64,000 bases of DNA from NCBI RefSeq assembly GCF_018069625.1, contig NZ_CP072941.1, positions 9,796,001 through 9,860,000 of the forward strand, in the 5' to 3' direction. Both the position numbers and the translations under genes were made by a program. Numbering within the stretch: the first letter of the stretch is position 1; every line of letters starts with the position of its first letter. Below are positions 1 through 64,000 of the stretch, piece by piece. The notes beneath the pieces were generated by a model. The model was given only the letters and a program-made list of their open reading frames with translations, did not search any database and was not told the origin of the DNA. This DNA is from Streptomyces yatensis (GTDB taxonomy: Bacteria > Actinomycetota > Actinomycetes > Streptomycetales > Streptomycetaceae).

Positions 1-581
1 GCCATGACGCGGCCGACATGGGCCAGGCACTCCTCGATGACGGGCAGTGGGGAGTGCGAGAAGACACTGTGCGCGTGCACCACGTCGAAGTGGGCGTCGG
101 GCAGGAAACGCAGCGTCAGATCGCGGACCGGGGTGAGGGTGGGACGGCGGCCCTGCAGCCCCTCGCGCACCAGCGTGTCCTGCGCGGCCGCGAGGATCTC
201 GGGCGAGATGTCGACCCCGTAGTAGTGGCCCGGCTCCAGATGGCTGATGAACCGCCAGCCCGCCCGCAGATTGCCGCAGCCGATCTCCAGCATCCGGTGT
301 TCCGGCCGCAGACCGTGGTCGAGCAGATAGTCGAACTGCATCGCGCCCAGCGCCAGCCACCGCTCATGGCTGCGGCTGCCGACCGCCGCTTCCGGGCTGG
401 TGCGGGTGTCGGACCGCATCACCGCGCGGTAGTACGCGACGTGGTCCGGGTAGCGGTAGCGCAGCCAGGCGTCCCGGGTGGCGCGGACCAGATGGCGCGG
501 CACCCGCTGCGGGTGGCGCAGCGCGTAGGACACCCGGTGACCGAGGGCGGAGCGGTTGACGGTGAGCTTCTTGGCGGGCAT
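1..581 (-). CDS. SAM-dependent class I methyltransferase, C-terminus cut by window edge
   Basis: The reverse strand reads in one frame from ATG at 581 to the window edge (193 codons seen, no stop). The protein begins MPAKKLTVNRSALGHRVSYA and has a basic N-terminal segment of about 70 residues. A Rossmann-fold methyltransferase core follows: motif I MLEIGCGNLRAG near residue 97, then HYYGVDISPEI (acidic loop after strand 2) and FDVVHAHSVFSH (motif IV region). This is the SAM-binding architecture of small-molecule or sugar/lipid methyltransferases. Substrate is not readable. The start is supported because upstream frames lose coding character; the ribosome site is weak (GAGAGAG). The gene is the first of its strand here and points out of the window, so its operon partners are unseen. 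Confidence 0.8.
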   Translation of the reverse strand, partial: MPAKKLTVNRSALGHRVSYALRHPQRVPRHLVRATRDAWLRYRYPDHVAYYRAVMRSDTRTSPEAAVGSRSHERWLALGAMQFDYLLDHGLRPEHRMLEIGCGNLRAGWRFISHLEPGHYYGVDISPEILAAAQDTLVREGLQGRRPTLTPVRDLTLRFLPDAHFDVVHAHSVFSHSPLPVIEECLAHVGRVM

Positions 582-970
582 GTGGACTCTCTCGTGATCG
601 TCGTACGGACGCGGCGGACCATGCGTTCCCGCGTCGCTGTTGTCGGTACCAGCCTCGGCGCCGTGGCGACGGCGGGGATCGGCGGAGCGGTCCCGGTCCC
701 AAGGCGGTCCGGGTGATCGCCGTGTCAACCGATCGGATGATGCGGCGTCCGGTGCGGCGGGTTAGGACTGGCTGAGGGAGTGAACCCAGAAGAGCCGGAG
801 ACGTCCGGAGCGAACGGAAGAGGTCCGGAGTGGAACCGGGAGAGCGGGGAGGGGCCGGGGTGCGGTCGGCGGTCAGGGCGGTCAGGGCGGTCGGGCGGTC
901 GGGGCGGTCAGGGTGGGCGCCGTGGTCGGCCGTGTGGTCGGCATGGTCCGGGCGGTCCGGGACCGACGGG
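582..970. other. Intergenic stretch with GGCGGTCAG short repeats
   Basis: Divergent promoter region between the methyltransferase and the histidine kinase. From about 862 to 920 it carries a run of near-identical 9-base units of the type GGCGGTCAG/GGCGGTCGG. The kinase frame is open through this run, so an upstream start (830 or 860) would encode a low-complexity VRAVRAV stretch. I prefer the start at 971 and treat the repeat as noncoding or leader sequence. No RNA gene or other ORF was recognised. Confidence 0.5.
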
Positions 971-2197
971 GTGGACGATCCGGACGAGCGGTGGCTGACG
1001 GCGGTCCTGCACATCGCGTTCTTCCTGCTGCTGGGCGCCTCGCTGGTCCGCTATCTGATCCGGGACACCGGCACCCCGCCCAACGGCTGGGTCGTCGCCC
1101 TCTTCGTGGCCTTCGGCGCGCTCTATCTGCCCGGCCGGTGGCCGGCGCCCGCGCCGAGCCCCGGCGGCCGGCCCTCCGGCCGCTATCTGGTCTGGCTGAC
1201 GGCGGTGCTGGCTGCCTGGGTCGCGCTGCTGGTCCTCGCGCCGAGCGCCGCATGGTGCGCCATGCCGCTGTTCTTCACCGGTCTGCACACGCTGCCCACC
1301 CGGTTCGCGGTGCCCTTGGCCGCCGTGCTCACCGCACTCGTCGTCGCCTCGAAACTGCGGTTCATGCACGACGGCTTCGACCCCAACGCGCTGATCGCGC
1401 CGCCCGCCATCGCCGCCGTGGCCGCCGCCGTCCTCATCCATCTGCGGCGCCAGTCGGCGCGGCAGCGGGTGCTGATCGACGATCTGGTCCGCACCCGCCG
1501 CGATCTGGCCGCGACCGAGCGGCGGGCGGGGATCCTGGCCGAGCGCCAGCGGCTGTCCTCGGAGATCCACGACACCCTCGCCCAGGGCCTGTCCAGCCAG
1601 CGGATGCTGCTGCAGGCCGCCGACCGCACCTGGGAGACGGACCCGGAGGCGGCCCGGGGCCATATGCGCGACGCGGCGGAGATCGTCTCCCACAGCCTTG
1701 CCGAGGCCCGCCGGTTCGTCCAGGACCTGGCCCCGGCCGACCTCGCCGAGCGCTCCCTGGCCCAGGCGCTCGGCGCGCTCGCCGAGCGGGAGAGCGGCGC
1801 GGGGCAGACGGTGGACTTCCACCTCGACGGACCCCTCGGGCCGCTGCCCGAGCGAGTGGAGGCGGCGCTGCTGCGCATCGCCCAGGGCGCGCTGGCCAAT
1901 GTGCGGGAGCACGCCGGGGCGAGCCGGGCCGCGCTCACCCTGACCTGCATGGGCGACCAGATCTGTCTGGACATCGCCGATGACGGCCGCGGCTTCGGCA
2001 CCGACACCGTCCCCGCTCCCGGTGCCGACCGGTCGCGCGGACACGGGCTGCCGGCGATGCGGGTCCGCGTACGGCAGCTGGGCGGCACGCTCACCGTCGA
2101 GTCCGCACCGGGCGAGGGGACGGTCGTCTCGGCCGCGATCCCCGTCGAGCCCCTTACCGCCCCCGTCCCCGACCGTCCCGTGGAGGCCACGGCATGA
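971..2197 (+). CDS. Two-component sensor histidine kinase (NarL-partner, HisKA_3 type)
   Basis: Membrane sensor kinase of about 408 residues. The N-terminal 150 residues hold four to five hydrophobic segments with hardly any extracellular loop, suggesting intramembrane or cell-envelope sensing. A short coiled linker leads to the dimerisation helix with the phospho-acceptor in EIHDTLAQGL (His about 200). The HATPase domain follows, with N box NVREHAG near 310, G1 DDGRGFG near 337, and GHGLPAMRVRVRQLGG. The stop overlaps the next gene's start by 4 bases (ATGA), so kinase and regulator are translationally coupled. The frame is open from 830, but that adds a low-complexity repeat; GTG 971 just before DDPDERW is chosen, GTG 860 is possible. 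The signal is unknown. Confidence 0.85.
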   Translation: MDDPDERWLTAVLHIAFFLLLGASLVRYLIRDTGTPPNGWVVALFVAFGALYLPGRWPAPAPSPGGRPSGRYLVWLTAVLAAWVALLVLAPSAAWCAMPLFFTGLHTLPTRFAVPLAAVLTALVVASKLRFMHDGFDPNALIAPPAIAAVAAAVLIHLRRQSARQRVLIDDLVRTRRDLAATERRAGILAERQRLSSEIHDTLAQGLSSQRMLLQAADRTWETDPEAARGHMRDAAEIVSHSLAEARRFVQDLAPADLAERSLAQALGALAERESGAGQTVDFHLDGPLGPLPERVEAALLRIAQGALANVREHAGASRAALTLTCMGDQICLDIADDGRGFGTDTVPAPGADRSRGHGLPAMRVRVRQLGGTLTVESAPGEGTVVSAAIPVEPLTAPVPDRPVEATA

Positions 2198-2895
2198 GCT
2201 CGACCCCGTCCCCGTCGTCAGGCCCTGCCCCGAGCGCGGATGCGGCCGCGGGACCGATCCCGCCCGCCCCCGCCATCCGGCTGCTGCTCTGCGACGACCA
2301 CGCCGTGGTGCGGGCCGGGCTGCGGGCGCTGCTGGCCAGCACCGACGGCATCGAGGTGGTCGGCGAGGCGGGCGGCGGCGAGGAGGCCCTCGCCATGGCC
2401 GCCCGGCTCCGGCCCGATGTGGTGCTGATGGATCTGCAGCTCGGGGAGGGCATGGACGGGGTGACCGCCACCCGGCGGCTGGTCTCCGGCGACCCGCCCG
2501 CGCCCCGCGTCCTGGTGCTCACCATGTTCGACACCGACGCCGACATCACCCGTGCCATCGAGGCCGGGGCCACCGGCTATCTGCTCAAGGCCGAGCGGCC
2601 GGAGGAGCTGTTCGCGGCGATCCGGAACGCCGCCTCCGGCCGTACCGCGCTGTCCGCCCCGGTCGCCGACCGGGTGCTGGCCCGGATGCGCAGCCCGCGC
2701 CCCGGGCTGTCCGAGCGGGAGCGCGACATCCTCCGGCAACTGGCCCGCGGCCTGGGCAACCGGGAGATCGCCCGGGCCCTTTTCATCAGCGAGGCCACCG
2801 TCAAGACCCATCTGGGCCGGATCTACGGGAAATTGGGGGTCGAGACGCGGGCCGGGGCGGTGGCGGTGGCCACCGAGCGGCGGTTGCTGCCCTGA
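2194..2895 (+). CDS. LuxR/NarL-family response regulator
   Basis: 233 residues, the cognate regulator of the kinase just upstream (ATGA overlap). After about 27 Pro/Ser-rich residues the receiver domain starts with RLLLCDDHAVVRAG (acidic pair D33-D34). The phospho-acceptor is D80 in VVLMDLQLG, with the switch Thr in VLTMFDTD and the conserved Lys at about 132 in YLLKAERPEE. A GerE-type helix-turn-helix lies at the C-terminus: LSERERDILRQLARGLGNRE, then EATVKTHLGRIYGKLG. All catalytic residues are intact. It ends 11 bases before the convergent channel gene. Targets cannot be read from the sequence; autoregulation and control of an adjacent exporter would be typical of the family. Confidence 0.93.
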   Translation: MSSTPSPSSGPAPSADAAAGPIPPAPAIRLLLCDDHAVVRAGLRALLASTDGIEVVGEAGGGEEALAMAARLRPDVVLMDLQLGEGMDGVTATRRLVSGDPPAPRVLVLTMFDTDADITRAIEAGATGYLLKAERPEELFAAIRNAASGRTALSAPVADRVLARMRSPRPGLSERERDILRQLARGLGNREIARALFISEATVKTHLGRIYGKLGVETRAGAVAVATERRLLP

Positions 2896-2906
2896 CGGCG
2901 TCGGCG

Positions 2907-3968
2907 TCAGACCGCCGAACGGTCCGGCAGCGTCAGCCGGTCCTGGTCGGGCAGGACGAGCGTCCGCGTGGGCAGCGGGATCTCGATGCCCTCGGCGCGG
3001 AACCGGCGGTGCAGCTCCTTCATGAACTCATGCTTGATGAGGTACTGGTCGCTGAACTCCAGGGCCCGCAGAAACACCGAGAAGTCGATGCCGGACTCTC
3101 CGAAGGTGTGGAAGCGCACGCTCGTCTCGTGGTCGACGACCCCGCCCTCGACGCCGGACATGACCTTCCCGGCGACCTCGATCGTCACCCGCTCGACGTG
3201 GTCCAGATCGCTTCCGTAGCCGACCCTCGCCTGGACCATGACCGACATCTGCTGCTCGGGCTGGTGAAAGTTGGTCATGATGGTGTTGCCCAGCTTGGCG
3301 TTCGGGATGATGACGAGGTTGTCCGACAGTTGCCGCACCGCCGTGTTGCGCCAGTTGATGTCGACCACATAGCCCTCCTCCCCGCTGCTGAGCCGGATGT
3401 AGTGGCCGGGCTGCACCGTCTTGGAGGCCAGGATGTGCACCCCCGCGAAGAGATTGGCCAGGGTGTCCTGCAGCGCCAGGGCGACCGCCAGACCGCCCAC
3501 GCCCAGGGCGGTGAGCAGTGGTGCGATCGAGACGCCCAGCGTCTCCAGCAGGATCAGCACGCCCATCGCCAGCACCGCGATCCGCGTGATGTTCACGAAG
3601 ATGGTGGCCGTGCCCGCCACCCCGGAGCGGGACAGCGCGAGCGAGCGCACCATACCGGCCACCACCCGCGCCGCGGTGACCGTGCTCACCAGGATCAGCA
3701 CGGCCTTCAGCGTCTGATTGACGTCATGGCCGACCGTGGGGGTCAGCGGCAGCGCGGCGGCCGCGGCGGCGACACCGGCGGCCATCGACGCCCACGGCGC
3801 CAGTGTGCGCAGGGTGTCGACGATGATGTCGTCGCCGCTCCACCGGGTGGAACGGGCCCGCTCGCCCAGCCAGCGCAGCGCCACGCGCAACAGCACACCA
3901 CCGGCCGCGCCGCAGACCAGCGCCGCCCCGACGATGATGACATCGTGCAACGTCAGGCCCCGGTTCAT
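2907..3968 (-). CDS. MscS-family mechanosensitive ion channel
   Basis: 353 residues with an N-terminal membrane helix (VIIVGAALVCGAAGGVLL) and two to three more hydrophobic helices. These lead into the pore-lining segment LTALGVGGLAVALALQDTLANLFAG, followed by the beta domain (IRLSSGEEGYVVDINWRNTAV, NLVIIPNAKLG). The order matches the small-conductance mechanosensitive channel family, which opens under membrane tension to release solutes on osmotic downshift. Length is close to typical MscS/YnaI-like proteins of actinobacteria. ATG 3968 is preceded by GGGAGGTGG. The gene is convergent with the response regulator, and its 5' side faces the divergent MFS gene. Ion selectivity cannot be told from sequence. 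Confidence 0.88.
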   Translation of the reverse strand: MNRGLTLHDVIIVGAALVCGAAGGVLLRVALRWLGERARSTRWSGDDIIVDTLRTLAPWASMAAGVAAAAAALPLTPTVGHDVNQTLKAVLILVSTVTAARVVAGMVRSLALSRSGVAGTATIFVNITRIAVLAMGVLILLETLGVSIAPLLTALGVGGLAVALALQDTLANLFAGVHILASKTVQPGHYIRLSSGEEGYVVDINWRNTAVRQLSDNLVIIPNAKLGNTIMTNFHQPEQQMSVMVQARVGYGSDLDHVERVTIEVAGKVMSGVEGGVVDHETSVRFHTFGESGIDFSVFLRALEFSDQYLIKHEFMKELHRRFRAEGIEIPLPTRTLVLPDQDRLTLPDRSAV

Positions 3969-4242
3969 CGGCCACCTCCCGCTATGCCGGAAAGCGCGTC
4001 AGAACCGGCCGTGCGGCCACCGGTCGTCGGTGCGGCCCCCGGTCTGGAGTTCTGTGGGATCACGTTGTCACCTGCTCGTGCCTGGGTTGTACGGGCTGCG
4101 CCGGGCGTACAGGTGTACGGCTCCGGCGTGAGGTGCCATCCTGCCGCATGCGATCAGGGCCGGATGACGGGATGCCCCGCTACCGCACGTAACCCGCCAG
4201 GAAGGCGACGGCGCGCCACCGCGTTTGACGGACAGGTGATGT

Positions 4243-5457
4243 GTGGTGGAATCGGGTCGTATGGACAGCCGCAAGGACGTGGACAGGGGATGGCCGTTCC
4301 TCGCGGCCGCCTACGCCTTCGTGGTCACGATGTGCGGTACGACGCTGCCCACCCCGCTCTACTCGCTCTACCAGCGGGAGTTCGGCTTCTCCTCGTTCAT
4401 GGTCACGGTGATCTTCGCGGTGTACGCGGCGGGGGTCATCGTCGCGCTGCTGCTGCTCGGGCGCATGTCCGACTTCATCGGGCGACGGCCCGTCCTGCTG
4501 GCAGCGCTGGCGCTGTCGGCCCTGAGCGCGGTGTGTTTCCTCCTCGCCGGCGGACTGCCGGAGCTGTTCACCGGCCGCACCCTGTCGGGGCTGTCCGCCG
4601 GTCTGGCCACCGGCACCGCCACCGTGATGGTGATCGAGCTGGCCCCCGAGCGCCGGCGCCGCGCCGCCACCCTGCTCGCGACCGGGGCCAATCTGGGCGG
4701 TCTCGGGGTCGGCCCGTTGCTGGCGGGTGTGCTGGCGCAATACGCCCCGGCGCCGCTGAAGCTGGTGTTCGTGGTGGACCTGGTGCTGGTGGCGGTGGCC
4801 GCCGCCGTGGTGCTCGCCCTCCCGGAGACCGTACGGACCCGGGGCCGCCCGCCGCTGAGGCCGCAGCGGCTGCGGGTGCCCAAGGAGATGCGCGCGACAT
4901 TCGCCGCCGCGGCCATGGCCGGCTTCGCGGGCTTCGCCACGCTGGGCCTGTTCACCTCGGTGTCGCCCACGTTCCTGAGCGAGGTGGAGGGGGAGAGCAA
5001 TCTCGCGGTGGCCGGTGCCGTGGTGTTCTCCGTGTTCGCCGCCTCCGTCGCGGGGCAGGCGCTGGGGCGGCGGCTGGGCCCCGGGCGGTCGCTGCCCGGC
5101 GGGTGCGCGATGCTGGTGGCCGGTATGGCGGTCATCGCGGTCTCGCTGGCGATCGCGTCGCTGGCGCTGCTGGTATTGGGCGCCGTGATCGCGGGGACGG
5201 GCCAGGGGCTGTCGTTCCTGGCCGCCGTACGGGTGGTGACGGAGCGCAGCCCGGCCGACCGGCGCGCCGAGGTCACCTCCGCCCTGTTCGTGCTGATGTA
5301 TCTGGCGATCTCGATTCCGGTGATCGGCGTGGGGGCGCTGTCGCTCGCGGTCGGACTGCGCTCCGCCGGGCTCATCTTCACGGGCTGTGTGGCCCTGCTG
5401 GCCGCGGCCGCGCTGCTGCGGCTGCGGGGGATCTCCGCGAAGGCATCCGACCGCTAG
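4243..5457 (+). CDS. MFS transporter (drug/sugar efflux type)
   Basis: About 404 residues with 12 predicted membrane helices. The family signature motif A sits in the loop between helices 2 and 3 (LGRMSDFIGRRPVLL), and motif B/C-like helices follow (TGRTLSGLSAGLATGTATV). The cytoplasmic loop between helices 6 and 7 is basic and short. These are the marks of 12-TM drug:proton antiporters, though the substrate is open. Start choice is between GTG 4243 (GGACAGG 6 bases upstream) and ATG 4261 (no clear ribosome site). No regulator gene is adjacent on the same strand. The region after it up to 5742 has no recognisable gene. Confidence 0.85.
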   Translation: MVESGRMDSRKDVDRGWPFLAAAYAFVVTMCGTTLPTPLYSLYQREFGFSSFMVTVIFAVYAAGVIVALLLLGRMSDFIGRRPVLLAALALSALSAVCFLLAGGLPELFTGRTLSGLSAGLATGTATVMVIELAPERRRRAATLLATGANLGGLGVGPLLAGVLAQYAPAPLKLVFVVDLVLVAVAAAVVLALPETVRTRGRPPLRPQRLRVPKEMRATFAAAAMAGFAGFATLGLFTSVSPTFLSEVEGESNLAVAGAVVFSVFAASVAGQALGRRLGPGRSLPGGCAMLVAGMAVIAVSLAIASLALLVLGAVIAGTGQGLSFLAAVRVVTERSPADRRAEVTSALFVLMYLAISIPVIGVGALSLAVGLRSAGLIFTGCVALLAAAALLRLRGISAKASDR

Positions 5458-5742
5458 GGTCTGGCTGCCCGGTGGCGGGCGATGTTCGACCAAGCCATGG
5501 CCCGGATCGGGGGGGCCGGTTCGCTCGGGTGGAACCGAGGGCGACCGCCCGCGCCATTCTGCTCGGACCGCTGTCGAGTGTCGGGCGGAAGACTGCCGGC
5601 GGCCGGCCGAACGGGCTGGCCTGGCGCGGCCCGGGCCGATGCAGCGCCTGCTGCGCTACGCTCGCTGGACGCCGAGGCCGGCGCGGGGCCGAAGGCTGCC
5701 GTCCTCGCTCCGACTCAGGTCACCGGATTCCGGTGGCTCTGT

Positions 5743-6681
5743 TCACCATGCGCCGATGACCGGCGCGTCGGGTCCGTGCTGCCGCCAGCCCTCATTGAGG
5801 CGCGCGAGCCGATCCGCGGCGGCGATGCCACGCAGGGACGCGACCTTGCCGTCGCTGACTTCGAACGCCACGGCACCCACGACCCGGTCCTCGACCACGG
5901 CGATGACGGCCGGGGAACCGTTGACCAGCGCGATGTGGAACGCGGGGGAGCCGCCGGCCAGCCGCCGCTTCGCCGGCGTGGGCTTGAAACCGGCCCGCAC
6001 GTAGGAGGCGACGCGCTCGCGCGTCGTGTACCGCAGCAGCCGCCTGGCCAGTCCGGCGCCGTCCGAGACCGCCATCACATCGTCGGTGAGCAGCGCCACC
6101 AGCCGTTCGATGCGCCCCGACGTGGCGGCGGCGAGGAACTCCTCGACGACCCGGCGCGCGGACGCGGGGTCCACCTCGCCGCCGCCGCGGCGCTCGGCGG
6201 CGACCCGGCGTCGGGCCCGGTGGACATGCTGCTGGCTCGCGGACTCGGTGATGTCGAGGATTCCGGCGATCTCGGCGTGGCTGTACGAGAAGGCCTCGCG
6301 AAGGACGTACACGGCCCGCTCGACCGGCGAGAGGCGCTCCATGAGGGTCAGTACGGCCAAGGACACCGATTCGCGCTGCTCGAAAGTATCGGCAGGGCCG
6401 AGCATCGGGTCGCCCTCGAGGAGTGGTTCGGGCAGCCAGTCTCCGACAGCGCGCTCATGGCGCGACTGCGCCGAGCGGAGCCGGTCGAGGCAGAGATTGG
6501 TGACGACCTTGGTCAGCCACGCCTCCGGCACCTCCACCCGTTCCCGGTCCGCGGCCTGCCAGCGCAGGAACGCCTCCTGCACGGCGTCCTCGGCGTCGGC
6601 CGCCGAGCCGAGCAGGCGGTACGCCAGTGAGGCCAGCCGGCCCCGGCCGGCCTCGAACCGATCGATGGCTGCGCTGTCCAT
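5743..6681 (-). CDS. ECF sigma factor of the ECF41/SigJ type with SnoaL-like C-terminal domain
   Basis: 312 residues. Region 2 occupies roughly residues 5-75 (LASLAYRLLGSAADAEDAVQ, FLRWQA, TNLCLDRLRSAQ) and region 4 roughly 100-165 (LSPVERAVYVLREAFSYSHA, ITESASQQHVHRARRRVA). The linker holds WLPEPLL, the hallmark of ECF41 sigma factors, and an extra C-terminal domain of about 130 residues looks like SnoaL/NTF2. In known ECF41 proteins the C-terminal domain tunes activity instead of a classical anti-sigma factor. The gene starts 10 bases after the stop of a FAD oxidoreductase, and ECF41 genes are typically linked to oxidoreductase/decarboxylase/epimerase genes, so the pair probably forms one autoregulated unit. 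The ATG has only a weak ribosome site, consistent with coupling. Confidence 0.88.
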   Translation of the reverse strand: MDSAAIDRFEAGRGRLASLAYRLLGSAADAEDAVQEAFLRWQAADRERVEVPEAWLTKVVTNLCLDRLRSAQSRHERAVGDWLPEPLLEGDPMLGPADTFEQRESVSLAVLTLMERLSPVERAVYVLREAFSYSHAEIAGILDITESASQQHVHRARRRVAAERRGGGEVDPASARRVVEEFLAAATSGRIERLVALLTDDVMAVSDGAGLARRLLRYTTRERVASYVRAGFKPTPAKRRLAGGSPAFHIALVNGSPAVIAVVEDRVVGAVAFEVSDGKVASLRGIAAADRLARLNEGWRQHGPDAPVIGAW

Positions 6682-6691
6682 GCGCAGCAGC

Positions 6692-7882
6692 CTATGCGGT
6701 GGCCCTCACACCGACCTGGTCAGGCGCGGTGGCCAGGCGGCGCTTGCGCTTCGGCATGCCGAAGGTCGGGTGGGCGATGCCCCACCCGGCTCCCTTGAGC
6801 ACGCCCGACTTGAGCCGCGCGGCGGTCCGGCCGCCCAGGTACCAGGACCTCGGTCGGACGTCCCCGTCCACCATCTGGAAGATCGCGTCCCGCCGCCCGA
6901 GGCTGATGTGGTTGCCGTGGTACTTCAGCCCGGTGGCCGGGATCTCGCCGCCCGTCAGACGCGCGATGATCGCGGCGGTCGCCTGCATGTTGGTGTAGCC
7001 GGCCGAGGCGCAGGACATCGGTAGCGGCCGGCCGTTCTCGCCGATCGCGTAGGCGCTGTCACCGGCGGCGTAGACGTCCGGGTGCGAGACCGAGCGCATG
7101 GTGCGGTCGACGACGATCTGGCCGGTCGCGGCGACCTCCAGGCCGCCGGCGGCCGCGATGGGGTGCACGGCGAACCCGGCCGACCACACCGTCACGTCGG
7201 CCGGGATGGACGTACCGTCGGCGGCGATCGCCCGTGTCGGCTCGACAGCTTCGACGCCGCTGTGCTCGTGGACGGTGATGCCGAGCCGTTCGAAGGCTTG
7301 GCGCAGGTGACGGCGGGCCTTCGGGGAGAGCCAGGCGCCCAGCTCGCCGCGGGCGGCGAGCGCGACCGAGAGGTCGGGCCGGGACTCGGCCAACTCGGTG
7401 GCGGTCTCGATACCCGTCAGCCCCTCACCGACGACCAGCACGGTGCCGCCTTCGCCCAGGCCGGCCAGGCGCTCGCGCAGACGCAGCGCCGAGGTCCGGC
7501 CGGTCACATCGAAGGAGTACTCGGCCGCGCCGGGGACGCCATGGTGGGCTACGGAGCTGCCGAGCGTGTAGAGAAGCGTGTCGTACGCGAGCTCGCCGTC
7601 GCCGTCCTCGCCGGTCACGGCGACGGTCCTGCGCTCGGGGTCCACGCCGGTGACGCGCGCCAGGCGCAACCGCACGCCGGTGCCCGCGAATACGTCGGAG
7701 AGCCCCCGGAACGGGATGTCTTGGCCGGTCGCGAGCTGGTGGAGCCGCATCCGCTCAACGAAGTCGGGCGCGGCGTTGACCACGGTGATCTCGGTGTCGG
7801 CTGGGGAGAGCCGGCGGGCCAGATTTCCGGCGGCGAAGGCCCCGGCGTATCCGGCGCCGAGGACGACGATGCGGTGCTTCAT
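6692..7882 (-). CDS. FAD-dependent pyridine nucleotide-disulfide family oxidoreductase (NDH-2-like)
   Basis: 396 residues starting MKHRIVVLGAGYAGAFAAGN, a dinucleotide-binding motif for FAD. A second Rossmann motif for NAD(P)H is GGTVLVVGEGLTGIETATEL, and the C-terminal FAD contact is HPDVYAAGDSAYAIG. No redox-active CXXC is present, so it resembles type II NADH dehydrogenase or ferredoxin-reductase-like enzymes rather than a disulfide reductase. ATG 7882 is chosen over an upstream open frame because it sits at the Rossmann motif and has AGGAG 8 bases before it. It is the first gene of an operon with the ECF41 sigma factor, likely a target of it. Confidence 0.88.
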   Translation of the reverse strand: MKHRIVVLGAGYAGAFAAGNLARRLSPADTEITVVNAAPDFVERMRLHQLATGQDIPFRGLSDVFAGTGVRLRLARVTGVDPERRTVAVTGEDGDGELAYDTLLYTLGSSVAHHGVPGAAEYSFDVTGRTSALRLRERLAGLGEGGTVLVVGEGLTGIETATELAESRPDLSVALAARGELGAWLSPKARRHLRQAFERLGITVHEHSGVEAVEPTRAIAADGTSIPADVTVWSAGFAVHPIAAAGGLEVAATGQIVVDRTMRSVSHPDVYAAGDSAYAIGENGRPLPMSCASAGYTNMQATAAIIARLTGGEIPATGLKYHGNHISLGRRDAIFQMVDGDVRPRSWYLGGRTAARLKSGVLKGAGWGIAHPTFGMPKRKRRLATAPDQVGVRATA

Positions 7883-7973
7883 GGCGTTGCTCCTGTCTCG
7901 TTCGCGTGCCCCTTGAACGAGACGGCGACCCGATTGCTGACAGAAGCCGGGTGTGACGTGGGTCACTTAATCA

Positions 7974-9129
7974 CTAAGAGGGGGGTGCGGTGCCGGACTC
8001 GGCCTCTTTCCGTCTGCGTTCCGCCTGCTCGCGGCGCAGCCTCTCCCGTTTGCCGTAGGCGGCGCGGCGGACCGCTTCGTCGCTTTCGAACTCCGAGCCG
8101 AGCGCTCCGCCGACGATGGCCGCCGAGCTCGCCAGCCAGGCCAGGCGCGCGTAGTCGCCGGTTCCCACCGGGCGCTTCAGCTGATTGGCCAGTACTCCGC
8201 TCTCGATGAGGAACGATGCCACCGCGAAGTCCACGACGAAGAGCCCGAGGAGGCCGCCCAGGACGCCCAGGGACAGGGTCACCACCGTGGAGGCGTTGTA
8301 CAGCGCGGCCTTCTCCCGGTCCTGGGGGGGATGGGGAGTCGGGGCGTTCCCACAGATGCCGGTGGACGATGAGCCAGGCCACCATGGTCGCCGTGGAGAA
8401 GACCGACACCACCGCGAGCCGCTCGGCCGCGATCGCGGTGGACACGTTCCACAGGGTTGCGTTGACGAGGACGACGGCGCTGGTGGCCAGGGCGGCGGCG
8501 AGGGCCTTCGCCAGAGCGGGGATCAGCCGCCAGGGGGTGTTGGCCCGCACGATGCCCAGCAGCAGGCGCAGCCGCCCCCGCGCGGCGGATCCCACGATCC
8601 GTAGATCGATGAGGTCCTCGTCCGCCGCCGCGCGCTTCAGCGGGGCGGTCCGCTGCGGGACCACGGGGCCCGTATCCGCCCACATCAGATCCCTCACCAG
8701 CCGGACGATCGAGCGGCGCAGCCGCCGTCGCAGGAAGATCCCGCCGAGCGCGGGCATGGACACCAGGGCCACCCGGTCCGCTGTGTCCGCATCGACCGCC
8801 AGTGGCCTGCCGTCGCCGTACAGGGGGAGGTCGGTGAGGCAGATGGCGATGTCCCAGGAATCGCGGATCTTCCGCTCCCGCGTCACATCGAGGATGCTCG
8901 CGCTGTCGAGCAGGGCGGCGGGCGTGGGATCGCGGACGACCTGCACGGACCACATGACGTTCGGGTCGATCTGCTCGGAGAGCAGTCCGGGCAGGTCCTC
9001 GGCCAGATCCTCCGCCAGCTCCGCGGGGGCGTCCGGATCGGCGACGAGGCCCACCGTCACCTGCGGTGGCGGCTTATCCCCGGCGTCGTGAGTTGGCTGG
9101 CTCACCCGTCCCGCCTTCCGCGATGTCAT
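7974..9129 (-). pseudogene. Membrane protein of unknown function, frameshifted at a G7 run
   Basis: The reading frame opens at 9129 (MTSRKAGRVSQ) and codes sensibly through an N-terminal soluble domain (VTVGLVADPDAPAE, DIAICLTDLPLYGDG) and two membrane helices (LAAALATSAVVLVNATLW; VVSVFSTATMVAWLIVHRHL). Just after HLWERPDSPS it loses sense. Dropping one base in the run of seven G at 8324-8330 restores a second frame that reads QDREKAALYNASTVVTLSLG, two further helices and a charged tail ending at 7974. The joined protein would be about 385 residues, not assignable to a named family. The break is a single-base homopolymer change: a sequencing error, a true null allele or a slippage site. The start lacks a strong ribosome site. 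Confidence 0.7.
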
Positions 9130-9268
9130 GGCCCGGCCCGCGCCGCCTCACGGTAACGGGACGTCCCCGCGGTGGCGCGGCGACACGGCGCTTCTCCCAC
9201 GGTTCGGCGCACCATTCGATCCGCCCCAGGGGGAGCGGATCGGCGGCATCCGGCGCGGCCGCCCCGCG

Positions 9269-10180
9269 TCACAGCTCCAGGACGGTCCGCACCGGCAGAT
9301 GGTCGCTGGGGTACTGGCCGTCCCCGGAGTAGGTGTCGATGACGGCCTGGAGGGTGCGCACACCGGGTGAGGTCAGGATCCAGTCGATCCGGTCGCCGTC
9401 CGGGACCAGCGGACCGAAGCCGTGGAACGTCCCGTACAGCGGGCCGCGCCGCTCGGCGGTGTCCCACGAGTCCACCAGCGTGCCGCCGTTCAGCATGGCC
9501 TCGTAGACCGGGTTGCCATGGGCCGCCACATTGAAGTCGCCGGTGACGATGCGGGGGAGCGCGGAGTCCAGAGCGCCGAGCCGCTCGGTGATCAGGGCGG
9601 CGGCGCGCTCACGGGCGTTCTGGCTGCGGTGGTCCAGATGGGTGTTGAGGGCGTAGAACTCCTTGCCGGTCCGCAGGTCGTGGAAGCGCACCCAGGTCAC
9701 CATCCGGACCACGGCCCCACCCCACGTGTTGGAGCCGATCACGTTCGGGGTGTCGGACAGCCAGAAGTGGTCGTACTCCACGGGCTCGAGCCGCCCGGTG
9801 TCGTAGAAGACGGCCATGAACTCGTCGCGGCTGCCCCCCATCCGCCCGGTGCCGATCCACGCGTAGCGCTGTCCGAGGTCGTGGGCGATGTCGCGCAGCT
9901 GGCCGTACAGCCCCTCCTGCGTGCCCAGCAGATGGGGCCGGGCCCGGCGCAGCAGCTCCCGCATGACCGGGCGGCGCCGGCCCCAGGAGTTGGGCTCGCT
10001 GTCCCCGGCGTAGCGCAGATTGAAGGTCATGGCGGCCAGCCGAGGCCCGTCGGCGGGGGCGACCGGGGCGGCGGTGACCGCCGTGGCCACGTACTGCGGC
10101 TGGGAGGCGAGCGGAAGCGCGGCGGCCGCCGCGGCCGCGACACGCATACCGTGACGGCGGCTGAACACAGGTGCGGGCAT
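9269..10180 (-). CDS. Secreted endonuclease/exonuclease/phosphatase-family hydrolase
   Basis: 303 residues from ATG 10180, which has an ideal GGAGGA site 3-8 bases upstream. The N-terminus has Arg-Arg followed by an Ala-rich hydrophobic stretch (FSRRHGMRVAAAAAAALPLA), a probable Tat-type or Sec signal. The mature part carries the EEP catalytic motifs: TFNLRYAGD, LGTQEG (metal-binding Glu), YALNTHLDHRS, RIVTGDFNV (D-x-N), DRIDWIL and the terminal SDHLPV (catalytic His). The family hydrolyses phosphodiesters in nucleic acids, sphingomyelin or inositol phosphates; an export signal favours scavenging. It is divergent from the sulfotransferase gene. Substrate is not determinable. Confidence 0.88.
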   Translation of the reverse strand: MPAPVFSRRHGMRVAAAAAAALPLASQPQYVATAVTAAPVAPADGPRLAAMTFNLRYAGDSEPNSWGRRRPVMRELLRRARPHLLGTQEGLYGQLRDIAHDLGQRYAWIGTGRMGGSRDEFMAVFYDTGRLEPVEYDHFWLSDTPNVIGSNTWGGAVVRMVTWVRFHDLRTGKEFYALNTHLDHRSQNARERAAALITERLGALDSALPRIVTGDFNVAAHGNPVYEAMLNGGTLVDSWDTAERRGPLYGTFHGFGPLVPDGDRIDWILTSPGVRTLQAVIDTYSGDGQYPSDHLPVRTVLEL

Positions 10181-10420
10181 GGCTCCTCCAAGGTCTTGAA
10201 GGTGCGGTGACGGACCCAGTGTCGGACCCCGCGGTGTGGGGGGTGTGTCCTGCGGTGGCCGTCCGGTGGAACGTACGGTCACGCGGAGCCGACCTCAAGA
10301 ACGCGGGCGGACTCCACCCGTGGCGGCGGACCCCATCCGTGACGGAAGTGGCCGGGGATGCGCGAGGGCGGCGATGGGTAGACAACGGCGGTAGTTGTCG
10401 AGACGGAAGGGGCACCTGGG

Positions 10421-11428
10421 GTGAGGTTACAGCCGCTGACCTTCGTCGTGGGGACCGGACGCTGCGGTTCCACTGCTCTGTCGCGTGTTCTGCGGCTGCA
10501 CCCGGATCTGCTCAGCGTGAGCGAGCTGATCGCCGCACTGGAGCCGGACGCGCTTCCCGAGGCACCGCTGACCGGGGCGGAGTTCTGGCGGATCCTCGCC
10601 ACCCCGCGGTCGTTCGCCAACCGCGTCATCCGCGATGGCATCCCGCTGCCGGAGTACCGGTATCCGCATGTCAAGGGGCGGTTCTCGGTGGCCGGCGGTG
10701 GCATTCCGGCCCTGTGCATGATGACGCTGCCTCATCTCACCGACGACCCCGACGCGCTGTTCGACGCGCTGGAGCCGGAGCTGTCCCGGCGGCCCGCCGC
10801 GCCGGTGGCCGATCACTACCGGGCGCTGTTCGGCCTGCTGGGGGAGCGGTTCGGCGGGCGGGCCGTGGTGGAGCGCTCCGGCTACTCGCTGCGGTCGGTG
10901 CCCCGGCTGCGGGAGGCCTTTCCCGAGGCCCGGTTCGTCCACCTGCACCGGGACGGCGCCGACTGCGCGCTCTCCATGAGCCGCCACCCCGGATTCCGGC
11001 TGATCCAGCTGATGGCGGAGCGCGCCGAGACCACCGAGGACCTTCCGGCCGGTCTCGCGGCGCTGCTCAGCGACGATGACGCCGATCTGCGTCCGCTGTA
11101 CGAACGGTCCGTAGCCATCGCCGAGTTCGGCCGGCTGTGGTCGCACACGATCGTGGAGGGGCTGGCGCATCTGTCCCGGCTGCCCGCCGCGATCCGGATG
11201 TCCCTGTCGTACGAGAGCCTGCTCGACGCGCCCGAGCGCGAGCTCACCCGGCTGGCCCGCCATCTCGGTGTGGACCCCCTCCCGGAGTGGCTGGCGGCCG
11301 GAAGCGCCCTGCTCGACGGCGACCGCCGGGGCACGGCCGCCGCGACCCTGCCACCCGCCGAACTGGCCGCCCTCCGCGAGAGCTGCTCCCCCGGCGCCCG
11401 GGCCCTGAGCCTGGCCGGTGCCGGATGA
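10421..11428 (+). CDS. Sulfotransferase-family protein with a TTA codon
   Basis: 335 residues starting GTG AGG TTA. The 5'-phosphosulfate loop is FVVGTGRCGSTALSRVL at residues 8-24, and the 3'-phosphate loop is represented by RFVHLHRDGADCALSMSRHP. Together they indicate a PAPS-binding sulfotransferase fold transferring sulfate to a small molecule or sugar. The third codon is TTA (10427-10429), read by the bldA tRNA in Streptomyces, so translation may be limited to late growth. The ribosome site is GGAAGGGG 8-15 bases upstream. The gene stands alone: divergent from the EEP hydrolase and convergent with a LysR gene. It could serve the terpenoid operon beginning at 12844, but nothing ties them directly. 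Confidence 0.82.
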   Translation: MRLQPLTFVVGTGRCGSTALSRVLRLHPDLLSVSELIAALEPDALPEAPLTGAEFWRILATPRSFANRVIRDGIPLPEYRYPHVKGRFSVAGGGIPALCMMTLPHLTDDPDALFDALEPELSRRPAAPVADHYRALFGLLGERFGGRAVVERSGYSLRSVPRLREAFPEARFVHLHRDGADCALSMSRHPGFRLIQLMAERAETTEDLPAGLAALLSDDDADLRPLYERSVAIAEFGRLWSHTIVEGLAHLSRLPAAIRMSLSYESLLDAPERELTRLARHLGVDPLPEWLAAGSALLDGDRRGTAAATLPPAELAALRESCSPGARALSLAGAG

Positions 11429-11501
11429 GACAGCTGCTCCGGTGTGCGGATGAGCTAGCTCAGGTGCGCGCATGGGCTAGCTCCGGCGTGCGCAGGGGCT
11501 G
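11414..11501. repeat. Tandem repeat, three 22-base units plus a partial one
   Basis: Units at 11436-11457, 11458-11479 and 11480-11501 share the pattern GCTC-GG-GTGCG-ATG-GCTA with a few substitutions. The 22 bases before them (11414-11435) are a diverged copy that includes the stop codon of the sulfotransferase gene. The patch lies between two convergent genes. Confidence 0.75.
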
Positions 11502-11525
11502 AGCAGGTCAGAGGAAGTCCGCTAC

Positions 11526-11577
11526 GGTTCGGGCAGCGCCCCGAAGGGGCGCGGGGAACTGCGCGACCAGCCACGAC
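11526..11577 (+). repeat. Streptomyces-type interspersed hairpin repeat, copy A
   Basis: Begins GGTTCGGG, contains a 7-bp hairpin (GCGCCCC at 11536-11542, loop GAA, GGGGCGC at 11546-11552) and ends GACCAGCCACGAC. The same order of three blocks recurs at 33988-34063. Both copies lie between convergent genes, so they probably act in 3'-end formation. Confidence 0.75.
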
Positions 11578-11640
11578 GGCGCCGCAGTCGGCCGACGACG
11601 AGGCGTCGCGACACTTCCAGCGGAGCGCTGAGCTCCGGCG

Positions 11641-12567
11641 TCAGGCCGTCGCCGCTTCGGTGACCTCCCCCGACTGCTCGACGGCCACCGCCCGCAACGC
11701 CTCCAGCAGGGCGGCCACCGCGGGCACCCGCGCCGCCTCCGGCCGCAGCAGCGCGCAGACATGGCGCCGGGGCCAGTCGTCCAGCGGGCGCGGCTCGACC
11801 CGCGGATCGGGCCGGGGGAGCAGACCGAGGCCGTCCATCAGCGCGATGCCCACCCCGTCGCCCACCAGGCCCAGGGTCGTCGCCTGGTCATCGGTCGTGG
11901 TCACCACCCGGGGCTCGAACCCCGCGTCAGCGCAGCGCCGCAGCAGCCGCCCGCGGTCCCGCTCCAGGATCCACCGCTCCCGCGCCAGATCGGCGAGTCC
12001 GACGCTGCGCCGCCCCGCGAGCTCATGGCCCCGAGGCAGCAGCACATGGCGGCGGTCGACCAGCAGCGGGACCCGGCGCAGCGGGGTGTTCGCGGTCCCC
12101 GAGGCGTCGCCCGTCTCATCGTCGGCGACGATCGCCAGATCGGTCTCGCCCGCGTCCAGCAGCCGGTACGCGTCATGGGAGTCGGTCTGGCCCAGCTCCA
12201 CCTCCACCTCGATGCGCGAGGCGCCCAGTCTCGCCAGCGCCGCGGGCAGCACGGCGACACAGACGCTCTGCACCGAGGACATCCGCACCCGGCCACGGGT
12301 GCGCGCGGCGAGCGCCTCGAACTCGTTCTCCACATCCCGCAGCCCGGCCAGCACATCCTGGGCGCGCTCGGCGAGTCTGTGGCCCGCCGGCGTGAGCCGT
12401 ACCCCCCGCCCCGCCTTGACCGTGAGCGGCACGCCCACGGCACGTTCCAGCGCGCGCATGTGATAGCTGATGGCCGGTTGGGTGTAACCGAGGCGGTCCG
12501 CCGCGGCGCTGTACGAGCCGGCGCGACAGACCTCTGCGAGTACGGTGAGCTGGCGAAGATCGATCAC
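11641..12567 (-). CDS. LysR-family transcriptional regulator
   Basis: About 308 residues. The winged helix-turn-helix is at the N-terminus (DLRQLTVLAEVCRAGSYSAA, LGYTQPAISYHMRALE), followed by the linker helix and a two-lobed effector domain (RVRMSSVQSVCVAVLPAALA; DLAIVADDETGD; DGVGIALMDGLGLLP). GTG 12567 is chosen because it yields MIDLRQL, the usual family N-terminus; a TTG at 12594 would add nine residues and swallow the operator. Neither has a ribosome site. It is divergent from the terpenoid operon at 12844, the standard geometry for a LysR protein controlling its neighbour. The ligand is unknown. Confidence 0.88.
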   Translation of the reverse strand: MIDLRQLTVLAEVCRAGSYSAAADRLGYTQPAISYHMRALERAVGVPLTVKAGRGVRLTPAGHRLAERAQDVLAGLRDVENEFEALAARTRGRVRMSSVQSVCVAVLPAALARLGASRIEVEVELGQTDSHDAYRLLDAGETDLAIVADDETGDASGTANTPLRRVPLLVDRRHVLLPRGHELAGRRSVGLADLARERWILERDRGRLLRRCADAGFEPRVVTTTDDQATTLGLVGDGVGIALMDGLGLLPRPDPRVEPRPLDDWPRRHVCALLRPEAARVPAVAALLEALRAVAVEQSGEVTEAATA

Positions 12568-12575
12568 TACAGGAC

Positions 12576-12592
12576 GATAAAAATCGTTTATC
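12576..12592. promoter_or_regulatory. Candidate LysR operator (T-N11-A box)
   Basis: GATAAA, five bases, TTTATC: a perfect 6-bp inverted repeat. Inside it T at 12578 and A at 12590 are separated by exactly 11 bases, the consensus of LysR recognition sites. It sits in an unusually AT-rich pocket, 9 bases upstream of the LysR start and about 250 bases from the divergent operon, fitting autorepression plus activation of the operon. Confidence 0.6.
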
Positions 12593-12843
12593 AATTCCCG
12601 TAAGACTCTAATTGGACGCGTGATCGAGAGGCCGTCAAAATCATGGTGACGGATTTCGCCCGCACCCGCTCATTGAACTGACCGATCGGACACGGCCCCA
12701 CCCGCACTGGCTGACCGTACGGTCACAGCCCGCCCACGACGGTTTCCTCCCCACCGATCCGGCCGGACCGGCAAGGGGATCCGGGCGCGGTGACTTTCCT
12801 CCCTCCGCCCGAATCCCCCGCTGGAATGGATGGATGGTGCCCG

Positions 12844-13884
12844 ATGCATGATGGCTGGAATCGCATGACTCCGGTGGTCGCGGAGAACAATCCCTTCCAC
12901 CAGATGTCGCTCAACGAAACCGTTCACCCCCCGCTTCCCGAAGTGGTGGACGCCGTCCTGCGCACCGCGCGGACCGCCCACCGTACCCTGGATGCCCTCG
13001 GCGCCGGGCTCTGTCAGGCCCTCGCCGCACATCTGGGAGTGCGCCCGGAACATGTGCTGGCCGGACCGGGTTCCGGCGCGCTGCTCCAGCAGCTGTTCTC
13101 CACCCTCACCGGACCGGATACGGACACGGTGCACGCCTGGCCCTCGTGGGAGGCGTACCCCATGATGGCGGCCAACGCCGGATCCACCACCGTCCGGGTG
13201 CCGCTCACCGGATACGACCACGATCTGAAGGCGATGGCCGACGCCGTCACCGACCGCACCCGCATGGTCCTGCTGTGCACCCCCAACAACCCCACCGGCA
13301 CCGCGCTGGACCAGGAGCGCATCCTGCGCTTCCTCGACCGGCTCCCCGCGCACGTCACCGTCGTCATCGACGAGGCCTACCGGGACTTCGCCGACCCCGG
13401 CGCCGTCGCCGACGGCATCGCCCTGCACCGCGCCGATGAACGGGTCTGTGTGGTGCGGACGTTCTCCAAGTCGTACGGGCTGCTCAGCCTGCGGGTCGGC
13501 TATCTCGTGGCGCATGAGCCCGTGCTCGCCCCGCTCCGCTCGGTGCTGCCCTTCTACCGGGTGAGCGCCGTGGCGCAGGAGGCCGCCATCGCCGCGCTCG
13601 GCGCCCAGGAACAGGTGCTCCGGCAGTGCGCCGAGACCGCCGGGGAGCGCGACCGGCTCCACCGGACCCTGCTCGACCAGGGCTGGGAGGCGCCCGCGAG
13701 CCAGGGCAACTTCCTGTGGCTGCCCATGACCTCCGGAGTGGAGCGCTTCACCCAGTTCTGCGCGGACCACGGTGTGGTGGTCTGCGGAAAACCGGGCGAA
13801 GGGGTGCGGGTGACCGTCGCCGAGCCCGTCGCCAACCAGGCATTCGCGGAACTCGCCGGGAAGTACCGGGAGGCGGCCGTATGA
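12844..13884 (+). CDS. HisC-like PLP-dependent aminotransferase (first gene of terpenoid operon)
   Basis: 346 residues, fold-type I class II aminotransferase of the histidinol-phosphate/aromatic aminotransferase branch. Visible motifs: LAGPGSGALLQQLF (cofactor phosphate), LLCTPNNPTGTALD, VVIDEAYRDFAD with D176 contacting the pyridine nitrogen, and TFSKSYGLLSLRVGY with the Schiff-base K209. It is far from a housekeeping HisC context: no histidine genes adjoin, and its stop overlaps a prenyl synthase start (ATGA). It therefore probably makes or consumes an amino acid/2-oxo acid building block for the pathway. Starts at 12844 or 12865 are both possible; GGATGG precedes the former. It is divergent from the LysR regulator. 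Confidence 0.85.
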   Translation: MHDGWNRMTPVVAENNPFHQMSLNETVHPPLPEVVDAVLRTARTAHRTLDALGAGLCQALAAHLGVRPEHVLAGPGSGALLQQLFSTLTGPDTDTVHAWPSWEAYPMMAANAGSTTVRVPLTGYDHDLKAMADAVTDRTRMVLLCTPNNPTGTALDQERILRFLDRLPAHVTVVIDEAYRDFADPGAVADGIALHRADERVCVVRTFSKSYGLLSLRVGYLVAHEPVLAPLRSVLPFYRVSAVAQEAAIAALGAQEQVLRQCAETAGERDRLHRTLLDQGWEAPASQGNFLWLPMTSGVERFTQFCADHGVVVCGKPGEGVRVTVAEPVANQAFAELAGKYREAAV

Positions 13885-14909
13885 CACCTCCCGATGTCGC
13901 GGTCACCGAGGTGGCCGACCCGCTGGCGGAGGCCGCGCCGACCATGGAGCTCCTGCTGCGCGAGCTCGACCGGCGCTGGCCGACCGAGGCCGAACGCCTC
14001 CATCAGATCTCGCGGTACGCGCTGCTCCCGGCCGGGAAGCTGCTGCGCCCGCTGCTGCTCATGGAGTCGGCCGAGGCGGTGGGCGGCGGCGGACCCGGCG
14101 TCGTCCCGGCCGCGCTCAGCGTGGAGTACCTCCATGTGGGCTCCCTCGTCCACGACGACGTCATCGACGGCGACGCGATGCGGCGCGGCCGTCCGTCCGT
14201 CGTGGCGCGCTACGGCACCGCCGATGCCATCGTCACCGGGGACGCCCTGATGCTGGGCATGTTCGGGGTGCTCACCGACGGCGCCGAAGAGACCGGCGGA
14301 CTGCCGCCGGGCCGGGTCCTGGGCGCCGTGCGGGTCTTTGCCCGGGCGGGCGTCGACCTGTGCCGCGGCCAGGCGATGGAAGGCGAACTCCGCGGCGACC
14401 TCGGCTGCGGACTCGACCGGTATCTCACCATGAGTTCCCTGAAGACCGGGGCGCTGTTCCGGGCCGCCTGCCGGGGCGGGGCGATCCTGGCCGGCGGAAC
14501 CCCGGCCCAGCAGCACGCGCTCACCGCCTACGCCGAACATCTGGGGCTGGCCTTCCAGATGCACGACGACCTGCTGCCGTACACCAGCGACCCCCGCACC
14601 ACCGGCAAGTCCGCCCTCAGCGACATCGCGGCCGCCCGGCCCACCTTCCCCGTCCTGCTCTGCCACGCCATGGCCGGCGCCACCGGCCGCGCCCGGCTGG
14701 AGGCGGCGCTCGGCGGCGCCCTGCCCGCCGCCGACGCGCTGCGGACGGTGCGCGAACTGCTGGAGACGACCGGTGCGCTCGACGCCGCGCGGGACCAGGC
14801 CACCGCCCAGGCGGACCGGGCCACGTCCTGTCTGGCGGAGCTGCCCCGCTCCCGGGCCACCGCCGTGCTCGCGGCGGTGGCCGATCTGTCGGTCAGCCGG
14901 GACCGGTGA
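13881..14909 (+). CDS. Polyprenyl diphosphate synthase (trans-isoprenyl, long-chain-like)
   Basis: 342 residues. The first aspartate-rich motif is HDDVIDGD (D92), of the long-chain DDVID form. The second is HDDLLPYTSD (D229), with Pro where many enzymes have Asp. Conserved LLPAGKLLRP, Q/MEGE and the late SALSDIAAARPT region are present. The residue five positions before the first motif is Gly (VGSLVHDD) instead of the bulky aromatic that stops elongation in short-chain synthases. This suggests products longer than C20, by family rules and not proven. It condenses isopentenyl diphosphate onto allylic diphosphates in the cytosol. It overlaps the aminotransferase by 4 bases and is followed 4 bases later by the UbiA gene, so it very likely supplies that enzyme. 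Confidence 0.9.
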   Translation: MTPPDVAVTEVADPLAEAAPTMELLLRELDRRWPTEAERLHQISRYALLPAGKLLRPLLLMESAEAVGGGGPGVVPAALSVEYLHVGSLVHDDVIDGDAMRRGRPSVVARYGTADAIVTGDALMLGMFGVLTDGAEETGGLPPGRVLGAVRVFARAGVDLCRGQAMEGELRGDLGCGLDRYLTMSSLKTGALFRAACRGGAILAGGTPAQQHALTAYAEHLGLAFQMHDDLLPYTSDPRTTGKSALSDIAAARPTFPVLLCHAMAGATGRARLEAALGGALPAADALRTVRELLETTGALDAARDQATAQADRATSCLAELPRSRATAVLAAVADLSVSRDR

Positions 14910-14913
14910 CGCC

Positions 14914-15912
14914 GTGGCGGCCCCGCGCACCGCACTCCTGGCCCATCTGCAGACCTGGCGCCCGTACACCCTGTGGTATCCCGGGCTGGTCGGACTCGCC
15001 GGAGCCACCCTCGCCGAAGCGCACCCCACCACCGGGCAGTTGCTGGTGGCCTGGGCCGCGCCGACCCTCGGCTGGCTCGCCGGCCACTATCTCGGCGACT
15101 ACTACGACCGTGACCTCGACGCGCTCAGCAAGCCCCAACGTCCCATTCCTTCGGGCCGGTTGAGCCCACGAGCCGCCGTGGCCACGGGCACCGGCTGCGC
15201 CATCGCCGTGGCCGCGCTGGCCCTGTGGGCCAACTGGCGCGCCGTGGCCGTGGCCGCCGCCGCCATGGCGGGCATCGTGGCCTACAGCCGGGTGCTCAAG
15301 GGACGTGGCCTGTCGGGCAATCTCATCCGGGGCGTGCTGACCGCGCTCACCGTGCTCTTCGGCGCGATGGCCGTCCAGCCGTGGCCACCGTGGCGGGCGC
15401 TGCCCTTCGCCCTGGTCTTCCTGGCCCATGACACCGCGTCCAACCTCGTCGGCACCCTCCGCGACGTCGACGGCGATCGCGAGGGCGGCTACGCCACCGT
15501 GCCGGTGCGCCAGGGTGTCCGGCGCGCCACCCACACCGCGGCCGCGCTGTATCTGGCCGCCGTGGCGGTGGCCTGCGCCGCCACCGGGCTGGTGCCCAAG
15601 GACACGGCCGGCTATCTCGTGCTGCTGTCCGCGGCGGCGCTGTGCGGCGCGGGCGCCTTCGGGCTGCTGCTGCGGTCACCGGGGCACCTCGCCCCCGCGC
15701 TGGCGCTGCGCGCCCACGCCGTCCTCGTCGCCGAACGCCTGGTGCTGGCCGCGGCGGTGGTGGCCGCGGGCGCCGGTGCGGCGCCCGCCCTGGCGCTGCT
15801 GACACCGCTCCTCACGGTCAGCGTCATCACCCAGAGCCGGATGCGGTCCCGGCACGAATTCCCCGCCCCCCTGGCCGACGGCGGTCCCACCCTCCCCGAT
15901 CCACGCCCCTGA
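14914..15912 (+). CDS. UbiA-family membrane prenyltransferase
   Basis: 332 residues, eight to nine hydrophobic helices. Both magnesium-diphosphate motifs are intact: the first is GDYYDRDLDALSKPQRPIPS (D62 onward), the second is RDVDGDREGGYATVPV (D184 onward). UbiA proteins transfer a prenyl chain to an aromatic ring, a quinone precursor or a glycerophosphate. The QRPIPSG stretch is common to aromatic and digeranylgeranylglycerol types alike, so the acceptor is open. GTG 14914 is the first start after the previous stop, 4 bases away, with only a weak ribosome site, which fits coupled translation. It occupies the central chain-attachment position in the operon. Confidence 0.9.
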   Translation: MAAPRTALLAHLQTWRPYTLWYPGLVGLAGATLAEAHPTTGQLLVAWAAPTLGWLAGHYLGDYYDRDLDALSKPQRPIPSGRLSPRAAVATGTGCAIAVAALALWANWRAVAVAAAAMAGIVAYSRVLKGRGLSGNLIRGVLTALTVLFGAMAVQPWPPWRALPFALVFLAHDTASNLVGTLRDVDGDREGGYATVPVRQGVRRATHTAAALYLAAVAVACAATGLVPKDTAGYLVLLSAAALCGAGAFGLLLRSPGHLAPALALRAHAVLVAERLVLAAAVVAAGAGAAPALALLTPLLTVSVITQSRMRSRHEFPAPLADGGPTLPDPRP

Positions 15913-15947
15913 AACACCGCGCGTCACCAGCAGAAGGGTCCGCTCCC

Positions 15948-17654
15948 ATGCCCGCTTCCGCCTTGACCGAGAGCGTCGGCACGGCCGTCACCGCCGGTAC
16001 CGAGGCGCTCCTCGCCCACCGGCGCGACGACGGCGCCTTCGTCTTCGGCGCGCACCACGCCTCCCCGCTGAACACCGCCGGAGCCCTCACCGCACTCCAC
16101 TTCGCCGATCCGGAGGGCTCGGCCGGGACCATCGAGCGCGGTGTCACCTGGCTGTGCGAGACCCAGCGGGACGACGGCGGCTGGGCCATGCGCGGAGTGC
16201 CCACCGAACCCCTCACCACCGCGCTCGCCGCCGCGGCACTCCACCTGCTCGCCCCCCGCCGGGCGGCGTCGGCCGTCCACGCCGCACGGGCCCGGTTCGA
16301 CGAGCTCGGCGGCTCCGGGGCCGTTCCGGAACCCGCGATGACCGCCCTCATCCGCCAGTTCCACACCTTCGCCGGACTGCCCCACGAGGGAGCCCAGCGG
16401 CGGCTCCCCCTGGAACTGCTGCTCTTCCCCGGCCTCAGCCGGCGGCTGCTGAGCCTGCGGCTGCCCATCTACGCGAGCCAGGCGCTCGCCCAGTCCGCCC
16501 ACCGCCGCCGCGGCCCGGCCGGCCGCGCCCTGGACCGGCTGGCCCGGCCGAGGGCCCTGGCGATCGTCCGTGACGCGTACGAACGCGAGGGCGCCACCGG
16601 CGGCTTCAGCACCGACCCCTGGCTCACCGGACTCATCTGCCTGGGCCTCGCCCGCTCCGGCCGGGCGCCCGACCTGGTCCGCGCCGCCGCCCGCTGGCTC
16701 CGCTCGGCGGCGAACCCGGACGGCTCCTGGGATCTGATGCCGCTCGATGTGACCTGGACGAACTTCGCCACCGCCGCGCTGATCGAGGCCGGTCACGCCG
16801 AGGACCCGCAGCTGATCGGCACCCGCGAGATGCTCCACCGCCACCAGCAGCCCGAACCGTTCGACGCCCTCGGCTGCCCGGCCGGCTACTGGGGCTTCTC
16901 CAGCCCCCGCAGCTGGCCGATGGCCCTGGAGACGGCCGAGTCCAGCGCCATCCTGCTGAAGCTGCCCGGCGGCGCGGACGACCGCCACGTCCGGGCCGGA
17001 CTGGCGTGGCTGACCGCCACCCAGGACGCCGCCGGATCCTGGAGCCTGGCCGTACGGAACAGCAAACCGGGCGGCTTCGGGCCCTGCCCCCAGATGACGG
17101 CCAAGGTCGTGGGCGCCCTGCTCGACTCCGGAGCCGGGGCCGACGACCCGCGCGTGGCCAAGGCGGTGCGCTGGCTGCTCGGCCGGCAGCGCCCCGACGG
17201 ATCGTTCGAGGCCATGTGGTACCGCGGCGGCAGCCCCGGCACCGCCGCGGCGCTGGAGGCGCTCAGCCGGGCGGGCCGCACCGGGGAACACCACCGCGCG
17301 GCGGCCCGGGCCAGGGACTGGCTGCTGCGCACCCGGCACCCCGACGGCTCGTGGAGCACGGGCGAGGGCACCCGGCCGGGCACCGTCGAGGAGACCGCCT
17401 GGGCGCTGCGCGGGCTGCTCGCCGCCGGGCTGAGCCCCGCCGACCCGGCCCCCGCGGCGGCGGCCCGGTGGCTCGTGGACGCCCAGCGGGCGGACGGCGG
17501 CTGGACCCCGGGCCCGGTCAACGAGTACGTCCGCGGCTGTGCCCGCTACGCCGACGACGGCATCGCGGCGGGCCTGGCGCTGCGGGCCCTCGCCCACTAT
17601 CGCTCCGCGGGGGCCGCTCGCGCAGCAGAAACCGGAGAAGGAGGCCGAGGATGA
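15948..17654 (+). CDS. Squalene-hopene-cyclase-fold protein with degenerate DXDD motif
   Basis: 568 residues. At least six QW-type repeats mark the alpha/alpha-barrel of class II terpene cyclases: QRDDGGW, NPDGSW, QDAAGSW, QRPDGSF, HPDGSW and QRADGGW. It is shorter than squalene-hopene cyclases (about 630-680). Where those have W-A/G-F then PDVDDTA, this protein has WGF then PMALETAE (residues 324-331). The catalytic central Asp is Leu, the first is Met, and the last is Glu. Either an unusual acid protonates an epoxide or alkene, or the protein has another role. AGAAGGG precedes ATG 15948. Its stop overlaps the FAD monooxygenase start (ATGA). In context it is the presumptive cyclisation step, but that is inference. 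Confidence 0.8.
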   Translation: MPASALTESVGTAVTAGTEALLAHRRDDGAFVFGAHHASPLNTAGALTALHFADPEGSAGTIERGVTWLCETQRDDGGWAMRGVPTEPLTTALAAAALHLLAPRRAASAVHAARARFDELGGSGAVPEPAMTALIRQFHTFAGLPHEGAQRRLPLELLLFPGLSRRLLSLRLPIYASQALAQSAHRRRGPAGRALDRLARPRALAIVRDAYEREGATGGFSTDPWLTGLICLGLARSGRAPDLVRAAARWLRSAANPDGSWDLMPLDVTWTNFATAALIEAGHAEDPQLIGTREMLHRHQQPEPFDALGCPAGYWGFSSPRSWPMALETAESSAILLKLPGGADDRHVRAGLAWLTATQDAAGSWSLAVRNSKPGGFGPCPQMTAKVVGALLDSGAGADDPRVAKAVRWLLGRQRPDGSFEAMWYRGGSPGTAAALEALSRAGRTGEHHRAAARARDWLLRTRHPDGSWSTGEGTRPGTVEETAWALRGLLAAGLSPADPAPAAAARWLVDAQRADGGWTPGPVNEYVRGCARYADDGIAAGLALRALAHYRSAGAARAAETGEGGRG

Positions 17655-18955
17655 GCCCCGATGTGCTCGTGTGCGGGGCGGGCGTCGGCGGTCTCGCCGC
17701 GGCCCGCGCGCTCGGCGGCCTCGGACTGGACGTCCTGGTGGTCGACAAGCAGCCGAAGGTCCGCCCGATCGCCAAGGGAGAGGTGCTCCAGCCGGGCGCG
17801 CTGCGCCTGCTGCGCTCCTGGGGCGTGGAGAAGCGGCTCGACGCCCAGGGCGCGGTCCGGCTCGGACGGCTGGTCGTCCGCGATCCCCGTGGCACCGCGC
17901 TGATGTCCCTCGACTACGGCCAACTGCCCGCCCCCGACCAATGGTTGCTGGCCCATGACCACACCGCCATCCTCGCCGCCCTGGCCGAGAGCCTCGGGCC
18001 GGGTGTCGAACTGCGCCGCGGTGTCCGCGCGGAGGCGCCGCTGCGCGACGGCTCCGGCCGGATCACCGGACTGCGGCTGGCCGAAGGCGGCAGGGTCTAC
18101 GAGCAGCGGGCGCCACTCGTGGTCGCCGCCGACGGCATCTCCTCACGGCTGCGGTCCTGGGCGGGCATCGAGGCGAAACGGGCCGACTATCCGCACCGGC
18201 TGGTCTCCTTCGACATCGGCGACGCCGACGCGGCCGCGCGGGCCGACGACTTCTCCGCGTATGTCACCGACCGGGGGCTACGGCTGCTCTATCCGCTGCC
18301 GGGCGGCCGGTTGCGGCTCTACCTCCAGGCCGGGCCCGATGAGCTGCGCGGTGTCACGGCGCGCGGGGGACTGGCCGACTGGGCCGCCCGGGCGCTGTCC
18401 CAGGTGCCCGCCCTGGAGCCGCTGACCGCCTCCCTGCTCGCCCATCTGGGCAGCCGCCAGACGCTGCCCGTCGGACGGCTGCTGTCGCCCCGGCTGTCCG
18501 GCCGCGGACTGGCGCTGGTCGGCGAGGCCGCGTACGCCGTCCATCCGATGGCGGCGCAGGGCATGAACACCGCCATCACCAGCGCCGGTGCCCTCGCCGA
18601 GCGGCTGTCGGGCCATCTGGAGCGTACGGGCGGGATGTCGGCCGCGGCGGTGGACGCCGCGCTGCGCGACTACCACGAGCGGCAGCTGCCCCTGCTCACC
18701 CAGGCGGCCAGGACCAGCGGCAACGCGGCGCGGATGGTCACCGATCTGTCGTGGCGCGGCCGGGTGCTCGGGCGCCGGGCCGTCCGACACACCGGCGCCA
18801 ACCCCCGGCTGCTGCTCACCGTCACCCACAACATGTCGGGCCTCGGCCCGCGCCCGCTGACCCCGCTGGACCGGCTGCAGCAGCTCGGTCTCCTCCCCGA
18901 TCCGCGCGCCCACCGAGTGCCGACCGCCCCGGCCGGCCGACCGCAACCCATGTGA
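17651..18955 (+). CDS. FAD-dependent monooxygenase (PHBH/UbiH-like fold)
   Basis: 434 residues with an N-terminal FAD motif ([20 protein letters not shown]), the DG motif [16 protein letters not shown] and the second FAD motif [20 protein letters not shown], where the usual GD is GE and GQG is AQG. The family hydroxylates aromatic rings or epoxidises alkenes (squalene-epoxidase-like members share the fold). In an operon with a prenyltransferase and a cyclase-fold protein it could epoxidise the prenyl chain before ring closure, as in fungal and some bacterial meroterpenoid pathways. GGAGG lies about 10 bases before ATG 17651, which overlaps the upstream stop. The regiochemistry is not readable. 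Confidence 0.88.
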
Positions 18956-18969
18956 GGACGGTTTACCGC

Positions 18970-19833
18970 ATGTCCACTTCCGCATTGATGGTGACCCCCG
19001 TCTCCGGAGCACTCGGCGCGGAGATCCGCGGTGTCGATCTGACCGAGCTCACCGATGAACTCTTCGACCGGATCCACGAGTTGCTGCTCAAACACCTCGT
19101 GGTCTTCTTCCCGGACCAGGAGCACCTCACCCCCGAGGCGCATATCGCCCTGGGACGGCGGCTGGGGGAGCTGGAGGTCCATCCGTTCCTGCCGAAGGTC
19201 GAGGGCCATCCCGAGATCGTGGTCCTGGACGCGGACCAGGGAGCCAAGGCCGACGAGTGGCATATCGACGTGACCTTCCAGCCCAATCCGCCGGTCGCCT
19301 CCATCCTCCATCTGCAGGTGTGTCCCGCCTCCGGAGGCGACACCATGTGGAGCAACCAGTACCTGGTCTACGAGACGCTCTCCGAGCCGATGCGCGAACT
19401 CCTCGACGGCCTCACCGCCGTCCATGTCCTCAACACCCCGCAGACCGGCGAGCACTCCGCAGAACACCCGGTGGTGCGGATCCACCCCGAGACCGGCAGG
19501 CGCTCCCTGTACGTCACCCGCATGTGGACCTCGCACATCCCGCAGCTCAGCCGCCCGGAGAGCGACGCCCTGCTGCAGTACCTCTTCGAGCACTCCGAGT
19601 CGCCCCGGTTCAACTGCCGCTACCGCTGGCAGCCCGGCGCCGTCGCGATGTGGGACAACCGCGCCACCCAGCACCTGGCCGTCAACGACTACACCGAACC
19701 CCGCAGGGGCCAGCGGGTGACCGTCCTCGGCGACCATCCCACCGGCGACACCCCGCGCTGGAAGGAGTACCGGCCCGCGCCCGACGAGCGCTACTACCCG
19801 CGCCACGTCACGGCCCGCCACGGCTACCGGTGA
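18970..19833 (+). CDS. TauD/TfdA-family Fe(II)/2-oxoglutarate dioxygenase
   Basis: 287 residues. The N-terminal [15 protein letters not shown] is typical of TauD. The iron ligands are H98 and D100 in EWHIDVTF and the distal H235 in [12 protein letters not shown]; the 2-oxoglutarate-binding Arg lies in the following [11 protein letters not shown]. All three metal ligands are present, so an active hydroxylase, desaturase or C-C/C-N cleaving oxygenase is likely. It is the last gene of the terpenoid operon, 14 bases after the monooxygenase stop, with GAGGA about 12 bases before ATG. A perfect hairpin follows within the convergent LPMO gene. Taurine or a herbicide acid as substrate is unlikely given the context. 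Confidence 0.88.
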
Positions 19834-19843
19834 CGGCGATCCG

Positions 19844-20743
19844 TCAGCGGCGCGGGTGTCGCCGCCGTACGGTGGCGGCGACACCCGCGCCGAGCACCAG
19901 CACGGACGCCCCACCGGCGAGCAGCACCGGAGTGCTGTCGCCGCCGTCCTCTTCTGAAGTGGCGGAGGTGGCGGAGGTGGCGCGGGAGGCCGCCGCGGTG
20001 TCCCGGGACGGCGGAGTGGCGGCGCGGGACGGCGGGGTGGCGGCCTCCGACGAGGGAGCGTCCGACGAGGGGGCATCCGACGAGGGAGCCTTCGACGAGG
20101 GGGCCGCAGCGCTCAGCACCACATCGGAACAGGAGTAGTAGGTGTCCGGGGTGCTGGTGTTCCGCCAGATCGTATAGAGCAGCTGACGGCCGGTCCGGCC
20201 GGCGGGCAGCGTGGCCTTGATGCGGTACGCGTCGTCGACCAGCGCGGGGTCCTCGGCCGTGGCGAACGGCTTCGCCTCCAGGTCCGACCACTTCAGCGGC
20301 CGCGCGGGATCGTAGCCCTCCTTGGTGAGATAGAGCTCGAAGGTCCCCGTGTGCGGGATCGTCGACCGGTAGGTGAGGGTGAGGTCGGCCCCGGCCGACA
20401 GCCGCGTCGACGGCCAGTCGGCGCGCGCCAGATCCAGCCCCCGGTACGCCTCCAGGCCTCCGCTGCACAGCTTCCCGTCCGGGACCCGCTCCCGGTCCTC
20501 GCCCGCCACCCCCGCGATCCGCAGGTTGTCCCAGTCCGCCGCCGCCGGACCATTGGCGGCCTGAGCCGCCCGGCACGCCGCCGACCGCGCCGCGCCCCCG
20601 CCCTCGGGGGAGCAGGCGAACGTCCGGCTCACCGGGTCCGTCGGCGCCCCGTGCGCCAGGGCGGGCTGTGCGGCCAGCGCGGTGAACAGCCAGGGGAGGG
20701 CCCCGAGAAGAGCGCCCACGGCGGCGGTGCGATACGAGGTCAT
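19844..20743 (-). CDS. AA10 lytic polysaccharide monooxygenase, membrane-anchored
   Basis: 299 residues. A Sec signal of about 30 residues ends AQPALA, exposing His31 (HGAPTDPVSRTFAC) as the N-terminal copper ligand of the histidine brace. The AA10 core follows (DGKLCSGGLEAYRGLDLARA, TLTYRSTIPHTGTFELY, RTGRQLLYTIWRNTSTPDTY, YSCSDVV). No cellulose-binding module is present. Instead a Ser/Ala/Pro-rich low-complexity linker with repeated PSSDA leads to a C-terminal membrane helix and an Arg/His tail, so the enzyme should stay at the cell surface. AA10 enzymes oxidatively cleave chitin or cellulose. ATG 20743 has GGAGGG upstream. It is divergent from the SapA-like gene. Confidence 0.9.
   Translation of the reverse strand: MTSYRTAAVGALLGALPWLFTALAAQPALAHGAPTDPVSRTFACSPEGGGAARSAACRAAQAANGPAAADWDNLRIAGVAGEDRERVPDGKLCSGGLEAYRGLDLARADWPSTRLSAGADLTLTYRSTIPHTGTFELYLTKEGYDPARPLKWSDLEAKPFATAEDPALVDDAYRIKATLPAGRTGRQLLYTIWRNTSTPDTYYSCSDVVLSAAAPSSKAPSSDAPSSDAPSSEAATPPSRAATPPSRDTAAASRATSATSATSEEDGGDSTPVLLAGGASVLVLGAGVAATVRRRHPRR
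19849..19891 (+). terminator. Perfect 18-bp hairpin ending the terpenoid operon, inside the LPMO 3' coding end
   Basis: Arms 19849-19866 and 19874-19891 are exactly complementary over 18 bases with a 7-base loop (GTACGGT). It begins 16 bases after the dioxygenase stop and overlaps the last codons of the convergent LPMO gene, which therefore encode an Arg-rich tail there. Confidence 0.7.
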
Positions 20744-20939
20744 CCGGTGCGGCCCTCCGACTCGGTGCGACGGGACGGGCCCAACACCCGTCCCGTCGAA
20801 TACGGGAAGCCGGGACCGGGCGTTCAAAGGCCGCCGGAAGCAGTCGTGCAATGCCGTACAACCATCCGCGACCCCAGCATGTCTCCCTAGGCAGACGCAA
20901 ACAGCGCCTACGCCCATGAAGAATCATTAAGGGGGACAA

Positions 20940-21386
20940 ATGAATCTTTCTCGCCGTATGGCCGCCACTGCGGTGCTCGCCACCGCCATCGCGGGTACCG
21001 TGGCCCTGACGCCGCAGGCATCGGCCGCCGCCACGGCCGCGTACAACGGGGTGTGCGGCAGCGGGTACAAGGTGGTGAACTCGGCGCCCATCGGCTCCAA
21101 GGGCACCGTCTTCCTCACCTACAACTCCGCCAAGGGCAAGAACTGCGTGGTCACCGTCCGGAACACCACGGGCAAGGCGGTTCCGATGTTCGCCTACCTG
21201 TACGTTCAGGGCGCCGACGAGTCGGCCGAGGACGGCGGCGCGTACACCTCGTACGCGGGCCCGGTGTACGGCGACGGGCGCGGTAAGTGCGTGGACTGGG
21301 CCGGGGGCATCGAGAACCAGTCCACCTGGACGTACGGATCGAACTGCGGATCCCTGAAGGCCTACCGCGTGACCAAGGGCTGGTAA
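20940..21386 (+). CDS. Secreted protein of the spore-associated protein A (SapA) family
   Basis: 148 residues. A Sec signal (SRRMAATAVLATAIAG) is cleaved after QASA. The mature domain of about 118 residues reads YNGVCGSGYKVVNSAPIGSK, GTVFLTYNSAKGKNCVVTV, YTSYAGPVYGDGRGKCVDW and SNCGSLKAY, with four cysteines likely forming disulfides. This pattern is characteristic of the small exported proteins called spore-associated protein A in Streptomyces; their biochemical function is not established. A strong AAGGGGGA ribosome site precedes ATG 20940, and a near-ideal terminator follows at 21435, so it is monocistronic and probably highly expressed. Confidence 0.85.
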   Translation: MNLSRRMAATAVLATAIAGTVALTPQASAAATAAYNGVCGSGYKVVNSAPIGSKGTVFLTYNSAKGKNCVVTVRNTTGKAVPMFAYLYVQGADESAEDGGAYTSYAGPVYGDGRGKCVDWAGGIENQSTWTYGSNCGSLKAYRVTKGW

Positions 21387-21434
21387 AGCCCGAAAGCCAC
21401 GCGTCGGCACACCGACGGGGGAACACACGGGGGA

Positions 21435-21467
21435 GCGGCGGCCACCTTCTGGGAGGGTGGCCGCCGC
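21435..21467 (+). terminator. Intrinsic-type hairpin after the SapA-like gene
   Basis: Arms GCGGCGGCCACC (21435-21446) and GGTGGCCGCCGC (21456-21467) are perfectly complementary with a 9-base loop. There is no U-tract, as is usual in Streptomyces. Confidence 0.8.
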
Positions 21468-21552
21468 CATCCCGTAGATTTCAAGTGATCGACAGCAAAT
21501 CCCTCGAGCGCCAGTACGGTGGGCCCATGCGTGTCCTCGAGGCAGACCGACG

Positions 21553-22323
21553 ATGACGCCGCCCACCTCGTTGCGGCAGGCCGAGGAGATCTACCGTCGG
21601 GTGGCGTTCGATACCTTCGCCCAGGATCTGAAGATGGGCCTCAACCTGGGGTTCTGCCGTACCTTCGCGGTACCGGAGATCGCCCGGGTGCTCACCGCCA
21701 CCGGCCGGATGACCCGGCACACCCGGGCTCGCGCCAAGGCGACCGGCGAGTTGATGTATCGGATGTTCCGCCATGGTCTGGACGGCGAGGAGGGTGAGCG
21801 CGCCGTCACCGCGCTGAAGTGTCTGCACGCCCCGTGGGCCATCAGCCACGACGCCTACCGCTATGTGCTGGCCTGCTTCGACCTCGCGCCAATGCGCTGG
21901 TGCGCCGCCTATGCCTGGCGGGCTCCCACCGACACCGAACGGGACGCGTCCCACGCCTTCTATCTCGCCCTCGCCGAGCGGATGGGCGTTCCGGACGTCC
22001 TGCCGGACCGGCGGGAGTTCGAGGCGTGGACGGTGGACTTCGAGCGGGCCCACTTCACCTTCACCCCCGAGGCCGACGCCCTGTGGGCGGCCACCAGGGA
22101 TCTGCTCGCCGGACGTGTCCCCGGGGTTCTCGGCCCGCTCGCGGGCAGCGCCGCGGACAGCCTCTTGGACGAGGGACTGCGCCGGGCGCTCGGCGTTGGG
22201 CGGCCCGCGCCGCCGGTCCGCACCGCGACCCACACCGCGCTGCGGCTGCGCGCCGCCACCGGGCGCGTGCGCAGGAGAATTCGCGGAAGCCACCGACCCG
22301 CCGGTATGTCGATGGTGCAATAG
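21553..22323 (+). CDS. MpaB-like (DUF2236) oxygenase-family protein
   Basis: 256 residues, all-helical and without signal peptide. Segments such as GFCRTFAVPEIARVLTATGR, TRHTRARAKATGELMYRMFR, LKCLHAPWAISHDAYRYVLA and DVLPDRREFEAWTVDFERAH match the pattern of the MpaB/latex-clearing-protein-like family, some of which are heme-dependent oxygenases. Assignment rests on this overall pattern and is moderate. ATG 21553 lacks a strong ribosome site. The gene is followed 87 bases later by a PucR regulator on the same strand. No partner suggests a substrate. Confidence 0.6.
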   Translation: MTPPTSLRQAEEIYRRVAFDTFAQDLKMGLNLGFCRTFAVPEIARVLTATGRMTRHTRARAKATGELMYRMFRHGLDGEEGERAVTALKCLHAPWAISHDAYRYVLACFDLAPMRWCAAYAWRAPTDTERDASHAFYLALAERMGVPDVLPDRREFEAWTVDFERAHFTFTPEADALWAATRDLLAGRVPGVLGPLAGSAADSLLDEGLRRALGVGRPAPPVRTATHTALRLRAATGRVRRRIRGSHRPAGMSMVQ

Positions 22324-22410
22324 CGGGGCAGGGTCTGGTATCTAACCTGGCCGTGGCCTCACGCTGCCGCGTCGAGCTGCGCATTGCCCGTCACAGGTGG
22401 AGGAACGTTC

Positions 22411-23712
22411 ATGCACCCAGTCACCGGCTCCCGCGCTTCCGTCCCCGCCAAGGGTCGCCCCGCCCCCCGCCTGTCCGCCGACCGAGTGCGGACGCCGCCC
22501 CGGATGCCCGCCGCCCGTCCGCCGATCCGATCACGGGCGGATGCCGAGACCGTGGCGCTGCTGCACCGGGCCGCCCGGGTGCTCATGGAGGAGGTGCCCC
22601 GGCTGGCGGACCGTATCGTCGCGCTGATGAAGGAGCGGGAGCCCGCCTACCGCTCGCCCTCCCTCGACCCGCACGAGGTGTGGCGGGAGGTCCATGACTC
22701 GCTCAGCAACAATGTGCGCTCGCTGGTGCACCCCAAGGAGACGCGCGAATCGGCCAGGTCGTGTGCGTGGCGGATCGGCACCGACCGCGCCGCGCAGGGC
22801 TTTCCACTGGACGCGCTGCTGCACGCGTACCGCATCGGCTGCACCGTCGTATGGGAGCAGCTCCTGGAGACCGCCTCGAAGGAGGATCCGCTCGGCGCGC
22901 AGTCGCTGGTCCATGTCGCCGCCGATGTCTGGAACTTCGTCGACGAGCACTGCACCCTCGTCGCCACGGCGTATCAGGAGGTGGAGCGCCAGCTCTCCTG
23001 GCACCGGGAGAACCGCTACCGGATCATCGTCGCGGCCCTGCTCGACGGCACCGCCCGGGTGAGCGACTTCCCCGAGGCGGAGGAGGTCCTCGGCCTGCCC
23101 GAGCGGGGGCGTTACGCGGTCGTGGCGCTGGAGGACGCCGACGCCTCGTCCCGGGCGCCGCATTCCGCCGCGGTGTGCGCGGGACTCCGTACGGTCTGGC
23201 ATGCGGCGGAGGGCACCGCCCACGCCATCGTGCTGCTCGGCGACGCCGGCGCGGAGGGGCTGGTGCGCGGGCTGGAGGTGCCGCCCGGCGCACGGGCCGG
23301 GGTCAGCCCCGCCGTCTCCGGTCTCGCCGCGGTGAACACGGCCCGGCGGCTCGCCGATACGGCGCTGCGCACCCGCCCGGCCGCCGGTGAGGCGGCGCTG
23401 CTGGACGAGCGCTATCCGGAGGCGCTGGTGGTGTCCTGCCCGGACCTCGGCGCCGCGCTCGCCGACCGGATGCTCGGACCGGTCCTGGCGCTGGAGTCCG
23501 CCGACCGGGAGATGCTGCTGACGACGCTGGCCGCCTGGCTGGAGGGCGGGGGATCGGCGCGCCGCGCGGGCGAGCTGCTGTTCTGCCACCGCAACACGGT
23601 GCTCAACCGGATACGCCGCTACGAGCAGTTGACCGGGCGTTCGCTGGACCACCCCCGAGAGGTCATGGAGTTGTCGCTCGCGCTGTCCGCGCACCGGCTG
23701 CTGACGCCCTGA
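22411..23712 (+). CDS. PucR/CdaR-family transcriptional regulator
   Basis: 433 residues. An N-terminal helical sensor region (VALLHRAARVLMEEVPRLAD, ESARSCAWRIGTDRAAQGFP) is followed by a GGDEF-like fold region and the C-terminal PucR helix-turn-helix (RRAGELLFCHRNTVLNRIRR, YEQLTGRSLD). The Arg-rich N-terminal 45 residues are low complexity. GGAGGA sits 6-11 bases before ATG 22411. In Streptomyces such regulators often lie near oxygenase or transporter genes; here they are the MpaB-like gene upstream and the symporter pair downstream. The effector is unknown. Confidence 0.88.
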   Translation: MHPVTGSRASVPAKGRPAPRLSADRVRTPPRMPAARPPIRSRADAETVALLHRAARVLMEEVPRLADRIVALMKEREPAYRSPSLDPHEVWREVHDSLSNNVRSLVHPKETRESARSCAWRIGTDRAAQGFPLDALLHAYRIGCTVVWEQLLETASKEDPLGAQSLVHVAADVWNFVDEHCTLVATAYQEVERQLSWHRENRYRIIVAALLDGTARVSDFPEAEEVLGLPERGRYAVVALEDADASSRAPHSAAVCAGLRTVWHAAEGTAHAIVLLGDAGAEGLVRGLEVPPGARAGVSPAVSGLAAVNTARRLADTALRTRPAAGEAALLDERYPEALVVSCPDLGAALADRMLGPVLALESADREMLLTTLAAWLEGGGSARRAGELLFCHRNTVLNRIRRYEQLTGRSLDHPREVMELSLALSAHRLLTP

Positions 23713-23880
23713 GAAGCACCCCTCGGCCTGAGGCGATGTGGGCGTGCACAACGGCCCTCGGCCGATCATGTGCACCCGTCACACGGTCCGCCGGTTGGGC
23801 TGTACGCGACCGCGCTGACCTGCTGTCGTGGCGATTCCGCCCCTGTGACATGGGGCGGAACCCGCACAAGGAGCCGCGAC

Positions 23881-24231
23881 ATGCCCGACTACGACCAGCC
23901 CTGGCGCGCGTCCGTTTCGCCCGTCGAGCCCCGCACCACGCGCCGCACCGCCACCATGCCGTCCCGCCCCGCGGCACCGCCTCCGCCGGCGCGGCGCACA
24001 CCGTGGCAGCGGCCGTGGCCCTGGCCGGCGCGGGCGGCCTGCACCGCGCTCGCCTGTCATGTGGCCGCCGTGGTGGTGAACTGTGCCGCCGAAGGCGTCG
24101 TCAACCTCGGCGCGGGCGGCGGGTTCACCGTGGGCGCCATGCTGATCGGGCTGGACGTGGCGGTGCTGCTCACCGTCCTGGCCCGGGCCCACCGCCGGTC
24201 CACCGATACGACGGGGGAGGGGCAGGGGTGA
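23881..24231 (+). CDS. Small membrane protein paired with a solute:sodium symporter (DUF485-like role)
   Basis: 116 residues. A Pro/Arg-rich cytoplasmic N-terminus of about 55 residues precedes two hydrophobic helices (AACTALACHVAAVVVNCAAE; FTVGAMLIGLDVAVLLTVLA) and a charged tail. AAGGAG lies 7 bases before ATG 23881. Its stop overlaps the GTG start of the symporter by 4 bases. Acetate-type symporters are usually preceded by a small two-helix DUF485 protein, and the position and topology match, although the sequence itself diverges. It is probably an accessory subunit or stability factor. Confidence 0.75.
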   Translation: MPDYDQPWRASVSPVEPRTTRRTATMPSRPAAPPPPARRTPWQRPWPWPARAACTALACHVAAVVVNCAAEGVVNLGAGGGFTVGAMLIGLDVAVLLTVLARAHRRSTDTTGEGQG

Positions 24232-25817
24232 GCTTCCTCGATCCCAGAACGCTCGCGTTCGTGCTCTTCGCTGGCTTCATGGCCGTCTCGTTCCTGCTGT
24301 GCATCCTCGCGGCCACCGGCAATGACGACCCCACCGAGTTCTACCTCGGCACCGGCTCGCTCAGCCCGATGCAGAACGGCCTGGCCATCGCGGGTGATTA
24401 CATCTCCGCCGCCACCGTGCTCAGCACTACCGGCACCATCGCCCTGGCCGGATTCGACGGGGTGCTCATCGCCTCGTCCACCGTGCTCTCCATCCTGCTG
24501 TTCATGCTGGTCCTGGCCGGACCGCTGTGCGGACGGGGGCGGTTCACCCTCGGCGACGTCCTCTCCGAGCGGCTGAGCGAACGCCCCGCCCGCATCGGCA
24601 CCGCCGTCGTGGTGCTGGTGGTCGTCCTGCCGCTGCTGCTGGTGCAGCTCAACGGCGCCGGTGCCATGCTGGCGGTGCTGCTCGGCATCCCGGGCAGCGG
24701 CGCGGTCACCGGCTGCACCGTCTTCATCGGCTCGCTCATGGTCTGTTACGCCGCCCTCGGCGGGATGAAGGGCACCGGATTCATCCAGATCCTCAAGACG
24801 GTGCTGCTGCTCGCCGCGTTCGTCCTGCTCGCCGCTCTGGTGCTGAAGCGCTTCTCCTGGAATCCGTTCACCCTCTTCGACGCCGCGGCCGACGCCAGTG
24901 GCTACGGCGACGGCTTCTGGCAGTCCGGCCGCCAGTACGGCGACTCCCTCAGCGGCCGCCTGGACGTCATCAGCGTCCAGCTCACCCTCGCCGTCGGCGC
25001 GGCCTGCATGCCGCATCTCACCATGCGGCTCCACCCGATCCGCGGGATGCGGGCCGCCCGCGCCGCCACCACCTGGGCGGTGGGCGCGGTCACCACCATC
25101 CTCGGGCTGATCGTGATCGTGGGCGCCGGAGCCACCGCCGTCGTCGGCGCCCGTGCCCTGCGCGCCTCCGACCCCACCGGCAGCGACTCGCTGCTGCTGC
25201 TGACCCTCGCCCTGGACCCGGCGGCGCAGGAGGCCCACCGCAGCCTGCTCTTCTCCGTCGTGGCCTGCGCGGTCGTCGCCACCACCCTCGCGGCGGTCGC
25301 CGGACTCACCCTGGCCGCCGCGGCCTCCCTCGCCCATGACGTCCTGGCCAAGGTCGTCTTCAAGGGCGGGCTCTCGGCCAACCGGGAGCTGGCCGCCGCC
25401 CGTACGGCCATCGTGGTCGTCGGTGTCGTGGCCGTCGTCCTGGCCATCGTGACCCAGCACTGGAACCGGCAGGTCCTGATCTCCTTCACCTTCGCGGCCG
25501 CCGCCTCGGCCCTGTTGCCGATCGTGCTCTACGGCACCCTGTGGCGCGGCTTCACGGTGAACGGACTGCGCTGGGCGCTGTACGGCGGACTTCTCCTCAC
25601 CGCCGTGACCATGGCCTTCTCCCCGGCGATCTCCGGCAACCCGCTCGCGGTCTTCCCCGAGCGCGACTTCCACTGGTTCCCGCTCCGCAACCCGGGCCTG
25701 ATCACCATTCCCGCCGGTTTTCTGCTCGGCTGGCTCGGCTCCCGCACCGGAGGGCGGGCCCGGCATGCCCAGGACCCCACGCGCGGGGACCTGCCGTACG
25801 CGATGCCCACCGGCTGA
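24228..25817 (+). CDS. Sodium:solute symporter (SSS family, acetate/monocarboxylate ActP-like)
   Basis: 529 residues with 13 or so membrane helices. Family motifs include DDPTEFYLGTGSLSPMQNG, GLAIAGDYISAATVLSTTGT (helix 1 core), LLVQLNGAGAMLAVLLGIPG and the cytoplasmic PHLTMRLHPIRGMRAARAAT. The D-Y-I-S-A-A signature is shared with acetate and pyruvate permeases of the SSS family, which couple uptake to a Na+ gradient. GTG 24228 overlaps the small partner gene and is preceded by GGGGAGGGG. A gene on the opposite strand converges 26 bases downstream. Substrate is inferred from family only. Confidence 0.88.
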   Translation: MSFLDPRTLAFVLFAGFMAVSFLLCILAATGNDDPTEFYLGTGSLSPMQNGLAIAGDYISAATVLSTTGTIALAGFDGVLIASSTVLSILLFMLVLAGPLCGRGRFTLGDVLSERLSERPARIGTAVVVLVVVLPLLLVQLNGAGAMLAVLLGIPGSGAVTGCTVFIGSLMVCYAALGGMKGTGFIQILKTVLLLAAFVLLAALVLKRFSWNPFTLFDAAADASGYGDGFWQSGRQYGDSLSGRLDVISVQLTLAVGAACMPHLTMRLHPIRGMRAARAATTWAVGAVTTILGLIVIVGAGATAVVGARALRASDPTGSDSLLLLTLALDPAAQEAHRSLLFSVVACAVVATTLAAVAGLTLAAAASLAHDVLAKVVFKGGLSANRELAAARTAIVVVGVVAVVLAIVTQHWNRQVLISFTFAAAASALLPIVLYGTLWRGFTVNGLRWALYGGLLLTAVTMAFSPAISGNPLAVFPERDFHWFPLRNPGLITIPAGFLLGWLGSRTGGRARHAQDPTRGDLPYAMPTG

Positions 25818-25843
25818 CCCGCCCGGGTGCCGCCCCGGGTCTC

Positions 25844-26437
25844 CTACGGGGATCGGCGCCCGGCCTTGGCGCGCCGGTGGGCGGCCACCCGCTCACGGGT
25901 CGCGCACCGGCGTGAGCAGTAGCGGCGCTCCGGGCCGCTGCCCACGGTGAGGAAGACATCGCCGCAGCTGGGGGAGGAGCACAGGCCGCCGGGCGGGCGC
26001 TGACCGTCCCAGATCAGCACGGTCAGCGCCATGCACGAGGAGGCCAGGAACCACTCGCCCCAGGGCGCCTCGTCATCGCTGTCCAGGTGCGGATGCCAGG
26101 GCGAACGGCCGTCGTGCGAGCTGAGCCGGAGCGGACCCGTGCCCTCCCGCAGCAGCCCGTTGAGCACTCCGGCGGCCTCGTCGACATGCGTGGCGGCGAA
26201 CACCTCGCGCAGCCGCAGCGCGGCGCTGCGCATGCCCGCGACATCACCTGCGGTGAGCTTGACCGGGCCGGGCTCACCGTGGTCGAGCAGGATCCCGGCG
26301 ATCGCGCGGGGATCCGGGCTCGGCTCCGCCGTCAGGGCGTTGACGAGGGCGGCGGTGCGCCGGGCGGTGTCCCGCACCGAGAGCCGGGTGGACCGGTCGT
26401 CGTTCGAGGGGGGCGACACGACGCCAATGTAACGCAC
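25844..26437 (-). CDS. CGNR zinc-finger transcriptional regulator
   Basis: 197 residues. The N-terminal part resembles the stress-induced ABATE-like domain (AALVNALTAEPSPDP, LRLREVFAATHV). The C-terminus carries the zinc-binding CX4C...CX3C finger: GGLCSSPSCGDVFLTVG and RRYCSRRCATRERVAAHRR, where CATR stands for the family's CGNR. Such proteins bind DNA and control neighbouring transporter or metabolic genes. The GTG at 26437 or 26419 is the start; neither has a ribosome site, so the transcript may be leaderless. It is divergent from an MFS gene across a perfect palindrome (26451-26468), its likely operator. Confidence 0.85.
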   Translation of the reverse strand: MRYIGVVSPPSNDDRSTRLSVRDTARRTAALVNALTAEPSPDPRAIAGILLDHGEPGPVKLTAGDVAGMRSAALRLREVFAATHVDEAAGVLNGLLREGTGPLRLSSHDGRSPWHPHLDSDDEAPWGEWFLASSCMALTVLIWDGQRPPGGLCSSPSCGDVFLTVGSGPERRYCSRRCATRERVAAHRRAKAGRRSP

Positions 26438-26450
26438 CTGGCGAACATTT

Positions 26451-26468
26451 ACGTTACCTCCGTAACGT
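26451..26468. promoter_or_regulatory. Palindrome ACGTTAC-N4-GTAACGT, shared operator candidate
   Basis: A perfect 7-bp inverted repeat with a CTCC spacer lies between the divergent CGNR and MFS genes, overlapping the possible GTG start at 26467. Partial GTAACG/GTTACG half-sites flank it at about 26429 and 26484. The probable ligand is the CGNR protein. Confidence 0.6.
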
Positions 26469-26475
26469 GATCCGC

Positions 26476-27684
26476 ATGCCAGGGCGTTACGCGATGGAGT
26501 GCTATCTGGGCGGGGCGGCCGCCGCCCGCGCGGGGGACGAGATGTCCGGGCCCGCGCTGCTGCTGGCCGGACCGGCGCTCACCGGTTCGGCCTCCTCGGG
26601 CTCGTCACTGCTGGCGGGCATCATGATCGCGGCGGCGGTCGGCGGACCGCTCTTCGGGGTGCTGCTCGACCGCTCCGTCCGGCCGGGCCGGCTGCTGGCC
26701 GCGGCACTCGCCCTCTACGCGGTGGCGCTGACCGCGATCCTCCTGGGCCTGGGGCGGCTGCCGTTCGCCCTCACCGTTCTTTTCGCGGTGGGCGCCGGGC
26801 TGCTGGGACCGGCCCTGTCCGGGGGATGGACCTCCCAGCTGCCGCGGGTGGCACCGCCGTTGGCCCTGCCCCGGGCCAACGCGCTCGACGCGATGACCTT
26901 CAGCCTCGCCGCGCTGGTGGGGCCCGCACTCGCCGGGACCGTCGCGGGGGCGGCCGGGGCTCCGGCCGCCGTGGCGGTGTCCATCGCCCTGATCGGCCTC
27001 GCGCTGCCCGCCGCCTGGGCGCTCCCCGCGCCGCCGCGGCCCGCCCCGGTCCCGCCACCGGCCACCTCGGTCGTCGCCGATCTCACCGCCGGGCTGCGCG
27101 CCATCGCCCGCAACCGGCCCCTGGCCCGTGCCACCGCCACCTCCGTCGTCTCCTGCGTAGGCCAGGGCGCGCTGCTCACCTGCTGTCCGCTCCTCGGCGC
27201 GGCCGTGCTCGGCGGCGCCGACCGCGGCGCCCTGCTGCTGTCCGCCACCGCCGCGTCCGCGCTCGTGGCCAACGCGGTCCTCGCCCGCCGCCCCCGCCCG
27301 CCACGTCCGGACACCGTGCTCCTCGGCGCAGTCCTGCTGCTCGTCCTCGCGCCCCTGCTCGCGGCCACCGGTCACCCGGTCGCGCTGATCGCCGCCGTGC
27401 TGCTCGCCGGGGCCGCCGAGGGCCCCCAGCTCACGGCCCTGTTCGCGGTGCGTCACCGGGAGGCGCCCGAGCGGCTGCGCGGCCAGGTCTTCACCACCGG
27501 CGCCAGCCTGAAGATCACCGGCTTCGCGGTGGGCGCGGGCTTCGCCGGTCCGCTCGCCACCTGGTCGCTGCCGGGCGCCCTGGTGGCCGCAGGGGGGTGC
27601 GAGGCACTCGCGGCTGTGGTGTTCGTATGCTTGCCGGACGATACGGAGGATATCGTTCCGGATGTGCCTCCGGGGGCTGTGTGA
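26476..27684 (+). CDS. MFS transporter divergent from the CGNR regulator
   Basis: 402 residues from ATG 26476 (GTG 26467 is in frame nine bases upstream and overlaps the palindrome). Twelve hydrophobic helices are visible. The helix 2-3 loop reads FGVLLDRSVRPGRLL, a weak version of motif A, and helix 4-5 has LALPRANALDAMTFSLAALVG, typical of MFS proteins with ENTS/enterobactin-exporter-like architecture. The central loop is Pro-rich. No strong ribosome site is seen, suggesting a leaderless or poorly translated message. Export of a toxic compound sensed by the CGNR regulator is a reasonable but unproven role. Confidence 0.82.
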   Translation: MPGRYAMECYLGGAAAARAGDEMSGPALLLAGPALTGSASSGSSLLAGIMIAAAVGGPLFGVLLDRSVRPGRLLAAALALYAVALTAILLGLGRLPFALTVLFAVGAGLLGPALSGGWTSQLPRVAPPLALPRANALDAMTFSLAALVGPALAGTVAGAAGAPAAVAVSIALIGLALPAAWALPAPPRPAPVPPPATSVVADLTAGLRAIARNRPLARATATSVVSCVGQGALLTCCPLLGAAVLGGADRGALLLSATAASALVANAVLARRPRPPRPDTVLLGAVLLLVLAPLLAATGHPVALIAAVLLAGAAEGPQLTALFAVRHREAPERLRGQVFTTGASLKITGFAVGAGFAGPLATWSLPGALVAAGGCEALAAVVFVCLPDDTEDIVPDVPPGAV

Positions 27685-27712
27685 CAGAGGCATGTCAGGC
27701 ATGATGACCTGC

Positions 27713-28558
27713 ATGGAAGACCTGAAAGACCTGCTGCCCGTCGAAGCCGTCCGGCTCGACGTCCGGGTGGCCGACTGGCGTGAGGCGATAGGCGCGGCCG
27801 GCCGGCTCATGGTGGAAACCGGCGCCACCACCGACGAGTACACCGGCGAGATGGTCGCCAACGTCGAGGAGAACGGGCCGTACATCGTCATCGCCCCGGG
27901 GGTGGCGTTCGCCCACTCCCGGCCGTCCCCGGCGGTGCTCAGGACCGGGATGTCCTGGGTCCGGCTCGCCGGGCCCGTGGAATTCGGGCACGAGTCCAAC
28001 GACCCCGTCACCCTCGTCGTCGCCCTGGCCGCCCAGGACTCCGCCGCGCACACCTCGGCGATGGGGAGCCTGGCGCGGCTCCTGGGAGACCCCGTCACCG
28101 CGGCCGCCCTGGCGGAGGCGCCCACCCCGGAGGCGCTGCACGCCGTGCTGGCGGGGGAGCGGGCGGAGAACGGCTCCGAGACGACCGGGCCGGCCGCCGC
28201 CGCCGAGCCGTCCGGTCCCGAAGTGTCCGCCACCCCCGAGCCACCCACCGCCTCCGCGCCCCGTGCGGTCTCGCTGCACAAGATCCTCACGGTCTGCGGC
28301 AACGGCGTGGGCACCAGCCTGTTCCTCAAGAACACCCTGGAGCAGGTGCTGGACCGCTGGGGGTGGTCGAGGTTCGTCACCGTGGAGGCCACGGACACCA
28401 TCTCCGCGAAGGGCAAGGCGTCCGAGGCCGTGGCCCTGCTCACCTCCCGTGAGATCGCCAGGACCCTCGGGGATGTGGGACGGCCCGTGAAGGTCGTCCA
28501 GGACTTCACCAGCACCGCCGAGGTGGACGCGGTGCTCCGGGACACGTACGACGTCTGA
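27713..28558 (+). CDS. PTS enzyme IIA-IIB fusion, L-ascorbate/mannitol-type IIA with UlaB-type IIB
   Basis: 281 residues. The IIA domain (1-150) reads DLKDLLPVEAVRLDVRVADW and IAPGVAFAHSRPSPAVLR, with the phospho-acceptor H68. After an Ala/Pro/Glu-rich linker, the IIB domain has the phospho-Cys loop KILTVCGNGVGTSLFLKNTL (C195), as in UlaB, and ends in TYDV. Phosphate passes from HPr through H68 and C195 to the incoming sugar acid. ATGs at 27692, 27701 and 27713 are all in frame; AGAGG suits 27701, the domain start suits 27713. The IIC gene follows 23 bases later. Fusion of IIA and IIB differs from the separate UlaB and UlaC of E. coli. Confidence 0.85.
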   Translation: MEDLKDLLPVEAVRLDVRVADWREAIGAAGRLMVETGATTDEYTGEMVANVEENGPYIVIAPGVAFAHSRPSPAVLRTGMSWVRLAGPVEFGHESNDPVTLVVALAAQDSAAHTSAMGSLARLLGDPVTAAALAEAPTPEALHAVLAGERAENGSETTGPAAAAEPSGPEVSATPEPPTASAPRAVSLHKILTVCGNGVGTSLFLKNTLEQVLDRWGWSRFVTVEATDTISAKGKASEAVALLTSREIARTLGDVGRPVKVVQDFTSTAEVDAVLRDTYDV

Positions 28559-28581
28559 ACGACGGGGACTAAGGAAGCACC

Positions 28582-30135
28582 ATGGGCTGGTTTGTCACCC
28601 TTGCCACGTTTCTCGTCAATGAGATTCTGAGCGAGCCCGCGTATCTGATCGGCATCATCACCGCCGTCGGACTCATCGCGATGAAGAAGAGCACCGGGCA
28701 GATCATCGGCGGCGCCATCAAGGCGACCCTCGGCTTTCTGCTGATCGGCGCGGGAGCGGGACTGGTCACCGCCTCCCTCGACCCGCTGGGCACCATGATC
28801 CAGGGCGTCACCGGCGCCCACGGCGTCATCCCCACCAACGAGGCCATCGTCGGCATCGCCCAGGACCAGTTCGGCTCACGGGTCGCCTGGCTGATGATCC
28901 TGGGCTTCGTGGTCAGCCTGCTGCTGGCCCGGTTCACCCCGCTCCGCTATGTCTTCCTGACCGGGCACCACATGCTCTTCATGGCCACGCTGCTGACCGT
29001 GGTCCTGGCAGGCGGCGGCCGCTCGACCGTCGCCGTGGTGGCCGTCGGCGGTGTGCTGCTGGGCATCATGCTGGTCGCGATGCCCGCCTTCGCCCACCCC
29101 TGGACCAAGCGCGTCACCGGCAGCGACACCGTCGCCATCGGCCACTTCGGCACGGCCGGATACATCGTGGCGGGCGCGACCGGACGGGTCGTCGGCAAGC
29201 GCAGCCGCTCCACCGAGGAGATGAAGCTCCCCGAGGGGCTGCGGTTCCTGCGCGACTCGATGGTGGCCACCGCCCTGTCGATGCTGCTGATCTACCTGGT
29301 CATGGCCGTCCTCCTGCTCGCCAAGGAGGGGCAGAAGACCGCCTTCAAGGCGTTCGCCACGGGCACCGGCACGGTGGCCACCGGCACCGGTAACTACCTG
29401 ATGCAGTCCGTGATGCAGGGGCTGCAGTTCGGCATCGCGGTCGCGGTGATCCTCTTCGGTGTCCGTACGATCCTCGGTGAGCTCGTCCCCGCCTTCCAGG
29501 GGATCGCGCAGAAGGTCGTCCCCGGCGCCCTGCCCGCGCTGGACGCCCCGATCGTCTTCCCGTACGCGCAGAACGCGGTGCTGATCGGCTTCATCTCCAG
29601 CTTCACCGGCGGCCTGATCGGCCTGGCCCTGCTCACCTGGATCTTCAGTCCGGCCTTCGGCCTCGCCCTGGTGCTGCCCGGTCTGGTGCCGCACTTCTTC
29701 ACCGGCGGCGCGGCCGGGGTCTACGGCAACGCCACCGGCGGCCGGCGCGGCGCGGTCGTGGGGGCGTTCCTCAACGGGCTGCTCATCACCTTCCTCCCCG
29801 CCCTGCTGCTCAAGGTGCTCGGCGCGTTCGGCGACCAGAACACCACCTTCGGCGACGCCGACTTCGGCTGGTTCGGCGCGCTGATCGGCAACGCGGGCAA
29901 GGCCGGTGGCGCCGCCGGACTCGTCATCATCGTGCTGCTCGGCCTCGCCGTCCTCGGTGGCGCGATCCTGGTGCAGAAGCGGGTGGTCGACACCGGCTGG
30001 GACCCGGGCGCGGCGCGCGATGCCCTGATGCCGCGCGAGAGCGTGGCGGCGCCCGCCGAGGCGGGTACCACCACGGCCGCGTACGCCAAGATCCCGCCGC
30101 CCGCGGGCGCTCCCGCACCCCCGCCCGCCGCCTAG
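28582..30135 (+). CDS. ulaA: PTS enzyme IIC of the L-ascorbate family (UlaA-like)
   Basis: 517 residues with about 11 membrane helices. Family features include the N-terminal FLVNEILSEPAYLIGIITAV, the GQIIGGAIKATLGFLLIGAG repeat, NEAIVGIAQDQFGS, TGHHMLFMA and IVFPYAQNAVLIGFISSFTG. The protein is the transmembrane pore that binds and translocates the substrate for phosphorylation by the upstream IIAB. AAGGAAG precedes ATG 28582. A C-terminal Ala/Pro tail is species-specific. No catabolic gene (UlaD, UlaE, UlaF or UlaG type) and no HPr/EI gene adjoins, so the true substrate may not be ascorbate. A large hairpin follows. Confidence 0.85.
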   Translation: MGWFVTLATFLVNEILSEPAYLIGIITAVGLIAMKKSTGQIIGGAIKATLGFLLIGAGAGLVTASLDPLGTMIQGVTGAHGVIPTNEAIVGIAQDQFGSRVAWLMILGFVVSLLLARFTPLRYVFLTGHHMLFMATLLTVVLAGGGRSTVAVVAVGGVLLGIMLVAMPAFAHPWTKRVTGSDTVAIGHFGTAGYIVAGATGRVVGKRSRSTEEMKLPEGLRFLRDSMVATALSMLLIYLVMAVLLLAKEGQKTAFKAFATGTGTVATGTGNYLMQSVMQGLQFGIAVAVILFGVRTILGELVPAFQGIAQKVVPGALPALDAPIVFPYAQNAVLIGFISSFTGGLIGLALLTWIFSPAFGLALVLPGLVPHFFTGGAAGVYGNATGGRRGAVVGAFLNGLLITFLPALLLKVLGAFGDQNTTFGDADFGWFGALIGNAGKAGGAAGLVIIVLLGLAVLGGAILVQKRVVDTGWDPGAARDALMPRESVAAPAEAGTTTAAYAKIPPPAGAPAPPPAA

Positions 30136-30146
30136 GTCAGTGAGGG

Positions 30147-30209
30147 CGCCCCGGTGGTCCCGTCCCGAGCCCCCGGCCCGGGACGGGACGGACCAGGACC
30201 ACCGGGGCG
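30147..30209. terminator. Bidirectional hairpin between ulaA-like and uvrA-like genes
   Basis: Outer arms 30147-30160 and 30196-30209 are perfectly complementary over 14 bases. An inner arm CGTCCCG (30161-30167) can pair with CGGGACG at 30179 or 30184. It lies between the stops of two convergent genes. Confidence 0.8.
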
Positions 30210-30216
30210 AGGAGGC

Positions 30217-32466
30217 TCACGCCCGCTTGACGTAGTCGCGCAGATGGACGGCGGTGAGGGAGCCTCCGGAGTCCACGAGGTTCGCGGGGGTGCCGGTGAA
30301 CACCACCCGACCGCCGTCATGGCCCGCCCCCGGGCCCATGTCGATGATCCAGTCCGCATGGGCCATCACGGCCTGGTGGTGCTCGATGACGACGACCGTG
30401 TTGCCCGCGTCGACAAGGCGGTCGAGCAGCGCGAGCAGCTGGTCCACATCGGCGAGATGCAGTCCGGTGGTCGGCTCGTCCAGAACGTACGTCGTGCCGC
30501 TCCGCGCCATATGGATGGCCAGCTTCAGCCGCTGGCGCTCACCCCCGGAGAGCGTGGTGAGCGGCTGGCCGAGGCCCAGATAGCCCAGCCCCACCGCGGC
30601 CAGCCGGTCCAGGATCAGCCGGGCCTGACCGCCTGCGAAGAACTCCCGTGCCTCGGCCACCGACATGCCCAGGACATCGCTGATGTTCCGCCCGCGCAGC
30701 GTGTACGTGAGCACCTCGGGCCGGAACCGCTTCCCCTCGCAGTCCTCGCACACCGAGGCCACCTCGGCCATCATCGCGAGATCGGTGTAGATCAGCCCGA
30801 TGCCCTTGCAGCGGGGGCAGGCACCCTCCGAATTGGCGCTGAACAGACCCGGTTTGACGTGGTTGGCCTTGGCGAACGCCGCCCGGATCGGATCGAGGAG
30901 CCCCGTGTACGTGGCGGGGTTGCTGCGGCGGGAGCCACGGATCGCCGACTGGTCGGCGACGATCACCTCCTCCCGCCCGGACAGCGACCCATGGATCAGG
31001 GAGCTCTTGCCCGATCCGGCGACACCGGTGACGACGGTGAGCACACCGAGGGGGATGTCGACGCTCACATCCCGCAGATTGTGCAGCCGCGCGCCCCTGA
31101 CCGGCAGGTGCCCACTGGGCTGCCGCACCGTCTCCCGCAGCCGCACCCGGTGGTCCAGATGGCGCCCGGTCAGGGTGTCCGAGGCGCGCAGCCCGGCCAG
31201 GTCGCCCTGGTAGCAGATCCGCCCGCCCGCCACCCCCGCGCCGGGCCCCAGGTCCACCACATGGTCCGCGATCCGGATGGTCTCCGGTTTGTGCTCCACG
31301 ACCAGCACCGTGTTGCCCTTGTCCCGCAGCTGGAGCAGCAGTTGGTTCATGCGCTCGATGTCATGCGGATGCAGACCCACCGTGGGCTCGTCGAAGACAT
31401 AGGTGACATCGGTCAGACTGGAGCCCAGATGCCGGACCATCCGCACCCGCTGGGCCTCGCCGCCCGAGAGGGTGGCGGACTCCCGGTCCAGGCTCAGATA
31501 GCCCAGGCCGATCTCGACCAGTGAGTCGAGCAGCGCCCGCAGGCTCTCCAGCACCGGTCCGACGGAATCGTGCCGGATCCCGCGCACGAACTCCGCCAGA
31601 TCGCTGATCTGCAGGGCCGAGCACTCCGTGATGGAGCGGCCGTCGATCCGGCAGGACCGGACGGCCTCGCACAGCCGGGCGCCCTCACACTCGGCGCATT
31701 CGGTCAGTGCCATGGCCCGGTCGGCGAACGCGCGCAGCCGCGGCTGCATCGTCTCCCGGTCCTTCGCGAGGTACAGCCGGCGGACCTTGGTCACCAGCCC
31801 CTCGTAGGTGAGGTTGTTCTTCCCCACCTTGATCTTGGTGGCCGGTTTGTGGAGGAAGTCCTCCCACTCGGTGGGGGAGTAGTCCCGGAGCCTGATATCG
31901 GGGTCGAAAAGGCCGGAGGCCGCCATAACCTGCCAGTGCCAGCTGTCCACCTCGAATCCGGGGACGGTGATCGCCCCCTCCTTCAACGACTTCTCCCTGT
32001 CGATGAGTTGGGCGATGTCGATGTCGGTGACCCTGCCGAGCCCCTCGCACCGCGGACACATGCCCTCGGCCGTGTTGAAGCTGAAGGCGAGGGGCGGGCC
32101 GACATAAGGGCTGCCGATCCGGCTGAACAGGATCCGCAGCAGCGTGTGGGCGTCGGTGGCGGTGCCCACCGTGGAACGGGAGTTGGCACCCATCGGCTCC
32201 TGGTCCACGATGATCGCCGCGCTCAGATTCCGCAGCGAGTCGACATCCGGACGGCCCAGCGTCGGCATGAAGTTCTGGACGAACGCCGTATAGGTCTCAT
32301 TGATCAGCCGCCTCGACTCCGCGGCGATGGTGTCGAAGACGAGCGAGGACTTACCGGAGCCGGAGACGCCGGTGAAGACCGTAAGGCTTCGCTTGGGAAT
32401 GTCCACACTCACGCCCTGGAGATTGTTCTCCCTGGCGCCACGGACCTTGATTTCGCTGACATCCAT
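30217..32466 (-). CDS. UvrA-like ABC ATPase lacking the UvrB-binding region (drug-resistance type)
   Basis: 749 residues, against about 950 for housekeeping UvrA. Two ABC modules are present. Walker A motifs are [11 protein letters not shown] and [11 protein letters not shown]; signature motifs [11 protein letters not shown] and [11 protein letters not shown]; Walker B regions [14 protein letters not shown] and [14 protein letters not shown]. Zinc-finger pairs are visible as [10 protein letters not shown] and [10 protein letters not shown]...CEDCEGKRF. The segment that contacts UvrB is missing, as in DrrC and TioU-like proteins that protect DNA from intercalating antibiotics in actinomycetes. 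It is divergent from a MerR regulator 133 bases away, its probable inducer. ATG 32466 has GAAGG four bases upstream, inside an inverted repeat. Confidence 0.88.
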
Positions 32467-32468
32467 AC

Positions 32469-32488
32469 CTTCAAGTGTTTCATTGAAG
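32469..32488. promoter_or_regulatory. Inverted repeat CTTCAA-N8-TTGAAG over the uvrA-like ribosome site
   Basis: A perfect 6-bp inverted repeat begins three bases upstream of the UvrA-like start codon. The location between divergent genes and a CTTCAA core resembling other MerR-family sites suggest the double-HTH MerR protein binds here. A further ACCTTC/GAAGGT pair lies at about 32554-32592. Confidence 0.45.
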
Positions 32489-32599
32489 TAGCGGTTGAGA
32501 CTTTTCGCGGCTTTCCTCCCAGCACTGCTGGATGCGGTGCGACAGAGCCGCGCTAACCTTCAACTCGCCCGTGAACCCCTGCCGGGAAGGTGACGAACC

Positions 32600-33334
32600 G
32601 TGAGCCCTACGGACGCCGCGCTGCGCCCCGTCGATCTGGCCCGGATGGCGGGCGTCTCCACCCAGCAGATCCGCAACTACCTCGACGCGGGCGTCCTGCC
32701 CCCGGCCGCCCGCACCCCCGCCGGCTACCGCAGGTTCGAGGACCGGCACCGCAGAGCCCTGGTGACCTACCGGGCCCTGATACCGGGATACGGCACGGAG
32801 ACCGCCCGCGCGGTCATGCGGGCCGTCCACGCCGAGGACGTCGCCCTGGCGCTCACCCTCGTCAACGCAGGCCATGCCGCGCTCCACGACCAGCGGCTCT
32901 CCCTCAAGGCGACCGGGGAGGCACTGGAGACGGTCGCCGGGCAGACCCCGGACACCTCGGCGCCCGCACGCCCCGGGCCACTGCGCATCGGCGAGGTGGC
33001 CGCCCGCATCGGAGTGCGCACCTCCGCCCTCCGGGTCTGGGAGTCCGCCGGTCTGCTGCGCCCGCGCCGCGACCGGGGCACCGGCTACCGCGTCTACGGC
33101 CCGTCCGACGTCCGGGACGCCCGGATGATCGACCTGCTGCGCCAGGTCCGCTATCCGCTGCCGCAGATCCGGCCCGTCCTCGAGGGCCTGCGCCGCACCG
33201 GCGGCAGCGAGGCTCTGCGCACCGTCATCGCCCGCCGTCAGGAGGGGCTCGCCCGGCGCGCCGCCGCCATGCTCGAGGGCTCCTGCCGGCTGCACCACTA
33301 CCTCACGGAAAATCCGTCGGCCGAGGAGCGATGA
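32600..33334 (+). CDS. MerR-family regulator with two MerR DNA-binding domains (TioE-like)
   Basis: 244 residues containing two helix-turn-helix units of the MerR family: residues about 9-75 (VDLARMAGVSTQQIRNYLDA, PAGYRRFEDRHRRAL) and about 127-195 (RIGEVAARIGVRTSALRVWE, GTGYRVYGPSDVRDARMIDL). Ordinary MerR proteins have one and dimerise; a tandem pair in one chain could bind a palindrome as a monomer or bridge two sites. No effector domain with cysteines is visible. GTG 32600 follows GGAAGG by 9 bases. It is divergent from the UvrA-like gene. In the thiocoraline cluster a regulator TioE and a UvrA-like TioU occur together, so the pairing here is consistent with a resistance switch. Confidence 0.85.
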   Translation: MSPTDAALRPVDLARMAGVSTQQIRNYLDAGVLPPAARTPAGYRRFEDRHRRALVTYRALIPGYGTETARAVMRAVHAEDVALALTLVNAGHAALHDQRLSLKATGEALETVAGQTPDTSAPARPGPLRIGEVAARIGVRTSALRVWESAGLLRPRRDRGTGYRVYGPSDVRDARMIDLLRQVRYPLPQIRPVLEGLRRTGGSEALRTVIARRQEGLARRAAAMLEGSCRLHHYLTENPSAEER

Positions 33335-33392
33335 GTTCCCGGCGCGGGAGCGGTCGATAGGGGGTAAACGCTCCCGAGCGCAGGAGGAACCG

Positions 33393-33875
33393 ATGGCCAC
33401 CGACGGATTCACCACATGCCTGTGGTTCGACGGCAACGCCGAAGAGGCGGCGCAGCACTACATCTCGATCTTCAAGAACTCCAGGCTCGGACGGATCGCG
33501 CACTACACCGGGGTCGAGCCCGGCGGCGCGGAGGGATCCGTGATGACCGTCGAGTTCGAGGCCAACGGACAGAAGTTCGTGGGGCTCAACGGCGGGCCGC
33601 AGTTCACCTTCAGTGAGGCCATCTCCTTCCAGGTGCACTGCGCGGACCAGGACGAGGTGGACTACTACTGGAGCAGGCTCTCCGAGGGCGGCGAGGAGGG
33701 CCCCTGCGGCTGGGTGAAGGACAAGTTCGGGGTGTCCTGGCAGGTCGTCCCCACCGCGTTCCTCGACATGGTGACGGGCTCGGACCCGCGGAAGGCCAAG
33801 CGGGCCACCGACGCGATGATGAAGATGGGCAAGCTCGACATCGCCGCGCTGCAGGCGGCGTACGACGGCGCGTAG
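33393..33875 (+). CDS. VOC-superfamily protein (PhnB/3-demethylubiquinone methyltransferase-like)
   Basis: 160 residues with the PhnB-type glyoxalase-fold pattern: TCLWFDGNAEEAAQHYISIF, GSVMTVEFEANGQKFVGLNG, FTFSEAISFQVHCADQDEVD, YYWSRLSEGGEEGPCGWVKD and KFGVSWQVVPTAFLDMV. Many genomes call this family '3-demethylubiquinone-9 3-methyltransferase', but no SAM site is present and the true reaction is not established. AGGAGGAA precedes ATG 33393. It stands alone between the MerR gene and a convergent dehydratase. A strong terminator follows. Confidence 0.88.
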   Translation: MATDGFTTCLWFDGNAEEAAQHYISIFKNSRLGRIAHYTGVEPGGAEGSVMTVEFEANGQKFVGLNGGPQFTFSEAISFQVHCADQDEVDYYWSRLSEGGEEGPCGWVKDKFGVSWQVVPTAFLDMVTGSDPRKAKRATDAMMKMGKLDIAALQAAYDGA

Positions 33876-33889
33876 CCGGCCCTGGGGAC

Positions 33890-33928
33890 GGGCCCGTACG
33901 GCATGCGGCCAGGCTGCCGTACGGGCCC
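33890..33928 (+). terminator. Hairpin terminator after the VOC gene
   Basis: Arms 33890-33903 and 33915-33928 (GGGCCCGTACGGCA and its complement) pair perfectly over 14 bases with an 11-base loop. A further partial copy of the right arm (GTACGGGCCCGG) follows at 33939-33950. Confidence 0.75.
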
Positions 33929-33987
33929 GGCGCGCGGCGTACGGGCCCGGCCCGCGAGCGCGCCGCTGAGCGGCTGAGGTCCGGTGC

Positions 33988-34063
33988 GGTTCGGGTGCGC
34001 CCCGAAGGGGCGCGGGGCTGTGTCGATGTGCGGCTCCGCCGCGTGGGCACGACCAGCCACGAC
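33988..34063 (+). repeat. Streptomyces-type interspersed hairpin repeat, copy B
   Basis: Same blocks as copy A: GGTTCGGG, the 7-bp hairpin GCGCCCC-GAA-GGGGCGC (33997-34013), and terminal GACCAGCCACGAC (34051-34063). It has an extra 24 bases or so between hairpin and tail. It lies between the convergent VOC and dehydratase genes. Confidence 0.75.
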
Positions 34064-34111
34064 ACGGCCGCGGGTGAACGACCGCACCTGGCGGCACTTC
34101 CCGTGGAGCGC

Positions 34112-35062
34112 TCAGTGGCCGTGGGTGAGGTCCGCCGGGTCGGTGTTGGCGCCGCAGAGGAGCACGGCGACCTTCTCCCCGGGCCGCGGCCGGTACCCGC
34201 CGGAGGTGAGGGCCGAAAGCGCCGTGGCCGCCGCGTGCTCGACCGCGATCCTGCGGTCGTCCCACAGGGCCTGGCGTGCGGCGACGATCGCCTCGTCGGA
34301 CACCAGGACGGACCGCACCCCGTCCTTGCGGGCCCACTCCAGCGCGTCCGAGGACACATGGCGCGCCCCCAGCGAGTCCGCCGCGACCGAGTCCACCGGG
34401 ACGTCGACCACCGCACCGGCCTCCAGTGCGGCGTTCAGGGCCCGGCACCCGTACGGCTCCACGGCGACGACCCCCACCCCGTGCTCCAGGGCGGACACCG
34501 CGACACCGGTGAACAGCCCGGCGCCCCCGACCGCCACCACCACGGTGTCCAGGTCGGGCCGGGCCCGGAGGATCTCCTCCATGACGGTGCCCGCCCCGGC
34601 GGCGATGAGCGGGTGGTCGTACGCGTGCGAGAGCAGCGCACCGGTCTCGGCGGCATGCTTCTGCGCGGCCTCACGCGCCTCGTCGTACTCGGTGCCGATC
34701 TGATGGACCTCGGCGCCGAGCCGGCGCAGCCGGTCCACCTTCACCGCGGGCGCGGTCTCGGGCACGAACACCGTGGCGGGCACGGAGTGCCGCGCCGCCG
34801 CCCACGCACACGCGAGCCCGGCGTTTCCGCCGGAGGCGATGGTGACACCCGTGTCCGGCAGGGTGCCCGCCTCCTGGTGGGCCCTGACGAAGTTGAACGC
34901 GCCGCGCGCCTTGAAGGTGCCCGTGTACTGAAGGAACTCCAGGGCCAGCCAACCCTCGGCCGCACCCCACGCCCCCTGCTCCACCGGAGCGAGCGCCACC
35001 GGCCGGATATGTCCCGCGACCCGCTGGGCCGCGGCTCGTACGTCCTCGATGGAAAGAGTCAC
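34112..35062 (-). CDS. PLP-dependent threonine/serine dehydratase-family protein
   Basis: 316 residues, fold-type II PLP enzyme. The cofactor Lys is in YTGTFKARGAFNFVRAH, and the phosphate/substrate loop is VTIASGGNAGLACAWAA, where the usual SxGNHG/A appears. The later Gly-rich loop is VVVAVGGAGLFTGVAVSAL. Housekeeping threonine dehydratases have a C-terminal ACT domain, absent here, so it belongs to the short catabolic or racemase-like group. GTG 35062 is the start and has no ribosome site. A TetR regulator is divergent just 35 bases away and probably controls it. Substrate could be Ser, Thr or a hydroxy-amino acid. Confidence 0.87.
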   Translation of the reverse strand: MTLSIEDVRAAAQRVAGHIRPVALAPVEQGAWGAAEGWLALEFLQYTGTFKARGAFNFVRAHQEAGTLPDTGVTIASGGNAGLACAWAAARHSVPATVFVPETAPAVKVDRLRRLGAEVHQIGTEYDEAREAAQKHAAETGALLSHAYDHPLIAAGAGTVMEEILRARPDLDTVVVAVGGAGLFTGVAVSALEHGVGVVAVEPYGCRALNAALEAGAVVDVPVDSVAADSLGARHVSSDALEWARKDGVRSVLVSDEAIVAARQALWDDRRIAVEHAAATALSALTSGGYRPRPGEKVAVLLCGANTDPADLTHGH

Positions 35063-35097
35063 TGAAACACTGTAACAACCACTGGTACGCTCAAGCC

Positions 35098-35748
35098 ATG
35101 CGAAGCAGCCGGGACCGAGCCGATCAGCCCACCCTGGAGGCCATCGCCGAGGCCGCCCTGTCCGTCGTCGACGACGAGGGGCCCGAGGCGCTGAGCTTCC
35201 GCCGGGTGGCGCAGCTGCTGGGCGTCTCCCATGCCACGGTCTTCCGCCGCTGCGGCGACTTCGACGGCCTGGTGAACGCGTGCGCGGACCGGCTGGCCGC
35301 GCGGATGCCGCTGGTGGGGCAGGACCTCGACTGGGCCACCGCCACCGAGGCCCGCTTCTCCGCGTTCTACGAGGTGCTGATCGAGCATCCCGGGCTGGTG
35401 GCGCTGCGATCGGGCCGCGCCTGGTGGGGCCCGCATCTGCTGAGCCGTCTCGTGGAGCCGCAGCTGGCGCACAGCATCGCCGCGGGAATGGCGCCCGAGG
35501 CGGCGATCCGGGTCTACCGGCGGCTGTATCTGCTCACCCTCGGCGCCGTCGCCTTCGTCGACCATCGCGACGTGAAGAAGGTGCGCACCGCCGCGCGCAC
35601 GGCGCTCGCCGCCCTGGACCCCGAGGAATTCCCGGCTCTCACCGGGAACCTCGGCGTCGTCGTGCCGGCGCTGACCGACCACGAGGTCTATCGCGGCGCG
35701 CTGCGGCAGCTGATCGACGCCTCCGCGGCGGCCTGTCCCGGACGGTGA
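35098..35748 (+). CDS. TetR-family transcriptional regulator
   Basis: 216 residues. The N-terminal helix-turn-helix is ALSFRRVAQLLGVSHATVFR with the following Arg-Arg-Cys, in the TetR arrangement. The C-terminal helical domain (ATEARFSAFYEVLIEHPGLV, ALRSGRAWWGPHLLSRLVEP) is the ligand and dimer part, similar to TetR_C groups. ATG 35098 has no ribosome site, suggesting a leaderless message. The 35-base gap to the divergent dehydratase must hold both promoters and the operator, so binding would shut off both genes at once. Confidence 0.87.
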   Translation: MRSSRDRADQPTLEAIAEAALSVVDDEGPEALSFRRVAQLLGVSHATVFRRCGDFDGLVNACADRLAARMPLVGQDLDWATATEARFSAFYEVLIEHPGLVALRSGRAWWGPHLLSRLVEPQLAHSIAAGMAPEAAIRVYRRLYLLTLGAVAFVDHRDVKKVRTAARTALAALDPEEFPALTGNLGVVVPALTDHEVYRGALRQLIDASAAACPGR

Positions 35749-35757
35749 CCAGCGCCC

Positions 35758-35788
35758 GCGGGGCGGGCCCCGACAGGGCCCGCCCCGC
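35758..35788. terminator. Bidirectional hairpin between tetR-like gene and htpG
   Basis: Arms 35758-35770 and 35776-35788 (GCGGGGCGGGCCC and complement) pair perfectly over 13 bases with loop CGACA, between convergent stops at 35748 and 35806. Confidence 0.8.
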
Positions 35789-35805
35789 TTCGCGCCGCGG
35801 TGTGG

Positions 35806-37752
35806 TTACAGCGTCTGCTGCACCCGCTCCGCCACCAGCTTGATGAAGCGCGACGGATCGCTCAGCTCACCGCCCTCGGCGAGCAGCGCCATGCTGTAGA
35901 GCAGCTCGGCCGTCTCCGCGAGACCGCTGTCGTCCTTGCGCTCACCATGGGCCTTGCGCAACCCGCTGACCAGCGGATGGGTGGGGTTCAGCTCCAGAAT
36001 GCGCTTGATCTGGGGCAGGTTCTGGCCCATGGAGCGATAGATGTTCTCCAGGGCCGGGGTGACATCGAAGGTGTCACCCACGATGCAGGCCGGGGAGGTG
36101 GTCAGCCGCGTGGACAGCCGCACCTCCTTGACCTGCTCGCTCAGCGCCGTCGTCATCCAGGAGAGCAGCTCGGCGAAGTCCTTCTGCCGCTGCTCCCGCT
36201 CGGCCTCCGCCTCCTCGTCCTTCTCGTCCTGGGAGTCGAGGTCGACCTGCCCCTTGGCGATGGAACGCAGCTGCTTGCCCTCGAACTCCGGTACGGCGTC
36301 GACCCACAGCTCGTCGATGGGGTCGGTGAGGAGGAGCACCTCGAAGCCCTTGTCCCGGAACGCCTCCATATGGGGCGAGCTCTCCACGATCGAGCGGGAC
36401 TCGCCCGTCATGTAGTAGATGTGCTCCTGCCCGTCCTTCATGCGCTCGGTGTAGCCGCGCAGCGTGGTCGGCTGCTCGGCGTCATGCGTCGTGGCGAACG
36501 AACACACCTCGAGGATCGCCTCGCGGTTCTCCAGGTCGCTGAGGAGACCTTCCTTGAGAACGCGGCCGAATTCCGTCCAGAAGGTCGCGTAGCGCTCCGC
36601 GTCGGAGGACATGAAGTCCTTCACCGTCGAGAGCACCTTCTTCACCAGGCGACGCCGCATCAGCTGAATCTGGCGGTCCTGCTGAAGGGTTTCCCGCGAG
36701 ACGTTCAGCGAGAGGTCCGCGGCGTCCACCACGCCCTTGACGAAGCGGAGATATTCCGGCATCAGCGCTTCGCAGTCGTCCATGATGAAGACGCGCTTGA
36801 CATAGAGCTGCACACCCCGCTTGCGGTCCTGCATATACAGGTCCTGCGGCGCGCGGGCCGGAATGAAGAGCAGCGACTGGTATTCGAAGGTGCCCTCCGC
36901 CTGCATGCGGATGGTCTCGAGCGGATCGACCCAGTCGTGGCTGATGTGCTTGTAGAACTCGTGGTATTCCTCGTCGGTGACCTCGTCCTTGGGACGGGCC
37001 CACAGCGCCTTCATCGAGTTGACGGTCTCGAGCTCGGGCACCTTCTCCTCGCCCTGCTCGGCCTCGTCCGTCCCGTCCGTCGTGACCGGGGCCTGGGCGG
37101 GGGCCATCCGGATGGGCCAGGTGATGAAGTCCGAGTGCTGCTTGATGATTTCCCGGATCTTCCAGGGCGAGGCGTAGTCGTAGAGATGGTCCTCGGTGTC
37201 CTCCGGCTTGAGCTTCAGCGTGACGGAGGTGCCCTGGGGCGCGTCGTCGGCCGGTTCGAGGGTGTAGGTGCCCTCACCGCTGGAGACCCAGCGGGTGCCC
37301 TGGCTCTCCCCGGCGTGACGGGTCAGCAGGGTCACCTCGTCTGCCACCATGAAGCTGGAGTAGAAACCCACTCCGAACTGCCCGATCAGGTCCGCGGAAG
37401 CGGCCGCGTCCTTCGACTCCCGCAGCTCCTTGAGGAATGTGGCGGTGCCGGAGTTCGCGATCGTGCCGATGAGCTCCACGACTCCGTCATGCGACATGCC
37501 GATGCCGTTGTCGCGAACGGTCAGCGTGCGGGACTCCTTGTCGACCTCAATGGCGATATGGAGATCAGAGGTGTCCGCCTGAAGGTTTCCGTCGCGGAGC
37601 GATTCGAGCCGCAGTCTGTCCAGCGCGTCGGAGGCGTTGGAGATGAGCTCGCGCAGGAAGACGTCCTTGTTCGAGTAGATCGAATGGATCATCAACTGCA
37701 GAAGCTGCCGCGCCTCGACCTGAAACTCGAAAGTCTCGACCCCTGTAGTCAA
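35806..37752 (-). CDS. htpG: Hsp90-family molecular chaperone HtpG
   Basis: 648 residues, full length for HtpG. The N-terminal GHKL ATPase is clear: LLQLMIHSIYSNKDVFLREL, ISNASDALDRLR (metal Asn), TVRDNGIGMSHDGVVE and FGVGFYSSFMVAD. The middle domain has GVQLYVKRVFIMDD and LRFVKGVVDAADLSLNVSRE with the catalytic Arg of NVSRE. The C-terminal dimerisation domain follows, without the eukaryotic MEEVD. It folds or remodels client proteins in the cytosol under stress. The start is TTG 37752 (MTTGVETFEFQVEARQLL) with AGGGGA 6 bases upstream, an uncommon start codon. No clear HspR or CIRCE element was seen upstream. Confidence 0.97.
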   Translation of the reverse strand: MTTGVETFEFQVEARQLLQLMIHSIYSNKDVFLRELISNASDALDRLRLESLRDGNLQADTSDLHIAIEVDKESRTLTVRDNGIGMSHDGVVELIGTIANSGTATFLKELRESKDAAASADLIGQFGVGFYSSFMVADEVTLLTRHAGESQGTRWVSSGEGTYTLEPADDAPQGTSVTLKLKPEDTEDHLYDYASPWKIREIIKQHSDFITWPIRMAPAQAPVTTDGTDEAEQGEEKVPELETVNSMKALWARPKDEVTDEEYHEFYKHISHDWVDPLETIRMQAEGTFEYQSLLFIPARAPQDLYMQDRKRGVQLYVKRVFIMDDCEALMPEYLRFVKGVVDAADLSLNVSRETLQQDRQIQLMRRRLVKKVLSTVKDFMSSDAERYATFWTEFGRVLKEGLLSDLENREAILEVCSFATTHDAEQPTTLRGYTERMKDGQEHIYYMTGESRSIVESSPHMEAFRDKGFEVLLLTDPIDELWVDAVPEFEGKQLRSIAKGQVDLDSQDEKDEEAEAEREQRQKDFAELLSWMTTALSEQVKEVRLSTRLTTSPACIVGDTFDVTPALENIYRSMGQNLPQIKRILELNPTHPLVSGLRKAHGERKDDSGLAETAELLYSMALLAEGGELSDPSRFIKLVAERVQQTL

Positions 37753-37910
37753 CTGTTTCCCCTCATGAGATAAGTGTCGACGCCATCAAGCACCGTGCGT
37801 CATCGGCAGCTTATCGAAGGTGAGGGGGTGCCGAGCGGCCTTCCGGGTGGATGACGGACGGCCGCTCACCGGACACGGATACGGTGGCCCGGGCGCGGGG
37901 CCGGAGTGCG

Positions 37911-38066
37911 TCAGCCGCCGCCGTGCACCCTGCTCCAGTCCAGGGCCTCGGCGGCCTCCCGCTGGATGACCTCGGCCGCCTCCCGGGCCTCGGCGGGGAC
38001 GTCGCCGTGCTCCGCCACGAGGCTGTCGTAGATCGGCACGAAGTCGGGCTTGTCGGTCGCGGTCAT
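37911..38066 (-). CDS. Small acidic protein, 51 residues
   Basis: A short gene below the usual ORF cut-off. It starts ATG 38066 with AAGGAAG eight bases upstream and ends TGA at 37911. The product begins MTATDKPDFVPIYDSLVAEH and continues GDVPAEAREAAEVIQREAAE to ALDWSRVHGGG. It is acidic and largely helical with no signal or membrane segment. Codon third positions are GC-rich throughout, as expected for a real gene here. It lies between htpG and the nitroreductase gene on the same strand, separated from the latter by a terminator. No function can be assigned. Confidence 0.65.
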   Translation of the reverse strand: MTATDKPDFVPIYDSLVAEHGDVPAEAREAAEVIQREAAEALDWSRVHGGG

Positions 38067-38173
38067 CTGGCGCACTTCCTTGGCTACGGATTCCGGGTCA
38101 GGCCCCGGCTACCCGATCTGTCGAGCGGTCATGCTTTGGCGTAGATCACACGGGGGTTCCCGGTGATCCACCG

Positions 38174-38203
38174 GGGCCCGGCGCGGTGCGAGGCGCCGGG
38201 CCC
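38174..38203 (-). terminator. Hairpin terminator after the nitroreductase gene
   Basis: Arms GGGCCCGGCGC (38174-38184) and GCGCCGGGCCC (38193-38203) pair perfectly over 11 bases with an 8-base loop, just past the stop at 38212. Confidence 0.75.
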
Positions 38204-38211
38204 GTCGCAGG

Positions 38212-38658
38212 TCAGTGCCCGGCGGGCGTCGGCTCCAGGACGAAGACCGGGATCTGGCGGTCGGTCTTCGTCTGGTAATCCGCGTAGTCCGGGTACGCCT
38301 CGACCGCGCGCTCCCACCACAGGGCCTTCTCCTCGCCCGTGACCTCGCGCGCGGTCATGTCCTGCCGCACCGGGCCGTCCTGCAGCTCGACCCGGGGGTC
38401 ACCCAGGACGTTGAAGTACCAGACCGGATGTTTGGGGGAGCCGCCCAGCGAGGCGACGACGGCGTAGGTGCCGTTGTGCTCCACCCGCATCAGCGGGGTC
38501 TTGCGGATCTTTCCGCTCTTCGCGCCCCGCGTGGTCAGGACGACCACGGGCATGCCCCGCATGGTCGTTCCCTCGGTGCCACCGGAGCTCTCGAAGAGCT
38601 CGACCTGATCCCGTACGAACTTCTCCGGGCTCGGCTCGTACTCACCCTGCAACGGCAT
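38212..38658 (-). CDS. F420-dependent nitroreductase/quinone-reductase-family (Ddn-like) protein
   Basis: 148 residues from ATG 38658 (GGGGACGG upstream). The split beta-barrel deazaflavin family pattern is visible: [40 protein letters not shown] and [17 protein letters not shown]. This family in actinobacteria uses reduced F420 to reduce quinones or nitro compounds at the membrane; Ddn of Mycobacterium is the known example. No signal peptide is present. The open frame upstream of ATG 38658 is discarded as leader. A 30-base tandem repeat lies about 70-130 bases upstream and may be regulatory. Confidence 0.88.
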
Positions 38659-38727
38659 GATGTCCGTCCCCTTGCTGCGTTGTCCCTGATGCGAAGACTC
38701 GCCTGACGTCTCCCCGTGCTCATCCTC

Positions 38728-38788
38728 AACACGGGGAGTGTGCGAGATCATCCCGACAACACGGGGAAGTACACGAGATCATCCCGAC
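38728..38788. repeat. Tandem repeat of two 30-31 base units upstream of the nitroreductase gene
   Basis: Copies 38728-38757 and 38758-38788 share AACACGGGGA and CGAGATCATCCCGAC, differing only in the middle. Half-copies flank them (CTCATCCTC before; the start of CATCCCGAC run after). Position 70-130 bases before the nitroreductase start suggests regulator binding. Confidence 0.6.
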
Positions 38789-39194
38789 GGGCTCGGGCCG
38801 TCGGGCGGCGACGGGGAAGACGTCCGTTACGCCGCCATGCGGCGCTGGTCGGGGGAGGAAGTGGGGGTGGAGGCAGAGCTGGGGGTTTCCTTGTCACCGT
38901 TCCGCTCCGCCGCGCGCTTCGACTCATCGGACTGACGTCCACGAGCAGGGAAGGTCAGGTCCGGTACGTCGACGACCGGCGGCAGATCGGGAGTGAGCAT
39001 TGGCTGCTCATTTCTGTTCATGGGCAGCGGGTACCCAGGCGCGTCGCGCTCACCCTGCGATACCGGTCACAGTCGGACATGGCGGTCAGATCGCCGGTTC
39101 ACGTCCGGGCGCGGTTCAGGCCCCGGGCGAGGGCGGGCCGTGGAGGCGTCGGCGGTCTGCGACGCGTCCACGGCCTGTCCTCGGTGCCGGCGGT
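38789..39194. other. Long noncoding stretch with one doubtful small ORF
   Basis: No recognised gene between the tandem repeat and the stop of the secreted protein gene at 39195. A 64-codon reverse-strand ORF (38827-39021) is listed separately as doubtful. No RNA gene or strong hairpin was seen. Confidence 0.5.
38827..39021 (-). CDS. Doubtful 64-residue hydrophilic ORF
   Basis: Reads MNRNEQPMLTPDLPPVVDVP, then a charged and Ser/Thr/Pro-rich tail ending DQRRMAA. It has no ribosome site at ATG 39021 (an internal ATG at 39000 is alternative), no signal peptide and only moderate third-position GC. It is listed because it is the only ORF in a long gap and runs with neighbouring genes. It could equally be chance. 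Confidence 0.22.
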   Translation of the reverse strand: MNRNEQPMLTPDLPPVVDVPDLTFPARGRQSDESKRAAERNGDKETPSSASTPTSSPDQRRMAA

Positions 39195-39851
39195 TCAGCC
39201 CACGCGTTCGATGCGCGCGTTGCGGATCAGGAATTTGCCCGGTTCGCGAACCTGTTCGAAGGCGGCGTTGTTGAGCAGGGCGCAGCTGCCCGAGGTCGAG
39301 GCGACGGAGACCGTGGTCGACTTGTCGTTGTCCAGATTGGTCACCTTGAGTTTGGTGCCGACCGGGAATTGGTTGCTGGAGGCGGCCGGGGCCCCGCCCT
39401 CACCGGACAGGGTGACGGTCGACCCCGCGCAGACGACCTCGCCGGAGGCGCCGGAATCACCGGCACCGGAGTCCGAGGGGGCGGCCGAGGCGGGAGCCGA
39501 GGCCGAGGCGCCGCCGTCGGACGGGGCCGCCGCCTCTCCCTGCCCGGCCGCCTCGTCGACGCTGCACCCCGACGCCTGCTGCTTTCGCTTGATCTCCTCG
39601 ATGACGGCCTGGCGATTGGCTATCCGCGCCTCCGACTGTGCGTCCGGGTTGGCCTGCTGGTCCGCGATGAACTTCTGGTTGTTGGCCAGCGCCTGCTCCA
39701 GCCCGGTGCAGGCCGTGGAGGACTGCGCCGCGTTGTCGGTGCTGGCGTTGCTGGTGGCCGCCAGGACCCCGGCGCCGGTTCCCGCCAGCGCCAGCGCGCC
39801 GACCATCAGGCCGAGCTTCTTCTTGCCGCTGAGTGTCCTTCTGCGTGTCAT
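39195..39851 (-). CDS. Secreted protein of unknown function with coiled region and beta-rich C-terminal domain
   Basis: 218 residues from ATG 39851 with AAGGAG six bases upstream. A basic N-terminus and hydrophobic segment (KKKLGLMVGALALAGTGAGV) form a signal peptide or anchor. Then comes a helical, Gln/Ala-rich region (EQALANNQKFIADQQANPDA, IANRQAVIEEIKRKQQASGC), a Ser/Ala/Pro linker, and a C-terminal domain of about 80 residues (EVVCAGSTVTLSGEGG, FPVGTKLKVTNLDNDKSTTV, FLIRNARIERVG). The last part resembles double-psi beta-barrel (RlpA-like) domains, but I cannot confirm the catalytic Asp/His. It probably acts at the cell wall. Confidence 0.8.
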   Translation of the reverse strand: MTRRRTLSGKKKLGLMVGALALAGTGAGVLAATSNASTDNAAQSSTACTGLEQALANNQKFIADQQANPDAQSEARIANRQAVIEEIKRKQQASGCSVDEAAGQGEAAAPSDGGASASAPASAAPSDSGAGDSGASGEVVCAGSTVTLSGEGGAPAASSNQFPVGTKLKVTNLDNDKSTTVSVASTSGSCALLNNAAFEQVREPGKFLIRNARIERVG

Positions 39852-39982
39852 TTCGACTCCTTTTCGAGCTGCCCGTCATCCCATACGGGCGCATGCCGGA
39901 GTCGTCTCATGACCGGCGGAATTTTTTTTGACGAATGTGATTGAGGATTAAACGGTGCTGGGATCTTCCGGGCCTCACCTTA

Positions 39983-40020
39983 AAAGGGCCTTAAGGCTTC
40001 ATGAAGCCTTAAGGCCCTTT
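39983..40020. terminator. 38-base perfect palindrome with no loop
   Basis: Each half is 19 bases: AAAGGGCCTTAAGGCTTCA followed by its exact complement. It is AT-richer than its surroundings and lies 20 bases past the dienelactone hydrolase stop, upstream of the secreted-protein gene. It probably terminates the hydrolase transcript. Confidence 0.7.
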
Positions 40021-40039
40021 CGGGCGTGAGCCGATTTCC

Positions 40040-40747
40040 TCAGCCCAGCCGCTGGTGCAGGAAGTCCACCGTGCTCCGCCACGCCGACGCGGCGGATTCC
40101 GCGTGATAGGACGGCCGCTCGTCATTGAAGAAGGCGTGACCGGCGGGATGGACCCGGAAATCCGGCTCCACGCCGGACTGCTCCTGGATGGCCAGGCGCA
40201 GCCGCTCCAGACCGTCCAGCGGTACAGCATTGTCGTTCTCCCCGAAATGGCCCAGGATGTCGGCCCGCAGCCCCGAGAAGTCCGGCAGGTCGCCCTGAAT
40301 GACACCGTAGAAGGGCACCGCCGCGCCGACCCGGGCATCGGTGGCGGCCAGATACAGCACGAAGCCACCGCCCATGCAGAACCCGACCGCCCCCACGGTG
40401 GCGGAGGTGACCTCGGGCCGGGCGAGGAGATGGCCGACCGCCCCGGAGAGCAGTTCGACGCCGCGCTCCACCGGCAGCTCCGCCATCATCCGGTGGGCCT
40501 CTTCGGCGTCATGGGCGACGCTGCCCCCGTACAGATCGGGCGCCAGCGCGACGAAGCCCTCGCGGGCCAGCCGGTCGGTGACATCGGCGATGTGGTGGTC
40601 CAGGCCCCACCACTCCTGAATGACGATCACTCCGGGCCCCTGCCCGGAGGGCGGCAGCGCCAGATAGCCGTGGGCGGTGGTGCCCGCGCTGGGGAAGGTG
40701 ACGTTTTGACGGGCGGAGGAGCCGGTCGGTTTCGGGGCGTCGGGCAT
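40040..40747 (-). CDS. Dienelactone hydrolase-family alpha/beta hydrolase
   Basis: 235 residues from ATG 40747 (AGGAG 11 bases upstream). The nucleophile elbow is GFCMGGGF with Cys in place of Ser, characteristic of dienelactone hydrolases. The acid is the Asp of HFGENDNAVPLDG, and the catalytic His lies in VHPAGHAFFND. Nearby GVIVIQEWWGLDHHIADVTD carries the family Glu. Such enzymes open the lactone in chloroaromatic and related degradation; many actinobacterial copies are broad-spectrum carboxyl-ester hydrolases. It is monocistronic, bounded downstream by a perfect palindrome. Confidence 0.92.
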   Translation of the reverse strand: MPDAPKPTGSSARQNVTFPSAGTTAHGYLALPPSGQGPGVIVIQEWWGLDHHIADVTDRLAREGFVALAPDLYGGSVAHDAEEAHRMMAELPVERGVELLSGAVGHLLARPEVTSATVGAVGFCMGGGFVLYLAATDARVGAAVPFYGVIQGDLPDFSGLRADILGHFGENDNAVPLDGLERLRLAIQEQSGVEPDFRVHPAGHAFFNDERPSYHAESAASAWRSTVDFLHQRLG

Positions 40748-40924
40748 GGGGGCATCGCTCCTGTCGTACCGATCGTCGCTGGCCCCACCCATCGTAGGGA
40801 CGGCCCCGGGCGACCGGGCCCGCGCCGGTGCCGAGCACACTCCGAGGCGATACGTCCGGCCGTGGCGGCGATGGCCGCCACGGCCGGCCCCCCTCGGGCG
40901 GTCGGTCTCAGTAGGCGGTCGGTC

Positions 40925-41287
40925 TCAGTAGGAGTAGATCGACGTCGCCTTGATCCGGCGGTCGGTGCCCCATGTCGTGCAGAGGGTGGTCCCACCGGAG
41001 CCGGTGGAGGCGGTTCCGGTGGCCTTGATGTTCCAGCCGGGGTAGGCGATGAAGCCGCCACCCTGCTTGTACAGGCCGCCGTTGCCGCCCATGGTGTAGC
41101 CGGGGAGGTAGTACGGGGTGCCGCTCGAGGTCACCAGATACACACAGCCGTCGCGATGCTCGTACGTGCCGTAGTACGTCGCGGTGGGCGCGGCGTTCGC
41201 GTGGCCCGCGGTGGTGAGCACCGCCCCCAGGGAGAGCATGCCCCCGGCCGCGGCGAGGGAGAGCCGGCGCAGTTTGCCTGTCATCAC
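40925..41287 (-). CDS. Small secreted protein of unknown function
   Basis: 120 residues. A classic Sec signal (KLRRLSLAAAGGMLSLGAVL, cleavage after ANA) is followed by about 85 residues rich in Tyr, Gly and Thr (PTATYYGTYEHRDGCVYLVT; TMGGNGGLYKQGGGFIAYPG) with two cysteines. The composition suggests a compact beta protein outside the cell. Two consecutive ATGs (41287, 41284) follow a GGAGG site. No family could be recognised. It is between the hydrolase and the MBL-Rieske gene on the same strand but has its own spacing. Confidence 0.8.
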   Translation of the reverse strand: MMTGKLRRLSLAAAGGMLSLGAVLTTAGHANAAPTATYYGTYEHRDGCVYLVTSSGTPYYLPGYTMGGNGGLYKQGGGFIAYPGWNIKATGTASTGSGGTTLCTTWGTDRRIKATSIYSY

Positions 41288-41453
41288 ATTGCCTCCGTTA
41301 CGAGTGAGCGAGGTCGACGGAGACGAATGTGCCAGCGCCCGGGGGCGGATGGTGGTGCTGGGCGCTGTCCCGGACAGCCTCAGGGCCGTGGCCTGGGCGT
41401 CCGTGTCCTGTCCGGGACAGCGCGGGTGCGCGGCCGGTCGGTCCGGCCGTGGG

Positions 41454-43010
41454 TCAGGACCCGGCGGCGGGGGAGGACGTGGGCGACGCGCGGATGTCGT
41501 GTCCGTCCGAGGTCAGACAGCGGCCCGTGGACAGGTCGTAGCGCCAGCCGTGCAGGGTGCAGGTGAGCACCTCGCCCTCGATCTGCCCGAACCGGCTGAG
41601 GTCGGCGCGCAGATGGGGGCAGCGCCGCTGCACCCGCCAGCCGTCCAGTTCGATGTCCTGGCCGTCGTCCTGGCATGAGTCGTAGTAGTTCTCCACGTAC
41701 TCGATGCGCTCCATGGACAGGCACTTGAAGAACACGTACAGGAACTCGTTGTACGGCCCGATCCGGCTGGCGGTGAACCGCATCGACAGCAGCAGGCTGT
41801 TGGACCAGTCCACCTCGCGCCGCTCGATGTTGGTGGCCACCAGATCGGCCGAGGTGGACAGCGTGTAGCGGCAGCGCTCACCGTCCCAGAGACGGACCTC
41901 CCGCGCCGGGAAGTCGATCACGATCGGCACCTCGCCCACGTCCAGGCGCGCCGGGCCGCCGACGCCCGCGCAGATCCGGTCGGCCCGGGTCAACAGCGGT
42001 TCCCACCACTGCTTCAGCTCGGCCAGCAGCCGCTCGCGCGGCAGTGCCGGAGACCGCGAGGCGCGCTCGGCGGCGAGCACGGGCTGCTGCCGCCGGGCGA
42101 AGTCCCGCAGATACGCGCGCTTCTCGCCGAAGATGTGCTCGATCTCCGACTCGGTGTAGCGGTGGGTGAGCTTGCACGCGGTGTCCTCCGGCTCCGCCAC
42201 CGTCCCCGGCAGCAGCAGCCGTGCCCTCACCTCCGGGCGCGCCCGGCCCAGCTGGCGCAGGAACTCCAGCTGGTCCACGAAGATGCTTGTCCCGTCCCGG
42301 CCGGTGCCGTTGTGCTCGAAGAGCTCGTCGTCGAGGAAGCACGGCGGGCCCGCGTTGGGGAACACATGCTTGGCCTCCACCGCGTCGATATAGCGCAGCG
42401 CCCGGTCGAACTGCCCCTGCCGCTTGCGCGCGGCGAACTCCTTCTTGGCGGAGTCCGGCAGTTGGTACACCATCGGATACCAGATCGCCCCGGAGAACTG
42501 GACGAAGTAGGCGTCCACCTCGCCGAACTCCCGGATCGCCGCGATGTCCAGCGGATGGGCGTCGTTCTGGTTGAGCAGCACCGTATCGCCGTCGTCCAGC
42601 GAAAGTGCCGAGTCGCCGATGGGGCCGTCCCCGGGGCCGGTCAGCGCGGTGATCATGATGCGCAGGCCGTCGCGCTCGACCGGTGTGCCCGTGCGGGTGT
42701 GGAGGAAGTTCGTGAAGCCGAGCGCTCTCAGCTCGCGTTCCAGCTCATCGGTGGCGAAGGCCGGAAGCAGCACGGTGACGTTCTTGCGCACGGTCCGGCG
42801 CAGATTCTCCGCGTCGAAGTGGTCGCGGTGCAGATGGGAGACGTACAGATAGTCCGCAGCGCGCCCATAGTGCGCCCAGTCCAGATCGGTGTTGTCCGGG
42901 AACGGGAACCACGAGCCGAAGAAGGCGGGATTCACCCATGGATCGCAGAGCACCGACCCCGCCGCGGTTTCGATGAACAGTCCAGCATGCCCAAGTCCGG
43001 TCACGCGCAT
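41454..43010 (-). CDS. Metallo-beta-lactamase-fold hydrolase fused to C-terminal Rieske [2Fe-2S] domain
   Basis: 518 residues from ATG 43010. The N-terminal MBL domain starts VTGLGHAGLFIETAAGSVLC and carries the metal motif YLYVSHLHRDHFDAE (HxHxDH), with later DAHPLDI and an FVQFSGAIWYPMVYQLP segment. A middle alpha/beta region of about 130 residues follows. The C-terminal Rieske cluster ligands are CPHLRADLS and CTLHGWRYDLSTG (C-X-H...C-X2-H). CMP-N-acetylneuraminate hydroxylase combines the same two modules in the opposite order. An oxidoreductase with an electron-transfer Rieske site and a metal site is therefore plausible; the substrate is unknown. No reductase partner is adjacent. Confidence 0.87.
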   Translation of the reverse strand: MRVTGLGHAGLFIETAAGSVLCDPWVNPAFFGSWFPFPDNTDLDWAHYGRAADYLYVSHLHRDHFDAENLRRTVRKNVTVLLPAFATDELERELRALGFTNFLHTRTGTPVERDGLRIMITALTGPGDGPIGDSALSLDDGDTVLLNQNDAHPLDIAAIREFGEVDAYFVQFSGAIWYPMVYQLPDSAKKEFAARKRQGQFDRALRYIDAVEAKHVFPNAGPPCFLDDELFEHNGTGRDGTSIFVDQLEFLRQLGRARPEVRARLLLPGTVAEPEDTACKLTHRYTESEIEHIFGEKRAYLRDFARRQQPVLAAERASRSPALPRERLLAELKQWWEPLLTRADRICAGVGGPARLDVGEVPIVIDFPAREVRLWDGERCRYTLSTSADLVATNIERREVDWSNSLLLSMRFTASRIGPYNEFLYVFFKCLSMERIEYVENYYDSCQDDGQDIELDGWRVQRRCPHLRADLSRFGQIEGEVLTCTLHGWRYDLSTGRCLTSDGHDIRASPTSSPAAGS

Positions 43011-43095
43011 ACCACAGCACCCCAACCCGGTCGGTGATGTCCGATATCTCCACCGTGTGGGGGTTCGTGGTGATGCGCATCCGCGGCTGCGCTTG

Positions 43096-43120
43096 CCGGG
43101 TGGCGGGATCCGCCACCCGG
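43096..43120 (-). terminator. Hairpin terminator of the cbtBA operon
   Basis: Arms CCGGGTGGCGG (43096-43106) and CCGCCACCCGG (43110-43120) pair perfectly over 11 bases with a 3-base loop, 16 bases past the cbtA stop. Confidence 0.75.
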
Positions 43121-43135
43121 GTCACGCCGGTGTGC

Positions 43136-43912
43136 TCAGGGTCGTTCCGCCGTGGCCAGACCGGTGGCGCCCGTGGCCGCCACCTGGTCCTCCGCCGTGG
43201 GGCGCGGCGCGAGCAGCCGCTCGGCCAGGTGCCCGAAGACCAGGCCGAACGACGCCCACAGAGTGCACTGGACGGTCAGGGCGGCCAGCCGGAACTGCCA
43301 CAGCACCGTCGCCGGGAACCCTTCGGGCACCTCGTTGAACGACGGCAGGAAGGCGTACGCCAGGCCCACCGCCACGATGAAGGCGACCGAAGCGGCCACC
43401 GTGGCGTTCCAGTTGCCCAGCCTCGGCGCGAGCCGCTTGCCGAGGATGACCGCGCCCACGGACAGCAGCACACTGAGCACCACCATCAGGAAGTACAGCG
43501 TGGTGCGCTGGTCGAGGGTGCTCGGATCGCCGACCGCCGGCGGATTGGCGGGGTATTTGAAGAACGGCACCAGATAGCCGGCCACCAGCGCGCCGAGCGA
43601 CACCAGCGCGGCGGTGGCGCGCGGCCCGAACCGGCCGATGCGGCCGAGGGCCACGCACACCGCGAGGGCCGCGATGCCGCCGAAGGCGACACCGTAGACC
43701 AGCACGCCGGTGCTCAGCCCCGCGGTGGACTGCATGGTGCGGCTGACGAGCTCGGCGCCGCCGTGCTCATGGCTGTGCGCTTCCTCGAACGCGATGGCCG
43801 AGTCCACGCGCGGCTCACCGAGCAGATAGGCCACGGCAAGCGCCGGCAGCGCGGCGGCGAGACCCGCGAGCATGCCCCGGACGAGCAACGCCCGGACGGA
43901 TATGGAGTTCAT
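43136..43912 (-). CDS. cbtA: CbtA-family cobalt transporter subunit
   Basis: 258 residues with about six membrane helices. The CbtA features are RALLVRGMLAGLAAALPALA near the start, the His-rich EEAHSHEHGGAELVSRTMQS on the outer face, and later VPFFKYPANPPAVGDPSTLD and FLPSFNEVPEGFPATVLWQF. CbtA is the membrane partner of the small CbtB in a cobalt uptake system found in bacteria that make cobalamin. It follows CbtB by 54 bases on the same strand and lies downstream of a B12 riboswitch, so high cobalamin should shut it off. The ribosome site is weak. Confidence 0.88.
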   Translation of the reverse strand: MNSISVRALLVRGMLAGLAAALPALAVAYLLGEPRVDSAIAFEEAHSHEHGGAELVSRTMQSTAGLSTGVLVYGVAFGGIAALAVCVALGRIGRFGPRATAALVSLGALVAGYLVPFFKYPANPPAVGDPSTLDQRTTLYFLMVVLSVLLSVGAVILGKRLAPRLGNWNATVAASVAFIVAVGLAYAFLPSFNEVPEGFPATVLWQFRLAALTVQCTLWASFGLVFGHLAERLLAPRPTAEDQVAATGATGLATAERP

Positions 43913-43966
43913 GAACGTTTCGATTCCCCTGGGACGGGACCTGCGGCGGAAAGCGGAGGTCGAAGG

Positions 43967-44191
43967 TCAGTGGCAGGGGAAGCCGAGCAAATGGCGTCCG
44001 TCGTGGACCCATTCGTGCACGCCCTCGCCGGAGACGACGGCGGTGGCGCCCTGCTCGGCGCCGATGAAATACAGGAGGATCAGCATGAGGAGGCCGAAGA
44101 AGAGCGCCCACGGGGCGATGGCCTTCAGCGAGATGGGGGTGATCTCCGGCACCGGCTGAGCGCTGGGTGCGGGAATGGCGGACTGTGCCAT
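43967..44191 (-). CDS. cbtB: CbtB-domain small cobalt transport protein
   Basis: 74 residues from ATG 44191 with GGAGG 7 bases upstream. One membrane helix (WALFFGLLMLILLYFIGAEQ) is followed by the signature C-terminal metal-binding stretch GVHEWVHDGRHLLGFPCH, rich in His and ending Cys-His. It is the short partner of CbtA. It is the first gene after the cobalamin riboswitch, which covers its leader. An upstream in-frame ATG at 44236 would run back into the riboswitch 3' flank and is rejected. Confidence 0.88.
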   Translation of the reverse strand: MAQSAIPAPSAQPVPEITPISLKAIAPWALFFGLLMLILLYFIGAEQGATAVVSGEGVHEWVHDGRHLLGFPCH

Positions 44192-44237
44192 GGCGGAACC
44201 TCCAGGGGAACACGCGTCCCGGTCGTTGGTACTCATG

Positions 44238-44348
44238 CGACGGCGCTGGGTCTGACTCGCCCGGCGGGCGGCCCGCGTACGGGTGCTCCGCCGGACACAC
44301 AGTGGCGCGACCGTGCCGGAATCTCACCGGGCTTCCGTCGCGCCGTCG
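44238..44348 (-). promoter_or_regulatory. Cobalamin (B12) riboswitch controlling cbtBA
   Basis: On the reverse strand, 5' to 3': closing stem P1 arm CGACGGCG (44348-44341), then GGAAGCCCGGTGAGATTCCG (the conserved GGAAG-GGTG block), CGGCACGG, GCGCCACTGTG (B12-box GCCACTG core), a variable GC-rich hairpin region, GAGTCAGACCC, and the second P1 arm CGCCGTCG (44245-44238). All hallmark segments are present in order. It ends 46 bases before the cbtB start, so ligand binding likely hides the ribosome site or terminates transcription. Confidence 0.93.
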
Positions 44349-44450
44349 TCTTGTCATGAGACCGTAGCGCGCGACGGCCGTCCGCCGCTACGGCGCGGAT
44401 GCCGGAATGTGCCCTTCTACGTGGGCGAATGGTGCGGAAGAGGGGGTTGG

Positions 44451-45056
44451 GTGGTACGGATCACGTTGGTCGCGCCCGCTGTCAACGCGGCGCTGCGGCA
44501 GGTGCGGTTCGACGACGCCCCGCCCGACCCGGCCGGGGTGCGCCGGGCCGAGGCGGCGGCCGCGGCGCTGCCCCACCATGACACGGCGTTCACCGCGCCC
44601 TCCGCGCGCTGCCGCGGTACCGCCCGGGCCCTGGGGCTCGACGCCGCCGTGACGCCTGAGCTGGGCGATCTCGACGTGGGCCGCTGGCGGGGCCGTTCAC
44701 TGGACGAGGTGGGGCAGGAGGCGCCGGAGGAGGTCGCCGCATGGCTGTCCGATCCGGCCGCCGCGCCGCACGGCGGCGAGTCGCTGCTGGAGCTGGTGGA
44801 GCGGATCGGGGCCTGGCTGGAGACGCACCGGGAGAGCGCGGCACCGGCCGAAGCGCCCGCCCCCGCCCGCGAGAGGCGACTGCTCGCCGTCGTGGAACCG
44901 GCCGTGGTCCGGGCCGCGCTCGTGCACGCCCTCGGCCTTCCCGCGCCCGCGTTCTGGCGGCTGGACGTCGCCCCGCTGACGGCGACGGAGCTCAGCGGCC
45001 GTGCGGGCCGGTGGAATCTGCGCTGCGGACACCCGCTGGCGGGGAGCGCGCCGTAG
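44451..45056 (+). CDS. Histidine phosphatase-family homologue lacking both catalytic histidines
   Basis: 201 residues from GTG 44451 (GGAAGAGGGGG upstream). The fold is clear from TAPSARCRGTARALGLDAAV, ELGDLDVGRWRGRSLDEVGQ, PHGGESLLELVERIGAWL and ALVHALGLPAPAFWRLDVAP. The phospho-acceptor RHG at the start of the family is VAPAVN here (ITLVAPAVNAALRQ), and the second catalytic His loop SHGG is VEPAVV (LLAVVEPAVVRAAL). Both histidines are therefore missing, which should abolish phosphatase chemistry. It is divergent from the riboswitch-cbtBA unit, and such genes commonly neighbour cobalt/cobalamin loci, so a binding or regulatory role in that pathway is possible. Confidence 0.82.
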   Translation: MVRITLVAPAVNAALRQVRFDDAPPDPAGVRRAEAAAAALPHHDTAFTAPSARCRGTARALGLDAAVTPELGDLDVGRWRGRSLDEVGQEAPEEVAAWLSDPAAAPHGGESLLELVERIGAWLETHRESAAPAEAPAPARERRLLAVVEPAVVRAALVHALGLPAPAFWRLDVAPLTATELSGRAGRWNLRCGHPLAGSAP

Positions 45057-45162
45057 CGGGGGCGCGCCCTGACGGGGGACCGCGCCGTAGCGGAACCCGC
45101 GCCGTCACAGGGCTGTGCCGTCACAGGGCTGTGCCGTAATGGGGCTGTGCCGTAACGAAACG
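45046..45162. repeat. Degenerate 16-18 base tandem repeat, about seven units
   Basis: Units of the pattern GTGCCGTCACAGGGCT or GCGCCGTAGCGGAACC recur from the last codons of the histidine phosphatase homologue to 45162. The clearest 16-base units start at 45115, 45131 and 45147. The first unit contains the phosphatase stop TAG. Confidence 0.7.
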
Positions 45163-45207
45163 ATCTCTCCGATGGCGCTGCTCCATCCGATGCGCTGTCG
45201 TGGCCTG

Positions 45208-46695
45208 ATGGCATCCCCCACCACCAGGCTCCGCCCCGTCACCGCCACCCTCTGCGCCGCCGCGCTGGCGCTGCTCACCGCGTGCGGCGGTGGCGGTGGC
45301 GGTGGAGACGATGCGAAGAAGGGCGGCGACGGGGCCGGGAAGAGCACGGCCGCACCCGTCGTCACGCCCACCGCGACCGCCCCCGTCCCCCGGGGCAAGG
45401 GCAGCGCGCTGCCGGACGACCTCAACGGCGACGGCCGCCCCGAGCTCAGAATCCCGCTCGCCTCCGGCCAGGAACTCGGCAGCCTGCGCCATGTCGCGTA
45501 CGTGTACGGCGCGGCGAAGGGCGTCGACCCCGCCGTCCGCACCGTGCTCGGCCGCGCGGACCTCGGCCTGCCCACCGGCGCCGGATGGCAGGAGCGCGAC
45601 GCGGGCGAGATGCACTCCGCGACCACCGCGGACCTCGACGGCGACGGCTTCGCCGATGTGATCGCCACCGCCACCAAGGAGCGCGATCCGGCCGGCACCG
45701 AGCGCGTTCACATCACCAGCCAGACGCTCCCCTTCATCACCTGGGGCGGCCCCGAGGGGCCGCGCCGGGGAGCCCCCGCCACTCCGGTGCGGCTGGCCGA
45801 CGTCGACGACGGCCTGGAGATCCCACGGCCCCTGACGGTGGGTGACTTCAACGGGGACGGACACCACGATCTGGCCGCCGTGCGCCAGAGCGGCAAGGAC
45901 TTCCACGTGATGTACGGCCCGTTCGGCCGCGACGGCAGGGCCGCCCGCACCGAGACGTACGCCAATCCGCTCGGGTCCGGTGGCCAGATCGCGGAGCTGT
46001 ACGCCGACGCCATCGACGGTGACCGGCCCACCGACCTGGTGGTGCACGCCCAGGGCGACGACGACCAGATGGAGTCCGCGCTCCTCACGGCGGGCCCGGA
46101 CGGCCTCGCCAGCACCGGCCGCACCCTCCGCAAGGGCAACGCCATCGCCTTCGGCGACTTCGACGGCGACGGGAAGCGGGATGTCGCGGTCGCCGACACC
46201 GGCAGCCGCAACGACGAACCGGGCTATGAGACCGAACCGGCGGACGTCAGCCAGTCGGTGAGCGTGTACACCAAGCGCGCGGCCGGATCGACCCCTTCGC
46301 CGATCAAAATCCCCGCCCTGGGCGGCGATGTCCTCGCCGCGGCCGACACCGACGCAGACGGCACCGATGAACTGGCCGTCTCGCTGCGCACCGGCGGCAC
46401 CGAACTGCTGACGATCCGCCCGGGCGCCCCCGGCGAGATCGCCCACCGCCGCACCCTCGACCGCACCGTCCCGGCCCGCGTGGACGGCCGCAAGGTGCCG
46501 AAGAAGCAGCGCGCCGTCAGGCTCTTCGGCGCCGGGGACTTCGACCACGACGGCAAGGACGAGGTCGTGCTGGCCTGGGGGCCGGACCCGCTCTTCGCGC
46601 TCTACGGGGAGAAGCCGCAACGGTTCTGGATGACCGACGGCGCCCGTGACAAGGTGGTGTTCACGAGCGCCCCGTACGAGAAGGGCGCCTCCTGA
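45208..46695 (+). CDS. Lipoprotein with FG-GAP/VCBS beta-propeller repeats
   Basis: 495 residues from ATG 45208. A signal peptide ends in the lipobox LLTACGG, so the protein should be lipid-anchored outside the cell. A run of Gly and Lys follows, then a propeller of FG-GAP-like repeats with calcium-loop signatures: DDLNGDGRPEL, ADLDGDGFADV, GDFNGDGHHDL, GDFDGDGKRDV, ADTDADGTDEL and GDFDHDGKDEV. Such propellers mediate binding to proteins or polysaccharides. The upstream in-frame ATGs and a 16-base tandem repeat in the leader make the exact start uncertain. No catalytic domain is visible. Confidence 0.88.
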   Translation: MASPTTRLRPVTATLCAAALALLTACGGGGGGGDDAKKGGDGAGKSTAAPVVTPTATAPVPRGKGSALPDDLNGDGRPELRIPLASGQELGSLRHVAYVYGAAKGVDPAVRTVLGRADLGLPTGAGWQERDAGEMHSATTADLDGDGFADVIATATKERDPAGTERVHITSQTLPFITWGGPEGPRRGAPATPVRLADVDDGLEIPRPLTVGDFNGDGHHDLAAVRQSGKDFHVMYGPFGRDGRAARTETYANPLGSGGQIAELYADAIDGDRPTDLVVHAQGDDDQMESALLTAGPDGLASTGRTLRKGNAIAFGDFDGDGKRDVAVADTGSRNDEPGYETEPADVSQSVSVYTKRAAGSTPSPIKIPALGGDVLAAADTDADGTDELAVSLRTGGTELLTIRPGAPGEIAHRRTLDRTVPARVDGRKVPKKQRAVRLFGAGDFDHDGKDEVVLAWGPDPLFALYGEKPQRFWMTDGARDKVVFTSAPYEKGAS

Positions 46696-46800
46696 GCCGC
46701 GGTGCGCCACCGCGCTCGTGTCCGGGTGCGCGCGACCCTCTTCGCCGGGCCCGGCCGACGCCTTACTGTGGGCGTCAGTCGGCTGGTGAGGGGGTGGCGG

Positions 46801-48219
46801 ATGGGGACGACCGGGGGAACATCCGGAGACGATCGGCACGAGCACGGCTCCGAGCGGGGATCGCCGCACGGGAGCGTGCTCGGCGGCCGGTACGAGCTGC
46901 GCGGGCGCCTGGGCGCGGGCGGGATGAGCCTGGTCTGGGACGCCTACGACGTGGCGCGCGGCCGCCCCGTCGTCGTCAAGGAGCTGCGCCCGGGCGGCGA
47001 TCCGGACCCGGAGGCGTACCGGCGGTGGCGCGAACGGCTGCGCCGTGAGATCCGCGTCCTCGCCGCGACGGTGAATCAGCATCTGGCCACCATCTATGAC
47101 CTGGGCGAGCGGGACGGCCGGGTCTGGATCGTCATGGAGCGCCTCGACCCGCGCTCGCTGGCGGACCGGATACGCGAGTGGGACGGACGGCCGTACGTGC
47201 CCGAGGTCGCCCGGATCGGCCTGGAGGTGCTGCGCGGGTTACGGGCGCTGTACGCGGCGGGGGTCGCCCATCGGGACGTCAAACCGCGCAATATCCTCTT
47301 CCGCCCGGACGGCCCCGCGGTGCTGGTGGACCATCTCGGCCTCACCTTCGTGGACGAGGACACGGTGGTCGGAACGCCCGCCTACATGGCGCCCGAGCGC
47401 TTCACGCCCTCGCCCCATCCGGCGGCCGCGGAAGCGATGCTCAAGGCGGATCTGTGGTCACTGGGCGTGACCCTGTACGAGGCCGTCGAGGGCGTCGTGC
47501 CGTTCCAGGGGGAGAGCGTGGGCGAGCTGATGAGCGCGGTGCTCAACGACCCGCCGCGGCCCATGAGATACGCGGGGCCGCTGCGGCCGTTGATCGAGGG
47601 TCTGCTGGTCAAGGACCCGGAACGGCGGCTGACGGCCGAACAGGCCGAGGCGCTGCTGCGCTCCCTGGCCTGGGATGAACCCAGGCCCGCCCCGCCCGCC
47701 CAGGCAAGGGCCGCCCCGGCCTCCGCGGGGGCCGCGCCACCGGCCGCCCGGGCGAGTGCGCTGAGCGGCGGAGCCCTCGTCTCGGTCGTCGTCGTGCTGG
47801 GGATCCTCCTCGCCCTGTCGGGGGCGGTGGCCCTGCCCTCACTGCGCCCCGGCTCCCTGGACGACGTTCCCGGATGGGTGGGGCTCGGCTGCCTCGGCCT
47901 GCTGTGGCTGGCGCTCGCGGCGCGCGGCTTCGCGTCGGCCAGACAGCGGGACCGCCGGGCCCGGTGGCTCGACGCCCTGCGCCCGGATGCCGCGGAGGCG
48001 GCCGCCCACCGGCCCGCCGGGCCCTGGCAGGCGCTGCGCGAGGGATATCTGGCGTCCCTGGCGATCCCTCAGCCCCCGGTGCGGCGGGCGCGACGTCCGG
48101 TGGAGCGAGAGATGGAGCGGGACATGGCCGACTTCCTCACCGCCCTCGGTCCGCCTCCGCCACGGTCCGCGGCCGCCGATCCCCCATCCCGTCCGGACCG
48201 TCCGGGGGAGGCGCCGTGA
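46801..48219 (+). CDS. Serine/threonine protein kinase with atypical DFG region and C-terminal membrane helices
   Basis: 472 residues. Kinase motifs: GRLGAGGMSLVWDAYD (P-loop), VVVKELRP (ATP Lys), HRDVKPRNILF (catalytic loop, intact), then VLVDHLGLTF where DFG would be, and GTPAYMAPERFTP. The magnesium-binding Asp of DFG is present but the Gly is displaced (D-H-L). Two hydrophobic segments follow near 325-345 and 365-385, then a basic cytoplasmic tail. There is no PASTA domain. GAGGGGGTGG precedes ATG 46801. Codon 147 is TTA (47239-47241), read by the bldA tRNA. Its stop overlaps the next gene by 4 bases. Confidence 0.85.
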   Translation: MGTTGGTSGDDRHEHGSERGSPHGSVLGGRYELRGRLGAGGMSLVWDAYDVARGRPVVVKELRPGGDPDPEAYRRWRERLRREIRVLAATVNQHLATIYDLGERDGRVWIVMERLDPRSLADRIREWDGRPYVPEVARIGLEVLRGLRALYAAGVAHRDVKPRNILFRPDGPAVLVDHLGLTFVDEDTVVGTPAYMAPERFTPSPHPAAAEAMLKADLWSLGVTLYEAVEGVVPFQGESVGELMSAVLNDPPRPMRYAGPLRPLIEGLLVKDPERRLTAEQAEALLRSLAWDEPRPAPPAQARAAPASAGAAPPAARASALSGGALVSVVVVLGILLALSGAVALPSLRPGSLDDVPGWVGLGCLGLLWLALAARGFASARQRDRRARWLDALRPDAAEAAAHRPAGPWQALREGYLASLAIPQPPVRRARRPVEREMERDMADFLTALGPPPPRSAAADPPSRPDRPGEAP

Positions 48220-48578
48220 CCGAGAACGCGAGTGAGAACCCCGCCCCGGGCAGTCCCCCGGAGACGGCGGTGCCCTGGGGCGACCGGCTGCCGGTGGAAC
48301 AGGCCAAGGAGTGGGAGGCGGTCAGGCCCGGCACGGTGGAGTGGATGCTCACCGAGCTTCAGCGGGAACGCGAACACCGCCGCCGCATGGACTGGGTCCA
48401 CACGGGACTGCAGGCATTCGGCTCACTGCTCGGCGCGGGCACGGTCGTGGCGTACATCTGGGTGGCCACGTACTTCCTCGCCCATGACGCCGCCACCCAG
48501 GGCGCGGCCATCCTCGGCGGCGGCACGGCCGCCCTGGTCGGGGGATTCCTCGGAAAGCGCTACGGCGACCGGCGCTGA
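48216..48578 (+). CDS. Small two-helix membrane protein coupled to the kinase
   Basis: 120 residues. A soluble N-terminus with a charged coiled segment (LTELQREREHRRRMDWVHTG) precedes two membrane helices (FGSLLGAGTVVAYIWVATYF; GAAILGGGTAALVGGFLGKR). The layout resembles DUF2335-type membrane proteins, a weak call. GTG 48216 overlaps the kinase stop (GTGA), with GGGGGAGG upstream, so kinase and this protein are co-translated. It may be a kinase target or anchor, which is inference from the coupling only. Confidence 0.7.
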   Translation: MTENASENPAPGSPPETAVPWGDRLPVEQAKEWEAVRPGTVEWMLTELQREREHRRRMDWVHTGLQAFGSLLGAGTVVAYIWVATYFLAHDAATQGAAILGGGTAALVGGFLGKRYGDRR

Positions 48579-48713
48579 TCCCGTCTCCCGCCGGCCGCGG
48601 CAGGCCGTGGCCGCCGCTCCGTCCGGGGAGTGAGCAGGACGCCGCTTCCTTACGTATGAGGGGCAGGGCCTTCGCCGTCCGGGGCCCCGGCTGGATCGAC
48701 GTAAGGAGACAGG

Positions 48714-50048
48714 GTGGTGAAGCACATGCGGCGAGGAGTGCGCCGGGTCGTGCGGTTCGCGGCTGTCGGGGCACTGGTCTGTGGCGGGGTGATGGTCTCG
48801 CAGGCCGTGCCGGGCGGATCGGCCCACGGGACGACCGGAAGTGACGGTTCGAGAGCCCTGACCGCGCGCCAGACCGACGATGTGGGCGGCCGGCTGGTGT
48901 CCGCGCTCGGCACCTCCCGTACGGCGGGCAACTGGATCGGCGCCGACGGCCGTCCGGTGGTCGCGGTGACGGACGACACGGCGGCGGGCGAGGTCAGCCG
49001 GGCCGGGGCCACCGCCAAACGGGTGCGGTACAGCATGAAGCAGCTGGACTCCGCGACCGAGAAACTGCGCTCGGCGCCCCGGGTGGCGGGCACCGCGTGG
49101 CTGGTGGACCCCAAGTCCAACCAGGTCGTACTGGTCGGCGACAGCACCGTCTCCACCGCCCGCTGGTCGAGGATGAAGGACCTCGCGGCGGAGGTGGGGG
49201 ACGCGGTGCGCACCCAGCGGACGACGGACTCCTTCACCACCAGAACCGCCGGCGCCTCCCCGATGTTCACCAACGGCAGCCGCTGCTCGGCCGGTTTCAA
49301 CGTCACCAACGGCCAGACCGGTTTCATCCTGACGGCGGGGCACTGCGGTCCCCCCGGCACCCCCTGGTTCACCGACGGCACCGGCCGCACCAAAATCGGT
49401 ACTACGGTCCAGACCAGCTTCCCCGGCAACGACTTCTCGCTGGTGCGGTACGACAACACCTCGCTGGACCAGCGCAGTGTGCTGAGTGTCGGTGGCGGCC
49501 AGGAGGTGCGGGTCACCGGCGTGGCCGACCCCGTCGTGGGCCAGGAGGTGTTCCGCAGCGGCAGCACCACCGGGCTGCGCTCGGGCAAGGTGACCGGGCT
49601 CAACGCGACGGTCAACTACCCCGAGGGCACGGTCACCGGGCTGGTCCAGGCCACCGTGTGCGCCGAGCCCGGCGACAGCGGCGGGCCGCTCTTCGCCCAG
49701 GGCGTGGCGCTCGGCGTGACCTCCGGCGGCAGTGGCGACTGCACCAAGGGCGGGGTGACCTTCTTCCAGCCCGTGACCAAGGCGCTGAGCGCGCTCGGGG
49801 TGAGCATCCCGGGCGCCAAGGCCCAGAGCGCCAACCCGTCCATCGCCTCCGGCGGCCAGACGGGCGCCGGGCCCGGCACCTCGGGGATCGACGACGGCGT
49901 CTCGACGCTCGACGACGTCGTGGCCTACGCCCAGAGCCTCGGCCCCGGCCTGGTGGTCATCGTGGTGGGGTTCGCCGGTCTGCTGTCCACGCTGGCCATC
50001 CGGCCCAGGAGCCGCCGCTACCGCCGCTATCCCGCCGGCTGGGGATGA
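48714..50048 (+). CDS. Secreted trypsin-fold serine protease (streptogrisin-like), C-terminally membrane-anchored
   Basis: 444 residues. A signal peptide (RRVVRFAAVGALVCGGVMVS) is followed by a pro-region of about 150 residues resembling alpha-lytic-protease propeptides (WLVDPKSNQVVLVGDSTVST). The catalytic triad lies in GFILTAGHCGPPG (His), NDFSLVRYD (Asp) and CAEPGDSGGPLFAQG (Ser), with cysteines positioned as in streptogrisins. A Gly/Ser/Thr linker leads to a C-terminal membrane helix (GLVVIVVGFAGLLSTLAI) and an Arg-rich stop-transfer. AAGGAG lies 6 bases before GTG 48714; GTG 48717 is equivalent. The 3' end overlaps the convergent SMP-30 gene by 22 bases. Confidence 0.92.
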   Translation: MVKHMRRGVRRVVRFAAVGALVCGGVMVSQAVPGGSAHGTTGSDGSRALTARQTDDVGGRLVSALGTSRTAGNWIGADGRPVVAVTDDTAAGEVSRAGATAKRVRYSMKQLDSATEKLRSAPRVAGTAWLVDPKSNQVVLVGDSTVSTARWSRMKDLAAEVGDAVRTQRTTDSFTTRTAGASPMFTNGSRCSAGFNVTNGQTGFILTAGHCGPPGTPWFTDGTGRTKIGTTVQTSFPGNDFSLVRYDNTSLDQRSVLSVGGGQEVRVTGVADPVVGQEVFRSGSTTGLRSGKVTGLNATVNYPEGTVTGLVQATVCAEPGDSGGPLFAQGVALGVTSGGSGDCTKGGVTFFQPVTKALSALGVSIPGAKAQSANPSIASGGQTGAGPGTSGIDDGVSTLDDVVAYAQSLGPGLVVIVVGFAGLLSTLAIRPRSRRYRRYPAGWG

Positions 50049-51046
50049 GCCGGTGCGGTGGCGTCCCGGGGCGGCAGCGCGCACACCGCGATGCCCCGTT
50101 CGAGAAGGCTGCCCAGGATGAGGAGGCCACCGAGCACACACGCGCTCGTGGCCATCCGGTACGGGGCCCGGCGCCGCACCAGATGGCGGACGACCCGGCC
50201 GTCGGGCCCGATCGCCAGGGCCCGCACCGTGGGCCGCGGGCTGGGCCGGAGCCTGCTGACGACGGGCACCGCCGCCCTCCTGAGCGGGGCGGGAGCGCGG
50301 TGCAGCAGTTCCACGGCGGGCTGCCGCGGCGCGGCGAGGGCCACCCAGAGGACGCCGTCGGGGCCACGCGTGAGATTGTCCGGGAAGCCCGGCAGATCGC
50401 GGATGAGAAGGTCCCGTGTCCCCGCCCGGCGGCCGGTCAGCCACAGCCGGCTGATCCGGTAGGCGCCGCTCTCGGCCACGGCGACATATGACTCGTCGGC
50501 GGCGAGCGCGACCCCGTTGGCGAACCGCAGCCCGTCCAGCACCACCTCAGGCCGGCCGCCCGGCCGCAGCCGGAGCAGCTGCCCGGTGGCGGTGTTCTCG
50601 ACGATGTCGCCGAGCCAGTCCTCCAGGCCGTGGCGGCGGCTGGACACGGTGAAGTAGACCGTGCCGTCCGCCGCGGTGGCGACATTGCTGCAGAACCGCA
50701 GCGGCTTCCCGGCCACCGTGTCGGCGACCACCCGTACGGATCCGTCGTCCGGCCCGACCCGCAGCAGTCCGCGCCGCGCGTCGCACACCAGCAGGTCGCC
50801 GTCGGGGCAGGGGACAAGGCCCAGTGGCCGGCCGCCGGTGTGCGCGAGCACCTCGGAGCGGATGAGTTCATGGTCCGGGGCCAGCGTCAGCCGCCGGATG
50901 GCCCCGTCCGCGGTCCCGGTCAGGATCCGGCCGTCCGTGTCGACGGCGACATGTTCGGGCCCGTGCGCCTCCGGCGCCAGCACCCGCGGATACGGCAGCG
51001 GTTCGGCCGCCACGTCCGTGCGGGTACGGGGGCGTATGCGCGGCAT
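50027..51046 (-). CDS. SMP-30/gluconolactonase/strictosidine-synthase-like beta-propeller protein
   Basis: 339 residues with a six-bladed propeller pattern: GPEHVAVDTDGRILTGTADG, RPLGLVPCPDGDLLVCDARR, FCSNVATAADGTVYFTVSSR, LDGLRFANGVALAADESYVA and LPGFPDNLTRGPDGVLWVAL. The closing segments resemble strictosidine synthase-like hydrolases (APMAP group). A C-terminal hydrophobic stretch (TSACVLGGLLILGSLLERGI) may anchor it. Members act as lactonases or arylesterases. It starts 3 bases after the stop of a membrane-protein gene, forming an operon, and its tail overlaps the convergent protease gene. Confidence 0.85.
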   Translation of the reverse strand: MPRIRPRTRTDVAAEPLPYPRVLAPEAHGPEHVAVDTDGRILTGTADGAIRRLTLAPDHELIRSEVLAHTGGRPLGLVPCPDGDLLVCDARRGLLRVGPDDGSVRVVADTVAGKPLRFCSNVATAADGTVYFTVSSRRHGLEDWLGDIVENTATGQLLRLRPGGRPEVVLDGLRFANGVALAADESYVAVAESGAYRISRLWLTGRRAGTRDLLIRDLPGFPDNLTRGPDGVLWVALAAPRQPAVELLHRAPAPLRRAAVPVVSRLRPSPRPTVRALAIGPDGRVVRHLVRRRAPYRMATSACVLGGLLILGSLLERGIAVCALPPRDATAPAHPQPAG

Positions 51047-51049
51047 GGC

Positions 51050-51694
51050 TCACACCGCCTTACGGGCCCGGGCGGCCCTGAGGCACCGCGTCATCTCCTC
51101 GGCGTAGGGCAGCGCCACGAAGGCGCCGATGCCGAGGCCGATGGCCGCCAGATAGCGGGCGGGCAGCGGGTTGTCCTTGGGCAGCAGCTTCCAGTCCTCG
51201 GGCCGGTCCCCGCCGCGCAGCGCGGCACGGACCTGGTCCCAGTGCAGACAGGAGGTGAACGCCATCGCCGACAGCGGCAGGACTTCCAGGAAGCTGTGGA
51301 TGTGCTGTTCCACCGGGCGCACCTCGCGCTCCCCGGTGGCCAGGCTGACATCCCACAGCGCGGTGGCGCCGTGGGCGACGGCCGCTCCTCCCATCACCGA
51401 CAGCACCAGCGGATTGACCCGGGCCAGCAGCCCCATCGCGACGGGGATGCCCGCCTCCGTCATCATCAGGGCGTGGATCGCCGACTCCTTGGTGCCCGAG
51501 GTCTCCTCGATCCTGGTCCGCCGGTGCATGATCCAGTCCGCCACCGCCGGGACGAACCACAGCGGCATCACCCCGTACATCAGGAACCGCCGATTGGCGT
51601 CCTCGACGTCCACGGCGTGGTGCGGCACCTCCAGATCGCGTGGCCGCCGCCACCGCCGCCACGCACGGGCCACCGGCATACGGGAAAGAGTCAT
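51050..51694 (-). CDS. Multi-pass membrane protein of unknown function, operon with SMP-30-like gene
   Basis: 214 residues from ATG 51694 with an ideal GGAGG eight bases upstream. Four or five hydrophobic helices carry many histidines and acids: VPHHAVDVEDANRRFLMYGV, DWIMHRRTRIEETSGTKESA, IHALMMTEAGIPVAMGLLAR, VEQHIHSFLEVLPLSAMAF and SCLHWDQVRAALRGG. Spaced E/H residues inside membrane segments hint at a metal site, but no family can be named. It is the first gene of a two-gene operon with the SMP-30-like protein, suggesting joint processing of one substrate. Confidence 0.75.
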   Translation of the reverse strand: MTLSRMPVARAWRRWRRPRDLEVPHHAVDVEDANRRFLMYGVMPLWFVPAVADWIMHRRTRIEETSGTKESAIHALMMTEAGIPVAMGLLARVNPLVLSVMGGAAVAHGATALWDVSLATGEREVRPVEQHIHSFLEVLPLSAMAFTSCLHWDQVRAALRGGDRPEDWKLLPKDNPLPARYLAAIGLGIGAFVALPYAEEMTRCLRAARARKAV

Positions 51695-51825
51695 CTCGCC
51701 TCCAGCACGACGTCGGAGAGGTCGGGTGCCCTCTTCGTATCGCGGACAAACGGCCGCGCGAGGCTTCCACCCGTCCGGCGTGGCGCCGTTGGACTCCGTC
51801 ACTCACTCAGCCGCTCACCCGGCCG

Positions 51826-54800
51826 TCACCGTGCCTCGAAGGCGACGATGCGCTGGGCGCCGTCGGCCGCGCCCGGATGACGGCTGGTGAGGTCCAGCCG
51901 GAGCCGGGAGGTGCGGACCGGGTCGAAGGTGATGACGGTCGGAGTGCCGGAGGCGGTGGCCCAGTCGACGGACGCGCCGCGCACCGGTACGTAGGCGTGG
52001 CCGTTCCACGCGGAGACCTCGATCGAGGCGGGCAGGGTGTGCGTGGCGTCGACGGTGAAGGACACCTCGACGCGGCGCAGCCGCCGTCTCCCGCTCCAGG
52101 TCACCGAGACCCAGTCGGCCTTCCGGGCGCCGTCGAAGGCGGGCAGCAGCGCGGTGGCGGGCTTGTGGAAGGCGTTGGACCAGCCGGTGGCCGGATCGCC
52201 GTCCAGCATGGCCGCGGGCAGGGTCGTCGGCGCGCCCGAATAGCTCGCGTCGGCGTGTGGACCGTCCGGGGCGCCGGGGCCGGGGTCGGGTGCGAAGGGG
52301 GCCGGGCGGGTGACCGGCCGCGATGTCCCGCCGGTGGCGCGGACGGTGGCGGTCGCGGTGCGCAGTCCCGCCGCGCGGGCCGTGATGGTCAGCGGCCCGG
52401 CCTTGGTGCCGGAGCGGACGATGGCCAGGGCCTTGCCGTGGAAGGCGGTGCGGCTGCTCGCCTGGTAGCGCTCGGCGCTTTCCTGGCGGCCGTTGTCGAC
52501 CCCGGCCAGGGAGCCCCCGGTGACCTTGAAGGCGATCAGATGGTCCGCGTCGGGCACCACCACACCGTGGGCGTCCACGACTTCGGCGGTCACGAAGCAC
52601 AGTGAGCGGCCGTCGGCGTCGACGCTCTCGCGGTCGGGGGTGAGCCGCACGGTGTGCGGGCGTCCCGCCGTGCGCAGCACATCGGTGGCCACGATCCGGC
52701 CGCCGCGCCGGGCCACGGCCTTCAGCTCACCCGGTGCGAACGGCACCTGCCAGGTGAGGTGGAGCTTTCCGGCGCTGCCGCCCGGACTGGTGTAGCTGCC
52801 GGGGTAGGGGCCGGAGGTGACGGTCTTGTCGTCGCCGGTGGGCTCGGTGGTCTCCAGGTAGGCGCGGCCGTCGGTGGTCTTCTTGGCGTCGAACTCGCGG
52901 ACCCCCAGCGACCGGCCGCCGAGGAACAGCTCCACGGCGGCGACGTTGGAGTAGGCCCACACCTCCACGGTCTCGCCCGGCTGGTGGCCGGTCCAGTCCA
53001 TGGGGACCAGATGGACCATCGGTTCGTCGGTCCACTGGCTCTTGAAGAGGTAGTACATGTCCTTGGGGAAGCCCGCGGTGTCCACCGCGCCGAAGAACGA
53101 CGCCTTCACCGGGAAGACGTCGTACGGCGTGGGCTCGCCGATGTAGTCGATGCCCGACCACAGGAACTGCCCGGCGAAGAACCTCCGGTCCCGGTCCTTC
53201 TTCAGCCCGTATTCGCCGCTCATCGTCCAGGAGGCGAGGTTGTTGTCGTAACTGGAGGTCTCGCGCCTGCCGGGGGTGTGGTTCTCGCCCGTGTTGAGGT
53301 GCTCGGGCTCCTGATAGGCCCCGCGGGTGGAGGTCTCCGAGGAGGACTCGGACTCGAAGAGGAACAGCCGCGGATAGCGGGCGTGCAGGGCGTCCACCGA
53401 GGCGGCGGTGTTGTAGTTGAGGCCGAGCCCGTCCAGCTTGGCGAGCATCAGATCGGCGGGGGAGCCCTCGGCGGGCAGACCGCGGTACTTGTCCGAGCCG
53501 ATGACGACGGGTCTGGTGTCATCGGCGGCGCGGACGGCGTCGATGAGCCGCTGGGCCATGCCCAGCCCCGCGGCGCTGGTGGAGTCGGGGATCTCGTTGC
53601 CGATGGACCACATGACGACGGCGGGGGAGTTGCGGGCGGCGCGCACCATCTCGGTGATGTCCGCGTCGCAGTGCTCGTCGAAGAAGCGCCCGTAGTCGTA
53701 GGTGTTCTTGCCGGTGCGCCAGCAGTCGAACGCCTCCACCAGCATCACGATGCCGAGCCGCTCGCAGACCTCGATCAGCTCCGGTGAGGGCGGATTGTGC
53801 GAGGTGCGCAGGGCGTTGACGCCCATGCTCTTCATGATGGTCAGCTGGCGCAGCACGGCGTCGGTGCTGACGGCGGCGCCGAGCGCGCCCAGGTCGTGGT
53901 GGAGATCGACGCCCCGGAGCTTGGCGTACTCGCCGTTCAGCGAGAATCCGCGGTCGGGGTCGAGGGTGACATGGCGGAGCCCGAAGGGGGTGCGGTACCG
54001 GTCGGTGGTGTCCTGGCCGACCCGCAGTTCGGTCTCCAGGACATAGCGCTCCGGAGTGTCGAACGACCACAGCCGCGGCCGGTCGATCCCGAGCTCCTGG
54101 GTGGCGGTGCCGGTGTCACCAGCCCCGACGGTGACGGTGGAACGCGCCTGGGCCACCGTGCGCCCGTCGGGGTCCTTGACGGTGGAGACCACGGTCACCG
54201 GCTTCCGGCCGTCCGACGCGTTGACGACGAGGGTCCGCGCCCGCACCGTGGCATGTCCGGAGCGCAGGGCGGTGGCCAGGCCGGGGGTGGTGATCTGCGT
54301 GCCCCACCGGGCCACATGGACCGGATCGGTGACGACGAGCCGGGCGTGGCGGTAGATACCGCTGCCCGAGTACCAGCGGCTGCTGGGGAGCCGGTTGCGC
54401 ACCGTGACGGCGAGAACGTTGGGGGTGGTGCCGTCGGTGTGGGCCACCTCGGTGAGATCGAGGGCGAAGCCGGTGTATCCGTAGGGGTGTTCACCGAGGA
54501 GCCGTCCGTTGCAGTAGACGGACGAGTCCATGTAGACGCCGTCGAATTCGACGGAGATCCGCTTGCCCGCGAGGGTGCGCGGCAGGGTGAAGGCGGTGCG
54601 GTACCAGCCGAGCCCGCCGGGCAGGAATCCGGTGCCGCCGCTGGTGCCGTGGTCGGTGGTGGGGGAGAGCTCGATGCTCCAGTCGTGCGGGACGGCGACC
54701 TCGCGCCAGGCCGAGTCGTCGTACGCCGGGTCATGGGCGGTCTCGTACGCGCCGGTCGGGTCGGTGATCCCACCGGGGTTGACGAGGGCGAAGCGCCAGC

Positions 54801-54936
54801 CGTCCGTGAGCGGGATCGTCCGTCCCCCCAGGGCGCGGGACGCGGTGGCGCCCTGAGCGGGAATGGCCGTGACAAGTGTCCCGGCCATCGGGGCGGCGGT
54901 GCCTGCGATCAAAATCGATCTGCGCGTGACCGCCAT
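51826..54936 (-). CDS. Secreted GH2-family glycoside hydrolase (beta-galactosidase-like)
   Basis: 1036 residues from ATG 54936 (AAGGGG upstream). A Tat-like signal (AVTRRSILIAGTAAPMAGTL) precedes the jelly-roll sugar-binding domain (LTDGWRFALVNPGG, AVPHDWSIEL, GGLGWYRTAF, EFDGVYMDSSVYCNG), an Ig-like domain and the TIM barrel (NALRTSHNPPSPEL; acid/base E448 in WSIGNEIPDS; nucleophile at E528 or E530 in LFLFESESSSE). DUF4982- and Big-4-like beta domains follow, with a C-terminal galactose-binding-like domain (DADPATGW type, here LDGDPATGWSNAF). It cleaves beta-linked sugars outside the cell, exact linkage unknown. An operator-overlapped promoter lies at 55010-55040. Confidence 0.92.
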   Translation of the reverse strand: MAVTRRSILIAGTAAPMAGTLVTAIPAQGATASRALGGRTIPLTDGWRFALVNPGGITDPTGAYETAHDPAYDDSAWREVAVPHDWSIELSPTTDHGTSGGTGFLPGGLGWYRTAFTLPRTLAGKRISVEFDGVYMDSSVYCNGRLLGEHPYGYTGFALDLTEVAHTDGTTPNVLAVTVRNRLPSSRWYSGSGIYRHARLVVTDPVHVARWGTQITTPGLATALRSGHATVRARTLVVNASDGRKPVTVVSTVKDPDGRTVAQARSTVTVGAGDTGTATQELGIDRPRLWSFDTPERYVLETELRVGQDTTDRYRTPFGLRHVTLDPDRGFSLNGEYAKLRGVDLHHDLGALGAAVSTDAVLRQLTIMKSMGVNALRTSHNPPSPELIEVCERLGIVMLVEAFDCWRTGKNTYDYGRFFDEHCDADITEMVRAARNSPAVVMWSIGNEIPDSTSAAGLGMAQRLIDAVRAADDTRPVVIGSDKYRGLPAEGSPADLMLAKLDGLGLNYNTAASVDALHARYPRLFLFESESSSETSTRGAYQEPEHLNTGENHTPGRRETSSYDNNLASWTMSGEYGLKKDRDRRFFAGQFLWSGIDYIGEPTPYDVFPVKASFFGAVDTAGFPKDMYYLFKSQWTDEPMVHLVPMDWTGHQPGETVEVWAYSNVAAVELFLGGRSLGVREFDAKKTTDGRAYLETTEPTGDDKTVTSGPYPGSYTSPGGSAGKLHLTWQVPFAPGELKAVARRGGRIVATDVLRTAGRPHTVRLTPDRESVDADGRSLCFVTAEVVDAHGVVVPDADHLIAFKVTGGSLAGVDNGRQESAERYQASSRTAFHGKALAIVRSGTKAGPLTITARAAGLRTATATVRATGGTSRPVTRPAPFAPDPGPGAPDGPHADASYSGAPTTLPAAMLDGDPATGWSNAFHKPATALLPAFDGARKADWVSVTWSGRRRLRRVEVSFTVDATHTLPASIEVSAWNGHAYVPVRGASVDWATASGTPTVITFDPVRTSRLRLDLTSRHPGAADGAQRIVAFEAR

Positions 54937-55009
54937 CGCGATCCCCTTCTCTTCGATTATCTTGTGGAGAAGGGCGCTTGACCGACCACAACAGCCCTTC
55001 GCGCAACAG

Positions 55010-55040
55010 ATTCTGACAGTTTTAAACAGGGAACTGTCAA
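55010..55040 (-). promoter_or_regulatory. GH2 promoter overlapped by a TGACAGTT inverted repeat
   Basis: Reading the reverse strand: TTGACA (55040-55035), 19 bases, CAGAAT (55015-55010), a housekeeping-type -35/-10 pair. The arms TGACAGTT (55014-55021) and AACTGTCA (55032-55039) form a perfect 8-bp inverted repeat with a 10-base spacer laid over it, fitting repression by a sugar-responsive regulator. The leader would be about 65 bases. Confidence 0.65.
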
Positions 55041-55055
55041 GGGTCCCGCGGGGTC

Positions 55056-55751
55056 TCAGCGTCCCAGCGCGCTGCTGTCGAGGTGGTGGAGCAGGTCCGC
55101 GGGATTTCGGTAGATCTCGTCCGCACCGGCGTCCCTCAGCAACTCCGGGGGGATGCCACCGGACTGCAGCGCGATACACCGCACCCCGGCCTTCACGCAC
55201 GCCACGACGTCCCACACGGTGTCACCGACGAAGACGGCGTCCCGGGCCGGCACCCCGGCGCGCTCCAGAGCCTGCTCGACCGGATCCGGCGCGGGCTTGC
55301 CCTCCTCGACGTCGTCCGAGCTGAGCGCGGTGCCGATGGCCTCGTCGGCGCCGATCGCGGCGCGCATCGAGGCCAGTTCGTCCTGAGAGGCGGAACTGGC
55401 CAGCACCAGGTACCAGCCGCGCTCCGCCAGGGTGCGCAGCAGATCCGCGGCGCCGTCGAGAGCGGGCAGCCGGGGGAAGTACTCCGCGTACAGGGTCTTG
55501 TGGGCGGTGCTGATCCGTTCGTCCTGCGACCGGTCCCGGTCCTCGGGCAGCAGACGGTCCATGAGCTTGTCGGAGCTCATGCCGATGGTGTGGTGGATCT
55601 CCCGCATCCCCACCGTGTGCCCCGCCTGCCGCATCGCCTCCCACCAGGTGACGGTGTGCAGGTAGTTGGTGTCCACGAGTGTGCCGTCCACGTCGAACAG
55701 TGCGGCCCGGCGGCCACGGGCGTCCTGGTCCGGGGTGCGTTCGCTGCTCAT
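55056..55751 (-). CDS. HAD-superfamily phosphatase (beta-phosphoglucomutase-like subgroup)
   Basis: 231 residues from ATG 55751 with GGAGG eight bases upstream. Motif I is ALFDVDGTLVDTNYLH (nucleophile and acid Asp), motif II is LVLASSASQDE (Ser), motif III Lys is in DDVEEGKPAPDP, and motif IV is AVFVGDTVWDVVACVKAG. The helical cap lies after motif I (VTWWEAMRQAGHTVGMREIH). This is a subclass I phosphatase such as phosphoglycolate or sugar phosphate phosphatases. It lies downstream of the DUF6458 gene on the same strand, separated by a terminator. Substrate is open. Confidence 0.9.
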   Translation of the reverse strand: MSSERTPDQDARGRRAALFDVDGTLVDTNYLHTVTWWEAMRQAGHTVGMREIHHTIGMSSDKLMDRLLPEDRDRSQDERISTAHKTLYAEYFPRLPALDGAADLLRTLAERGWYLVLASSASQDELASMRAAIGADEAIGTALSSDDVEEGKPAPDPVEQALERAGVPARDAVFVGDTVWDVVACVKAGVRCIALQSGGIPPELLRDAGADEIYRNPADLLHHLDSSALGR

Positions 55752-55781
55752 CGTGTCCTCCCGGTCGAGTCGTACGACGAC

Positions 55782-55814
55782 GAGGTGGCCCCCACCCGCG
55801 GCGGGGGCCACCTC
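55782..55814 (-). terminator. Hairpin terminator after the DUF6458-like gene
   Basis: Arms GAGGTGGCCCCC (55782-55793) and GGGGGCCACCTC (55803-55814) pair perfectly over 12 bases with a 9-base loop, 24 bases past the stop. Confidence 0.75.
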
Positions 55815-55837
55815 CTCGGAAAGGGGCTGTCCGGCCC

Positions 55838-56083
55838 TCAGTAGTCGTAGTGGTGGTGATGCCGGTGATGCTCGGACTCTTCGACCACGGGGGGCGCCAC
55901 TGCGGTCGGCTCGACGACACGCCGGCGCTTGTACACACTCACATACGCCGATGTGCCGATGATGCCGACGGCCATCAGGATCAGACCGACCAATTGGACG
56001 TTGAAGCCGCTGGCGTTCCAGTCGGTGGCGAAGGTGAGAATCCCTCCCACCGCGATCATCAATATGCAACCGCCGAGGCCCAT
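55838..56083 (-). CDS. Small membrane protein, DUF6458-like
   Basis: 81 residues with two membrane helices (LGGCILMIAVGGILTFATDW; VQLVGLILMAVGIIGTSAYV), a basic stop-transfer KRRRVVEP, and a His-rich C-terminus ending HHRHHHHYDY. The core GLGGCILMIAVGGILTFA...DW matches the small DUF6458 proteins of actinobacteria, whose function is unknown. The His tail could bind metal ions. ACGGAGG precedes ATG 56083. Confidence 0.85.
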   Translation of the reverse strand: MGLGGCILMIAVGGILTFATDWNASGFNVQLVGLILMAVGIIGTSAYVSVYKRRRVVEPTAVAPPVVEESEHHRHHHHYDY

Positions 56084-56158
56084 CAGTTCTGCCTCCGTAC
56101 ATGAGTTCGCTGTTGTGGGCTGGTCTTCACCGAGTACCCAGGCCCGCCGGTGCCAATC

Positions 56159-57364
56159 TCACGCCCCGCGGTCCTCCCGTTCCACGGCCGCCACCGTCTC
56201 GTCGAGCGCCTGGCGGTCCTCGCGCGCCTTCGCCCGGTCCCTGGCCGAGGCGTCGGTGACATCGAGAAAGATCTGGTCGGCGTGCGGCCAGATCTCCGCC
56301 ATCGCCGTCTTGACGCGGACCAGGACCTCCTCGACCTCCTCGCTGTCGAGACCGGGGAAGAGATCGACCCGGGCCGCCACCAGCGTGGAATCGTTGCCCA
56401 GACGCATCGTCAGCAGACTGGTCACGGTGTCGATCTCCGGCTGCCCCTCGAGGAACCGGCGGAGCTCCCGGCGCTGGACCGGATCGATCGCCTCGCCGAT
56501 GAGCTGCCCGCGCGACTCCCTGGCCAGCCGGTAGGCCACATAGACCAGCAGCGCCCCGATCAGGAAGGAGGCCGTGGCCTCGTAGACCACCTCGCCGGTG
56601 ACCATGTGCAGCCACATGCCGAGCAGGGCGAACACCACACCGAGACAGGCCGTGGAGTCCTCGGCGAGAACGGTGCGCAGCGTGGGGTCATCACCCCTGC
56701 GCAGTTCGGCCGCCATGCCACGGCCCGCCTCCCGGGCGTGCCCGCGGACCTGGAACAGCGCCCGGACCAGCGAGGAGCCCTCGGCGATGAGCGCCAGGCC
56801 CAGCACCCCGAGGCCGACCAGATAGCCGCTGTGGTCCTCGGAACTGCCCGCGCTCAGCGCCTCGGCGCCCTGGAAGAAGGAGAAGCAGCCGCCCATGACG
56901 AAGATCCCGACGGCGGCGAGCAGCGCCCAGAAGTAGCGCTCCTTGCCGTAGCCGAAGGGGTGCTGCTCGTCGGGCGCCCGCTTGCTGCGCTTGAGGGAGG
57001 CGAGCAGAAACACCTCGTTGAGGCTGTCCGCGACCGAGTGGGCCGCCTCGGACAGCAGCGCGGGGGAACCGGCGAAGACGCCGCCGATGGCCTTGGCCAG
57101 CGCGATGACCAGATTGGCGCCGAGCGCGACGAAGACGGTGACGGCGGTCCGGGCGTCCTTGCCCCCCTGGGTCTCGGGCCCGTCCGGCTCAGGCCGGCTG
57201 TCCAGTGTGTCCAACGTCTCCGGTACGTCCGGCGTCTCCGGTGCGCGCGAGGGCTCCGGTGCACGCGAGGGCTCCGGTGCGCGTGAAGGCTCCGGTGGGT
57301 CCGGTGTATGCGGCGGGCGCGGTGTCCCGTGCTGGTCGGAGGGAGGTGTCGAGGAACGGCTCAT
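56159..57364 (-). CDS. Cation diffusion facilitator (CDF) transporter with SRAPEP repeats
   Basis: 401 residues. Residues 20-45 hold three direct copies of PEPSRA, encoded by an 18-base DNA repeat. The membrane domain of six helices follows, with the CDF signature NLVIALAKAIGGVFAGSPAL and the site-A residues in SEAAHSVADSLNEVFLL (H-x3-D); the second half of the site, AEDSTACLGVVFALLG, has D and a non-canonical partner. The C-terminal ferredoxin-like regulatory domain is present (VARVDLFPGLDSEEVEEVLV). It exports divalent metals (Zn, Fe or Mn by family) using the proton gradient; it is closest in layout to the SLC30A9-like branch. No regulator is adjacent. Confidence 0.88.
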   Translation of the reverse strand: MSRSSTPPSDQHGTPRPPHTPDPPEPSRAPEPSRAPEPSRAPETPDVPETLDTLDSRPEPDGPETQGGKDARTAVTVFVALGANLVIALAKAIGGVFAGSPALLSEAAHSVADSLNEVFLLASLKRSKRAPDEQHPFGYGKERYFWALLAAVGIFVMGGCFSFFQGAEALSAGSSEDHSGYLVGLGVLGLALIAEGSSLVRALFQVRGHAREAGRGMAAELRRGDDPTLRTVLAEDSTACLGVVFALLGMWLHMVTGEVVYEATASFLIGALLVYVAYRLARESRGQLIGEAIDPVQRRELRRFLEGQPEIDTVTSLLTMRLGNDSTLVAARVDLFPGLDSEEVEEVLVRVKTAMAEIWPHADQIFLDVTDASARDRAKAREDRQALDETVAAVEREDRGA

Positions 57365-57508
57365 CGGCGGGAAACTCCGTAGGCGGAAGTCCGTGCCGTC
57401 CTGGTGGCGCTCTCCGCCGGGGGCGGCCGGACGGCCTGTCCCCCTTGCGGGTGTCCCGATGCCGGGACCTCAATCGTGACATGCACATCGTGACACGCCC
57501 CGACGACG

Positions 57509-57550
57509 GAGCGCGCCCCGCGGGAGCCATTCGGACCACGGGGCGCGCTC
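57509..57550 (-). terminator. Hairpin terminator after the DUF membrane gene
   Basis: Arms GAGCGCGCCCCG (57509-57520) and CGGGGCGCGCTC (57539-57550) pair perfectly over 12 bases with an 18-base loop, 22 bases past the stop at 57572. Confidence 0.65.
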
Positions 57551-57571
57551 GGATCGGGTCAGTCGGTCGGG

Positions 57572-58144
57572 TCAGCCGGCCGGAGCGTTCGGGGAGGCGG
57601 GCACCTTCGGCAGCTCGCTGAAGATGTCGAGCCCCATGACAGCCGCGATCAGCAGACCGATCACGCCGAGCGCCACCGCTCCCCAGGCCACCGCGGTCAC
57701 CCAGGGTGCCCCGGTCGTCACGGGCCGCCGCTGCCGCAGCAGCACCACACCGGCGATCACCACGGCGGCCAGCGCGAAGAGCCCGTTGACGAGAGCCGTG
57801 GTGTGCCACGGAGTGCCGTACACCGTGGCGATCTGATCGGCGGCCGCCCCGGACTGGGCCTTGATCTGGCCGGTCAGCTGCTTGCGCTCCTGCAGCATGG
57901 TGCCGAGCCAGGTGCCGGAGAGCGAGGCGAGCCCGAGGCCGGCGCCGACGACCGCGGCGGCGCCGGGGACGACGCTCGGCGTGCCGGCCGGGGGAGGGGT
58001 TCCCAGGTCGTCGGACGTTTCCTCGAAGTCCGGTGCTTCCTGCGGGTCCGCAACAGCGTTCGGGGCGCCCTCGGCCGTGGTCTCCTCGCCCTCCGCGGGC
58101 TGTGCTGCGGTGTCGGTCGGTTGATCGGTCTTGGTGGTGTCCAT
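57572..58144 (-). CDS. Membrane protein of unknown function
   Basis: 190 residues from ATG 58144 (MDTTKTDQPTDTAAQP). An acidic, low-complexity N-terminus of about 60 residues is followed by three hydrophobic segments: VPGAAAVVGAGLGLASLSGT, ALVNGLFALAAVVIAGVVLL and WVTAVAWGAVALGVIGLLIA, with the loop LQERKQLTGQIKAQSGAAAD between the first two. No family was recognised. The long open frame upstream of 58144 is a shadow of the APC gene and is rejected. The start has only a weak ribosome site. It is divergent from the APC transporter. Confidence 0.7.
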   Translation of the reverse strand: MDTTKTDQPTDTAAQPAEGEETTAEGAPNAVADPQEAPDFEETSDDLGTPPPAGTPSVVPGAAAVVGAGLGLASLSGTWLGTMLQERKQLTGQIKAQSGAAADQIATVYGTPWHTTALVNGLFALAAVVIAGVVLLRQRRPVTTGAPWVTAVAWGAVALGVIGLLIAAVMGLDIFSELPKVPASPNAPAG

Positions 58145-58303
58145 GTGCCGCAACCGTACGGACCGAAGATGAAAACCCACTGAGAAAGCGATGTCCTTCG
58201 GCCGGCGGCACCGGCCGGGTGGTGGCCGGCCGGCCCGCATACGCTGACCGAAGGGTCTCATCCGATGGCCGGGGGCCCTTTCGCTGTACGACGGGAGTAC
58301 CCC

Positions 58304-60274
58304 GTGGTCTCCTCCACCTCTGGCGACGGCGCCTCCAACGGCGGGGCACGGCACCGGCTGCGCGCATGGCTGCTGGAGGGCCTGACCGACATCGCCAAGC
58401 GCCAGCCCGGCCCGCATGCCGAGCCGGAAAGCGCACACCACGGCCGGCCGTGGTGGCGGGTCATGTGCCTGACCGGTCTGGACTACTTCTCCACCCTCGG
58501 TTACCAGCCCGGTATCGCCGCCCTGGCGGCCGGGCTGCTCTCCCCGCTGGCCACCGTGGTGCTGGTGGTGGTGACCCTGGTGGGCGCGCTGCCGGTGTAC
58601 CGCAGAGTGGCCGAGGAGAGCCCGCACGGCCAGGGCTCGATCGCGATGCTGGAGCGGCTGCTGACCTTCTGGAAGGGCAAGCTGTTCGTCCTCACCCTGC
58701 TGGGCTTCGCGGCCACCGACTTCCTCATCACCATCACCCTTTCCGCCGCCGACGCCACCGCCCACCTGGTGGAGAATCCGCATCTCACCTCGACCCTGCA
58801 CGGTCATGAGGTGGCCATCACCCTGATCCTGGTGGGACTGCTCGGCGCGGTGTTCCTCAAGGGGTTCACCGAGGCCATCGGGATCGCGGTGGTGCTGGTC
58901 GCGGCCTATCTGCTGCTCAACGCCGTCGTGGTGGCGGTCGGGCTGTGGCATGTCGGCACCGCGCCGCATGTGATCCCCGACTGGTCCCGGGCGCTGGTCG
59001 CCGAGCGCGGCAGTCCGCTCGTGATGATCGGTGTGGCGCTGGTGATCTTCCCGAAGCTGGCCCTGGGCCTGTCCGGGTTCGAGACGGGCGTGGCCGTCAT
59101 GCCGCATATCGAGGGCAAGCCGGGCGACACCCCGGAGCGCCCCGCCGGACGTATCCAGGGCGCCAGGAAGCTGCTGACCACGGCCGCGGTGATCATGAGC
59201 ATCTTCCTCATCACGTCCAGCTTCATCACGACCCTGCTGATCCCGCAGCGGGAGTTCGAACCCGGCGGCGGGGCCAACGGGCGCGCCCTGGCCTATCTCG
59301 CCCATGAGTACCTGGGCTCGGCCTTCGGCAGCGTCTATGACGCCTCCACCATCGCCATCCTCTGGTTCGCCGGCGCCTCGGCCATGGCCGGACTGCTCAA
59401 CCTGATGCCCCGCTATCTGCCGCGCTACGGCATGGCGCCCCACTGGGCGCGCGCGGTGCGCCCGATGGTGCTGGTGTTCATCGCCGTCGCGTTCCTGGTG
59501 ACCTGGATCTTCAGGGCGGATGTGGACGCCCAGGGCGGGGCCTACGCCACCGGTGTGCTCGTGCTCATCACCTCCGCCGCCATCGCCGTCACCATCGCCG
59601 CCCGGCGCGCCCGGCAGCGCGGCTGGACCCTCGGCTTCGGCGTCATCGCGGTGATCTTCCTGTACACCACCGGGGTCAACGTCGTCGAACGGCCCGACGG
59701 CGTCAAGATCGGCGCCTGCTTCATCGCGGGCATCCTGGCCGTATCGCTGCTGTCCCGGGTCGCCAGGGCGTTCGAGCTACGGGTCACCAGCGTGACGTTC
59801 GACCCCCTGGCCGAGCGGTTCATGCGCGACACCGCCCACCGCAGGATCCGCTTCATCGCCAATAAGCCGGAACGCCGCGACCTGGCCGAATACCGGGAGA
59901 AGCAGCACCAGATCCGGGAGGACAACGACATCCCGCCCGAGGACGACATCATCTTCGTCGAGGTCACCGTCGCCGACCCGTCCGAGTTCGAAAGCGAGCT
60001 GCAGGTGTGCGGAGAGGTGGTGCACGGCCGCTACCGCGTGATGACCATGCAGAGCGCCACCATCCCCAACGCGCTGGCCGCAATGCTGCTGTGGGTGCGG
60101 GACGCCACCGGGCAGCGCCCGCACATCTACTTCGAGTGGACGGAGGGCCATCCGCTGGCCCACTTCCTGCGCTTCTTCCTCTTCGGCCAGGGAGAGGTCG
60201 CCCCCGTCACCCGTGAGGTCCTCCGCGAAGCCGAACCCGACCGCGGCCGCCGCCCCCACGTCCACGTCGGCTGA
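58304..60274 (+). CDS. APC-superfamily amino acid/polyamine permease with C-terminal cytoplasmic domain
   Basis: 656 residues from GTG 58304 (GGGAG eight bases upstream; ATG/GTG at 58265 is in frame but less likely). Twelve membrane helices include the conserved first-helix region [38 protein letters not shown] and [21 protein letters not shown] soluble C-terminal domain of about 150 residues follows ([40 protein letters not shown]), as in some APC members that carry a regulatory extension. Substrate is likely an amino acid or related cation. It is divergent from the membrane protein at 57572. Confidence 0.87.
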
Positions 60275-60306
60275 CGAGGTCCCCCGAGTCGGGGCGGCCG
60301 TCGGCG

Positions 60307-61656
60307 TCAGGGCGCTACCGGCTCCTGCTCCGGCTCCGCGGCGGGCAGGCTGTCCATGAACGAGCTCACCGAGAACACCGCCCGCCCCGGCCCCGGCGGG
60401 CCGTATCCGGGCGGCGAGGCCAGCCCGAAGTCCTCGAGCGTCGCGCGGTAGGTCTCCAGCAGCCGGATGTGGTACTCCAGCGGGGCGCCCTGCGGATTGG
60501 CCTTGCCCAGCGGTGTCGTCGGCTCGGGACACCATGTGGTGAACCGGGGCACGACACCGTGCGACATGAAGAACCGCAGCCCCTCGGCGGTGGAGTCGAT
60601 CGCCTCGCCCACGGAGGAGAAGCCGAACGGCTCGGCCATCTCCACACCCGCGACGAAGTTGGGAATCACATTCCGGGCGCCGAACACCTCGGTCGAGTCC
60701 AGGATCCGGCGGTGCCACTCGTCACGCCCGATGTAGCGCTCCTTGCCCGGGCAGTACAGCTCGAACAGCCGCCGGTCCCACACCTCGAAGTTGGGGTGGT
60801 AGATCCGCACCCCGTAGTCGTGGAACCGCCGGACGTCGTCCTTGGGCAGCGCCTGCGCCACCACCTTGCCGATCCACCGGCCCGGGAAGCGCTCCTCGAT
60901 GGCCTTCGCGTACTGGCCGTAGAAGTCGGCCTCGTCCCGGCCGCCGATATGCGAGGTGATCGCGCCGCCGGTGAGCGTGTACGCCTGGGAGGTGCGGGCG
61001 GTGTCATGGCGGTCGATGATCTCCAGCGCCTCCAGCACCTCCTCGACCGGCTTCACCCCGGTGTACGGGCGGCCCGCCGCCTTGTGCTGACGCCAGTTGT
61101 GGTTGATGTCGCAGTACTGGCACTCCTCCTTGGCGCCGAAGTACTGGCACACCCGGAAGACCGTCAGATAGACCAGATAGCCCCACTGGATGGTGGGCGC
61201 GACCTCCATCACCGACTTGCCGTTCGACAGGGTGTGGCGGTAGTAGTCCGGCATCGGGGGCAGCCCCACATCGGCGATGCGCGCACCGTCCAGATACAGG
61301 CCCAGCGCACCGTCCTCCCCGGCCCGGACCACATACGGCGACGCGGGGTTGACGCGGACGGACACCACGGTGCGGCGCAGCTCGTACGGCCCGCCGGTGA
61401 GCACGACCTCCTCGGGCGGCCGGTTGAGGGCCGCGGCGCCCAGCTCGGGCAGGGTGCGGTGGTCGAACGAGAAGATGAAATACGACTTCGGCTTGACGTC
61501 GCCGTCCTCGTTGCCGCTGAGCGCGGACTCGTCGAAGGCCATGCCGCCGCGCAGCAGGTCCTCCTTGATCACGGCTTCCCGGGGCACCTGGGGGAAGCTC
61601 GCCATCAGGCCCTCGACCAGCTCGGTTCGTCTCTGGCTCGCCATCTGCCGCCCCAT
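60307..61656 (-). CDS. Radical SAM protein with unusual CX8CX2C cluster motif
   Basis: 449 residues from ATG 61656 (GGAG-CCAGGG upstream; ATG 61644 alternative). Cysteines C170, C179 and C182 in FRVCQYFGAKEECQYCDINH form CX8CX2C rather than the standard CX3CX2C. Radical-SAM barrel features follow: SQAYTLTGGAITSHIGGRDE (GGE-like), KVVAQALPKDDVRRFHDYGV, RIYHPNFEVWDRRLFELYCP and RNVIPNFVAGVEMAEPFGF (GxIxGxxE-like). The closing WCPEPTTPLG and IRLLETYRATLEDFGLA resemble biotin-synthase/HydE-type regions. The reaction is unknown. It is divergent from the NAD kinase gene and has no precursor-peptide or tailoring partner next to it. Confidence 0.85.
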   Translation of the reverse strand: MGRQMASQRRTELVEGLMASFPQVPREAVIKEDLLRGGMAFDESALSGNEDGDVKPKSYFIFSFDHRTLPELGAAALNRPPEEVVLTGGPYELRRTVVSVRVNPASPYVVRAGEDGALGLYLDGARIADVGLPPMPDYYRHTLSNGKSVMEVAPTIQWGYLVYLTVFRVCQYFGAKEECQYCDINHNWRQHKAAGRPYTGVKPVEEVLEALEIIDRHDTARTSQAYTLTGGAITSHIGGRDEADFYGQYAKAIEERFPGRWIGKVVAQALPKDDVRRFHDYGVRIYHPNFEVWDRRLFELYCPGKERYIGRDEWHRRILDSTEVFGARNVIPNFVAGVEMAEPFGFSSVGEAIDSTAEGLRFFMSHGVVPRFTTWCPEPTTPLGKANPQGAPLEYHIRLLETYRATLEDFGLASPPGYGPPGPGRAVFSVSSFMDSLPAAEPEQEPVAP

Positions 61657-61834
61657 CCCTGGCTCCGTATGGACGCCGTGTGGTTCCCCCCGCAGGCCAT
61701 CTGCGTTCAACACCATAGATCAGCGTGGACGTTCGGCTCCAGAGCGCCCGCCCTCGCCACACCCGGCCGGTCGCCATGACCGTGTGCCGGCCTGGCGGGC
61801 GCCTCGGGGCCGGCCGATCTACGGTGGAAGGGCC

Positions 61835-62926
61835 ATGGCTGTCAACCGGCTCGGCATGGTCGTCCACCAGGCCCGCCCCACCGCCGTCGCGGCGGCGCAC
61901 ACCGCCCGCGCATGGGCCGCTGCCCATGACATCTCCTGCTACGAACTGGACGTCTGGCGCGGCGGCCGGCCCCGGCGCAGCGCCAAGGAGGAGGCCGCGG
62001 CCGCGGGCCACCCCGACCTGATCGTCACCTTCGGCGGCGACGGCACCTTTCTGCGCGGCGCCCGGCTCGCGGCCGTGAACGGGGCCGCCGCGCTGGGGGT
62101 GAACGTGGGGCGGGTCGGCTTCCTCACCGAGATCACGGTCGATCAGGTGGCGGACGCGCTGGACGCCGTCCACGACGGCCGTGCCACGATCGAGGAGCGG
62201 ATGCTGCTCACCCTGCGGGCGTCCCGGCCGCTGGAGATGCCCGAGGGCATGGAGGCGCTGCTGCGGTACGGGCGGGGCCCCTTGCCGCCCCCGCCCAAGG
62301 TCCGCCCCGGCCAGGGACCCGAGGAGGTCGGCTGGGGCATTCCGCTGGATGTCATCGCCGTCAACGACGTGGTCTTCGAAAAACTCGCCCGCGACCGGCA
62401 GGCGGGGCTCGGCGTGTATGTGTCCGGGCAGTTGCTCGCCTCGTACTCGGCCGACGCGATCATCGTGGCCACCCCGACCGGCTCCACCGCGTACAGCTTC
62501 GCCGCCGGCGGGCCGGTGGTCTCCCCGCATATGGACGCGGTGGTCTTCACCCCGGTCGCCCCGCACATCGCCTTCGACCGCACCGTGGTGGCCGCGGTGG
62601 ACGAGGCCGTCGCCGTGCGGGTCCTGCCGACCTCGGGGCGGGTGGCGGTCAGCCTCGACGGGCAGTTGCGCGGCGTGCTGGATCCGGGCGACTGGGTGGC
62701 CGCCTACCGGGCACCGAACCGGCTGCGGCTGGTGCGGCTCGCGCCGACGCGGTTCTACCACCGGCTGCGGGACCGCTTCCGGCTGGCCGACTCGCCCGCC
62801 ACCGACGCGGCCCCGCCGTTCTACCACCCCCGCACCCCGGTCCCCCCGGACCTGGCGCATCTGCGGCTGGCCTTCGATCCCCTGCCCACGGAGCCCCTGC
62901 CCCCGGAGGCGGAACACGGGGAGTGA
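61835..62926 (+). CDS. nadK: NAD kinase (PpnK/NadK family), divergent copy
   Basis: 363 residues from ATG 61835 with GGAAGG upstream. The catalytic loop is IVTFGGDGTFLRGARL, the adenine pocket has DVIAVNDVVFEKLARD (NE/D-type), and the diagnostic TPTGSTAYSFAAGGP is intact. Family members phosphorylate NAD to NADP using ATP or polyphosphate. An insertion of about 30 residues (YGRGPLPPPPKVRPGQGPEE) in the middle and an extended C-terminus after RFYHRLRDRFRLADS make it longer than the usual 290-310 residues. Streptomyces often has a second kinase elsewhere; this may be the accessory one. The stop overlaps or abuts the next gene. Confidence 0.88.
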   Translation: MAVNRLGMVVHQARPTAVAAAHTARAWAAAHDISCYELDVWRGGRPRRSAKEEAAAAGHPDLIVTFGGDGTFLRGARLAAVNGAAALGVNVGRVGFLTEITVDQVADALDAVHDGRATIEERMLLTLRASRPLEMPEGMEALLRYGRGPLPPPPKVRPGQGPEEVGWGIPLDVIAVNDVVFEKLARDRQAGLGVYVSGQLLASYSADAIIVATPTGSTAYSFAAGGPVVSPHMDAVVFTPVAPHIAFDRTVVAAVDEAVAVRVLPTSGRVAVSLDGQLRGVLDPGDWVAAYRAPNRLRLVRLAPTRFYHRLRDRFRLADSPATDAAPPFYHPRTPVPPDLAHLRLAFDPLPTEPLPPEAEHGE

Positions 62927-62970
62927 CGCCGAAGATGCGGGGCGCCCACCCCGATGCCAGGCTGAGTGAT

Positions 62971-63561
62971 GTGACAGCTCACGCTTTTCACAGCGATCTC
63001 ACGCTGCGTGTCAACGGGGCTGACCGCCCCCTCACCCTCGACCACCGGGTGACCCTGCTGGACGCCCTGCGCGAACACCTGGCGCTGACCGGGGCCAAGA
63101 AGGGGTGCGACCACGGGCAGTGCGGGGCCTGCACCGTCCTGATCGACGGGGAGCGGGTCAACAGCTGCCTGGTGTTCGCCGTGGCCGCCCAGGGCCGCGA
63201 CATCACCACCATCGAGGGGGTGGCCGGGCTCGCCGCCACGGAAGAACTCCATCCGCTGCAGCGGGCGTTCCTGGAACACGACGGCTTCCAGTGCGGCTAT
63301 TGCACCCCGGGCCAGATCTGTTCCGCGATCGGCGCGCTCACCGAGGCCGGGCGCGGCTGGCCCAGCCATGTCACCGAGGACATGGCGGCCGGGGTCGGCG
63401 CGCCGGGCGACCTGGACGCCGACGAGATCCGGGAGCGGATGAGCGGCAACCTGTGCCGCTGCGGGGCCTACCCCGGCATCGTGGCCGCCATCCGCGAGGT
63501 CGCCGGGGCCGACGGCGGCGGGGCCCCGGCCCGCGCCGGTGCGGCGGGAGGGGCGCGATGA
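62971..63561 (+). CDS. [2Fe-2S] subunit of a molybdenum hydroxylase (PaoA/XdhC-like small subunit)
   Basis: 196 residues from GTG 62971 (GTG 62923, overlapping the NAD kinase stop as GTGA, is an alternative). Two [2Fe-2S] clusters are marked: the plant-type motif [20 protein letters not shown]...NSC and the second motif [14 protein letters not shown] with [12 protein letters not shown]. The order matches small subunits of xanthine dehydrogenase, aldehyde oxidoreductase PaoABC and related hydroxylases, relaying electrons from molybdopterin to FAD. The next gene is the FAD subunit (4-base ATGA overlap); the molybdenum subunit would follow beyond the window. Confidence 0.93.
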
Positions 63562-64000
63562 AGCCGTTCGCCTACGAGCGCGCCACCGACCCCCAGGCCG
63601 CCGCCACGCTCGTGGCCGACTCCACCGAGACGGTGTATCTGGCCGGTGGCACCAACCTGGTGGACCTGATGAAGCTCGGGGTGACCGAGCCCGCCATGCT
63701 CGTCGACATCACCCAGCTCCCGTACGACACCATCGAGCACCGCCCCGACGGCGGTGTGCTCATCGGGGCGCTGGTCGGGGGCAGCCGGCTCGCCGGAGAC
63801 CCGGGCGTGCGCGAGCGCTTCCCCGCCCTGGCCGAAGCGCTGCTGTCCGGGGCCTCCGGGCAGCTGCGGACGGTGGCCACCACCGGCGGCAATCTGCTGC
63901 AGCGCACCCGCTGTGTGTACTTCCAGGACGTCACCAAACCCTGCAACAAGCGGCAGCCGGAAACCGGCTGTTCGGCCATCCAGGGCCTCCACCGCGACCT
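63558..64000 (+). CDS. FAD subunit of a molybdenum hydroxylase (PaoB-like), truncated by window end
   Basis: About 148 codons are visible, no stop before the edge. The FAD-binding motif is [20 protein letters not shown] and the second is [20 protein letters not shown]. After this the sequence [20 protein letters not shown]...C carries cysteines spaced like the extra [4Fe-4S] site of E. coli PaoB, absent from most xanthine dehydrogenase FAD subunits. It begins ATG 63558 with GGAGGGG upstream, overlapping the stop of the iron-sulfur subunit by 4 bases. An aldehyde oxidoreductase is therefore more likely than a xanthine dehydrogenase. Confidence 0.92.

What the first reader, a model, noticed from the sequence alone, without database searches (positions are those of the whole stretch)
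12844..19833. Six-gene operon that looks like an unassigned meroterpenoid pathway
Seen: aminotransferase, polyprenyl synthase, UbiA prenyltransferase, SHC-fold protein, FAD monooxygenase and Fe/2OG dioxygenase, packed with 4-base overlaps or gaps of 4-35 bases, divergent from a LysR gene. Known: UbiA + FAD epoxidase + cyclase is the core of fungal and some bacterial meroterpenoid routes. Inference: an amino-acid-derived acceptor is prenylated, oxidised, cyclised and tailored. I recall no characterised pathway with exactly this set.
Basis: partly seen in the sequence, partly recalled or inferred. Interest (0 to 1): 0.85.

Follow-up and report, generated by a model that had tools for sequence, protein, structure and literature searches.

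The report
Phenalinolactone-like meroterpenoid operon with aminotransferase
A Streptomyces operon that probably joins a C20 terpene chain to an amino-acid-derived keto acid and folds it into rings; it shares its enzyme core with the phenalinolactone antibiotics but has a different enzyme to supply the starting acid, and many actinomycetes carry it.

Summary
The pathway is real: all six occur in 58 of 69 loci found with the cyclase, across several actinomycete families. It is not unassigned. The dioxygenase is closest, among solved structures, to PlaO1 of phenalinolactone biosynthesis (389 bits, against 216 for taurine dioxygenase). UbiA, cyclase, monooxygenase and PlaO1 homologue also form one block in four pla/tia-type clusters that I fetched. 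There a fumarylacetoacetate-hydrolase-family gene stands where this operon has its aminotransferase: that gene is in 0 of 69 of our loci, the aminotransferase in 0 of those 4 regions. Aminotransferase to monooxygenase, without the dioxygenase, run together in Amycolatopsis tolypomycina, the atolypene producer. The cyclase has the squalene-hopene-cyclase fold, but by motif alignment Leu replaces the catalytic Asp and a Glu remains, as suits epoxide opening. New variant of a known kind. No substrate or product was tested, and the main papers could not be read.

The parts
10421..11428 (+). Sulfotransferase-family gene (Sulfotransfer_3), probable tailoring enzyme, not co-transcribed with the operon
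   Evidence: 73.7 bits. Homologue in 13 of 69 loci; in six of these (L015, L019, L024, L027, L048, L055) it directly follows the dioxygenase gene.
11641..12594 (-). LysR-family regulator, divergent from the operon (TTG start in the ORF list; true start not determined)
   Evidence: homologue in 9 of 69 loci at E<=1e-15.
12844..13884 (+). PLP aminotransferase, class I/II, proposed supplier of the keto-acid acceptor
   Evidence: PRK03321 353 bits, below its cut-off of 374; 4r2n 246.7 bits; Lys of SKxxG in 50 of 51.
13881..14909 (+). Polyprenyl diphosphate synthase, proposed GGPP synthase
   Evidence: both Asp-rich motifs 51 of 51; 45-46% identical to the synthases beside UbiA in the tia-type regions, 33-34% to the distant ones of the pla-type regions.
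14914..15912 (+). UbiA-family prenyltransferase
   Evidence: Asp-rich motifs intact and nearly the same as in pla/tia-type UbiA, 53-55% identity.
15948..17654 (+). Class II terpene cyclase of SHC fold without DxDD (WPMALETAE, residues 323-331)
17651..18955 (+). FAD-dependent monooxygenase, proposed terminal epoxidase
   Evidence: 48-51% identical to the pla/tia-type monooxygenases; PDB relatives 2x3n 85 bits, squalene monooxygenase 46 bits.
18970..19833 (+). Fe(II)/2-oxoglutarate dioxygenase of PlaO1 type
   Evidence: PlaO1 (7qtd) 389.1 bits, taurine dioxygenase 216.4 bits; HxD, H and R 51 of 51.
19848..19892 (.). Strong inverted repeat between the convergent operon end and the LPMO gene; probable shared terminator
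   Evidence: -50.6 kcal/mol, z -5.9 (+ strand), z -6.4 (- strand); not reported by the T-tract scan.

Best explanation
The operon makes a polycyclic diterpenoid joined to an amino-acid-derived alpha-keto acid, by the logic of phenalinolactone biosynthesis with another acceptor supply. Proposed steps, all inferred from homology: the aminotransferase turns an amino acid (aromatic or branched; unknown) into its keto acid; the synthase makes GGPP; UbiA C-prenylates the keto acid; the FAD enzyme epoxidises the terminal olefin; the SHC-fold protein opens the epoxide with Glu328 and closes the rings; the PlaO1-type dioxygenase oxidises the chain next to the keto acid, leading to a hydroxy-butenolide or related lactone; in this lineage a sulfotransferase caps a hydroxyl, where most other lineages carry an O-methyltransferase. 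Shown here: gene families, conserved set, motifs, predicted fold, kinship to the pla/tia core. Not shown: any substrate, product, step or step order.
For: All six in 58 of 69 loci; distance matrices of the six families correlate 0.75-0.96 over 51 clusters; PlaO1 is the best solved relative of the dioxygenase by 173 bits; UbiA-cyclase-monooxygenase-PlaO1 block in 4 of 4 pla/tia-type regions with near-identical UbiA active-site stretches; in Micromonospora 19 of 19 UbiA relatives lie beside synthase and cyclase; non-DxDD cyclase beside a monooxygenase; a review says that the pla monooxygenase is believed to epoxidise the terminal olefin (PMC5618424, passage), and a 2024 title on phenalinolactone names the order prenylation, epoxidation, cyclisation (title only); in zigralone biosynthesis aminotransferase, synthase and UbiA enzyme are proposed to make a prenylated indole-3-pyruvate derivative (PMC13307353, whole text).
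Against: No chemistry tested. The aminotransferase's substrate is unknown, and in zigralone the aminotransferase deletion still produced. A. tolypomycina lacks the dioxygenase within the 30 kb read, so the oxidation is not essential to the family. The monooxygenase's closest solved relatives are not epoxidases. The synthase's chain length was not determined. That the phenalinolactone lactone carbons come from pyruvate, and what PlaO1 does, is recalled, not read.
Confidence: 0.7

Rival explanations
1. The acceptor is an aromatic ring (phenol, hydroxybenzoate or indole), as in fungal meroterpenoids, merosterolic acids or zigralone, and the aminotransferase only makes or recycles an aromatic precursor that is prenylated on the ring.
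Against: UbiA's active-site stretches are those of pla/tia-type enzymes; no gene for a phenol or benzoate precursor was seen in the operon; Micromonospora UbiA relatives at E<1e-25 all lie with this cyclase type.
Confidence: 0.13
2. The aminotransferase acts late: pyruvate or another primary keto acid is prenylated, and the aminotransferase turns the terpenyl keto acid into a terpenyl amino acid.
For: pla/tia-type clusters prenylate without an aminotransferase in the regions read; the operon's aminotransferase is a diverged copy beside a stronger PRK03321 protein elsewhere.
Against: Most loci (58 of 69) also hold the PlaO1-type oxidase, which in the lactone reading needs the keto or enol form; ZigA is proposed as a precursor step.
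Confidence: 0.13
3. The genes belong to primary hopanoid or quinone synthesis.
For: SHC-fold and UbiA-family proteins occur in both.
Against: A separate canonical SHC lies at 2.48 Mb (470.7 bits against 56.4 for this one, motif DIDDTAE); four other UbiA-family genes over the cut-off lie at 7.72, 4.71, 8.05 and 2.66 Mb; by PlaO1 identity this operon type is in about 12 of 392 Streptomyces genomes.
Confidence: 0.02

Closest known systems
Phenalinolactone (pla) and tiancilactone-type clusters
   Same: UbiA, non-DxDD SHC-fold cyclase, FAD monooxygenase and PlaO1-type dioxygenase in one block (40-60% identity by gene); a polyprenyl synthase in the region.
   Different: They carry an FAH-family gene and a P450 beside UbiA and no aminotransferase in the 33-51 kb read; cyclase motif WPNFLDSAN instead of WPMALETAE; no sulfotransferase homologue found in the regions. 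The four clusters were named by PlaO1 identity (81-99%) and gene content, not from records.
A. tolypomycina locus, inferred to be the atolypene (ato) cluster
   Same: Aminotransferase-synthase-UbiA-cyclase-monooxygenase in the same order, LETAE cyclase motif.
   Different: Divergent P450 and no PlaO1-type gene or sulfotransferase in the 30 kb read. The identity with ato was not tested: the paper was not held.
Zigralone (zig) cluster, PMC13307353
   Same: Aminotransferase, polyprenyl synthase and UbiA enzyme, proposed to make a prenylated indole-3-pyruvate derivative.
   Different: Pyr4-like membrane cyclase, P450 epoxidation and a TPP enzyme instead of SHC-fold cyclase, FAD enzyme and PlaO1 type.
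Squalene-hopene and oxidosqualene cyclases
   Different: Leu at the place of the catalytic Asp; 19-22% identity; part of a prenyltransferase operon.

Membership tests
Phenalinolactone/tiancilactone-type cluster | PlaO1-type dioxygenase | tested here: met
   389.1 bits to 7qtd; 60% identity
Phenalinolactone/tiancilactone-type cluster | UbiA, non-DxDD SHC-fold cyclase and FAD monooxygenase in one block with it | tested here: met
Phenalinolactone/tiancilactone-type cluster | FAH-family gene beside UbiA (in 4 of 4 regions fetched) | tested here: not met
   0 of 69 relative loci; none among the operon genes
Phenalinolactone/tiancilactone-type cluster | Diterpenoid gamma-butyrolactone product | not testable with these tools
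   No chemistry
Atolypene-type cluster | Aminotransferase-synthase-UbiA-LETAE cyclase-monooxygenase run | tested here: met
Atolypene-type cluster | That the A. tolypomycina locus is the published ato cluster | not tested
   Paper not held; inferred from the organism
Canonical class II cyclase (SHC) | Fold | tested here: met
Canonical class II cyclase (SHC) | DxDD motif | tested here: not met
   MALE in its place; Leu 50 and Val 1 of 51, Glu 51 of 51; the genome's own SHC has DIDD
Zigralone-type cluster | Pyr4-like cyclase, TPP enzyme, DUF6875 protein among the pathway genes | tested here: not met
   None among the Pfam hits of the six genes, LysR and sulfotransferase or of eight neighbouring ORFs (four of those have no Pfam hit)
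Zigralone-type cluster | Close kinship of the UbiA enzyme to ZigC | tested here: inconclusive
   19 of 160 Micromonospora genomes hit, all beside this cyclase type; unknown whether M. zingiberis is among the 160

The most novel reading that the evidence does not exclude
A widespread, chemically uncharacterised class of terpenyl keto-acid lactones in which an amino-acid side chain, brought in by the aminotransferase, ends up on the lactone ring, made by Glu-type epoxide-opening cyclases, and capped by sulfate in one Streptomycetaceae lineage and by O-methyl or sugars elsewhere.
Probability: 0.4. Interest if true: 0.6.

Novelty: new variant of a known kind. Interest (0 to 1): 0.45.

Why it matters
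It ties an apparently orphan operon, found in dozens of actinomycete species, to a known antibiotic-making logic and narrows the unknown to one testable step: which keto acid UbiA prenylates. The swap of an FAH-family gene for an aminotransferase beside a fixed core suggests modular acceptor supply. The series DDTA, EDTA, LETA, LDSA among related cyclases gives a natural set for asking how class II cyclases moved between alkene and epoxide activation.

Tried and rejected
Considered and dropped: hopanoid or quinone origin; UbiA as a terpene cyclase rather than a prenyltransferase (its Asp-rich motifs are intact); a gromomycin-type pathway (Rieske oxygenases, GroF cyclase, arginine-derived guanidine; PMC12105684, parts 1-3 of 5 read). 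The mutual exclusion of sulfotransferase (13 loci) and O-methyltransferase (47 loci; none with both) looked like strong evidence for alternative caps, but on the monooxygenase tree it needs one change only. A protein search against the plasmid collection gave no match. The sigma-70 scan found no site and the terminator scan one site, inside the cyclase gene, against 1.2 expected. The cyclase in samples of the order (5 of 293 genomes) and class (3 of 394) found no Amycolatopsis; the genus route did (10 of 80). Paper searches on sulfated or keto-acid UbiA terpenoids gave no matching cluster in their listings.

[quoted passage not shown] The last two are known to me here only as titles in the reference list of PMC13307353; I recall, without a call, that the second is about atolypene A.

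Full report
What is there. The window lies at 9.80-9.86 Mb of a 10.36 Mb single-contig genome; the nearest cyclase relative in the protein search is named Streptomyces violaceusniger, 98% identical. Pfam gives Aminotran_1_2, polyprenyl_synt, UbiA, SQHop_cyclase N and C, FAD_binding_3 and TauD.

Is it a unit? The cyclase family profile found 69 loci in a scan of GTDB species genomes. With translated searches all six genes are present in 58 of 69. Of the 11 others, five are cut by contig ends (L007, L012, L016, L024, L050); L049 and L072 lack the dioxygenase, L055 the synthase, L073 the monooxygenase; L058 has the cyclase alone and L075 none of the six. The order seen here is kept in most Streptomyces and in several Pseudonocardiaceae, often with an O-methyltransferase gene set in, and is rearranged in others, for example L026, L031, L034, L039 and Micromonospora. 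Over 51 clusters with full-length calls for all six (this one included) the pairwise distance matrices correlate at 0.75-0.96, with the cyclase the least congruent. In Micromonospora 19 of 160 genomes have the UbiA at E<=1e-25, and 19 of 19 lie beside synthase and cyclase. This is a dedicated pathway that is inherited largely as a unit.

What it is. The dioxygenase's best solved relative is PlaO1, 389.1 bits against 216.4 for taurine dioxygenase. PlaO1 hits 16 of 392 Streptomyces genomes at E<=1e-60: four at 81-99% identity and twelve at 56-60%, this genome among the twelve. I fetched DNA around the four. All four hold P450, FAH-family gene, UbiA, cyclase, monooxygenase and PlaO1 homologue next to one another (Pfam of the FAH gene was run for one of them). 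One (G006) also has a Trp-halogenase-family gene, a tryptophan-dioxygenase-like gene and an AMP-ligase, and G085 has genes with matching starts in the same order; the chloroanthranilate of tiancilactones (PMC10301674, passages) would need such genes, so I call these tia-type by inference. Against our operon UbiA is 53-58%, cyclase 40-42%, monooxygenase 48-51% and dioxygenase 58-60% identical. The aminotransferase was not found in the four regions (33-51 kb each, E<=1e-5), nor the FAH gene in any of our 69 loci (E<=1e-15). On the monooxygenase tree the four stand apart from the other 52 rows with full SH-aLRT support.

A. tolypomycina. Its cyclase (P0098) has the LETAE motif. In a genome with a 100% match the locus reads P450, then divergent aminotransferase-synthase-UbiA-cyclase-monooxygenase, with no dioxygenase in 30 kb. 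The species is the source of atolypenes, described as tricyclic sesterterpenoids (PMC10301674 and PMC8532670, passages). I infer, and did not test, that this is the ato cluster. If a five-carbon keto acid such as that of valine were the acceptor, C20 + C5 would give a sesterterpene carbon count; this is a guess.

The acceptor. The aminotransferase is nearest to a putative phenylalanine aminotransferase (246.7 bits) and is a diverged relative of a PRK03321 protein at 5.30 Mb (352.8 against 560.2 bits). In zigralone biosynthesis an aminotransferase, a synthase and a UbiA enzyme are proposed to assemble a prenylated indole-3-pyruvate derivative from Trp; deleting the aminotransferase gene did not stop production (PMC13307353, whole text). 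UbiA's active-site stretches nearly match those of the pla/tia-type enzymes, so I favour a keto acid as acceptor; which one is open.

Capping. A sulfotransferase homologue lies near the cluster in 13 of 69 loci and an O-methyltransferase (Methyltransf_2) in 47, never both; but this is one switch on the tree, so it is weak evidence. A P450 (c6) is within reach in 42 of 69 and not in this operon. Micromonospora, Labedaea and some Saccharothrix loci add EryCIII-like glycosyltransferases and, variably, KASIII-like, AMP-ligase, condensation-domain and ABC-transporter genes (the transporter label is mine from the sequence), so products there are probably glycosylated.

Verdict. The exact set, aminotransferase plus PlaO1 type, stands between the phenalinolactone and atolypene types, and I found no described product for it; that statement rests on searches in a library that lacks the main papers.

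Noticed in passing
19844-20917 (-): Lytic polysaccharide monooxygenase (LPMO_10) gene convergent with the operon; a strong inverted repeat lies at their junction.
   Followed up: partly
L072 (S. himastatinicus): The cyclase match covers query residues 206-542 only and the dioxygenase is missing, so this copy looks decayed or incomplete.
   Followed up: no
L064: A contig filed as Candidatus Melainabacteria carries aminotransferase, synthase, UbiA, cyclase, monooxygenase, O-methyltransferase, dioxygenase, P450 and glycosyltransferase homologues; probably a binning error in that assembly.
   Followed up: no
P0108, P0111, P0112, P0119-P0121, P0125 (alignment A1): Related actinomycete proteins at 35-41% identity that keep DDT or EDT where this family has LET; a possible link between alkene- and epoxide-activating cyclases.
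   Followed up: no
9269-10147 (-): Endonuclease/exonuclease/phosphatase-family gene upstream of the sulfotransferase; no link to the pathway seen.
   Followed up: no
L026 and L058 (S. speibonae): One genome holds two members of the cyclase family, one in a full cluster and one with none of the other five genes near it.
   Followed up: no
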